Below the pieces are notes generated by a model. It was not told where the DNA came from, searched no databases, and saw nothing but the letters and a program-made list of their open reading frames with translations. Positions 1 through 39,717 of a stretch of DNA of 39,717 nt are shown in pieces (positions within the stretch are counted from its first letter, which is position 1; the number at the start of each line of letters is the position of its first letter). The position numbers and the translations under genes are program-made. Origin of the DNA: Carboxylicivirga caseinilyticus (lineage in GTDB: Bacteria; Bacteroidota; Bacteroidia; Bacteroidales; Marinilabiliaceae); NCBI GenBank assembly GCA_025499705.1, contig JAFMVE010000053.1, positions 1-39,717 on the forward strand, given 5' to 3'.

Positions 1-56
1 ATAGAGTAATCTTTCTGTGTGCGCTTAATGTACTTTCTTTTAGCTTCTTCTGTCAT
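1..56 (-). CDS. Partial transposase, N-terminal 18 residues (IS3-type OrfA-like)
   Basis: The minus-strand ATG at 56-54 opens a frame reading MTEEAKRKYIKRTQKDYS before the window ends. The very basic start followed by KRTQKDYS resembles the N-terminus of Bacteroidota IS3-family helix-turn-helix transposase subunits, which bind the element ends. This is recognition from a short stretch, not a domain match. The frame is open to the edge. It lies inside the putative IS end at 95 and points away from pssA. Any short hypothetical protein could look similar over 18 residues, so the call is moderate at best. Confidence 0.5.
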   Translation of the reverse strand, partial: MTEEAKRKYIKRTQKDYS

Positions 57-95
57 AGCTTTACTTATTGTGTAACGCTATTTCAGGACTAGACA
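1..95 (-). mobile_element. Left-edge fragment of an IS3-type insertion sequence
   Basis: Read on the minus strand from 95 downward, the sequence starts TGTCTAGTCCTGAAATAG, which resembles IS3-family ends that begin with TG. About 39 nt further in is an ATG at 56-54 opening a basic reading frame that runs off the window. Element end, short untranslated segment and transposase start are thus in the expected order. The other end and any target duplication lie outside the window, so the family call rests on the end and the N-terminal residues only. The position of the outer boundary (95) is inferred. Confidence 0.5.
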
Positions 96-106
96 GATAT
101 CTAAAT

Positions 107-141
107 AAAAAACGCCCGGACTTTCTAGTTCGGGCGTTTTT
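107..141. terminator. Bidirectional rho-independent terminator downstream of pssA
   Basis: The stem ACGCCCGGAC (112-121) pairs with GTTCGGGCGT (128-137) around a 6-nt loop, with one G-U pair. It is flanked by A's on the left (107-112) and T's on the right (137-141). On the minus strand the A's become the U-tract that ends pssA transcription, and on the plus strand the T-tract would stop anything coming from the IS side. Confidence 0.85.
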
Positions 142-165
142 GTTGATATTGATAATTAAATCATC

Positions 166-897
166 TTAGTTTTTGGCTGCGATAATCCATTTAAAAACCG
201 ATACAGTAATGTAATATAGGATAGTTGCAGCAATTCCTCCTAATCCCAATATTGCAATAGAAATAATTGCTATTGCCAGTAAAATAAAGCGTTCCTTGTT
301 TTCTGCCCATTTAAAGTTTTTGAACTTTAGTGAGAACATTGGAACTTCACTCACAAGTAAAAGGCTGAATATTAGAACTGCTACCAGTATTAAAATGGGT
401 GATAACCAATTGAACCAATCAGTTTTATTTAGGAATAGGTATGCAAAGGAGGCTGTGAATATTCCGGTAGCCGTTGTGGTTAATCCCAGAAAGTTTTCTG
501 TCTGACGAGTATCAACATTGAATTTAGCCAGACGCAAAGCAGCGAATACTACCAGAATAAAGGGACTTAAGATCCAAAATTTCTCAGGTGTTTGCATATC
601 TGCAAATGAAACAGAGAAATCTCCCATTACTTTTATACGGATAATAGAGGATAATATGGCAGCTGGAGCCATTCCAAAGCTAATCAGGTCGGCCAATGAA
701 TCCAGTTCTTTACCTATTTCGCTATAGGCTTTTAATGCCCTTGCAGCAAATCCATCGCTAAAATCAAAAAGAGCGCCAATAAAAATTAACCAGATGGCAA
801 TCTGTATCATCCCATTTAGAGCCAGAAAAGTGGCAAGGGTGCCACAAAATACATTAAGGCTAGTTAAGAAATTGGGAACATGTTTTGTTACTTGCAT
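166..897 (-). CDS. pssA: CDP-diacylglycerol--serine O-phosphatidyltransferase
   Basis: This integral membrane enzyme makes phosphatidylserine from CDP-diacylglycerol and serine, the step before phosphatidylethanolamine. The CDP-alcohol phosphatidyltransferase signature DG-x2-AR-x8-G-x3-D-x3-D is complete in the first third (DGFAAR, then G, KELD, SLAD). Several hydrophobic segments follow, including a strongly hydrophobic C-terminal pair. The start is placed at the ATG at 897-895 because the protein then begins MQVTKHVPNFLTSLN, the usual PssA N-terminus. The in-frame upstream extension to 945 adds 16 residues with no family counterpart. The result is 243 residues, normal for the short Gram-negative/Bacteroidota type. 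It stands alone, divergent from the hemerythrin gene, and ends at the terminator at 107-141. PgsA shares the same motif, but the N-terminus and context favour PssA. Confidence 0.9.
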   Translation of the reverse strand: MQVTKHVPNFLTSLNVFCGTLATFLALNGMIQIAIWLIFIGALFDFSDGFAARALKAYSEIGKELDSLADLISFGMAPAAILSSIIRIKVMGDFSVSFADMQTPEKFWILSPFILVVFAALRLAKFNVDTRQTENFLGLTTTATGIFTASFAYLFLNKTDWFNWLSPILILVAVLIFSLLLVSEVPMFSLKFKNFKWAENKERFILLAIAIISIAILGLGGIAATILYYITVSVFKWIIAAKN

Positions 898-1069
898 AGC
901 AATTAATATTTGTGCCGAAATTAAATGAAACCTGCACACAAACAAAATTTAGATTCAAAGAATATATTTATTATAATTATTTCAGAATTTAGGTATTTTA
1001 ACATTGGATTAACATATTGATTGTCATAAAGCATTATTTTCGTGATTGGGACAAACTAAACTATTACAC

Positions 1070-1486
1070 ATGTGGACAAATGACCTATCAGTAAACAATG
1101 TCGAAATAGACAATGAACACAAAAAGTTATTCAATTTATTAACCAGTTTTTATGATGGTATAAAAAACAATTCACCAAAATTACAACTTCAGGAGTTGAT
1201 AAATGGATTGTTGGATTATACCAAAACGCATTTTGCTCGCGAAGAAGCATATATGAAACGAATCGGATATCCTGAGTTTGAGGATCATAAAAAACAACAT
1301 GAGGAATTTATTGAAAAAGCGCAGGCATTTCATACCAAAATATCTGATGGTAAAATGATTCTGTCGCTTGAAGTAACCAACTTTTTGAAGCAATGGTTGG
1401 TGAATCATATTAAGGGAACAGATCAGAAATATGCTCGTTTTGCGAGCGCAAATCAGGAAAAGGTAAATCAATTCTCTTATAATTAA
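1070..1486 (+). CDS. Bacteriohemerythrin, single-domain O2-binding protein
   Basis: A 138-residue four-helix hemerythrin that binds oxygen at a non-heme di-iron site. All seven canonical ligands are present in the right order: H17, H54, E58, H73, H77, H113 and D118 (numbering from the ATG at 1070). The frame is open upstream to a TTG at 1046, but the family begins at the tryptophan two residues from this ATG (MWTNDLSV), so 1070 is preferred. There is no signal peptide or fused signalling domain, so it is probably a cytoplasmic O2 carrier or sensor, or a protectant of oxygen-sensitive enzymes. It lies between divergent pssA and the his promoter, and no terminator is visible between it and the his leader. 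Confidence 0.9.
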   Translation: MWTNDLSVNNVEIDNEHKKLFNLLTSFYDGIKNNSPKLQLQELINGLLDYTKTHFAREEAYMKRIGYPEFEDHKKQHEEFIEKAQAFHTKISDGKMILSLEVTNFLKQWLVNHIKGTDQKYARFASANQEKVNQFSYN

Positions 1487-1507
1487 TCTGATTATTTTAA
1501 TAATTAG

Positions 1508-1538
1508 TTTGTAATTGTCGTTTTAACCTTTACATTTG
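1508..1538 (+). promoter_or_regulatory. Bacteroidota-type sigma-A promoter of the his operon
   Basis: TTTG at 1508-1511, a 19-nt spacer and TACATTTG at 1531-1538 match the Bacteroidota consensus TTTG-N19-TAnnTTTG exactly. Transcription should begin near 1543-1547, about 12-16 nt before the first leader-peptide ATG at 1559. This places both attenuators within the transcript. Confidence 0.8.
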
Positions 1539-1558
1539 TATCAAATTATTCAGAAGAC

Positions 1559-1609
1559 ATGGCAAATCGTATCCATCATCATCATCATTTAAACCTGCAA
1601 GTACGGTAG
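1559..1609 (+). CDS. His operon leader peptide 1 (five consecutive His codons)
   Basis: The frame ATG...TAG encodes MANRIHHHHHLNLQVR (16 residues), with five CAT codons in a row at 1574-1588. It follows a near-consensus promoter and precedes a hairpin terminator and the hisG gene, as expected for a translated sensor of charged tRNA-His. No Shine-Dalgarno sequence is visible, which is normal for this phylum. The stop codon (1607-1609) lies inside the sequence that can form the antiterminator, so a ribosome reaching the stop would mask it. The peptide probably has no function of its own. Confidence 0.9.
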   Translation: MANRIHHHHHLNLQVR

Positions 1610-1678
1610 GCGGTGATTGATATGTGTATACTTTAAACAATATTTATCAAGGCTTACCAAAGTGGTAAGCCTTTTTTT
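1605..1678 (+). promoter_or_regulatory. His attenuator 1: antiterminator overlapping leader 1 stop, and terminator
   Basis: Terminator: GGCTTACCA (1651-1659) pairs perfectly with TGGTAAGCC (1663-1671) across a 3-nt loop, followed by seven T's. Antiterminator: GGTAGGC (1605-1611), spanning the leader stop codon, can pair with GCTTACC (1652-1658), giving 7 pairs with one G-U and consuming the 5' arm of the terminator. Inferred logic: a ribosome stalled on the His codons leaves 1605-1611 free, the antiterminator forms, and transcription continues. A ribosome that reaches the stop codon covers it, and the terminator forms. Confidence 0.85.
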
Positions 1679-1690
1679 ATTTTTATAAAC

Positions 1691-1747
1691 ATGAATTATA
1701 ACAGACATCATAAATTCCATCATTTACATACTAATCCTCAGGGATAA
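1691..1747 (+). CDS. His operon leader peptide 2 (five His codons in 18)
   Basis: A second short frame begins 12 nt after the T-tract of the first terminator and encodes MNYNRHHKFHHLHTNPQG (18 residues). Its five CAT codons are at 1706-1711, 1718-1723 and 1727-1729. The sequence is not a copy of leader 1, but the design is the same: the His codons sit upstream of a stop codon (1745-1747) lying inside an antiterminator arm. It can only be transcribed if the first terminator is read through. No ribosome binding site is visible. Confidence 0.85.
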   Translation: MNYNRHHKFHHLHTNPQG

Positions 1748-1807
1748 GTCGGAATTCTTATATAAAAAATTAAAGACAAGGCTTATCCGTTAACGGGTGA
1801 GCCTTTT
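1742..1807 (+). promoter_or_regulatory. His attenuator 2: antiterminator overlapping leader 2 stop, and terminator
   Basis: Terminator: AAGGCTTATCCG (1778-1789) pairs with CGGGTGAGCCTT (1794-1805) around TTAA, with two G-U pairs. The following T-run is short (four T's, then ATATT), so termination may be weaker than at attenuator 1. Antiterminator: GGATAAGTC (1742-1750), which contains the leader 2 stop, can pair with GGCTTATCC (1780-1788), giving nine pairs with one G-U and excluding the terminator. The hisG ATG follows 29 nt after the hairpin. Confidence 0.8.
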
Positions 1808-1836
1808 ATATTAAAAATTATTAAATCATAACCATA

Positions 1837-2697
1837 ATGGAAACCAAAATCAGAATTGCATTACAAAAAAAAGGTCGTTTAAATGAAGACTCTTTGAGAC
1901 TATTAAAAGAAGCAGGTATTAAATTCAATGCCGGCAGTGGTAAGCTGGTTGCTTCTTCACCAAATTTTCCAATTGAAGTTTTGTTTTTGCGTGATGATGA
2001 TATTCCGCAGACAGTTGCTGATTCGGTAGCTGATATAGGAATTGTTGGTGAAAACGAAATGGCAGAAAAAGGCTTTGACCTGACTATTGCAAAACGATTG
2101 GGCTTTAGTAAATGTCGTTTATCATTAGCAGTACCAAAAGCGGATGAGTACGCAGGAACAGAGTATTTTGAAGGAAAGAAAATTGCCACTTCTTACCCTG
2201 TTATTCTTGAAAAATTTCTGAAAGAAAAAAATATTAAAGCCGATATCCATGAGATAACTGGCTCAGTTGAAATTGCTCCGGGTATTGGATTGGCAGATGG
2301 TATTTGTGATATAGTTAGTTCGGGAAGTACATTGGTTGCAAACCGTTTAAAGGAAGTGGAAGTGGTAATGCAGTCTGAGGCTTTGTTGGTATCAGCACCA
2401 AACTTGAGTGCTGAGAAGCAGCAGTTGCTGGATGAAATTATCTTCCGCATAAACGCAGTAATGGCTGCAAATTCAAATAAATATATTTTGATGAATGTGC
2501 CTAACGATAAACTGGATGAGATTGTTGAAGTTTTACCAGGAATGAAAAGTCCGACTATTCTGCCATTGGCTGATAAAGGATGGAGTTCTGTGCATTCAGT
2601 AATTCAGGAAAAGAAATTTTGGGAAATCATTGGGCAGTTAAAGAATTTAGGTGCCGAAGGTATTTTGGTGATTCCAATCGAGAAAATGATCTTGTAA
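1837..2697 (+). CDS. hisG: ATP phosphoribosyltransferase, long form
   Basis: Catalyses the first step of histidine synthesis, joining PRPP and ATP to form phosphoribosyl-ATP. At 286 residues it is the long HisG type: a two-lobed catalytic domain to about residue 205, then a C-terminal ACT-like regulatory domain, so no HisZ partner is needed. The PRPP-binding loop is DGICDIVSSGSTL (154-166). It starts METKIRIALQKKGRL at an ATG 29 nt after attenuator 2. As the first structural gene, its transcription should depend on passing both attenuators. Feedback inhibition by histidine through the C-terminal domain is expected from the family and is not seen directly. Confidence 0.97.
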   Translation: METKIRIALQKKGRLNEDSLRLLKEAGIKFNAGSGKLVASSPNFPIEVLFLRDDDIPQTVADSVADIGIVGENEMAEKGFDLTIAKRLGFSKCRLSLAVPKADEYAGTEYFEGKKIATSYPVILEKFLKEKNIKADIHEITGSVEIAPGIGLADGICDIVSSGSTLVANRLKEVEVVMQSEALLVSAPNLSAEKQQLLDEIIFRINAVMAANSNKYILMNVPNDKLDEIVEVLPGMKSPTILPLADKGWSSVHSVIQEKKFWEIIGQLKNLGAEGILVIPIEKMIL

Positions 2698-2756
2698 CGG
2701 TCATTTGATCGAGATAGAATTTAAGTGAAGAAAAATTTCATTTAGCAAGAGTAACG

Positions 2757-4049
2757 ATGCAAAAAATAATATATCCTGAGAAAGAGTCATGGGCTACTTT
2801 GCTCGAAAGACCTGATAATGGACTGGAAGATTTGTTCGATACAGCTCGTGGAGTGTTAGACGATGTGAAGCGAAACAAAGATGCTGCATTAATCAAGTAT
2901 ACCAGAATGTTTGATGGTGTTGAACTGGATGATTTTAAGGTGATGCAGACAGAAATTGATGAGGCTTGCATTAATATTAGCAGCGATCTGAAAGAAGCCA
3001 TCTTAACGGCCAAGAAAAATATTGAGACTTTTCATAAAGCTCAGCTTCGCGAGGTAAAGGTGATTGAAACCATGCCTGGAGTTCAATGCTGGCAAAAAGC
3101 TGTACCAATCGAAAAAGTCGGACTTTATATTCCCGGAGGAACAGCTCCATTGTTTTCAACAGTATTAATGTTGGCTATTCCGGCAAAGATTGCAGGATGT
3201 AAAGAAATCGTGTTATGCACGCCAGCTGGTAAGGATGGAAAAATAAATCCGGCTATTTTGTATGCAGCCAACCTGGTTGGCGTTACGCAGATATTTAAGC
3301 TGGGAGGAATACAGGCAATCGGGGCAATGGCTTATGGAACAGAAACAGTTCCTTCTGTTTCAAAGATTTTTGGTCCGGGAAATCGCTTCGTAACTGCTGC
3401 TAAACAAGTAGTCAGTCTGAAAGATGTGGCAATTGATATGCCGGCTGGTCCATCGGAAGTGATGGTAATGGCTGATGAAAGTGCAGACCCGGCTTTTATT
3501 GCAGCCGATCTATTGTCACAAGCTGAACATGGTGCCGATAGTCAGGTGATTTTAGTTACTAACAACGAAGCTTTATTGGACGAGGTTGGTAGTACATTGG
3601 CTCAACAGCTTGAGCAACTATCGCGTAAAGAGGTGGCAGAAAAAGCCTTGGACAACAGTCGTATGATTGTATTGAAGTCGGTAGAAGAGATGTTGGAGAT
3701 GTGTAACGAATATGCTCCTGAACACCTGATTCTGTCGATGAGAGATGATGAAGAAATTGCTTCAAAAGTGGTAAATGCAGGATCTGTTTTTCTGGGTAAT
3801 TATTCTCCGGAGAGTGCAGGTGATTATGCCTCCGGTACCAATCATACATTGCCAACACATGGTTATGCCAAATCATACAGTGGTGTGAGTACAGAGAGTT
3901 TTATGAAGAAGATCACCTATCAGAAAATAACTGAGAAAGGTATTCAGAAACTTGGACCCGCAATTGAGATTATGGCAGCTGCTGAACAGTTGGATGCCCA
4001 CAAAAATGCTGTAACTGTTAGGCTTAAAAAAATTAAAGAGTCGAAATAA
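2757..4049 (+). CDS. hisD: Histidinol dehydrogenase
   Basis: Carries out the last two steps of the pathway, oxidising L-histidinol to L-histidine with two NAD+. It is 430 residues, the usual length. The four zinc-ligand positions of the family are present as Q255 and H258 (SQAEHG), D356 (DYASGTNH) and H415 (LDAHKNAV). The glycine-rich GPGNRFVTAAK segment near residues 203-213 is also typical. It begins 59 nt after hisG in the same direction and is followed by an unusually long gap (4050-4345) that carries a repeat before hisC. Cytoplasmic homodimer by family. Confidence 0.97.
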   Translation: MQKIIYPEKESWATLLERPDNGLEDLFDTARGVLDDVKRNKDAALIKYTRMFDGVELDDFKVMQTEIDEACINISSDLKEAILTAKKNIETFHKAQLREVKVIETMPGVQCWQKAVPIEKVGLYIPGGTAPLFSTVLMLAIPAKIAGCKEIVLCTPAGKDGKINPAILYAANLVGVTQIFKLGGIQAIGAMAYGTETVPSVSKIFGPGNRFVTAAKQVVSLKDVAIDMPAGPSEVMVMADESADPAFIAADLLSQAEHGADSQVILVTNNEALLDEVGSTLAQQLEQLSRKEVAEKALDNSRMIVLKSVEEMLEMCNEYAPEHLILSMRDDEEIASKVVNAGSVFLGNYSPESAGDYASGTNHTLPTHGYAKSYSGVSTESFMKKITYQKITEKGIQKLGPAIEIMAAAEQLDAHKNAVTVRLKKIKESK

Positions 4050-4345
4050 CATTGTAAGATTGACTTTTATTATGACGATTCGACCTCAATAGGGATGATT
4101 ATTGAGTTGAAGATGGACTTTAGTAAGATCGGGAAGCTGAGAACTTGTTCGAAGATCACCCGACCGCAATTAAGTACTTCAAAAGTCAGTAATCATTCAT
4201 ATTGCAGTCTTGATTTTCTTTGTTTCGTTTCTTGTATCAAGACAAGAAATGAAAAACCTTGCGGCTTGAGCGAAGAAAAAGAAAGGATTGATTATTTTGG
4301 TATGAAAAGAATGAAAGAATTAACTTTTTTAACCTGTATGCAAAA
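4050..4345. repeat. hisD-hisC spacer with dispersed hairpin-type repeat
   Basis: This 296-nt gap inside the operon has no convincing gene. It holds a strong hairpin, CGTTTCTTGT (4226-4235) with ACAAGAAATG (4242-4251) and loop ATCAAG. Pyrimidine-rich TTTTCTTTG sequence lies before it and purine-rich GAAGAAAAAGAAAG after it, so a larger imperfect inverted repeat surrounds the core. A smaller stem, CTCAATA (4085-4091) with TATTGAG (4100-4106), sits upstream. From memory, similar hairpins are scattered through Bacteroidota genomes; copy number cannot be checked here. The core has no T-tract, so it is probably not a terminator, and it might instead affect mRNA stability between hisD and hisC. Confidence 0.55.
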
Positions 4346-5383
4346 ATGAAAACGCTTAATGAGCTTTTACGATCAAATATAAAAGGGCTGAAGCCCTACT
4401 CTTCCGCTCGTGATGAATTTACCGGATCTGCATCCGTTTACCTGGATGCCAATGAAAATCCATTCAATCAGCCATACAACAGATATCCTGATCCGTATCA
4501 GCGAAATTTGAAAGCTAAAATTGCTACTATAAAAGGTGTTAAGGCTGACCAGATATTTTTGGGCAACGGCAGTGATGAACCCATTGATTTATTATTTCGT
4601 GCTTTTTGCGAGCCGGGTAAAGATAATGTGGTAAGTATTGATCCAACCTATGGTATGTATCAGGTTGCTGCCGATATCAATAATATTGAAGTACGTAAGG
4701 TTTTGTTGACCGAAGATTTTCAATTGGATGTAAACGCTCTTTTGGCTGCAACAGATGAGAATTCTAAATTATTGTTTTTGTGTTCACCCAATAATCCAAC
4801 AGGAAATTGCTTTAAAGAAGAAGATTTGTTAGCCTTAATTAAGGGGTTTGATGGAATTGTTGTGTTAGATGAAGCATACATTGACTTTGCTCCTGAGAAG
4901 AGTTTATTAAAGCGAATTGATGAATTTTCAAATTTAGTTGTGTTGCAGACCTTCTCAAAAGCATGGGGAATGGCTGGCATCCGACTGGGAATGGCATTTG
5001 CATCTGCTCCGATTATTAAAGTGTTGAGTAGTATTAAATATCCATATAATATTAATATACTTACGCAGGAGAAAGCTTCTGAACTGTTGGATAAAGAAGA
5101 GGATAAACATCAGTGGGTAGAGTTGTTGCTTAAAGAAAGAACCCGATTGGATGTTGATTTACAACAATTCTCTTTCGTGCAGAAGATTTATCCGTCAGAC
5201 GCTAACTATCTGCTGGTAAAAGTGGATGATGCAAAAGGGTTATACAACTATCTGGTTAATGAAGAAATCATCATACGCGACCGTTCCTCGGTTGCATTGT
5301 GTGCCGGTTGCTTAAGAATAACAGTTGGTACAGCTGATGAAAACAGCCAGTTGTTAAATGCATTGAAATCGTATCAGAAATAG
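4346..5383 (+). CDS. hisC: Histidinol-phosphate aminotransferase
   Basis: PLP enzyme that transfers the amino group of glutamate to imidazole-acetol phosphate, giving histidinol phosphate. At 345 residues it has normal HisC length for a class I/II aminotransferase. The PLP-binding lysine is K205 in TFSKAWGMAGIRLG; also seen are the N-terminal LDANENPFNQP motif, CSPNNPTGN in the cofactor site and DEAYIDFA. The ATG at 4346 gives the expected start. It is followed only 14 nt later by a secreted hydrolase gene rather than directly by hisB. Confidence 0.97.
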   Translation: MKTLNELLRSNIKGLKPYSSARDEFTGSASVYLDANENPFNQPYNRYPDPYQRNLKAKIATIKGVKADQIFLGNGSDEPIDLLFRAFCEPGKDNVVSIDPTYGMYQVAADINNIEVRKVLLTEDFQLDVNALLAATDENSKLLFLCSPNNPTGNCFKEEDLLALIKGFDGIVVLDEAYIDFAPEKSLLKRIDEFSNLVVLQTFSKAWGMAGIRLGMAFASAPIIKVLSSIKYPYNINILTQEKASELLDKEEDKHQWVELLLKERTRLDVDLQQFSFVQKIYPSDANYLLVKVDDAKGLYNYLVNEEIIIRDRSSVALCAGCLRITVGTADENSQLLNALKSYQK

Positions 5384-5397
5384 ATAAAGCCAACTCA

Positions 5398-6297
5398 ATG
5401 AAAAAGATCCAAATATTATTAAGTGTATTAATACTGACTACAAGTACAATGTTCGGTCAAAAAGCAAAAATCAACCTTTGGGAAGGTACTGCCCCTTTGA
5501 ATAAAGATGTGCAGGTTGAAGAGCAGGATATAAATAACCGTGTTTCACGAGTAACCGTTCCTCAGCTTTATCATTATCCTGTAAAAAGTAAAGAGGCAAA
5601 ACCAGCTATCATTATCATTCCTGGAGGAGGATATGCCCGTGAGGCTATCGATCATGAAGGTTATATGGCTGCCGAATGGTTCAATAAATTGGGATTTGAG
5701 GCATTTGTGTTAAAATACAGATTGCCGGATGATGACCTTTTTGATAACCCGGCTTATGTTCCTTTGATGGATGCTCAGCAAGCGGTTTACCTGGTTCGTT
5801 CAAAAGCCAAAGAGTTTAATATCGATCCAGCCAGAGTTGGTGTAATTGGTTTTTCAGCTGGTGGTCATTTAGCTGCCTCAGCTTCTACTCTGTTTACCAA
5901 TCCTGTTGATAAGAACAGATCACCGGAAGATGTCCGACCTGATTTTTCGATTTTGATGTATCCTGTCATTAGCATGGATAAGGCATGTACTCATATGGGT
6001 AGTCGGATAAATCTGATTGGAAATGATCCAGCTGTAAGTATGGTTGATTATTTCTCGTTGGAGAATCAGGTATCAGAAAAAACACCTGTTACTCTAATGG
6101 TCCATGCCATTGATGATGGTGCGGTGCCTGTTGAAAATACAGATCGATATGCCAAAAACCTATTTAACAAAGGTGGTGATGTAACCAAAGTAATACTTCC
6201 GATTGGAGGGCATGGATTTGGTTTTGCTCCTGATCGACCAGTTGCTTACTGGACTCAATATCTGGAAGTGTGGTTAAAAACCAATGTGATTAAATAA
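5398..6297 (+). CDS. Secreted alpha/beta-hydrolase, acetyl-esterase-like
   Basis: A 299-residue protein with an N-terminal signal peptide (hydrophobic residues 4-19, probable cleavage after FGQ), so it is exported to the periplasm or beyond. It is an alpha/beta-hydrolase: oxyanion segment PGGGY (75-79), nucleophile S153 in GFSAGGH, acid D239 or D240 in HAIDDGAVP, and base H272 in GGHGFGF. The PGGGY form and size resemble BD-FAE-type and acetylxylan-type carbohydrate esterases. The substrate cannot be told from sequence. It sits 14 nt after hisC and before hisB on the same strand, inside the his operon, though nothing about it suggests a role in histidine synthesis. It may be a passenger co-transcribed with his genes. 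Confidence 0.85.
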   Translation: MKKIQILLSVLILTTSTMFGQKAKINLWEGTAPLNKDVQVEEQDINNRVSRVTVPQLYHYPVKSKEAKPAIIIIPGGGYAREAIDHEGYMAAEWFNKLGFEAFVLKYRLPDDDLFDNPAYVPLMDAQQAVYLVRSKAKEFNIDPARVGVIGFSAGGHLAASASTLFTNPVDKNRSPEDVRPDFSILMYPVISMDKACTHMGSRINLIGNDPAVSMVDYFSLENQVSEKTPVTLMVHAIDDGAVPVENTDRYAKNLFNKGGDVTKVILPIGGHGFGFAPDRPVAYWTQYLEVWLKTNVIK

Positions 6298-6491
6298 GAG
6301 AAACTTGTTTAGATCTTCTCTTGGATGGGGAAGAAGACCTTTATTAGTATATTATGATTAAGAACTGCAAATTACACTGATTATCGCGAATAGTGCCGCT
6401 ATGTGGTACAATAATTTGTGAAATTTGCGTAATCTGTGGTTAAAAAGCAATTGTGTATTGATGGCCAGGCCATTGTAATGAGAAGAATTGA
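6298..6491. repeat. Hydrolase-hisB spacer with degenerate inverted repeat
   Basis: No gene is visible. The part at about 6366-6441 contains an imperfect inverted pair (ACACTGATTATCGCGAAT against ATTTGCGTAATCTGTGGT), resembling from memory AT-rich dispersed repeats of Bacteroidota that read like AATTTGTGAAATTTGCG. A compact palindrome ATGGCC-A-GGCCAT lies at 6461-6473, shortly before the hisB start. No T-tract terminator is seen, so read-through from hisC and the hydrolase into hisB is plausible. Confidence 0.45.
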
Positions 6492-7625
6492 ATGCAAAAG
6501 AAAAAGATACTATTTATTGATCGGGATGGAACACTTATAGTGGAACCTCCTGTTGATTATCAGGTTGACAGTCTTGAAAAACTGGAGTTCTACCCTGCTG
6601 TTTTTCAGAATTTATCGAAAATAGCTCAACAGCTCGATTTTTACCTGGCCATGGTTACCAATCAGGATGGACTGGGAACGGCTTCGTTTCCCGAGGACAC
6701 TTTCTGGCCTGCTCAGAATAAAATGATGAAAGCCCTCGAAAATGAAGGAATCATTTTTGATAAGGTACACATCGATCCGACTCTTCCCGAAGAGAATGCC
6801 CCTTCGCGTAAACCGGGTACAGCAATGCTGACTGAGTATATCGAAGGTGATTACGATTTGGAAGGATCCTTTGTGATAGGTGATCGCATTACGGATGTGC
6901 AAATGGCAAAGAATCTGGGCTGTAAGGCTATCTTGCTGCAAGGTAAAGAAGCCGGTGAAAAGATGTTGGCCGAAGCAGGATTAGCAGATGTTTGTGTCTT
7001 GCTTACTGATCAATGGAACGAGGTGGCGGCTTTTCTGTTTAAGTCGGAGCGTAGTGCTGAGGTGGTACGTTCTACTGCGGAAACCAGTATAAAGGTGGCG
7101 GTCAACCTGGATGGAACGGGTAAATGCAATATCTCAACCGGACTAAACTTCTTCGATCATATGTTGGAGCAGATCGGTCGTCACTCAGGATGTGATTTAA
7201 CGGTTGAGGTCAATGGTGACTTACATGTTGACGAGCATCATACCATGGAAGATACAGCTATTGTGCTGGGTGAAGCTTTTAAAAAGGCTTTGGGCGATAA
7301 GCGTGGTATCGAACGTTATGGTTTTTGCCTGCCAATGGATGATTGTCTGGCACAGGTAGCTATTGATTTTGGTGGACGACCATGGTTGGTGTGGGAAACC
7401 GAGTTTAAGCGCGAGATGATTGGCGATACTCCTACCGAGATGTTCCATCATTTCTTCAAGAGTTTCTCCGATGCGGCAGCATGTAACCTTAATATAAAAG
7501 CTGAAGGAGCCAACGAGCATCATAAAATAGAAGGTATCTTTAAAGCACTGGCACGTGCCATCAGGGCGGCCATTCGCAAAGATCCATATAATGATCAACT
7601 TCCTAGTACAAAGGGGATGCTGTAG
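6492..7625 (+). CDS. hisB: Bifunctional histidinol-phosphatase / imidazoleglycerol-phosphate dehydratase
   Basis: A two-domain enzyme for two non-consecutive steps of histidine synthesis. Residues 1-165 form a HAD phosphatase (nucleophile D10 and D12 in [13 protein letters not shown], and GDRITD at 130-135). Residues 185-377 form the IGP dehydratase with metal-binding DEHHTMED (247-254) and NEHHKIE (341-347). Length and order match the enterobacterial fusion. One feature differs: the zinc loop of the phosphatase domain, which carries Cys, His, Cys, Cys in E. coli HisB, reads D95, T97, A103 and S105 here, so no zinc can be held in that way. The catalytic aspartates are intact, so activity is still expected. 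It is the last his gene of this cluster and faces a convergent gene across a hairpin. Confidence 0.96.
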
Positions 7626-7635
7626 AAAATAGCAT

Positions 7636-7668
7636 AGACCTACCAGGTTTTCAAAACCTGGTAGGTCT
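7636..7668. repeat. Perfect 16-bp inverted repeat between convergent genes
   Basis: AGACCTACCAGGTTTT (7636-7651) and AAAACCTGGTAGGTCT (7653-7668) are exact inverted copies around one base; a real hairpin would open the centre. It lies 11 nt after hisB and 4 nt before the end of the convergent gene. Neither side carries a clear T-tract, so this is not a standard terminator, although it could block transcription or protect 3' ends. Similar ACCTACCAGGT hairpins are remembered as intergenic repeats in Bacteroidota (not verified). Confidence 0.7.
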
Positions 7669-7671
7669 GTA

Positions 7672-8499
7672 TCAATAATAACTATAACTACATTGCAGGT
7701 TGTTGATCCTTTCTTTATTTACTGAGCATGGAAAATTCTCGGGTTTGAATGTGCCATTGTATTTTCGTGTAAAAGTTTGTTTGACCAGATGTTTGGTGCT
7801 TAAATAAACAAATGGATTGGTTTTGTCCTTTTTCTTCATTTCTGCTGTATTAGCATTCATAAAAACCAGTCCGGCATAAAGTCCGTTTTGCGGCACTACA
7901 ATATTCATTTGTTTTACATCAAATGATATTTTATTGGAATAAGGTGCTATCTCAACTACCAGATTTTCGGTCATCAAAATTTCTTCCGGTTCATACTTGT
8001 AATTATAGGTGTAAAGCCTCAATCCGGCTATTCTTTTGGTGCGTGTTCTTTTGCAATAAAAAGTTAGGTTATTCAGGGTGCTTCCTTTGGGTACGGGAAT
8101 AAAACTAACTATTTCCATGCCTTTGTAAGCACATACAGAGCAGGCAATTCTATCTTTGTCATCCTCCTTTTTAAGCGTCCTTTTTTGCGATGCCACCACC
8201 ACTTCTTTAAGGGCAATATCGCTCTTTTGTAACCTTATATATAATGTGTCGGAGCAATCATTAATCTTAATTTGTTGTGATACATATCCAATGCAACTTA
8301 TAGAAAGGCTGTCTTTATTGCATATCAATTCAAAGCAACCATCGGTGTTGGAGTAGCAGCCCTTATTGGTACCTATAACAGCAATAGTGGCATAGGAAAT
8401 GGGTTGATTATTGGCATTGATAATTTTCCCTTTAATGCTTTGCTGTGCATCGATTACCACAGTATGTACCAATAGTATCAGAATGATTAGGTATTTCAT
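7672..8499 (-). CDS. Secreted protein with N-terminal carboxypeptidase-regulatory-like domain
   Basis: A 275-residue protein of unknown role. A signal peptide (about residues 1-18, ending VVIDAQ) is followed by a CarboxypepD_reg-like beta-sandwich at about 20-95 (IKGKIINANNQPISYATIAV, then YSNTDGCFEL). This domain is common at the N-terminus of Bacteroidota TonB-dependent receptors and surface proteins. The remaining ~170 residues contain no TonB plug or barrel and are rich in beta-type sequence (LTFYCKR, GLRLYTYNY, GLYAGLVFMN). The protein therefore looks like a small periplasmic or outer-membrane-associated protein rather than a transporter. Six cysteines are present after the signal peptide. 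It is divergent from the receiver/ATP-grasp gene and convergent with hisB. Confidence 0.75.
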   Translation of the reverse strand: MKYLIILILLVHTVVIDAQQSIKGKIINANNQPISYATIAVIGTNKGCYSNTDGCFELICNKDSLSISCIGYVSQQIKINDCSDTLYIRLQKSDIALKEVVVASQKRTLKKEDDKDRIACSVCAYKGMEIVSFIPVPKGSTLNNLTFYCKRTRTKRIAGLRLYTYNYKYEPEEILMTENLVVEIAPYSNKISFDVKQMNIVVPQNGLYAGLVFMNANTAEMKKKDKTNPFVYLSTKHLVKQTFTRKYNGTFKPENFPCSVNKERINNLQCSYSYY

Positions 8500-8631
8500 T
8501 GAATGGGTTAGGTTTATTGATTAAGAGTATAAATATAGAATCATTATAGTAATTAATCTTTCACTTTAACGATTATCATTTCTTTCACCCATTATTTTCA
8601 TTTAATTTGCTTTGTAACGAATTCAGATATT

Positions 8632-11610
8632 ATGGAGCCCAATCAGCAACTGGAATTATCACAGATTTACAATCGTCGACGTACGGATAAGGATATTTTT
8701 CAAGAATTAATGGCCTTTAAAGTTCGCGAAATACTTTTGGTGGCGAATCATTATGATGCTTATAGTATTGTTCGCGAAGGTCGTTTCTTTGATAAAATTG
8801 CTGGTGAATATTTGCAGCTGAACCTTTTTACGGCTCCCCGCATTACCTCTGTCACTAATGCCAATGAGGCAGTAGCTTTGATGAAAGATCGTGAGTTTGA
8901 AATGGTGATTGTGATGGCAGGTCTGGATAAGCAAAAACCCCTCCAGATTACTCAAAGTATCAAAGAGGTAAAGCCTGCAGTGCCAATTCTATTGTTGGTA
9001 AATAACAATGCCGACTTAAAGTTTTTCGACGAAGCCAGTGGTAATATCCATAATGTTGAACGTGTATTTGTATGGAACGGTGACTCACGCGTTTTTCTGG
9101 CCATGATTAAATATGTGGAAGATAAACTTAACGTTGAGAAGGATGTGAGTGTTGGTGATGTAAGAATAATTCTCCTGGTCGAAAATTCGCGAAGATATTA
9201 CACCCGTTACCTTCCTTTGTTGTACTCAATTATCATGAGACAAACGCAGGCAATTCTTGAGGAAGAAAGTCTGGGGCAGGTATATCGGATGTTGAAAATG
9301 CGGGTACGACCAAAAATTTTACTAGTTAGCAATTATGAGGATGCTGTTGAAATTGTTGACAGATATACTGATAATCTTATTTGTGTAATTTCTGATGTAA
9401 AGTATCAGCGTAATGGAGAAGATGACGAAAATGCAGGAGTAGAACTAATCAAATACGTTAAATCAAAAATTGTTATTCCTACGCTCTTACAATCATCCGA
9501 TCCTGCGAATGCTCTAAAAGCTGAGGCTGCAGGAGCTGAGTTTATTGATAAAAACTCAGACAGCTTAAGTCTTGATATCTATAATTTTATTCATCAGCGA
9601 CTGGGTTTTGGGAATTTCGTTTTTACCAACAGTAGAGGAGTTAAAGTAGCTGAAGCACATAACCTGAAGGAATTTGTTCAATGTCTGGGAGAAGTACCTC
9701 CAGAGTCACTATTGTACCATGCCCGTCGGAACGGGATATCTACCTGGTTAATGGCACGTGGCGAAATTACCATTGCCAAGCGTTTGCGACCATATCGTAT
9801 TGAAGATTTTGAGAGTTATACAAAGCTCCGGCAGGCTATTCTGGATGTGTTTGAAGAAGCTAGACTTGAACGGCTCCGTGGAAGGGTGGTGCCTTTTGAA
9901 AAATCATTGGTCAATAGTCATAGCTACATTGTTCGCATTGGTGAAGGATCGTTTGGTGGTAAAGGACGTGGAATGGCTTTTTTAAGCAACTTTATTGAGA
10001 ATATCGATTTCGATGATATAGTGCAGGAAATAAATGTTGATATACCAGCAACCACAATCATCGGAGCCGAGGAATTTACCCGATTCATCGAAAAAAACAA
10101 TTTGTATAATCAGGCTTTTGTTGAGCATCAGTATGATGATATTAAACGCTTGTTTTTAAAATCATCGTTAAGCGATGAGGTAAACGAAAAACTTTATCAA
10201 TTAGTAGAACAGGTAACATGTCCTTTGGCAATTCGTTCGTCAGGATTGTTTGAAGATAGTCTACTGCAACCTTTTGCTGGTGTTTATGCCACATTTATGA
10301 TACCCAATAACAGTTCGGATATTAAGGTTCGGTTTAAGCAACTATGTACGGCTGTGAAACTGGTTTATGCTTCCATGTTCAGCGATCCGGCGAGGGCATA
10401 TTTCGATGCGGTAAATTATAAGATTGAAGAGGAAAAAATGGCTGTTATTATTCAACAGGTTGTAGGTGGACGAGTTGGTAATCGTTTTTATCCTCATATA
10501 AGTGGAGTGGCACAATCCTATAATTATTATCCGTTCTCGTATATGAAACCTGAGGATGGCTTTGCGGTTTTGGGTGTAGGATTGGGTAAATATGTTGTGG
10601 GTGGGGAAAAAGCTTATCGTTTCTGTCCTAAATATCCAAAGCTTGAATTAAATTCATTAAAGGATCAGATAAAGGATTCACAATCTCATTTTTATGCTCT
10701 TAATCTTGATAGTGACGATTTAAGATTGGATAAAGGAGGTGAGGATGCATCTATTTTAAAGTTAAGCATTAAAGAGGCCGAAGAAGATGGCAACTTAAAG
10801 CATTGTGCGATGGTTTATGATATGAATTACGATCGGTTGGTAAATGATTTTAAGAAACGTGGTCCCAGGGTTGTCAATTTTTCTAATATTTTAAAGTACG
10901 ATTATATTCCGTTGGCGAAAACGCTTGATATGCTTCTACGATTTTTTAAAGAAGCCATGGGAGCACCTGTCGAAATTGAGTTCGCAGTGGATCTCGATGC
11001 AGGTCGTCGTAATCTTCCAACTTTATATCTATTGCAGATTAAACCATTGATCAGAATTGAAAATAACGCTGATATTAATTTTGATGAGGTGGCTTCAGAT
11101 AGGCTTCTGCTGCAATCAAACAAAGGTATGGGTAACGGTAGAATAGAACATATTCAGGATGTTGTTTTTATGAATATTGATGTTTTCGATCGAACCAAAA
11201 CCGAAGAGATGGGTAAAGAAATTGCAGAGATCAATCATTATTTTGAACAAGAAGGTCGGGAATATGTGTTGGTTGGTCCGGGAAGATGGGGGACACGTGA
11301 TCGGTTTACCGGAATACCCGTTTATTGGTCACAGATATCGCTTGCCCGGGTAATTGTTGAAATGGGGTTACCCGATTTTCCGTTGGATGCTTCACTGGGT
11401 TCACACTTTTTTCATAATGTTACTTCCATGAATGTGGGGTATTTCAGTATTCATCATCACGGATCCGATGAATTTGTAAATATGGATGTGCTTAAAAAGC
11501 AAACTCTCATTAAAGAAACTAAATATTTCAGGCATGTTCGCTTCGAAAAGAACCTAACTATTCTAATGGATGGAAAGAAACAGAAGGCAGCAATAGTGTG
11601 GGAAAAATAA
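8632..11610 (+). CDS. Receiver-like domains fused to PEP-synthase/PPDK-type ATP-grasp domain
   Basis: A 992-residue cytoplasmic protein with no signal peptide. Residues 31-165 resemble a response-regulator receiver whose acceptor position is M95, not Asp. Residues 227-325 form a second receiver with likely acceptor D255 (ISDVKY), S288/S289 and K307 (FIDK), so it may still be phosphorylated. From about 430 comes a PPDK_N/PEP-synthase ATP-binding region: GEGSFGGKGRG (437-447), R535-S536-S537, and ED..L.PFAGVYATF (541-555). The last ~230 residues include VGPGRWGTRDRF (881-892). The swivelling phosphohistidine domain and PEP-binding barrel of true PEP synthases are absent, so it is unlikely to be a complete PEP synthase. 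Similar proteins are annotated in Bacteroidota only as PEP/pyruvate-binding. It lies upstream of acs on the same strand, with no terminator between them. Confidence 0.8.
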   Translation: MEPNQQLELSQIYNRRRTDKDIFQELMAFKVREILLVANHYDAYSIVREGRFFDKIAGEYLQLNLFTAPRITSVTNANEAVALMKDREFEMVIVMAGLDKQKPLQITQSIKEVKPAVPILLLVNNNADLKFFDEASGNIHNVERVFVWNGDSRVFLAMIKYVEDKLNVEKDVSVGDVRIILLVENSRRYYTRYLPLLYSIIMRQTQAILEEESLGQVYRMLKMRVRPKILLVSNYEDAVEIVDRYTDNLICVISDVKYQRNGEDDENAGVELIKYVKSKIVIPTLLQSSDPANALKAEAAGAEFIDKNSDSLSLDIYNFIHQRLGFGNFVFTNSRGVKVAEAHNLKEFVQCLGEVPPESLLYHARRNGISTWLMARGEITIAKRLRPYRIEDFESYTKLRQAILDVFEEARLERLRGRVVPFEKSLVNSHSYIVRIGEGSFGGKGRGMAFLSNFIENIDFDDIVQEINVDIPATTIIGAEEFTRFIEKNNLYNQAFVEHQYDDIKRLFLKSSLSDEVNEKLYQLVEQVTCPLAIRSSGLFEDSLLQPFAGVYATFMIPNNSSDIKVRFKQLCTAVKLVYASMFSDPARAYFDAVNYKIEEEKMAVIIQQVVGGRVGNRFYPHISGVAQSYNYYPFSYMKPEDGFAVLGVGLGKYVVGGEKAYRFCPKYPKLELNSLKDQIKDSQSHFYALNLDSDDLRLDKGGEDASILKLSIKEAEEDGNLKHCAMVYDMNYDRLVNDFKKRGPRVVNFSNILKYDYIPLAKTLDMLLRFFKEAMGAPVEIEFAVDLDAGRRNLPTLYLLQIKPLIRIENNADINFDEVASDRLLLQSNKGMGNGRIEHIQDVVFMNIDVFDRTKTEEMGKEIAEINHYFEQEGREYVLVGPGRWGTRDRFTGIPVYWSQISLARVIVEMGLPDFPLDASLGSHFFHNVTSMNVGYFSIHHHGSDEFVNMDVLKKQTLIKETKYFRHVRFEKNLTILMDGKKQKAAIVWEK

Positions 11611-11733
11611 ACTATTTTGAAACTCCTGAAAATAAATTAGAAGAAAAAAAGATAGCTAAATCTTGAAAATATCATAAGCTCTTTCTAAATTGATTGAAAG
11701 TCAGAAAAATAATCAGTTATAATTTGAAAGAGA

Positions 11734-13623
11734 ATGATGGATCCAAAAAATTTTTATTACCCGTCGCAAGAGGTAGTGGATTATGCTACCGTTAAATCGT
11801 ATGACGATTTATATCAGTCATCTATTGAAAATCGTGAACAATTTTGGGAAGATGAGGCTCGTCAATTGGAATGGTATAAGCCTTGGGATAAAGTGCTTGA
11901 TAATTCCAATCATCCTTTTTATAAATGGTTTGTGGATGGCAAAACAAATATTGTTCACAATGCCATTGATCGCCATTTAAAAACAGCAAATAAAAATAAG
12001 TTGGCTCTCATCTGGGAAGGTGAGCCGGGTGATGTTCGCACATTCTCCTATCATGCGCTCAATCGTGAAGTATGTGAGTTTGCCAATATTTTAAAAGCTA
12101 TGGGCGTGCGAAAAGGTGACATCGTAACAATTTACATGCCTCAGATACCCGAACAGGTTATTGCCATGCTGGCTTGTGCAAAGATAGGTGCAGCGCATTC
12201 TGTTGTGTATGGTGGTTTTAGTCACGAAGCTTTGGCTGAGCGCATAAATGCTGCCAAAAGCCGTGTTGTCATAACAGCTGATGGTGGTTTTCGCAGAGGT
12301 AAGCCAACTCAGCTAAAAGCCATTGTGAATAAAGCCATGGAAATGTCGCCAACAATGGAAGTTTGTATTACCGTAAAAAGAACCGGTGAGGAAGTTTATA
12401 TGGAGAACGATCGTGATTACTGGTATCACGATTTAAAATCATTGCCAATCTCAGGTCATAAGTGTTCAACAGAAGAGATGGACGCTGAAGATATGCTCTT
12501 CTTGCTGTATACCTCCGGATCAACAGGTAAGCCCAAGGGTTTGGTTCATACGCATGGTGGATACAGTGTTTATACTTCAGCTACCCATCGAATGGTTTTT
12601 GATATAAAACCAGAGGACAGATGGTGGTGTGCTGCAGATCCGGGCTGGATAACCGGGCATAGTTATATGGTTTACGGGCCGTTGATTAACGGATCTACCA
12701 TTTTTATGTACGAAGGTGCTCCAAATCATCCTTATCCCGACCGATGGTGGCGAATGATTGATAAATATGGTATTACTATCTTATATACCTCTCCAACTGC
12801 CATTCGTGGTTTGATGCGTTTTGGTGAGTCGTGGGTAAAGCGGCATGATATCAGTTCGCTTCGTTTGCTTGGTTCTGTGGGAGAGCCAATTAATCCGGAG
12901 GCATGGCGTTGGTATCACGAAACAGTTGGTGAAGGAAAATGTCCTATCATGGATACATGGTGGCAAACCGAAACTGGTGGGTTTGTCATAACTCCATTGC
13001 CGGTTACTCCATTGAAACCAGGTTCTGCAACCCGTCCTTTCTTTGGTCATGAGGTTGGGATAGTGGATGAAAATGGGAATGATGTGGCTGCCAATGAGGT
13101 GGGTGCGCTGGTGATTAAAAATCCATGGCCAGGTATGGCACGAACCATTATGGATGATGATGATCGCTATTATGAAACATACTGGAAAAAGTTTGAGGAT
13201 AAAAAGTTTTATCATGCTGGCGATTCGGCTAAGAAAGATGAAGATGGTTATTATTGGATCATTGGCCGGAGTGATGATGTGATAAAAGTAAGTGGTTATC
13301 GTTTAGGTACGGCTGAAATAGAGAGTGCAGTGGTAAGTCATCCGGCAGTAGCCGAGGCTGCGGCAATTGCATTACCTCACGAACTAAAAGGGAATAGTAT
13401 TCATGTTTATGCTATCCTTCGAGAGGGAAGAGAACCGGGTAAGGAATTGGAAAGGGAAATATTAGATCATGTTGCCAAGGCAATGGGTCCCATTGCAAAA
13501 CCCGAAGAAGTAATTTTTGCAGATAGTTTACCTAAAACACGCAGTGGAAAGATTATGCGCCGGGTTTTAAAAGCACGGGCATTAGGCGAAGATGAAGGTG
13601 ATTTAAGTACGTTGGATGATTGA
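11734..13623 (+). CDS. acs: Acetyl-coenzyme A synthetase (AMP-forming)
   Basis: Activates acetate to acetyl-CoA through acetyl-adenylate. At 629 residues it is slightly shorter than the E. coli enzyme (652). The AMP-binding motif is YTSGSTGKPKG (259-269), followed by DTWWQTETGG, the hinge region GRSDDVIKVSGYRLGT, and the C-terminal PKTRSGKIMRR with catalytic lysine K606, the residue acetylated in homologues to switch the enzyme off. Starts at 11734 or 11737 are equally possible (adjacent ATGs). It lies 123 nt after the receiver/ATP-grasp gene and ends at a shared terminator facing fabD. Confidence 0.96.
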   Translation: MMDPKNFYYPSQEVVDYATVKSYDDLYQSSIENREQFWEDEARQLEWYKPWDKVLDNSNHPFYKWFVDGKTNIVHNAIDRHLKTANKNKLALIWEGEPGDVRTFSYHALNREVCEFANILKAMGVRKGDIVTIYMPQIPEQVIAMLACAKIGAAHSVVYGGFSHEALAERINAAKSRVVITADGGFRRGKPTQLKAIVNKAMEMSPTMEVCITVKRTGEEVYMENDRDYWYHDLKSLPISGHKCSTEEMDAEDMLFLLYTSGSTGKPKGLVHTHGGYSVYTSATHRMVFDIKPEDRWWCAADPGWITGHSYMVYGPLINGSTIFMYEGAPNHPYPDRWWRMIDKYGITILYTSPTAIRGLMRFGESWVKRHDISSLRLLGSVGEPINPEAWRWYHETVGEGKCPIMDTWWQTETGGFVITPLPVTPLKPGSATRPFFGHEVGIVDENGNDVAANEVGALVIKNPWPGMARTIMDDDDRYYETYWKKFEDKKFYHAGDSAKKDEDGYYWIIGRSDDVIKVSGYRLGTAEIESAVVSHPAVAEAAAIALPHELKGNSIHVYAILREGREPGKELEREILDHVAKAMGPIAKPEEVIFADSLPKTRSGKIMRRVLKARALGEDEGDLSTLDD

Positions 13624-13631
13624 TAAAATAA

Positions 13632-13667
13632 AAAAGGCAAAAGTACCATCAATTACTTTTGCCTTTT
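13632..13667. terminator. Bidirectional terminator between acs and fabD
   Basis: AAAAGGCAAAAGTA (13632-13645) pairs perfectly with TACTTTTGCCTTTT (13654-13667) around an 8-nt loop. A-rich sequence on the left and T-rich on the right let it act in both directions, ending acs on the plus strand and fabD on the minus strand. Confidence 0.85.
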
Positions 13668-13691
13668 AATTTTATACTTTTTTTTGGTTCC

Positions 13692-14582
13692 TTATCCTTG
13701 GAAGGTGCTGTAGCCAGTAGTTTCCATTTGGCGGTCAACTTTTTTAACCAATCCTTGAAGAACTTTACCTGGACCAACTTCTGTAAAAGAAGATACTCCG
13801 TCAGCAATCATATTCTGAACAGTTTGAGTCCATTTTACCGGAGCTGTTAACTGAGCAACCAGGTTTTCTTTGATTACTGCAGGATCAGTAACAGCCAGAG
13901 CATTTACATTCTGGTAAACAGGACAAACCGGGGTGTTGAATTCTGTTGCTTCGATAGCAGCCGCTAATTCAGTACGGGCTGGTTCCATTAAAGGAGAGTG
14001 GAATGCTCCTCCAACAGGCAACTTCAATGCACGTTTTGCTCCTTTTTCGGTTAAAAGCTCACATGCTTTATCAACACCTGCAATTGAACCAGAAATAACC
14101 AACTGTCCCGGACAGTTGTAGTTTGCTGCTACAACAACATCTTCGATGCTGTCGCAAACTTCTTCCACCACTGCGTCTTCCAATCCCACGATGGCTGCCA
14201 TTGTTGATGGTTCTGCTTCACAGGCTTTTTGCATGGCCAATGCACGTTGCGAAACCAATTTTAATCCGTCTTCGAAATTCATTGCACCAGCAGCAACCAA
14301 TGCCGAAAATTCACCTAATGAATGACCGGCAGTCATTTCAGGTTTAAATGTTTCGCCTAAGGTTTTAGCCAATATTACAGAATGTAAAAAGATTGCAGGT
14401 TGAGTAACCTTGGTTTGTTTCAGATCTTCATCAGTACCTTCAAACATTAGGTCGGTAATACGAAATCCTAAAATTTCGTTTGCCTTTTCGAATAATTCTT
14501 TGGCTTCAGGAGAGTTGTCATATAAATCTTTTCCCATCCCAACGTATTGGGCTCCCTGGCCAGGAAATACAAATGCTTTCAT
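13692..14582 (-). CDS. fabD: Malonyl-CoA--ACP transacylase
   Basis: Transfers malonyl groups from CoA to acyl carrier protein to supply fatty-acid elongation. It is 296 residues, family-typical. Visible are the N-terminal FPGQGAQYVGMG (6-17), nucleophile S88 in GHSLGEFSA, R113 in SQRALAMQ, which binds the malonyl carboxylate, and catalytic H195 in GGAFHSPLM. The start at 14582 (MKAFVFPGQGAQ) is the usual one. It stands alone with no other fab genes nearby, is convergent with acs and divergent from the ribosomal operon. Its alpha/beta-hydrolase-like acyltransferase fold also occurs in polyketide synthases, but the single-domain form points to FabD. Confidence 0.95.
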   Translation of the reverse strand: MKAFVFPGQGAQYVGMGKDLYDNSPEAKELFEKANEILGFRITDLMFEGTDEDLKQTKVTQPAIFLHSVILAKTLGETFKPEMTAGHSLGEFSALVAAGAMNFEDGLKLVSQRALAMQKACEAEPSTMAAIVGLEDAVVEEVCDSIEDVVVAANYNCPGQLVISGSIAGVDKACELLTEKGAKRALKLPVGGAFHSPLMEPARTELAAAIEATEFNTPVCPVYQNVNALAVTDPAVIKENLVAQLTAPVKWTQTVQNMIADGVSSFTEVGPGKVLQGLVKKVDRQMETTGYSTFQG

Positions 14583-15091
14583 GCGTTTTGATTTTGATTA
14601 TTACTGCAGCCAAGCATTATGTACCTTTGCCATCCTTATGTCAAAGGTTCTTGACTATTAGTATATTCACTCATTTTATCAGCATGCAAAGGTAAGTCAA
14701 ATAATTTCAAAGGATGAAACGAAAACCTGAAAAAAGTTAAAAAGACTGAATTCTCGATGCTTATTTTCAGGGTTGACAAAGTTTCAAGTTTATTGTATTC
14801 TGTATTAGTGAATAGCGATAAGTTGAAGCTATTACTACTTAAAACAAGGTTTTCAGGAGTGTTAAAAAATCTAACAAATTGTTTTTTAGGTAGAAATTCA
14901 CTCTCGTAATGAAAAAAAATAGATCGTGAGATGCACTTTTTTAATTGAAAATTAGTACTTTTGCAGCGCTTTTTTGTCTAAAATTGTCAAAAGGGTTGAA
15001 AATCAGTAGGATTTTAAAGGGGATAGTACACCTTTTGAGATCCGTTTTTAAGTAGAAAAAAGATTGTTTAATACAATATATTTTAATTTTT
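14583..15091. other. 509-nt divergent intergenic region fabD / rpsL
   Basis: No gene is visible. The fabD side has two TAnnTTTG-like matches (TACCTTTG at 14622-14629 on plus and at 14694-14687 on minus). Only the minus-strand one is placed to serve fabD, and neither has a TTTG at the right distance. CCTGAAAA and TTTTCAGG near 14726 and 14767 could pair across a long loop. The rpsL promoter (-7 element 14956-14963) leaves a 5' untranslated region of about 120 nt, ending in an AT-rich tract before the ATG at 15092. Confidence 0.6.
14956..14963 (+). promoter_or_regulatory. -7 element of the rpsL/ribosomal operon promoter
   Basis: TACTTTTG matches TAnnTTTG exactly. No TTTG lies 19-21 nt upstream (that stretch reads ATGCACTTTTTT), so the -33 part is weak. 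The expected start is near 14969, about 120 nt before rpsL. It is the best-placed promoter for the roughly 18-kb block that follows. Confidence 0.55.
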
Positions 15092-15475
15092 ATGCCAACA
15101 ATTCATCAGTTAGTTAGAAAAGGACGAAACAAGCAGGTGGAAAAAAGTAAATCACGTGCTTTGGATGCATGTCCTCAAAGAAGAGGCGTGTGTGTGAGGG
15201 TGTATACCACTACACCAAAAAAACCTAACTCAGCAATGAGAAAGGTAGCAAGGGTACGTTTAACCAACGGAAAAGAAGTGAATGCTTACATTCCGGGAGA
15301 AGGACACAACTTGCAGGAACACAGTATTGTACTTGTTCGTGGAGGTAGGGTAAAAGACCTTCCAGGTGTACGTTATCACTTAGTTCGTGGTGCATTAGAC
15401 GCATCTGGAGTTGACGGTCGTACGCAGCGCCGTTCAAAATATGGTACTAAACGACCAAAAGCTGCTAAGAAGTAA
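15092..15475 (+). CDS. rpsL: Ribosomal protein uS12
   Basis: A 30S decoding-centre protein, 127 residues. The conserved loop [13 protein letters not shown] (39-51) and [13 protein letters not shown] (84-96) are intact. The lysines where streptomycin-resistance substitutions usually arise (the KK at 43-44, and K88) are unchanged, so no resistance is indicated. D89 is the position of the family's methylthio modification. It is the first gene of the str part of the block, about 120 nt after the predicted start of transcription. Confidence 0.98.
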
Positions 15476-15585
15476 TAATTGTGTAGTGAGTTGTTTACTT
15501 GGTTAAAGATGCCGGTTGAGTAAATGTTAATCATTGAAGACTAGGAACAACAGCCAAGGGATAACAAAGTAAACAAAGAGAAAAG

Positions 15586-16062
15586 ATGAGAAAAAGTAAA
15601 CCAAAGAAGCGGATCATTTTACCAGATCCAAGATTTAACGACACTCAGGTGACTCAGTTTGTGAACAACCTGATGTTGGATGGTAAAAAATCTATCGCAT
15701 TCAAGATTTTCTACGAAGCGATGGATAAAGTAAACGAAAAAGCTGAAAAAGAAGGTAAGCCAGTTTTGGAATTCTTCAAGAAAGCTTTAGAAAATATTAC
15801 TCCTGCAGTGGAGGTTAAAAGCCGTCGTGTTGGTGGAGCTACATTTCAGGTTCCAACGGAAATTCGTCCTGCCCGTAAGATGTCCATCAGCATGAAAAAC
15901 CTGATTTTATTCGCTCGCAAGCGTAGCGGTAAATCAATGGCAGAGAAATTAGCTGCTGAAATTGTTGCTGCATATAATATGGAAGGCGCAGCCTTCAAGA
16001 AGAAAGAAGACATGCATAAAATGGCGGAAGCTAACCGTGCTTTTGCTCACTTTAGATTTTAA
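15586..16062 (+). CDS. rpsG: Ribosomal protein uS7
   Basis: A primary 16S rRNA-binding protein that nucleates assembly of the 30S head. At 158 residues it is normal length, with conserved [19 protein letters not shown] and [10 protein letters not shown] segments in the middle and a C-terminal helix ending NRAFAHFRF. The 110-nt gap from rpsL is one of the larger spacers in the block. In E. coli the S12-S7 spacer is where S7 represses translation; whether the same happens here cannot be judged, since no clear 16S-like fold was found. Confidence 0.98.
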
Positions 16063-16090
16063 TCATTAATTTTTTAAGGATTTAATTGTC

Positions 16091-18202
16091 ATGGGAAAGG
16101 CAGATCTTAAAAAGACCAGAAACATTGGGATTATGGCCCATATCGATGCCGGTAAAACAACGACTACAGAACGTATCTTGTTTTATACAGGTATCACTCA
16201 CAAGATTGGTGAGGTACACGATGGTGCAGCTACAATGGACTGGATGGAGCAAGAGCAGGAGCGTGGTATTACTATTACCTCGGCTGCTGTAACCACAAAC
16301 TGGATTTACGAAGGTGTTGAAAATAAAATTAACATCATCGATACTCCGGGACACGTTGACTTTACTGTAGAGGTAGAGCGTTCATTGCGTGTATTAGATG
16401 GTGCGGTTGCATTGTTCTGTGCGGTAGGTGGAGTTGAACCTCAGTCTGAAACTGTATGGCGTCAGGCTAACAAATATAATGTACCACGTATCGGTTTCGT
16501 TAATAAAATGGACCGTTCAGGAGCTAACTTTTTCGAAGTAGTTCGTCAGGTACGTGAAATGTTGGGAGCTAATCCTGTACCTCTTCAAATTCCTATTGGA
16601 GCTGAAGAAACTTTTCGCGGAGTAATCGATTTGATCGAAAACAAAGCTGTAGTTTGGTATGATGATGAACAAATGGGTTCTCGTTACGAATTGCAGGATA
16701 TTCCTGAAGATTTGAAAGAGGAAGCAGAAGAGTGGAGAGGTAAATTAATCGAAGCAGTTGCTGAGCACGATGATGCTTTAATGGAGCGTTATTTCGAAGA
16801 TCCGGATTCAATCACTCGTGATGAGATGATCGAAGTAATCCGCAAAGCAACAATTGCTCAAACCATCACTCCAATGATGTGTGGTTCTGCATTCAAAAAC
16901 AAAGGTGTTCAGCGTTTATTAGATGCAGTTATTCAGTATTTACCAAGCCCGCTTGATATTGATGCTATCGAAGGCATAAATCCAAAGACAGATGAGCCTG
17001 TATCATATGAAATTGATGATGAAGCTCCTCTTTCAGCGTTAGCATTTAAAATTGCAACTGACCCATTTGTTGGTCGTTTGTGTTTCATGCGTGTTTACTC
17101 TGGTAAAATTGAAGCTGGTTCTTACGTTTTAAATACTCGTACAGATAAAAAAGAACGTATCTCTCGTTTATTCCAGATGAAATCAAACAAGCAGTTGCCT
17201 CGTGAGGTAATTGGTGCTGGTGATATTTGTGCCGGTGTTGGTTTCAAAGATATTCGTACTGGTGATACTCTTTGTGACGAGAAACATCCTATCGTATTAG
17301 AATCAATGGACTTCCCAGAGCCAGTAATTGGTGTAGCTGTTGAGCCATTGAGTCAAAAAGATATGGATAAATTAGGTGTTGCATTAGGTAAATTGGCCGA
17401 AGAGGATCCAACTTTCCGTGTAGCAACTAACGAAGATACAGGTCAGACTGTTATCTCAGGTATGGGTGAGCTTCACCTAGAGGTATTGATCGATCGTTTA
17501 AAGCGTGAATTCAAAGTTGAGTGTAACCAGGGAGCTCCTCAGGTAACTTACAAAGAAGCAATCACTATGGAGGTTGAACACCGCGAGGTATTCAAAAAAC
17601 AATCTGGTGGTCGTGGTAAGTTTGCTGATATTCAGTTCCGTTTGGGGCCTGTTGACGAAGGAAAAGAAGGTCTTCAGTTTGTGAATGAAATCAAGGGTGG
17701 TAACATTCCTAAAGAATTTATTCCATCTGTTGAGAAAGGTTTCAAAGAAGCTATGCTAAACGGTGTATTGGCCGGTAACGAAGTAGAAAACATCAAAGTT
17801 GTTCTGTTCGACGGTTCTTTCCACGCAGTTGACTCGGATCAGTTATCATTTGAGATTGCAGGTCGTCAAGGGTTTAAAGCAGCTTCAGCGAAAGCTAAGC
17901 CAATTCTTCTTGAGCCTATCATGCGTGTTGAAGTTGTTACTCCTGAAGAGTATATGGGTGATATCATCGGTGACTTTAACAAGCGTCGTGGTCAGGTAGA
18001 AGGAATGGAAGAGAAAAACGGTGCTCGTGTTGTAAAAGCTAAGGTACCTTTGGCAGAAATGTTTGGTTACGTAACAGCTTTACGTACTATCTCTTCTGGT
18101 CGTGCTACTTCTTCAATGGAATTCTTAAAGTACGCTGATGTACCTAAGAACATTGCAATGGAAGTTGTAAAAGAAGCAAAAGGAAAAGTAGAATTATTAT
18201 AA
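16091..18202 (+). CDS. fusA: Elongation factor G
   Basis: The ribosomal translocase GTPase, 703 residues. Walker A is AHIDAGKTT (16-24), switch II DTPGHVD (84-90) and the guanine-binding motif NKMD (138-141). Domains II to V follow at the usual lengths, with the GMGELHLEV segment of domain III present. It lies 28 nt after rpsG and 18 nt before rpsJ. In E. coli tuf would follow here, but in this genome rpsJ comes directly. The full set of translocation domains suggests the housekeeping EF-G rather than a recycling-only paralogue. Confidence 0.97.
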
Positions 18203-18220
18203 GAATTAGTGTTCTCCACT

Positions 18221-18526
18221 ATGAGTCAGAAAATTAGAATAAAACTTAAATCTTACGATCACAACTTGGTTGACAAGTCAGCTGAGAAGATTGTAAAGAC
18301 AGTAAAGAGCACAGGTGCGGTAGTAAGTGGTCCTATTCCACTTCCTACTCACAAGCGTATCTTCACTGTGTTGCGCTCCACATTTGTGAATAAGAAGTCA
18401 CGTGAGCAATTTCAGTTATCATCTTACAAGCGTTTGATTGATATTTATAGCTCAACAGCTAAAACAATCGATGCTTTGATGAAGTTAGAATTGCCAAGTG
18501 GTGTAGAAGTAGAAATTAAAGTGTGA
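18221..18526 (+). CDS. rpsJ: Ribosomal protein uS10
   Basis: A 30S head protein and, in many bacteria, the NusE partner in antitermination. It is 101 residues from the ATG at 18221 ([18 protein letters not shown]), the family's usual start. An in-frame GTG at 18209 would add four non-conserved residues and is rejected. The [17 protein letters not shown] loop is present. It opens the S10 group just 18 nt after fusA, with no promoter or terminator visible between them, so the str and S10 operons appear merged. Confidence 0.97.
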
Positions 18527-18546
18527 TAATCTTAAATGTTTAAACA

Positions 18547-19164
18547 ATGCCAGGACTAATTGGAAAGAAAATCGGAATGACATCCGTTTTCAGTGCCGAT
18601 GGAAAAAATGTTCCATGCACTGTTATCGAAGCAGGCCCTTGCGTGGTTACCCAGGTTAAAACTGTGGAAACCGACGGTTACGAGGCTGTACAGTTGGCGT
18701 TTGACGAAAAAAGAGAAAAAAGCACCAATCAACCACAAGCTGGTCACTTCAAAAAGGCTAGCACTACGCCAAAGCGTAAAGTGGTTGAATTCGCTGAATT
18801 TGAGCAAGAGTTCAAATTAGGTGATACTTTAGGTGTTGATTTCTTCGAAGAAAACTCTTTTGTAGACATTACCGGAATTTCAAAAGGTAAAGGTTTCCAA
18901 GGGGTAGTTAAACGTCACGGGTTTGGAGGAGTAGGTCAGTCTACTCACGGACAGCATAATCGTTTGCGTGCTCCTGGATCTATTGGTGCAGCGTCATACC
19001 CTGCAAGAGTATTCAAGGGAATGCGCATGGCTGGTCGTACCGGTGGTGACAGAGTTAAGGTTGAAAACCTTAAAGTGATTAAAGTAATTCCTGAGAACAA
19101 CCTTATTTTGGTTAAGGGATCTGTTCCGGGAGCAAAAGGCTCATATCTAATTATTGAAAAGTAA
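18547..19164 (+). CDS. rplC: Ribosomal protein uL3
   Basis: An early-assembling 50S protein near the peptidyl-transferase centre, 205 residues. It starts [15 protein letters not shown]. The central loop has the [13 protein letters not shown] and [16 protein letters not shown] segments; the latter contains the glutamine often methylated in homologues. Its stop codon shares one base with the rplD start (TAATG), suggesting translational coupling. Confidence 0.98.
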
Positions 19165-19793
19165 TGGAACTGAACGTAGTAACTATAGAAGGAAAAGATA
19201 CGGGACGTAAAGTAACGTTACCGGAAACTGTATTCGGAATTGAGCCCAGCGATCATGCCATTTACCTTGATGTAAAACAATACTTGGCTAATAATCGTCA
19301 AGGGACTCATAAGTCGAAAGAACGTGCTGAAATAGCAGGAAGTACCAAAAAGATTAAAAAACAAAAAGGTACTGGTACTGCACGTGCAGGTAGCATTAAG
19401 TCTCCTGTATTCGTTGGTGGAGGTCGTGTATTCGGTCCTCGTCCACGTAACTATAGCTTCAAGCTTAACAAGAAATTAAAGCAGTTGGCTCGTAAATCTG
19501 CGTTAGCTTACAAAGCTCAAAACCAATTGATCACTGTTTTGGAAGACTTCAATTTTGAAGCTCCAAAAACAAAAGATTACGCTGCATTGGTTGCTAATCT
19601 TGAGTTGAAAGGACAACGTTCATTGTTGGTATTGAAAGAAGCTAATGACAATATCTACCGCTCAGCCCGTAATATTCAACGTGCTGATGTAGCTACTATT
19701 GCTGACTTGAACACATACGACATCATGAAAGCTAAAAAATTGGTGTTGGTTGAGAGCTCAGTAGAAGAATTCGGTAAACTGTTTAATGTATAA
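19164..19793 (+). CDS. rplD: Ribosomal protein uL4
   Basis: A 50S protein lining the exit tunnel, 209 residues. The extended tunnel loop is visible as [16 protein letters not shown] and [15 protein letters not shown] (about 55-92). It overlaps rplC by one base. In gammaproteobacteria L4 represses this operon, but no comparable leader is obvious here because rpsJ follows fusA after only 18 nt. The stop codon overlaps a strong Shine-Dalgarno sequence serving rplW. Confidence 0.98.
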
Positions 19794-19798
19794 GGAGG
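19792..19798 (+). promoter_or_regulatory. Strong Shine-Dalgarno sequence of rplW
   Basis: AAGGAGG lies 6 nt before the rplW ATG (19805) and overlaps the rplD stop codon. A full-length match to the anti-Shine-Dalgarno is uncommon in Bacteroidota, whose ribosomes mostly initiate without it, and most starts in this window have none. A weaker AAGGAG precedes rpmD (26785-26790). Confidence 0.75.
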
Positions 19799-19804
19799 CT
19801 AGAC

Positions 19805-20095
19805 ATGAAAGTTATTATTAAACCGATTGTAACCGAAAAGATGACAGAAGTAAGCGAAAAGTTGAACCGCTACGGATTTGTTGTTGATAAGAAAGCTAAC
19901 AAGCTTCAAATCAAAGACGCTGTAGAAGAGTTATACAACGTAAGCGTAACAGCTGTCAATACTATGGTATATGCGGGAAAAGAAAAGTCTCGTTATACTA
20001 AGAGCGGAGTTATTGTTGGTAGAACAAATTCCTTCAAAAAAGCTGTGGTAACATTAGCTGAAGGAGATCAGATAGATTTTTATAGCAATATCTAA
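19805..20095 (+). CDS. rplW: Ribosomal protein uL23
   Basis: A 50S protein at the tunnel exit and docking site for trigger factor and SRP, 96 residues. It starts [13 protein letters not shown] and has the family pattern [19 protein letters not shown] followed by [15 protein letters not shown]. It begins 11 nt after rplD behind an unusually strong Shine-Dalgarno sequence, and ends 5 nt before rplB. Confidence 0.97.
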
Positions 20096-20100
20096 TAAAA

Positions 20101-20925
20101 ATGGCAGTAAGAAAACTAAAGCCCACGACACCGGGGCAGAGACACAAAGTTATTGGTGCGTTTGATACGATTACCTCAAGCACACCAGAAAAGTCCTTGT
20201 TGAGGCCGTTGAAAAAATCCGGAGGTAGAAATAACTCTGGAAAAATGACCATCCGTAATATCGGTGGCGGTCACAAGAGGAGATACAGGGTAATCGACTT
20301 TAAAAGAGACAAAGACGGTGTTATTGCAACAGTAGAGTCAATTCAGTACGATCCTAACCGTAGTGCTCGTATTGCATTGCTTGCATACGCTGATGGAGAA
20401 AAAAGGTACATTCTTGCACCTAATGGGTTGCAGGTAGGGCAAGAGCTTGCTTCAGGAACAGGGGTTGCTCCTGAAATCGGAAATAGCTTGCCTTTAAGCG
20501 AGATTCCACTTGGATCCATTATTCACAACATCGAGTTGCGTCCGGGACAGGGAGGTATTATGGCACGTAGTGCTGGTACTTTTGCGCAATTAGCTGCTCG
20601 TGATGGTAAATATGCCGTTGTAAAATTACCTTCAGGTGAAACCAGAATGGTATTGGTAACTTGTCGTGCTACTTTAGGTGCGGTTGGTAACTCAGATCAC
20701 GCATTGGAGCGTTCAGGTAAAGCTGGTCGCAGTCGTTGGTTGGGTCGCCGTCCACGCGTACGTGGTGTAGCAATGAACCCAGTTGATCACCCAATGGGTG
20801 GTGGTGAAGGACGTTCTTCAGGAGGACACCCAAGATCTCGTACAGGGGTATTGGCTAAGGGTTATAAAACTCGTCATCCTAAGAAAGCTTCAAGTCAATA
20901 CATTATTGAAAGAAGGAAAAAATAA
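20101..20925 (+). CDS. rplB: Ribosomal protein uL2
   Basis: A 50S protein next to the peptidyl-transferase centre, needed for subunit joining, 274 residues. The C-terminal loop with [19 protein letters not shown], containing the conserved histidine of the family, is intact, as is the N-terminal [20 protein letters not shown]. It is followed by rpsS after 19 nt. No unusual features. Confidence 0.98.
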
Positions 20926-20944
20926 CCGGTTAATTTATTGAATT

Positions 20945-21214
20945 ATGAGCAGATCATTAAAAAAAGGCCCATTTATCGATTATAATCTGGAAAAGAAAGT
21001 TCTTGGACAGAACGAGTCAGGTAAGAAGTCAGTTATTAAAACTTGGGCCCGCGCTTCTATGATATCTCCGGATTTTGTAGGACACACTATTGCCGTTCAC
21101 AATGGTAATAAGTTCATCCCGGTTTATGTTACTGAAAATATGGTAGGACACAAATTAGGCGAATTTGCCCCAACCCGCACATTCCGCGGTCATGGAGGTA
21201 ATAAGAAAAGGTAA
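20945..21214 (+). CDS. rpsS: Ribosomal protein uS19
   Basis: A 30S head protein that contacts L5 and tRNA across the subunit bridge, 89 residues. It starts [19 protein letters not shown] and contains the conserved [17 protein letters not shown] and [16 protein letters not shown] segments. It is separated by 37 nt from rplV, the order being typical of the S10 operon. Confidence 0.98.
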
Positions 21215-21251
21215 TTGGCCTGCCAATATTAAATTCTTTAAACAGTAAAAA

Positions 21252-21671
21252 ATGGGTGCAAGAAAAAGAATAAGAGCTGAAAAAATAAAGGAAGCTAAGA
21301 AGACCGATTACTTCGCAAAGCTTAACAACGTACCTACTTCACCTAGGAAAATGCGTCTTGTTGCTGACATGATCCGAGGTAAAGAGGTGAACCTTGCTCT
21401 GGATTTGTTGAAGTTCTCATCTAAAGAGGCTTCAGGAAGAGTAGAGAAACTGTTGCTTTCTGCTATTGCTAATTGGAAAGAGAAAAACGAAGGTGTTCGC
21501 ATCGAAGACGCTAATCTTTACGTGAGTGAAATCGCTGTTGATAGTGGTCGTATTTTGAAACGTTTACGTCCGGCCCCACAAGGTCGTGCGCACCGTATCA
21601 GAAAACGTTCAAACCACGTAACGTTACGCGTTGCAAGCAAAGTAGTATCTAATGAAAATCAAGAAAACTAA
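21252..21671 (+). CDS. rplV: Ribosomal protein uL22
   Basis: A 50S protein whose beta-hairpin lines the exit tunnel, 139 residues. Recognised by [18 protein letters not shown] (about 28-45) and the hairpin tip [20 protein letters not shown]. It has a basic N-terminal extension of about 18 residues before the conserved core, longer than the ~110-residue E. coli protein. No macrolide-type hairpin deletion is evident. Confidence 0.97.
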
Positions 21672-21678
21672 TAGCTAG

Positions 21679-22398
21679 ATGGGACAAAAAGTTAATCCAA
21701 TTAGTAACCGATTAGGAATCATCAAAGGATGGGATTCCAACTGGTATGGAGGAAACAACTACGGCGATAAGCTGTTAGAAGACTCCAAGATTAGGAAGTA
21801 CCTCAATGCGCGTTTAGCTAAAGCTAGTATCTCTCGTATCGTTATTGAAAGGACTTTGAAATTGGTAACTATTACCGTTTTCACTGCACGTCCGGGTATC
21901 ATTATCGGTAAAGGAGGACAGGAAGTTGACAAGCTAAAAGAGGAGCTTAAGAAAATTACCGACAAAGAAGTTCAAATCAACATCTTTGAGGTAAAACGAC
22001 CAGAGTTGGATGCAATCATAGTAGCCAACAACATCGCTCGTCAGGTGGAAGGACGTATTGCATATCGTCGTGCCATTAAAATGGCTATCGCTTCTGCCAT
22101 GCGTATGGGAGCTGAAGGTATCAAAGTTCAGATCTCAGGCCGATTAAACGGAGCTGAAATGGCCCGTGCGGAAATGTACAAAGAAGGACGTACTCCTTTG
22201 CATACATTACGCTCTGATATAGACTATGCTCAGGCTGAAGCCTTGACTAAAATGGGTCTTATCGGTATTAAGGTTTGGATCTGTAAAGGAGAAATTTATG
22301 GTAAGCCAGATTTGTCTCCAACCTTCAATACTAAAGAGAAGCCTTCTGGAAATCGTGGTAATGGAAACAGAGCTCCACGCAGAAGAAATAAGAAGTAA
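21679..22398 (+). CDS. rpsC: Ribosomal protein uS3
   Basis: A 30S protein at the mRNA entry channel with helicase activity, 239 residues. The KH domain GxxG loop is in [15 protein letters not shown] (about 75-89), followed by the C-terminal domain with [12 protein letters not shown] and [15 protein letters not shown]. The protein ends in a basic, glycine- and asparagine-rich tail ([16 protein letters not shown]). It lies 7 nt after rplV and 30 nt before rplP. Confidence 0.98.
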
Positions 22399-22428
22399 TC
22401 ATCCTTTCACTTTAATTGACAAGTAACG

Positions 22429-22860
22429 ATGTTACAACCGAAAAAAGTTAAATTTAGAAGACAGCAGAAAGGCCGTATGAAAGGTGAAGCTCAGCGTGGT
22501 AGCGAGCTAGCTTTCGGATCTTTCGGAATTAAGTCTTTACAGAGTAAATGGATTACAGGTCGTCAGATTGAAGCAGCAAGGGTAGCGGTAACCCGTTACA
22601 TGCAGCGTCAGGGACAGATCTGGATCAGAATATTCCCCGATAAACCTATTACTAAAAAACCAGCCGAAGTAAGGATGGGTAAAGGTAAAGGTAGTCCAGA
22701 GGGATTTGTGGCCCCTGTTACTCCAGGTCGTATTATTTTAGAATGCGAAGGAGTACCTTACGAAGTAGCAAAAGAAGCATTGCGTTTAGCTGCGCAAAAA
22801 CTTCCAGTGACTACTAAATTTGTTGTTAGAAGGGATTATGTTGAATCTTCAAATGCTTAA
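22429..22860 (+). CDS. rplP: Ribosomal protein uL16
   Basis: A 50S protein that helps position tRNA in the A and P sites, 143 residues. It starts [19 protein letters not shown] and contains [20 protein letters not shown], the basic loop near the peptidyl-transferase centre, including an arginine that is hydroxylated in some homologues. The gene ends 6 nt before rpmC. Confidence 0.98.
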
Positions 22861-22866
22861 TGAGAG

Positions 22867-23064
22867 ATGAAAGTAGACGAAATCAAAGAATTAAGTGTAA
22901 GCGAGATTAAAGAGCGTATTGAGAATGAAAGAGCAGCTTTACAGCAGCTTGAATTAAATCACGCTACTTCTCCATTGGATAATCCAATGAAGATTAGACA
23001 TACCCGTAGAAATATTGCGCGTTTGATGACTGTTTTAGGTCAAAAACAACTAACTGAAAAATAA
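22867..23064 (+). CDS. rpmC: Ribosomal protein uL29
   Basis: A small two-helix 50S protein near the tunnel exit, 65 residues. It begins MKVDEIKELSVSEIKERIEN and contains the family signature NPMKIRHTRRNIARLMTVL. It sits between rplP (6 nt) and rpsQ (7 nt), which confirms the call despite its short length. Confidence 0.96.
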   Translation: MKVDEIKELSVSEIKERIENERAALQQLELNHATSPLDNPMKIRHTRRNIARLMTVLGQKQLTEK

Positions 23065-23071
23065 TTAACAG

Positions 23072-23329
23072 ATGGAAAGCAGAAATCTTAGAAAAGAGCG
23101 TATTGGTATCGTAGCCAGCAACGCTATGGATAAGTCCATCGTTGTGTCTGTTGAAATTCGCGAGAAGCATCCCATCTATGGTAAGTTTGTGAAAAAGACC
23201 AAGAAGTTTCACGCGCATGATGAGAACAACGAGTGTAACAGCGGAGATACTGTAAAAATTATGGAAACTCGTCCGTTGAGTAAGACAAAACGTTGGAGAT
23301 TAGTTGAAATTCTAGAAAGAGCGAAGTAA
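23072..23329 (+). CDS. rpsQ: Ribosomal protein uS17
   Basis: An OB-fold 30S protein that binds 16S rRNA early in assembly, 85 residues. It starts [21 protein letters not shown] and has [19 protein letters not shown] and [18 protein letters not shown], the conserved S17 pattern. The gene is separated by only 2 nt from rplN, so their translation is likely coupled. Confidence 0.97.
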
Positions 23330-23331
23330 TC

Positions 23332-23697
23332 ATGATACAACAAGAATCTAGACTTTCAGTTGCCGATAACAGTGGAGCCAAAGAAGTATTATGTATCCGT
23401 GTTCTTGGTGGAACAGGGAGACGTTATGCCGGAGTAGGCGACCGTATCGTAGTAACTGTAAAAAGCGCCATCCCTGGTGGTGACCTTAAGAAAGGTACCG
23501 TAACCAAGGCAGTTGTAGTGCGCACTAAGAAAGAAGTTAGACGTCAAGATGGTTCCTACATCCGCTTTGATGAAAACGCTTGCGTTTTACTAAATCAGGC
23601 CGGTGAAATGAGAGGAACACGTATTTTCGGTCCTGTAGCCCGTGAGCTTAGGGACGGATATATGAAAATCGTATCCTTGGCGCCTGAAGTACTATAA
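23332..23697 (+). CDS. rplN: Ribosomal protein uL14
   Basis: A 50S beta-barrel protein at the subunit interface and the site where the silencing factor RsfS binds, 121 residues. It starts [19 protein letters not shown]; the family segment [20 protein letters not shown] and the C-terminal [21 protein letters not shown] are intact. It is normal in length and position. Confidence 0.98.
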
Positions 23698-23718
23698 TCA
23701 TCAAAGAGATTTAGAACA

Positions 23719-24039
23719 ATGGGTAAATTGCATATTAAAAAAGGCGACATCGTAATTGTTAATGCCGGTGTTAACAAAGGCCAGGAAGGAAAAGTACTTG
23801 AAGTGTTTCCTGACAAACAAAGGGCCATTGTTGAAGGTGTTAATATGGTGAGCAAACATACAAAGCCTAATGCTGAGAGTCCTCAAGGAGGTATAATTAA
23901 GAAAGAAGCCCCTATTCATATTTCAAACTTGAATGTGAAAGATCCTTCAACCGGTACAGCTACTCGTGTAGGCCGTAAGTTGAATGATAACGGTAAATTA
24001 GTTCGTTATTCTAAAAAATCAGGGGAGGAAATCAAGTAA
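23719..24039 (+). CDS. rplX: Ribosomal protein uL24
   Basis: An assembly-initiating 50S protein with a KOW motif ([20 protein letters not shown], about 6-25), 106 residues. The [20 protein letters not shown] segment is characteristic. The stop overlaps the rplE ATG by one base (TAATG), so the two genes are probably translationally coupled. Confidence 0.97.
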
Positions 24040-24596
24040 TGAGTTATACACCTAGTTTAAGCAATCAATATAAGGAGCAAATTGTACCAAATTTGATGAA
24101 ACAATTTGGTTACAAATCAATCATGCAGGTTCCTAAGTTGGAGAAAATCGTTATCAATCAAGGTATCGGTGCTGCAACTTCAGATAAGAAAATGATTGAG
24201 AATGCCCTTAAGGAAATGACCACTATTACTGGTCAGAAAGCTATTCCTTGTCTTTCTAAGAAGGACGTCTCAAACTTTAAGTTGCGTAAAAAAATGCCTA
24301 TCGGTGTAAGAGTAACTTTGCGTCGTGAGAACATGTATGAATTTTTGGAGCGCTTGATTCGCGTGGCTTTACCACGTATTCGTGACTTCAAAGGTATCAA
24401 CAGTAAGTTGGACGGACGTGGAAATTATACCTTAGGTATTGAAGAACAAATCATTTTTCCTGAAATAAATATCGACAATGTGTCGAAAATATTGGGTATG
24501 AATATTACCTTTGTGACCTCGGGAAAAAACGATGAGGAAGCTTTTGCTCTTTTGAAAGAGTTTGGGCTACCATTTAAAAACGTAAAAAAGAACTAG
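24039..24596 (+). CDS. rplE: Ribosomal protein uL5
   Basis: A central-protuberance protein that binds 5S rRNA and contacts P-site tRNA, 185 residues. Conserved segments include [31 protein letters not shown] and [16 protein letters not shown]. It overlaps rplX by one base and is followed by rpsN 4 nt later. In E. coli S8 represses this region at the start of rplE; no similar RNA structure was recognised here. Confidence 0.98.
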
Positions 24597-24600
24597 TTAT

Positions 24601-24870
24601 ATGGCTAAGGAATCAATGAAAGCCCGTGAAGTAAAAAGGGCTAAGCTGGTTGCCAAATACGCTAATAAACGTGCCGAATTAAAGGCAGAGGGTGATTACG
24701 TGGGCTTGCAGAAGCTTCCACGTAACGCTTCTCCTGTTCGCATGCATAACCGTTGTAAATTAACGGGTCGTCCAAAAGGATACATGCGTCAGTTTGGTCT
24801 TTCACGTATTCAATTTCGTGAAATGGCTTCAGCTGGTTTAATCCCAGGCGTTAAAAAAGCAAGTTGGTAA
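24601..24870 (+). CDS. rpsN: Ribosomal protein uS14, zinc-independent form
   Basis: A 30S head protein of 89 residues. It is the C-minus type: the zinc-binding form is about 61 residues with two CxxC pairs, while this one is longer and has a single cysteine in [12 protein letters not shown]. The C-terminal [20 protein letters not shown] is diagnostic. It lies 4 nt after rplE. The 51-nt gap to rpsH carries a GC-rich hairpin. Confidence 0.97.
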
Positions 24871-24884
24871 GAGTTTTAAATATT

Positions 24885-24903
24885 GTCCCGCAGTGCGCGG
24901 GAT
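24885..24903 (+). other. GC-rich hairpin in the rpsN-rpsH spacer
   Basis: GTCCCGC (24885-24891) pairs with GCGGGAT (24897-24903) across a 5-nt loop, with one terminal G-U pair. No T-tract follows, so it is not a terminator. It stands out in an AT-rich spacer 18 nt before the rpsH ATG. A role in translational control or mRNA processing is possible but unproven. Confidence 0.5.
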
Positions 24904-24921
24904 CAATTTAATCTTTATATA

Positions 24922-25317
24922 ATGACAGATCCAATAGCAGATTTCCTGACACGTATCAGGAATGCCATTATGGCGGGTCACAGGGTTGTTGAGGTTCCTG
25001 CCTCCAACCTTAAGAGAGAGATGACCAAAATTCTTTTCGAGAAAGGGTACATCTTGAATTACAAATTTATCGATGATGATAAGCAAGGTGTTGTGAAGAT
25101 CGCGTTGAAATACGATCCTCAAACAAAAACTCCAGCCATCAAATCACTAAAAAGGGTTAGTACTCCTGGGTTGCGTTCTTATGCAGGATACCGTAGCCTA
25201 CCACGTGTATTGAATGGTTTGGGTATTGCTATTGTGTCAACATCTAAAGGTGTAATGACAGATAAAGAAGCCCGAGTACAGAAAATCGGAGGTGAAGTAT
25301 TGTGTTACGTTTATTAA
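24922..25317 (+). CDS. rpsH: Ribosomal protein uS8
   Basis: A 30S platform protein binding helix 21 of 16S rRNA, and in E. coli the repressor of the spc operon. It is 131 residues from the ATG at 24922 ([15 protein letters not shown]), the standard start. The frame is open to an upstream ATG at 24883, but those 13 residues are not conserved and include the hairpin. C-terminal [20 protein letters not shown] is the rRNA-binding segment. Confidence 0.97.
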
Positions 25318-25329
25318 AAAGAAGAAATT

Positions 25330-25881
25330 ATGTCAAGAATTGGAAAAGCACCGATTAGCATACCTTCAGGAGTGAACGTAACAGTTAAAGACAATGCTGT
25401 AACTGTAAAAGGCCCAAAAGGAGAACTAATACAGTCTGTTCACCCTGAGTTGGAAGTGAAAGTTGAGGACGGTACATTAACTGTAGAGCGTCCTAACGAT
25501 GAAAAGGAAATACGTTCAATGCACGGTTTATACCGTTCGTTGATTAACAACATGGTTGTTGGTGTTTCTGAAGGATACAAAAAAGAACTTGAATTAGTTG
25601 GTGTAGGTTACCGTGCAACTAACCAAGGTCAATTATTAGAATTGTCTTTAGGTTATTCTCACCCTATCCATCTAATGTTACCTTCTGAAATTAAAGTAGA
25701 AGCGGTTACTGACAGAAAGAGCAATCCTATTATTACTCTTGAATCTGCAGATAAGCAATTGCTTGGTCAAGTATGTGCGAAAATACGGTCATTGCGTAAG
25801 CCAGAGCCTTATAAAGGTAAAGGTGTACGTTTCAAAGGCGAGGTTGTTCGTCGTAAGGCTGGTAAATCTGCAAAAGTTTAA
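25330..25881 (+). CDS. rplF: Ribosomal protein uL6
   Basis: A 50S protein next to the GTPase-associated centre, made of two similar domains, 183 residues. It starts MSRIGKAPISIPSGVNV and ends in the signature EPYKGKGVRFKGEVVRRKAGK, where homologues contact the sarcin-ricin loop. The gene lies 12 nt after rpsH and 20 nt before rplR. Confidence 0.98.
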   Translation: MSRIGKAPISIPSGVNVTVKDNAVTVKGPKGELIQSVHPELEVKVEDGTLTVERPNDEKEIRSMHGLYRSLINNMVVGVSEGYKKELELVGVGYRATNQGQLLELSLGYSHPIHLMLPSEIKVEAVTDRKSNPIITLESADKQLLGQVCAKIRSLRKPEPYKGKGVRFKGEVVRRKAGKSAKV

Positions 25882-25901
25882 TGTAATTTAAATTAGGAGT
25901 T

Positions 25902-26258
25902 ATGGCTGTTTCGAAAATAGAAAGAAGACGAAAAATTAAAGTGCGTGTTCGCAGCAAGATTAGCGGAACCGCAGAACGTCCCCGTATGACTGTATTCAGA
26001 AGTAACAAGCAGATTTCTGTACAATTAATTGATGATGTGGCTGGTAAAACATTGGCAGCTTCTTCATCTTTGGTTAAAGATATCGCTGAACAAAGCGGAA
26101 GTAAGTCAGATAAAGCTGCATTAGTAGGTAAAAGTATTGCTGAAGTTGCTGCTAAAGCTGGAATCACTTCTGTTGTATTCGACAGAAACGGGTACTTATA
26201 TCATGGTAGAGTTAAACAATTAGCTGATGCAGCTCGCGAAGCTGGGCTTAAATTCTAA
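25902..26258 (+). CDS. rplR: Ribosomal protein uL18
   Basis: A 5S rRNA-binding protein of the central protuberance, 118 residues. It begins with a basic tail ([20 protein letters not shown]) and contains [20 protein letters not shown] and the C-terminal [20 protein letters not shown], both characteristic. A partial Shine-Dalgarno-like AGGAG precedes the ATG. Normal position between rplF and rpsE. Confidence 0.97.
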
Positions 26259-26264
26259 CAAACT

Positions 26265-26783
26265 ATGGCTGGAAATAACAAAAGAGTAAGAAACAATAAC
26301 GATCTTGAATTAAAAGATCGTTTGGTTGCTATCAACAGGGTAACTAAAGTAACCAAGGGTGGTAGAACCTTCAGTTTTTCTGCCATTGTTGTGGTTGGAA
26401 ATGAGAACGGTGTGATCGGATGGGGGCTTGGTAAAGCCGGTGAGGTTACAACTGCTATCGCTAAAGGTGTTGAAGCTGCTAAGAAAAATCTAGTGAAGGT
26501 GCCAGTTATCAAAGGTACTATTCCTCATGAGCAATATGCACGTTATGGTGGTGCTAGCGTATTTATGAAGCCTGCTTCACACGGTACCGGAGTAAAAGCC
26601 GGTGGTGCGATGCGTGCCGTATTAGAGAGTGTTGGTGTAACTGACGTATTGGCGAAATCAAAAGGTTCGTCAAACCCTCATAACCTTGTAAAAGCTACTA
26701 TTACCGCATTAACTGAATTGCGTGATGCAAGCGAAGTAGCTCAGGTAAGAGGAGTGTCATTGGATAAAGTATTTAACGGATAA
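26265..26783 (+). CDS. rpsE: Ribosomal protein uS5
   Basis: A 30S protein at the mRNA entry channel, important for accuracy, 172 residues. The double-stranded RNA-binding-like N-terminal domain contains [19 protein letters not shown] (about 44-62). The second domain carries [19 protein letters not shown]. The spectinomycin-related loop region near the N-terminus ([15 protein letters not shown]) has no deletion. 6 nt after rplR. Confidence 0.98.
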
Positions 26784-26794
26784 AAAGGAGAAAA

Positions 26795-26971
26795 ATGGCT
26801 AAGATAAAAGTAACTCAGGTTAAGAGTAAGATCGGGGCCACTGCCAGACAAAAAAATACTTTGGCAGCCCTTGGGTTGAGAAAACTTCAACAAACCGTTG
26901 AACACGAAGCAACACCTCAAATTGAGGGTATGGTTCAAAAAGTGCTGCACTTAGTGTCAGTAGAAAGATAA
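26795..26971 (+). CDS. rpmD: Ribosomal protein uL30
   Basis: A small 50S protein of 58 residues. The translation begins MAKIKVTQVKSKIGATARQK and ends MVQKVLHLVSVER; the SKIG motif and the LGLRKLQQTVEH segment are the family pattern. Position between rpsE (11 nt) and rplO (28 nt) is the standard spc order. AAGGAG lies 4 nt before the ATG. L30 is absent from some bacterial lineages, so its presence here is worth recording. Confidence 0.96.
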   Translation: MAKIKVTQVKSKIGATARQKNTLAALGLRKLQQTVEHEATPQIEGMVQKVLHLVSVER

Positions 26972-26999
26972 TTTGGTCAAACGAATTAGATAAATTAAT

Positions 27000-27446
27000 A
27001 TGAATTTAAATAACTTAAGACCTGCAAAAGGCTCAGTAAAAGCTTCAAAGCGAATTGGTCGCGGTCAAGGTTCCGGACGCGGTGGAACATCCACACGTGG
27101 ACATAAAGGAGCTAAATCTCGATCAGGTTACTCTCGTAAGTTCGGTTTTGAAGGTGGACAGATGCCATTGCAGAGAAGGGTTCCTAAATTCGGGTTCAAA
27201 AACATTAACCGCGTTGAGTACAAAGCTCTTAATATTGAGGTTTTACAAGCGTTGGCTGAAAAAAGCAGCCTAACTGTTATTGAACCAGAAACATTGAGGG
27301 AAGCTGGTCTGATTAGCAAGAACGATTTAGTAAAGATTTTAGGAAATGGTGAGTTGAATGCCAAATTGGAAGTTAAAGCTCATGCATTCTCAAAGTCAGC
27401 TGTCGAAGCTATCGAAGCTGCTCAAGGAACCGTAGTAAAATTGTAA
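27000..27446 (+). CDS. rplO: Ribosomal protein uL15
   Basis: A late-assembling 50S protein, 148 residues. Its glycine/arginine-rich N-terminal arm (RIGRGQGSGRGGTSTRGHKG, about 19-38) threads into 23S rRNA, and FEGGQMPLQRRVPKFGF follows. It ends 4 nt before secY, so the two are likely coupled in translation. Confidence 0.97.
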   Translation: MNLNNLRPAKGSVKASKRIGRGQGSGRGGTSTRGHKGAKSRSGYSRKFGFEGGQMPLQRRVPKFGFKNINRVEYKALNIEVLQALAEKSSLTVIEPETLREAGLISKNDLVKILGNGELNAKLEVKAHAFSKSAVEAIEAAQGTVVKL

Positions 27447-27450
27447 TTGA

Positions 27451-28794
27451 ATGAAACTATTCGAAACCATCCGCAACATCTGGAAAATTGAGGAGTTAAA
27501 ATCCCGAATCCTGACAACATTAGTGTATTTATTAATTTACCGTTTGGGTTCCTTTGTGGTTCTTCCAGGGATTGATCCTACTGAATTATCCGCTCTAAAA
27601 GATCAAACTAGAGACGGAGTACTTGGACTTCTTGATATGTTTTCTGGAGGTGCATTTTCTAATGCTTCTATTTTTGCATTAGGAATTATGCCTTACATCT
27701 CTGCTTCAATCGTAATTCAATTAATGGGTATAGCAGTACCTTATTTTCAACGTTTGCAACGCGAAGGCGAAAGTGGACGAAGAAAAATTAATCAGATTAC
27801 ACGATACCTTACTGTTGTGATTTTGCTTGTTCAAGGTCCTGGTTTTATTGCCAACCTTAGAGCTCAATCTGCCAGTGCCATAGTAGAGGATGGATTCGGA
27901 TTCTTTGCAACCAGTATTATTATCTTGACTGCAGGAACAATGTTCGTAATGTGGTTAGGAGAACGTATTACTGATAAAGGAATTGGAAACGGTATTTCAT
28001 TGATCATTATGATCGGTATTATTGCCCGTCTTCCTCAAAACCTGATTGCAGAATTCGTATCACGTTTAGAAGCTTCAAGCGGTAGCGGTGGTTTGGTGAT
28101 GTTGCTAATAGAATTTGTTGTATTGTTCTTTATTTTTGCCGGAACAATTTTATTGGTGCAGGGTACTCGTCGTATCCCTGTTCAGTATGCCAAAAGAATT
28201 GTTGGTAATAAGCAATATGGCGGAGTTCGTCAATATATTCCGTTAAAGGTAAATGCAGCTGGTGTGATGCCTATCATTTTTGCTCAGGCTATCATGTTTA
28301 TTCCGGTAACTTTTGCAGGTTTCGTTGATAGCGAAACAGCAACCGGATTTGCAGCTATTTTTGCCAACTTTACCGGATTTTGGTATAACTTAATTTTTGC
28401 ATTAATGATTATTGCTTTCACCTATTTCTACACTGCAATAACTATTAATCCTACGCAAATGGCAGAAGATATGAAACGCAATGGTGGATTTATCCCTGGT
28501 ATTAAGCCTGGCAGAAAAACCGTTGAGTTCCTGGATTCAGTAATGTCTAAAATTACGCTTCCTGGTTCAGTATTACTTGCTATTGTAGCTATCTTACCTG
28601 CTTTTGCAATGATGGCAGGAGTTGATCAGGGATTTGCTCATTTTTATGGAGGTACATCACTACTAATTCTGGTTGGTGTAGTTCTTGATACTTTGCAGCA
28701 GATCGAAAGTCATTTGTTGATGAGACATTATGACGGATTGACTAAGACGGGTAGGATTATGGGTAGAAGTTCTGGTGGAGCTGCCATTTATTAA
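27451..28794 (+). CDS. secY: Preprotein translocase subunit SecY
   Basis: The channel subunit of the Sec translocon in the inner membrane, 447 residues with about ten membrane segments. The plug and TM2 region is visible as LGLLDMFSGGAFSNASIFALG, split here at about residues 60-80, with PYISASIVIQL following. The cytosolic loop QGTRRIPVQYAKRIVG and the C-terminal ESHLLMRHYDGL are conserved. Its place after rplO is standard. The adk gene that often separates secY and map is absent here. Confidence 0.97.
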   Translation: MKLFETIRNIWKIEELKSRILTTLVYLLIYRLGSFVVLPGIDPTELSALKDQTRDGVLGLLDMFSGGAFSNASIFALGIMPYISASIVIQLMGIAVPYFQRLQREGESGRRKINQITRYLTVVILLVQGPGFIANLRAQSASAIVEDGFGFFATSIIILTAGTMFVMWLGERITDKGIGNGISLIIMIGIIARLPQNLIAEFVSRLEASSGSGGLVMLLIEFVVLFFIFAGTILLVQGTRRIPVQYAKRIVGNKQYGGVRQYIPLKVNAAGVMPIIFAQAIMFIPVTFAGFVDSETATGFAAIFANFTGFWYNLIFALMIIAFTYFYTAITINPTQMAEDMKRNGGFIPGIKPGRKTVEFLDSVMSKITLPGSVLLAIVAILPAFAMMAGVDQGFAHFYGGTSLLILVGVVLDTLQQIESHLLMRHYDGLTKTGRIMGRSSGGAAIY

Positions 28795-28815
28795 TGCAGA
28801 ATTACGATCATTGAA

Positions 28816-29601
28816 ATGATTTATTTAAAGACTGACGAAGAAATAGAGTTAATGCGTGAAAGCAACATGATTGTTGCTAAAACGCTTGGTGAGATAGCGA
28901 AAGTAATCAAGCCAGGAGTTTCTACGTTAGAACTAGATAAAATAGCGGAGACCTTCATTAGGGATAATGGAGGTACTCCTGCCTTTTTAAATTACCAGGG
29001 ATTTCCTAATACGCTTTGTACCTCGGTTAACGATCAGGTTGTACACGGAATTCCTAACAACAAACCTTTAAAGGAAGGTGATGTTGTTTCGGTTGATTGT
29101 GGAGCCCTTAAAAACGGTTTCTTTGGTGATTCAGCTTATACTTTTATGGTTGGTAATGTTGCCCCTGAAGTAAAAGCACTTTTAGAAGCAACTAAAGCAT
29201 CGTTATATAAAGGTATTGAACAGGCTATAGAGAATAACCGCTTGGGTGATGTTGGATATGCTATCCAGAAATATACCGAAGATTTAGGCTATTCTGTAGT
29301 TCGTGAAATGGTTGGCCATGGTATTGGTCAGAATTTGCACGAAGCACCTGAAGTTCCCAATTATGGCCGAAAAGGTAATGGAACCAAATTAAAAGCAGGT
29401 ATGGTGATTGCCATCGAACCAATGATCAATATGGGCAAGCGTCAAATTGTTCAGGAAAACGATGGATGGACCATCAGAACTGCCGATAAAAAGGTATCTG
29501 CTCATTATGAACATACTGTAGCAATAAGAAAAGGTGAAGCTGATATACTTTCTAGTTTTAAATTTGTAGAAGAAGTATTAACTTTGCGGTCTGAAAAATA
29601 A
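28816..29601 (+). CDS. map: Methionine aminopeptidase, type I
   Basis: Removes the initiator methionine from new proteins, 261 residues. The five metal ligands of the pita-bread fold are present: D94 and D105 ([15 protein letters not shown]), H168 ([10 protein letters not shown]), E201 (IEPMIN) and E232 (EHTVAI). There is no type II insert and no N-terminal zinc-finger extension. It lies 21 nt after secY and 14 nt before infA, so export, initiation and maturation genes are made together. Confidence 0.97.
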
Positions 29602-29615
29602 AAAGTTATATAATT

Positions 29616-29834
29616 ATGGCGAAACAAGCGTCGATAGAACAAGACGGTACAATCATTGAAGCCTTATCCAATGCCATGTTTAGAGTGGAATTGGAGAACG
29701 GACATATCATTACTGCACATATCTCAGGTAAAATGCGTATGCATTACATTAAGATCTTACCAGGAGATAAAGTAAAAGTAGAGATGTCTCCGTATGATTT
29801 GACAAAAGGAAGAATATCCTATAGATATAAATAG
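29616..29834 (+). CDS. infA: Translation initiation factor IF-1
   Basis: An S1-like OB-fold protein that occupies the 30S A site during initiation, 72 residues, the standard length. It starts [20 protein letters not shown] and has the conserved [20 protein letters not shown] and [18 protein letters not shown]. The gene is flanked by map and rpmJ with 14 nt on either side. Confidence 0.97.
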
Positions 29835-29848
29835 TAAACTGACTGATC

Positions 29849-29965
29849 ATGAAGGTTAGAGCATCTGTAAAAAAGAGAAGTGCCGATTGCAAAATCGTAA
29901 AACGCAAAGGGCGCTTATACGTGATTAATAAAAAGAATCCAAAGTTTAAACAACGTCAAGGATAA
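29849..29965 (+). CDS. rpmJ: Ribosomal protein bL36, zinc-free form
   Basis: A 38-residue 50S protein. It begins [20 protein letters not shown] and ends NPKFKQRQG, the L36 pattern. The usual form holds zinc with three cysteines and a histidine; only C14 remains here. The first cysteine position of the CxxC pair reads S, the later one N, and the histidine before KQRQG is replaced by F. It is therefore a zinc-independent variant. It lies 14 nt after infA and 4 nt before rpsM, the standard place. Confidence 0.95.
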
Positions 29966-29969
29966 TATT

Positions 29970-30347
29970 ATGGCAAGGATTGCTGGAGTTGATATACCCT
30001 CTAATAAAAGAGGTGAAGTAGCTTTGACTTACATCTACGGAATTGGACGTAGCAGAGCTAATGAAATTCTTAGTACCGTTGGTGTTGACCGCGATTTAAA
30101 AGTATCTGAGTGGACTGACGAACAAGTGAAAGCTATTCGTGAGACGATCGGTAGCTCTTTTAAAATCGAAGGTGAATTACGTTCTGAGATACAATTGAAC
30201 ATCAAACGATTGATGGACATCGGTTGTTACCGCGGTATTCGTCACCGTATTGGTTTACCATTACGTGGACAGTGTACTAAAAACAACGCTCGTACTCGAA
30301 AAGGTAAGAAGAAGACTGTTGCAAATAAAAAGAAAGCCACTAAATAA
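29970..30347 (+). CDS. rpsM: Ribosomal protein uS13
   Basis: A 30S head protein forming bridges to L5 and contacting P-site tRNA, 125 residues. It starts [20 protein letters not shown], carries the helix-two-turn-helix region [14 protein letters not shown], and ends with the basic tail [20 protein letters not shown] that reaches the P site. It opens the alpha group, 10 nt before rpsK. Confidence 0.98.
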
Positions 30348-30357
30348 TAAGTAAGAT

Positions 30358-30747
30358 ATGGCAAAAAAGTCAGGATCTCAGAAAAAGAGAGTCGTAAAAG
30401 TGGAAGCGCAGGGACAGGCTCATATCCATTCATCTTTCAACAACATTATTATTTCGCTGACTAATACCAACGGTCAGGTGATCTCGTGGTCAAGTGCTGG
30501 TAAAATGGGTTTCAAAGGTTCTAAAAAGAACACCCCATATGCTGCACAAATGGCAGCTACTGATTGTTCAAAAGTAGCTTTCGACTTGGGATTGAGAAAA
30601 GTTAAGGTGTATGTGAAAGGTCCAGGAAATGGTCGTGAATCTGCAATGCGTTCAATTCATGCTGCAGGTATCGAAGTAACAGAAATCGTTGATGTTACTC
30701 CATTACCACATAATGGTTGTCGTCCACCGAAACGTAGAAGAGTTTAA
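30358..30747 (+). CDS. rpsK: Ribosomal protein uS11
   Basis: A 30S platform protein, 129 residues. Conserved segments are [31 protein letters not shown] and the C-terminal [16 protein letters not shown]. The Asn-Gly pair in PHNGC is the site where isoaspartate forms in E. coli S11. After it comes the largest gap of the block (144 nt) before rpsD. Confidence 0.98.
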
Positions 30748-30891
30748 TTTCTCACTAGTTATTAACCATAGGTTTTTGGCGGAGAATTTTGAATAAGAAT
30801 TGGTTATATGATTATTACATCCTCTCTATAATCAGCGGCTGCCATATTCAATATTTAAAGTCAAAAATTTGTAAGTCAAAAATTTAGAAGA
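30748..30891 (+). promoter_or_regulatory. Long rpsK-rpsD spacer with tandem 13-nt repeat
   Basis: This 144-nt spacer is the largest in an otherwise compact block. AAGTCAAAAATTT occurs twice, at 30858-30870 and 30873-30885, directly before the rpsD ATG (30892). TAACCA near 30765 and TGGTTA near 30802 can form a 6-bp stem. No consensus TAnnTTTG promoter is visible. It could be a leader for S4 autoregulation or an internal start site; neither is shown by sequence alone. Confidence 0.4.
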
Positions 30892-31497
30892 ATGGCTAGA
30901 TATATTGGTCCAAAAACAAGAATCGCTCGTAAGTTTGGTGAAGCGATTTATGGTCCGGATAAAAATTTCGAAAGAAGAAATTTTCCTCCTGGACAACACG
31001 GAGCAAACCGTCGTAGAAAAACAAGTGAATACGGTTTGCAGTTAAAAGAAAAGCAAAAAGCTAAGTATACTTATGGAGTTTTGGAAAAGCAATTCCGTAA
31101 TTTATATAAAAAAGCTTCACGCAGTAAAGGTGTTACTGGTGAGGTGTTACTTGGTCTTTTAGAATCGCGTTTGGATAATGTTGTATTCCGTATGGGTATT
31201 GCACCTACACGTGCAGCAGCGCGACAACTAGTATCTCATCGTCACATTGTAGTGGATGGTGGTGTTGTTAACATTCCTTCATATCAGGTTAAACCTGATC
31301 AAATTGTTGGAATCCGCGAAAAGTCAAAATCTTTGGAAGTAATTTCTGATTCATTGGCTAATTCTGGAGCGCATAAATTTTCTTGGATTGAATGGGATAG
31401 CAACTCATTATCAGGTAAATTCTTAACTGTACCTGATAGAAGCGATATTCCAGAAAATATTAAAGAACAACTGATAGTTGAATTGTATTCTAAATAA
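30892..31497 (+). CDS. rpsD: Ribosomal protein uS4
   Basis: A primary 30S assembly protein and, in many bacteria, a translational repressor of its own operon, 201 residues. The S4 RNA-binding domain is at about 95-160 ([20 protein letters not shown]). The N-terminal zinc knuckle cysteines of the C-plus form are missing, so like S14 and L36 this is a zinc-free version. It begins after an unusually long spacer and is followed by rpoA 9 nt later. Confidence 0.97.
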
Positions 31498-31506
31498 TTA
31501 ATTCTT

Positions 31507-32499
31507 ATGGCAATATTAGCATTCCAAAAACCAGACAAAGTAATCATGCTGGAAGCCGACGATAAATTCGGCAAATTTGAATTTCGTCCGCTCGAGCCAG
31601 GATATGGTATTACCGTTGGAAACGCCTTAAGAAGAATTTTGTTGAACTCTTTAGAGGGATACGCAATTACTACTGTCAAGATCGAAGGTGTAGATCATGA
31701 ATTCTCTAGTATTCCTGGTGTAATTAATGATGTTACCGAAATCGTTCTTAACCTTAAACAGGTACGCTTCAAGAGCCTGGTAGAAGAAACTGATCAGGAA
31801 ACTGTAAATGTTTCTATATCCGGTAAAGAAGAATTTACTGCAGGGGATTTAAATCAGTTTATGACAAACTTTGAGGTGTTAAACCCAGAGCTTGTAATTG
31901 CTAAAATGAATCCGGAAGTAAATCTGCAAATGACATTAACCATTAATAAAGGACGTGGTTATGTTGTTTCAGACGAAAACAAACCAGTTGAGGCAGAATT
32001 TGGTGTAATTGCTATTGATTCAATTTACACTCCTATTCGTAACGTTAAATATGCGATTGAAAACTATCGTGTAGAACAAAAAACAGACTACGAAAAGTTA
32101 GTGATTGATATTGAGTCAGATGGTTCAATCCATCCAAAAGATGCCTTGAAGGAAGCAGCTAAAATTCTTATTTATCACTTCATGCTATTCTCAGATGAAA
32201 AGATCACTCTTGACTCAGATGAGAAATTTGGTAATGAAGAATTCGATGAAGAAGTATTACACATGCGTCAACTTCTGAAGACCAAACTTGTGGATATGGA
32301 TCTTTCGGTACGTGCCTTGAATTGTTTAAAGGCTGCCGACGTAGAAACATTAGGCGAGTTAGTTACATTTAATCGTAACGACCTGCTTAAATTCCGTAAT
32401 TTTGGTAAGAAGTCTCTTACAGAACTAGATGATCTGTTACTTAACATGGGACTGACTTTCGGAATGGATACCGCAAAGTATAAATTAGACAAGGAATAA
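31507..32499 (+). CDS. rpoA: RNA polymerase alpha subunit
   Basis: A 330-residue subunit that dimerises to start polymerase assembly. The N-terminal domain (1 to about 230) has [20 protein letters not shown], the dimer interface. An acidic linker (NEEFDEEV) leads to the C-terminal domain from about 255, with [20 protein letters not shown] and the helix-hairpin-helix [16 protein letters not shown] that contacts DNA and activators. Both domains are complete. 5 nt before rplQ. Confidence 0.98.
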
Positions 32500-32504
32500 T
32501 CGCG

Positions 32505-33035
32505 ATGAGACATAGAAAGAAATTTAATCATTTAGGTCGTACGAGCGCACATCGTAAAGCAATGTTAGCAAATATGGCTTCGTCTTTGATCCTTCACAAA
32601 AGAATCAAAACGACTGTAGCTAAAGCTAAGGCATTGCGTATTTATGTTGAGCCTCTTATTACAAAGACCAAAGGTTTGAGCACTATTGAGGAAAAAACTC
32701 ATGCTCAACGTACAGTATTTGCTATCTTGAAAGATAAATACGCAGTAAAAGAATTGTTTACTGAAGTTGCTGGAAAAGTAGCAGATCGCCCGGGAGGTTA
32801 TACTCGTATTTTAAAGTTAGGTAACCGTTTAGGTGATAATGCAGAAATGTGTTACATAGAGTTGGTTGACTTCAACGAAAATATGTTAGAGACTAAGAAA
32901 GCCTCAGCAAAAGGTAAGAGAACAAGACGTGGACGTAGTAAAGCTACAGCTACTGCTGTAACTGAAGCTCCTGCTCAGGAAACTGCTTCATCTGAACAAG
33001 CTTCAGAATCTACTGATGCCGAAACAAAAGAATAA
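32505..33035 (+). CDS. rplQ: Ribosomal protein bL17 with acidic low-complexity tail
   Basis: A 50S protein near the tunnel exit. The conserved core is residues 1-124 ([20 protein letters not shown], then [20 protein letters not shown]). Residues 125-176 form an extra tail: first a basic [16 protein letters not shown] patch, then about 30 residues rich in Ala, Thr, Ser, Glu and Gln. E. coli L17 has 127 residues, so the tail is an addition; similar tails are remembered in other Bacteroidota. The last gene of the block, followed by a terminator 13 nt later. Confidence 0.96.
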
Positions 33036-33047
33036 CATTTTTTAAAG

Positions 33048-33078
33048 AAAGGAAAGACGTTTTGTTTTTCCTTTTTTT
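33048..33078 (+). terminator. Terminator of the ribosomal protein block
   Basis: AAAGGAAAGAC (33048-33058) pairs with GTTTTTCCTTT (33064-33074) around a 5-nt loop, with one G-U pair, followed by more T's to 33078. Position directly after rplQ and before an enolase promoter marks the end of the roughly 18-kb transcription block. Confidence 0.75.
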
Positions 33079-33090
33079 CTTTGTTTGGTG

Positions 33091-33098
33091 TAAATTTG
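33091..33098 (+). promoter_or_regulatory. -7 element of the enolase promoter
   Basis: TAAATTTG matches TAnnTTTG exactly, 74 nt before the eno ATG and just after the rplQ terminator. The nearest clear TTTG upstream lies too far away (26 nt), so the -33 part is not convincing. Transcription should start near 33105. Confidence 0.55.
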
Positions 33099-33159
33099 GG
33101 GATAATTGTCAGGATGGACTATTATCCTTTTTTTTTAGAATTTTTCTATCAATACATAA

Positions 33160-34473
<1,314 letters not shown>

Positions 34474-34492
34474 TTGAAACTGAGATATAGTG

Positions 34493-34528
34493 AAGAGGCT
34501 GTCTGTTTTCAGACAGCCTCTTTTTTTT
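34493..34528 (+). terminator. Strong terminator after eno
   Basis: AAGAGGCTGTCTG (34493-34505) pairs perfectly with CAGACAGCCTCTT (34510-34522) around a TTTT loop, followed by further T's to 34528. This 13-bp stem is the strongest terminator in the window. The sequence up to gltA (34529-34760) contains no gene and only a one-mismatch -7 element (TACCTTTA near 34702). Confidence 0.9.
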
Positions 34529-34760
34529 ATCAATATTTCTTGTAATAATTGTTAATGCAACCATTATCTATGAACTAAAAAGATTTAATATGATGCATTT
34601 GTGTTGAATGTCACAATAAACTAATTAAAAAAAGTGTATCTTATTGCAACTATACGTAATATGCCCTTAAACAAAAGAGTTTCAATAAGTGTTTTATGTG
34701 TACCTTTAGTAAACCTCACTATAGGATAACCCTTTTTTTTTAACAACTCAGCTATATAAA

Positions 34761-36074
34761 ATGGATCATATTAAACAAAAAATCATTGAAATAGGCCGCC
34801 CAAAAGCAGAAACCGTAAAGAAGCTTACCAAAGAATATGGCGATAAAGTAATTCAGGAAGTTACTGTCGGTCAGGTTTTGACCGGAATGAAAGGAGTCGT
34901 TTCTTTATTAACCTGTACATCAAAGCTAGATCCTGAAGAAGGGATCAGATTTAGGGGCTATACAATACCTCAGTTGCAGGAATTGTTACCCAAGATGCAT
35001 CAGGATGGAGAACCTCTGCCTGAAGGATTATTCTACCTTATGTTGACAGGTGAATTGCCAACTAAGGATGATGTTAACTTTATTAGTAATCAATGGGCAC
35101 AGCGAGCTATGGGAATTCCGCCGCATGTGTTCGATGTGATTAATGCTTTGCCAAAGGATGCGCATCCAATGATTCAGTTTAATACTGCAATCCTCGCTAT
35201 GTCTACTGAGTCTCAATTTCGTAAGGCATATCTGGCCGGGATGGATAAAAAAGATTATTGGGATCCTACTTACGAAGGAGTAATGGATCTAATAGCTCGA
35301 CTGCCTGTTATTGCGTCTTATATTTATCGTAGGGTATTTCATAATGAGAATTACATCGAAATGGACCCAAGCCTTGATTGGGCAGGTAATTTAGCTCATA
35401 TGATGGGGTACGAGGATGTGGAGGTTAAGAGATTAATGCGATTGTATATGTTGATTCATGCAGATCATGAAGGAGGCAATGTTTCGGCACATGCAACTCA
35501 TTTGGTCGGTTCTGCATTGTCGAATCCTTATTATAGTTTCTCTGCCGGAATGAACGGATTGGCTGGTCCATTGCATGGTATGGCTAATCAGAATGTGATG
35601 CATTGGATAAATAAAATGCTGCGGGATATCGGAGATGAGAATCCAAGTGAAGAACAGATCAGGCAGTATGCTGAAACAACCTTAAGTCAGGGACAGGTTA
35701 TACCTGGTTATGGACACGCTGTACTTCGTAAAACAGATCCACGTTTTACTGTTCAGTTAGAATTTGCTAAAAAGTATATACCTGATGCACCTTTGATTCA
35801 GTTGGTGGAGAAGATTTATAACGTTGTACCTGAAATATTATCTTCAACCGGTAAGGTTAAGAATCCATGGCCAAACGTTGATGCTATAAGTGGTTCCTTG
35901 CTTTCATCCTACGGAATAACTGAGTATCCAATTTATACTGTTTTATTCGGTGTTTCAAGAGCTTTAGGGGTGTTGACTCAATTAATATGGGACAGATTAT
36001 ATGGTCTGCCTATTGAAAGGCCAAAATCGCAGAATCTTGCATGGTATATGAGTAAGGTTAATTATCAGGAATAA
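34761..36074 (+). CDS. gltA: Citrate synthase, mitochondrial-like type
   Basis: Condenses acetyl-CoA with oxaloacetate to citrate, the entry to the TCA cycle. It is 437 residues. Active-site residues are H272 (GPLHGMANQ), H319 (PGYGHAVLRK) and D374 (NVDAISG), almost the same numbers as in pig-heart enzyme (274, 320, 375). Extended stretches match the animal mitochondrial enzyme closely: HADHEGGNVSAH (233-244), YGHAVLRKTDPRF (317-329), KNPWPNVDA (367-375) and YTVLFGVSRALGVL (392-405). The typical proteobacterial NADH-regulated GltA lacks these. The gene symbol follows function. It is a single-gene unit ending at a terminator. Confidence 0.95.
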   Translation: MDHIKQKIIEIGRPKAETVKKLTKEYGDKVIQEVTVGQVLTGMKGVVSLLTCTSKLDPEEGIRFRGYTIPQLQELLPKMHQDGEPLPEGLFYLMLTGELPTKDDVNFISNQWAQRAMGIPPHVFDVINALPKDAHPMIQFNTAILAMSTESQFRKAYLAGMDKKDYWDPTYEGVMDLIARLPVIASYIYRRVFHNENYIEMDPSLDWAGNLAHMMGYEDVEVKRLMRLYMLIHADHEGGNVSAHATHLVGSALSNPYYSFSAGMNGLAGPLHGMANQNVMHWINKMLRDIGDENPSEEQIRQYAETTLSQGQVIPGYGHAVLRKTDPRFTVQLEFAKKYIPDAPLIQLVEKIYNVVPEILSSTGKVKNPWPNVDAISGSLLSSYGITEYPIYTVLFGVSRALGVLTQLIWDRLYGLPIERPKSQNLAWYMSKVNYQE

Positions 36075-36097
36075 TCCATTATTGTTATAAAAACTTT

Positions 36098-36127
36098 AAA
36101 AGAGGTGCTTAAAACACCTCTTTTTTT
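36098..36127 (+). terminator. Terminator after citrate synthase
   Basis: AAAAGAGGTG (36098-36107) pairs with CACCTCTTTT (36115-36124) across a 7-nt loop, with further T's to 36127. It lies 23 nt after the gltA stop codon. Confidence 0.85.
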
Positions 36128-36253
36128 GTTAGTATTTATTAAATTTAACTTAGTTGGCGTAACCATTCATTAAGTATGGGCATATACATTATCTGATTTT
36201 TGGATTATAATCATTTACATCATTTGTTTTTTACTATTTTTACCTGATAGGGA

Positions 36254-39200
36254 ATGGGAAGACAAACTATTGATATGTTGCTGAATTTGAAAAGTTTGAT
36301 TTTTAGACTGTTGTGGGTGCTGCTATTAAGTAGTAGTGTGAATGGTTTGTTGTGCGCTGAAAACTGGAGTGTTAAACACTATTGTATATCCGAAGGTTTA
36401 TCTAATAGCGATGTAACATCAATCTTTCAGGATAGTTACGGTTTCATATGGGTGGGTACTTCAGATGGCCTTAACAGGTATGATGGATATAAATTTGATG
36501 TATACCGTCATAATCCAATAGATAGTGCTTCCATTATTGGTAATAGTATTCAAAGTATTATCGAAACTAAAAATGGTGATATCTGGATAGGTACTAAAAA
36601 TAGTGGTATTGCTATATGGAAGAGAAAAGATGGTTCATTTACCAACCTCGGAATAGATTCAGAACCCTTTAAGACACTAAAAGAATGCGGAATTTATGGC
36701 ATGCTCGCTGATGAAGATAAAGTTTGGGTTAAAACCCGTAATTATATTTTTCAAATTGACCAAACGTTAGAAAGATTCGAAAGTTATGGTCATTATTCTT
36801 CCGTGTTTAAATCAGGTACCGGAATAGCCTACCCGATAACTTTTCACAACAATAAATTATGGGTAGGTTCCAAGGACGGAATTCATCAGTTTGAGGTATC
36901 GAAAAAAACCTTTAACAGGGTTACTTTGGGGCGAGAAAATCAGGATGCTGAAATAAGTGATTTAGTTGAACTAAACGATAGTTGTTTGCTACTGTCAACA
37001 TTATCAGACATCACACTTTTTAATACAAAAAATAACACCATTCAAAAGGTTTATTCCAACTCTTTATGGAACAATGGACGCGAGATAAATTGTTTAAAAA
37101 GTGAATTTGACGGATGTTGGGTTGGAACTTCTGCCGGTCTAATGCATTCAATGGCTCCCAATCAAAGTTTTAAAGATATTTCATTGACGTATGATGGTCA
37201 GGAAGAAATAAAAAATATCAGTGCCATCATGATTGATAAGAGTGGATTAATGTGGTTAGGGACTCAAACAGATGGATTATTTAAAGTCGATCGTAAACCA
37301 CCAAAATTCACCTCAATTACCAAAAATACTTCTGATTATCCATTGGGCAGTTATAACTTCAAATCGGTTTTTGTTGACCTCAATGATGATCTATGGTTAG
37401 GAACTCAAAGTAAAGGTATTTACTGCATAGAAAGGAAGAAGAACAGTTTTAAACATTATCCTATTGCACCAATATACAGTAACGAAAATGATCCTGCTGT
37501 TCTTTCTATATTAAAAGATAAAGACGGAACTTTTTGGTTTGGAACCAATAAAGGAATATATGTTCTTTATCCTGGAAAATCAACGTTAACAGAGTTTGAT
37601 TATACCGAAAGTAGTGAATTTCGTAATCTCCTCACATCTAATCAAATAAACGACATTATTCAAGATCGTCTTGGAAATATGTGGTTTGCTACACAGTTTG
37701 GGCTTTATCGTTTTAATGGTAAGAAACTTACGAGTTATTTTGCCGACGAAGATAACGAAGCCAGTTTGTGTAATGATGAGATCAATGCTTTGTTTGAAGA
37801 TGATGAAGGCTGGATTTGGATTGGTACCGATGATGGTGTTAATATTTTTGATGTGGCTGAGGAAAAGTTTAGCAGGATACAGAATACCATTGGAGAAGAT
37901 CTTGTGATAAGCCATAATATTATTTTATCGTTTGCTCAGGATGCTGAAAAAAGAGTTATTATCGGAACACAGTCGGGTCTTTCATACTATGATAAAAAAA
38001 CAAGAACATCAGGTTTTTGGGCCGATAATAATGAGTTGACCACCAGTAAGGTTTACTCCTTGGAAGTAGATGGCTACAACAGAATCTGGATGAGTTCAGG
38101 TAATGGTGTTTCATACCTTATTACAGATCAGACCTTTTTTAGATTTAATGCAAAGGATGGTGTGCCAAATGTGACTTTCAACAATGGTGCTTCATTTAAT
38201 AATGCCAATAAAGAGTTGTTGTTTGCAGGCGATAAAGGATTAACCATTATTAAACCAGACTCGATTCGATTGAATCTCATTCGACCAGAAGTTGTTATAA
38301 CCAATGTTCAATTAAGGCAAAAAGGTAAATTAATCGAAAATTATCAAGGTAACATCACAGATATTTCTTTTAAGTACAGTCGAAATTCACTATTGCATGT
38401 CGAATTTGCAGCAATGGAATTTACTAATCCACTCTATAACTCATACAAGGTATTTCTTGAAGGATATGATGATAACTGGAGAAGTATTTCAAATGATAAC
38501 TATGTTGATTTTTCGAACCTGTCACCGGGAGAATATACGTTAAAGATAACAGGTGCGAATAGTGACTCAGTGCGGAATAATACGCCAACAGAATTAAAGA
38601 TTACCATTAATCCTCCTTTATGGATGTCGAATTATGCCTATATCTTTTACTTTATATTTGGCTTTTTTATTATTCAAACCTTCATTAATTATCGTGTCAG
38701 AAAATATAGGAAAGCTTATAAGGTTTTGAGGGATAGTGCTGAGGATAAATTGAAAATTGAAAAACAGAAAGAAGACCTTTCTAATATTCACCAGAGTCTG
38801 ACAGATAGTATTAGTTATGCGAAAAGAATTCAGGAAGCAATGATTCCATCTGAAAAGATGGTGAAAAAGATCTTCCCTGAGTCGTTTGTTTATTATCGTC
38901 CAAAGGATATTGTAAGTGGCGATTTTTACTGGACGTTTGAGCGTAATGATAAAGTATTTGTAGCTGCTGTTGACTGTACCGGTCATGGTGTTCCAGGTGC
39001 ATTTATGTCAATTATTGGTTTCGACCTAATTAAAAATATCATCGAAATACAGGGCATTGAATGTCCGGAGATGGTGCTTAATAAGTTGAACGATGAAGTT
39101 GTACATACCTTTAGTAATAATGGATACGATGGAAATCTGAAACGTGATGTGAATGATGGAATGGATTTAGCCTTAGTGGTGTATGATAAAAAACGTCAGG

Positions 39201-39562
39201 AAATTGAGTTTGCAGGAGCCATGAATCCTATATATATCATTAAAGATAATGAAATAGAGGTTCATAAAGGCGATAGGTATCCTATTGGATTTAAGACTGA
39301 TAGCCCAGAGTTATTCAAGAAGAAGGTAATTTCTGTATCGAAAGATGATATTATATATTTGTTCTCAGATGGTTATGCTGATCAATTTGGTGGACCAGAG
39401 GGTAAGAAGTTTAAATATCGTCGTTTCCGTCATTTATTATTGAATATCCATAAGTTACCGATTGAAGATCAGAAGGCTATTCTTCATCAAAAGATGGAAG
39501 AATGGATGGGTAGTGAGCATGAACAGGTTGATGATATGCTACTTATTGGATTGAAGTTTTAA
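36254..39562 (+). CDS. Reg_prop/Y_Y_Y membrane sensor with SpoIIE-type PP2C phosphatase output
   Basis: An 1102-residue signalling protein. A signal-like hydrophobic segment (13-34) is followed by two-bladed propeller repeats with recurring WVGTSDGLNRYDG, WIGT, WLGTQSKGIY, WFGTNKGIY and WIGTDDGVN units (about 45-670), then a Y_Y_Y domain (about 680-787) and one membrane helix (795-812). A coiled coil (about 820-860) leads to a C-terminal SpoIIE/PP2C domain (865-1102) with metal ligands in SGDFYW (D890), VDCTGHG (D907), DGMD (968-971), SDGYAD (D1039) and VDDMLL (D1093). There is no histidine kinase, receiver or AraC domain, the usual outputs in hybrid two-component sensors. It probably senses a periplasmic ligand and dephosphorylates a Ser/Thr-phosphorylated partner such as an anti-sigma antagonist (inference). 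ATGs at 36254 and 36275 are both possible. Confidence 0.9.
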   Translation: MGRQTIDMLLNLKSLIFRLLWVLLLSSSVNGLLCAENWSVKHYCISEGLSNSDVTSIFQDSYGFIWVGTSDGLNRYDGYKFDVYRHNPIDSASIIGNSIQSIIETKNGDIWIGTKNSGIAIWKRKDGSFTNLGIDSEPFKTLKECGIYGMLADEDKVWVKTRNYIFQIDQTLERFESYGHYSSVFKSGTGIAYPITFHNNKLWVGSKDGIHQFEVSKKTFNRVTLGRENQDAEISDLVELNDSCLLLSTLSDITLFNTKNNTIQKVYSNSLWNNGREINCLKSEFDGCWVGTSAGLMHSMAPNQSFKDISLTYDGQEEIKNISAIMIDKSGLMWLGTQTDGLFKVDRKPPKFTSITKNTSDYPLGSYNFKSVFVDLNDDLWLGTQSKGIYCIERKKNSFKHYPIAPIYSNENDPAVLSILKDKDGTFWFGTNKGIYVLYPGKSTLTEFDYTESSEFRNLLTSNQINDIIQDRLGNMWFATQFGLYRFNGKKLTSYFADEDNEASLCNDEINALFEDDEGWIWIGTDDGVNIFDVAEEKFSRIQNTIGEDLVISHNIILSFAQDAEKRVIIGTQSGLSYYDKKTRTSGFWADNNELTTSKVYSLEVDGYNRIWMSSGNGVSYLITDQTFFRFNAKDGVPNVTFNNGASFNNANKELLFAGDKGLTIIKPDSIRLNLIRPEVVITNVQLRQKGKLIENYQGNITDISFKYSRNSLLHVEFAAMEFTNPLYNSYKVFLEGYDDNWRSISNDNYVDFSNLSPGEYTLKITGANSDSVRNNTPTELKITINPPLWMSNYAYIFYFIFGFFIIQTFINYRVRKYRKAYKVLRDSAEDKLKIEKQKEDLSNIHQSLTDSISYAKRIQEAMIPSEKMVKKIFPESFVYYRPKDIVSGDFYWTFERNDKVFVAAVDCTGHGVPGAFMSIIGFDLIKNIIEIQGIECPEMVLNKLNDEVVHTFSNNGYDGNLKRDVNDGMDLALVVYDKKRQEIEFAGAMNPIYIIKDNEIEVHKGDRYPIGFKTDSPELFKKKVISVSKDDIIYLFSDGYADQFGGPEGKKFKYRRFRHLLLNIHKLPIEDQKAILHQKMEEWMGSEHEQVDDMLLIGLKF

Positions 39563-39591
39563 ACGAAAATATTGTATTGAAAATAAGAAGA

Positions 39592-39646
39592 GGGTGTCCA
39601 AAAACTAAACATCAAAACAACGTCCTGTTTTGTGCGAAAGACACCC
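39592..39646. repeat. Nested hairpin downstream of the sensor gene
   Basis: GGGTGTC (39592-39598) pairs with GACACCC (39640-39646), enclosing a second stem CAAAACA (39613-39619) with TGTTTTG (39626-39632). It could act as a terminator of the sensor gene or, read on the minus strand, of the frame that ends at 39651. The GGGTGTCC-type sequence next to that frame could also be the end of an insertion sequence. Confidence 0.5.
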
Positions 39647-39650
39647 ATTT

Positions 39651-39717
39651 TCAGAACATGGAGTTAACAAGGTCATAAATTTGTTGCTGGATATTGTTGT
39701 TTCTTAAACGGACTGTA
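39651..39717 (-). CDS. C-terminal fragment of a minus-strand gene (possible transposase)
   Basis: On the minus strand a frame enters from the right edge and ends TGA at 39653-39651; the last residues read TVRLRNNNIQQQIYDLVNSMF. Only 21 residues can be seen, so the family is unknown. The nearby nested hairpin with GGGTGTC ends is compatible with an insertion sequence boundary around 39590, and a second mobile element already sits at the left edge, but this is inference. It may equally be the end of an ordinary gene or a chance frame. Confidence 0.35.
   Translation of the reverse strand, partial: TVRLRNNNIQQQIYDLVNSMF

Follow-up and report, generated by a model that had tools for sequence, protein, structure and literature searches.

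The his operon and its leader

The 39,717-nt stretch of Carboxylicivirga caseinilyticus DNA analyzed here (the window) contains a his operon whose leader, upstream of hisG, carries two complete His leader-peptide attenuators. Cognate biosynthetic genes (hisG, hisD, hisC, and hisB) lie downstream of both units (Table 1), and the closest named relatives of the encoded HisG come from Carboxylicivirga linearis (93%) and uncultured Carboxylicivirga. An 84-codon ORF (4095–4349, plus strand) between hisD and hisC overlaps the hisC start by 4 nt and may be due to chance.

Each unit combines a short His-rich ORF, a terminator hairpin, and an alternative antiterminator whose 5' arm (arm 2) spans the stop codon of the ORF. 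Histidine accounts for 5 of the 16 residues of leader 1 and 5 of the 18 residues of leader 2. In unit 1, the antiterminator is formed by positions 1605–1611 (GGTAGGC) and 1652–1658 (GCTTACC), which make seven pairs including one G-U; in unit 2, positions 1742–1750 (GGATAAGTC) and 1780–1788 (GGCTTATCC) make nine pairs, again including one G-U. The terminator stems comprise 11 and 12 pairs, with fold z-scores of -5.5 and -5.9. Seven T close the first hairpin and four T the second, the first two being stem bases in both cases, and the four T are followed by ATATT. A first-pass annotation had proposed two complete His attenuators in series, each with an antiterminator arm overlapping the stop codon of its own leader; every one of these elements, both pairings included, is present at the coordinates that it gave.

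Table 1. Positions of the leader elements and of the neighboring genes in the window.
Feature	Position	Strand	Details
Hemerythrin gene (upstream)	1046–1486	+	
Predicted promoter, Bacteroidota type	1508–1538	+	TTTG (1508–1511), N19, TACATTTG (1531–1538)
Leader ORF 1	1559–1609	+	MANRIHHHHHLNLQVR; five CAT His codons, 1574–1588
Possible arm 1, unit 1	1594–1598	+	CCTGC pairing with 1606–1610; weak
Arm 2, unit 1 (antiterminator 5' arm)	1605–1611	+	UAG stop inside arm
Terminator hairpin, unit 1	1649–1673	+	Arm 3 with 1652–1658, arm 4, then T tract
Leader ORF 2	1691–1747	+	MNYNRHHKFHHLHTNPQG; His codons at 1706, 1709, 1718, 1721, 1727, all CAT
Possible arm 1, unit 2	1730–1737	+	ACTAATCC pairing within 1742–1749; weak
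Arm 2, unit 2 (antiterminator 5' arm)	1742–1750	+	UAA stop inside arm
Terminator hairpin, unit 2	1778–1805	+	Arm 3 with 1780–1788, arm 4, short T tract
hisG, first gene of operon	1837–2697	+	TIGR00070 (190.7 bits), TIGR03455
hisD	2757–4049	+	TIGR00069 (542.5 bits)
hisC	4346–5383	+	TIGR01141 (354.6 bits)
Alpha/beta hydrolase gene (BD-FAE, acetylesterase-like)	5398–6297	+	Inside his operon, between hisC and hisB
hisB (bifunctional)	6492–7625	+	NF003937 (533.3 bits)

Tandem attenuators at other operons of this genome were considered and rejected, the ilv and trp leaders being single. The stretch around ilvD holds a single attenuator (L199:1280-1415) with leader MKFNLTLVLDIIIILLVIIS (L199:1280-1342), and trp has one leader, MNLITKNTGWWHHLYLSTRG, with a strong terminator (L263, G000:C112:152246-152368, upstream of trpE), read by eye. 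In this trp leader, two Trp codons are directly followed by two His codons. No attenuator was found in the stretch upstream of one homoserine dehydrogenase gene, and no convincing leader flanks the other amino-acid genes searched, some of whose starts may fall outside the stretches read.

Distribution of single and tandem units

Three genome searches, together with one named collection, supplied the stretches upstream of hisG. A hisG start was found in 197 of 198 loci (the exception being L170), of which 167 are unique. We scored these with a detector that calls a unit where a His-rich ORF lies at most 110 nt from a terminator and a duplex of at least six pairs can form between the end of the ORF and the 5' side of the terminator. 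Two complete units were detected in 18 unique loci, one in 94, and none in 55; the detector misses some, and a His leader whose terminator was not scored is present in several of the 55. Across the Bacteroidales sampled here, His leader attenuators are a common feature upstream of hisG.

In the family to which the window belongs, hisG was found in 68 of 71 genomes, and the tandem arrangement in 15 of the 55 upstream stretches read. These 15 genomes (group A) comprise 13 of the 14 members of the genus (g1), one genome of g9 (L009), and one of g14 (L021, Marinilabiliaceae bacterium JC017), so the arrangement is conserved in close relatives. L009 was counted as tandem by eye, its second ORF ending 15 nt further on. 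The C. linearis locus (L002/L031) carries both units.

For the rest of the order, we considered 71 genomes (26 loci, 40 regions, and 5 more), with L117 and L170 lacking a usable upstream stretch. Sixty-six of them represent the better-matching hisG genes from a sample of 295 genomes, 144 of which gave a match; the other five, picked for their closeness to tandem genomes, form a biased set. Two His leaders occur in 10 of the 71 (8/66 plus 2/5). These genomes (group B: L129, L138, L160, L167, L176, L184, L186, L193, L244, and L251) fall into six families (f97, f64, f14, f47, f115, and f40). A terminator was detected for both leaders in 9 of the 10, the second terminator of L184 being visible by eye only. 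Antiterminators were found only in part and mostly as short duplexes, and group B is therefore less certain than group A. The arm sequences of group B differ, many containing TGCA, and in several of its first leaders a lone His codon precedes the His run. No two complete units were detected among the other named loci (L063–L110, duplicates counted once), and two His leaders were seen in none of 29 wider-phylum loci (the best-matching 29 of 171 genomes with a match). The first-pass annotation had contrasted this leader with classical his operons, which have one such unit. Among the genomes that we examined, a single unit is indeed the commoner state, yet this genome is not alone in its doubled leader, since other families also include members with two His leaders.

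Chance occurrence and likeness of the two units

On both strands of the window, the detector returned these two units only. When the 340-nt leaders of 14 tandem genomes were dinucleotide-shuffled (1400 shuffles), two units never occurred (0/1400), one full unit occurred in 2, and at least one His leader in 66. The leader has no Rfam family match at gathering score. His_leader, an Rfam leader family, is absent from the 15 Rfam matches returned to E = 5, all of which fall far below their gathering scores, and no match to the T-box covariance model was found in the leader.

We also built a covariance model from 23 unit-1 and single-unit sequences, with no unit 2 included; its E-values are rough. 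In the 5.6-Mb genome of the organism itself (150 of 6503 first-look candidates scored), this model found unit 2 at E = 3.3e-4, with the next match at 0.10. Unit 1 was found as well, being itself a training sequence. Unit 2 was recovered in all 15 group-A genomes (E from 8e-10 to 7e-6 in a search over 26 sources). In group B, 19 of the 20 units were matched at E up to 0.02, and unit 1 of L244 at 0.74. Since the model partly matches the reverse strand of terminators, with E down to 8e-4, the weaker group-B matches are not decisive. Within the window, a weak match at 34464–34527 (E = 0.038) is an ordinary terminator after the ORF at 33172–34473.

Whole-unit alignments of unit 1 with unit 2 score 6–10 sd above shuffled sequences, with the shared hairpin and His codons supplying much of this, and alignments of the linkers only score 0.7–3.9 sd, positive in 15 of 15 genomes. 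A common origin of the two units is thus likely but short of proven.

A single predicted promoter upstream of both units

The Bacteroidota promoter consensus described in PMC7366714 (TAnnTTTG/TTTG) is matched perfectly, as TTTG-N19-TAnnTTTG, 20 nt before the ATG of leader 1. A perfect N19 match lies 20–23 nt before leader 1 in all 15 group-A genomes. No comparable site lies between the units, either in the window or elsewhere in group A: the best inter-unit site in the 15 genomes reaches at most 5/6 in one box or 3/4 in the other, never both, and in 11 of the 15 it falls at most 13 nt from the leader-2 ATG. A second promoter between the units was thus rejected for group A. Given that the promoter precedes leader 1 only, its position suggests that both units would be on one transcript, with unit 2 made only after read-through of unit 1.

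We considered two readings under which the units would not act in this way. In the first, each attenuator would have its own promoter, and unit 2 would sit on a second, shorter transcript, not in series with unit 1. Partial motif matches between the units of two group-B genomes (L129, 4/6 and 4/4; L244, 5/6 and 4/4) are compatible with this reading, but the perfect promoter before leader 1 throughout group A and the poor inter-unit sites there make it very improbable. In the second, terminator 1 would mainly end transcription of the upstream hemerythrin gene, leaving unit 2 as the real his attenuator. The hemerythrin gene lies on the same strand, is found upstream in 12 of the 15 group-A loci, and is followed by no plus-strand terminator in our scan of the interval up to leader 1. 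Nevertheless, a consensus promoter lies in that same interval, three tandem genomes (L005, L006, and L009) have no hemerythrin gene in the flank examined, and unit 1 possesses a full antiterminator and a His leader. We give the hemerythrin reading hardly any weight.

Conservation of the antiterminators

The antiterminator pairing was compared in unit 1 of group A together with eight single units. It is formed in 89.7% of 203 cells, versus at most 49% when slid, and 12 cells have changed on both sides. Only 1 of 500 shuffles reached the observed number of paired cells, and only 1 of 500 the covariation score; the counts of pairs with changes on both sides (195/500 shuffles as high) and of pair types (316/500) did not exceed the shuffles. 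For unit 2, all 135 of 135 cells are paired (at most 53% when slid) and five of the nine pairs vary, with one compensated change and a score reached by 33 of 500 shuffles. Compensated changes being few and the shuffle controls partly unbeaten, covariation of the antiterminators is modest; this applies most to unit 2, where the arm hardly varies. Loss of this pairing in relatives had been set out beforehand as grounds for abandoning the attenuator reading; the pairing is retained.

The placement of the His codons is also conserved. Across the 15 group-A genomes, unit 1 contains 3–6 His codons and unit 2 contains 5–6. The last His codon of the cluster begins 14–16 nt before arm 2 in all 15 second units and 17–19 nt before it in 14 of the 15 first units, the remaining one (L014) having 23 nt. 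Stray later His codons beyond the cluster occur in unit 1 of L015 and in both units of L021.

Predicted folding with and without a ribosome

We folded the units with an assumed ribosome footprint extending 12 nt 3' of the first base of the A-site codon, the 5' edge of the ribosome being ignored. With the ribosome placed on the final His codon of the cluster, the structure predicted for RNA still lacking arm 4 contains the antiterminator in 38 of 38 units, with all of its pairs in 37 and 8 of 9 in unit 1 of L011. By the same masking rule, a ribosome at the stop codon covers arm 2 in 38 of 38 units; unit 2 of L009 is in doubt because its ORF ends 17 nt past arm 2 and the rule ignores the 5' edge.

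At equilibrium, the terminators of the window are predicted to be more stable than the antiterminators (-19.4 versus -17.2 kcal/mol in unit 1 and -20.1 versus -14.2 kcal/mol in unit 2). The finished terminator is the more stable structure in 36 of the 38 units, with one tie and one opposite case, and its probability is high in most units whatever the ribosome position. Since the terminator prevails once arm 4 has been made, the choice between the two folds has to be a kinetic one.

With no ribosome, the antiterminator is still favored before arm 4 in 29 of the 38 units. The possible pairing of arms 1 and 2, which is weak, is formed in 87.0% of cells in unit 1 (34–62% when slid) and 92.0% in unit 2 (at most 56% when slid), shows no covariation in either, and does not outcompete pairing of arms 2 and 3 in 29 of the 38 units. 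Superattenuation, or a default-off state through arms 1 and 2, is therefore unsupported by folding. It follows that read-through should result when a ribosome departs early from the stop codon or fails to load at all.

Evolutionary history

The history of the doubling was examined on a HisG tree of 95 rows built by a quick method, in which 33 of 92 inner branches have support below 80. The Carboxylicivirga clade has 15 rows, of which 14 are tandem. By its HisG, the sole single-unit member of the genus (L004, genome G018) is nested inside this clade, and the unit that it has most resembles unit 1 of its relatives; unit 2 has therefore probably been lost in L004. This genome has no hemerythrin gene in the flank examined, and its terminator (-19.0 kcal/mol) is more stable than that of unit 1 in L001–L003 (-14.8 to -15.2 kcal/mol). 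L021 branches elsewhere in the family, beside three single-unit genomes (support 90). Its two units align with unit 1 and unit 2 of Carboxylicivirga, respectively (mean scores of 43 and 41, versus 25 and 30 crosswise), and it also has a hemerythrin neighbor. Together, these features point to one origin of the group-A doubling with later losses, or to transfer. The doubling in group B, which lies outside group A and has different arms, may be either older or independent. With all other rows called single, the HisG tree needs at least six changes of state.

Because L004 lives with one unit, the second unit is dispensable. Such an example, which indicates that one unit suffices, raises the question of whether one of the two is the working attenuator and the other a decaying or neutral duplicate, particularly as duplication would give such a layout without selection. 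This explanation is difficult to reconcile with the pattern of change in group A. Unit 2 retains its ORF, His cluster, 14–16 nt spacing, terminator, and every antiterminator cell, while its linker and non-His residues change; unit 1 is likewise conserved, and both persist in 13 of the 14 genus members. We therefore consider a duplicate without function improbable.

Discussion

Sequence and comparison give the anatomy of this leader, its sole promoter before leader 1, and the conservation, geometry, and likeness of its units. From these we infer a start site, translation of the leaders, stalling, termination, and multiplication of the two decisions. Taken together, we think it quite probable that the his transcript carries two ribosome-mediated attenuators of the same specificity in series, whose read-through would multiply and whose combined response would be steeper than that of one.

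In the proposed mechanism, a single his-operon transcript would start near position 1545. When charged tRNA-His is plentiful, the ribosome would reach the end of the leader and cover arm 2, allowing arms 3 and 4 to form the terminator. When it is scarce, the ribosome would stall on the His codons and leave arm 2 uncovered, the distance of 14–19 nt (23 in one genome) between the last His codon and arm 2 keeping the arm clear of the stalled ribosome. The free arm 2 could then capture arm 3 ahead of the synthesis of arm 4, letting RNA polymerase continue. Because RNA polymerase must pass both decisions before hisG, the read-through probabilities should multiply, and multiplied repression would thus follow from the serial layout. 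Serial decisions could lower a basal leak, such as that arising when release of the ribosome at the stop codon frees arm 2, and could steepen the response into a pseudo-cooperative switch.

Early ribosome release at the stop codon is described as a leak in PMC1183508, and in our view multiplication of two such leaks would be the likeliest benefit of doubling. As an illustration, and not as evidence, we built a race model from the E. coli rates given in PMC1183508 and decision rules of our own. In this illustration, unstarved read-through came to 0.25 for the pair, against 0.43 and 0.58 for the units taken singly. With slower release, the illustrative values fell to 0.32 and 0.53 alone and 0.17 for the pair, and all rose to ~1 on starvation. 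Doubling as compensation for weak terminators was rejected, as no difference was seen between 30 tandem and 32 single stems (p = 0.59).

The two units might instead sense different degrees or kinds of starvation, forming a graded device with two thresholds. This was suggested by the window, where the five His codons of unit 1 are contiguous, those of unit 2 are interrupted, and the T runs differ. Neither difference is conserved. Runs of at least four His codons occur in both positions, in 11 of the 15 first units and in 9 of the 15 second units. The four-T run of unit 2 is confined to the window and the two genomes closest to it, with at least six T in each of the remaining 12. Paired comparisons over the 15 genomes likewise gave no difference between the units, whether by the number of T in the tail (p = 0.32) or by the energy of the stem (p = 0.23). 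Comparison thus lends no support to the proposal of the first-pass annotation that the two may respond to different degrees of tRNA-His charging. Moreover, a stall at any His codon of either cluster should free arm 2. For these reasons we regard two thresholds as unlikely, though less so than a neutral duplicate, and favor two attenuators of the same specificity in series.

A further possibility is a relay between the units, in which the freed 3' terminator arm of unit 1 (GGTAAGCCTT) would pair with the 5' arm of terminator 2 (AAGGCTTATC) and bias unit 2 to read-through. If true, this would couple the units and make the switch truly cooperative, beyond merely serial. The predicted energy of the cross-unit pairing lies between -12 and -15 kcal/mol in 14 of the 15 genomes and is -9.5 kcal/mol in L021, and it is stronger than, or within 1 kcal/mol of, the unit 2 antiterminator in 9 of the 15. 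However, the energies are the same whether the arms come from their own or from swapped species (-13.3 versus -13.5 kcal/mol), which gives no sign of co-evolution, and the arm motif common to both units might by itself account for the pairing; as a selected feature, the pairing was rejected on this ground. Once terminator 2 is complete, its local hairpin beats the cross-unit pairing in three of the four genomes folded. We therefore view a relay as doubtful at best.

Other Bacteroidales have single His leader attenuators; those in the family share with the tandem pair the arm motif, the promoter spacing, and the His-to-arm distance. Bacteroidetes attenuators are reportedly the subject of a paper by Lopatovskaya and others. 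Our searches of open-access text turned up no previous description of serial leader-peptide attenuators that share one amino acid.

His leader attenuators are described in Proteobacteria and some Firmicutes (PMC9413887; PMC2965389), and in Flavobacterium, control of amino-acid operons by leader-peptide attenuation has been inferred (PMC9723704). The gammaproteobacterial his attenuator resembles the units described here in its His-rich leader peptide, its alternative antiterminator and terminator, and the position of hisG as the first gene. In the account of PMC9413887, however, it has one leader peptide, whereas here there are two in series, with short arms, an arm 2 placed over the stop codon, and no credible Rfam match.

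Several known systems are doubled in other ways. Tandem pseudo-cooperative riboswitches (for example, TPP and c-di-GMP-I; PMC9481103) are likewise two complete serial regulators that respond to one signal, and same-ligand serial riboswitches are expected in that account to give steeper curves, but their sensor is an aptamer and not a ribosome translating a leader peptide. Double T-boxes, as described in PMC9413887 and PMC7583486, are also two serial units sensing the charging of the same tRNA, and a sharper response has been suggested for them, although PMC7583486 calls the mode of action of tandem T-boxes unknown. T-boxes bind tRNA directly, whereas the his leader has no T-box match. The Salmonella mgtCBR leader contains two short ORFs with attenuator-like structures, but its signals differ (ATP and proline) and it is termed a singular example in PMC3641672; here the same amino acid is read twice. 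The rimP leader of some Gammaproteobacteria has two serial terminators, the upstream one with a possible antiterminator; unlike the his leader, it is not an amino-acid leader-peptide system as described in PMC2965389. In engineered systems, placing two synthetic attenuators in series is described as improving dynamic range (PMC3753616).

The his leader of Carboxylicivirga appears to be a naturally occurring example of one kind of leader-peptide attenuator placed twice in a row to read a single signal, an arrangement seen in two separate sets of Bacteroidales. It allows a direct test of whether a doubled ribosome-sensed switch sharpens control, as is thought for doubled riboswitches, and the genus offers a ready comparison, with near relatives that have two units and one that has the first only. 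For these marine bacteria, the tandem pair looks like a natural way of tightening and sharpening control by doubling the switch.
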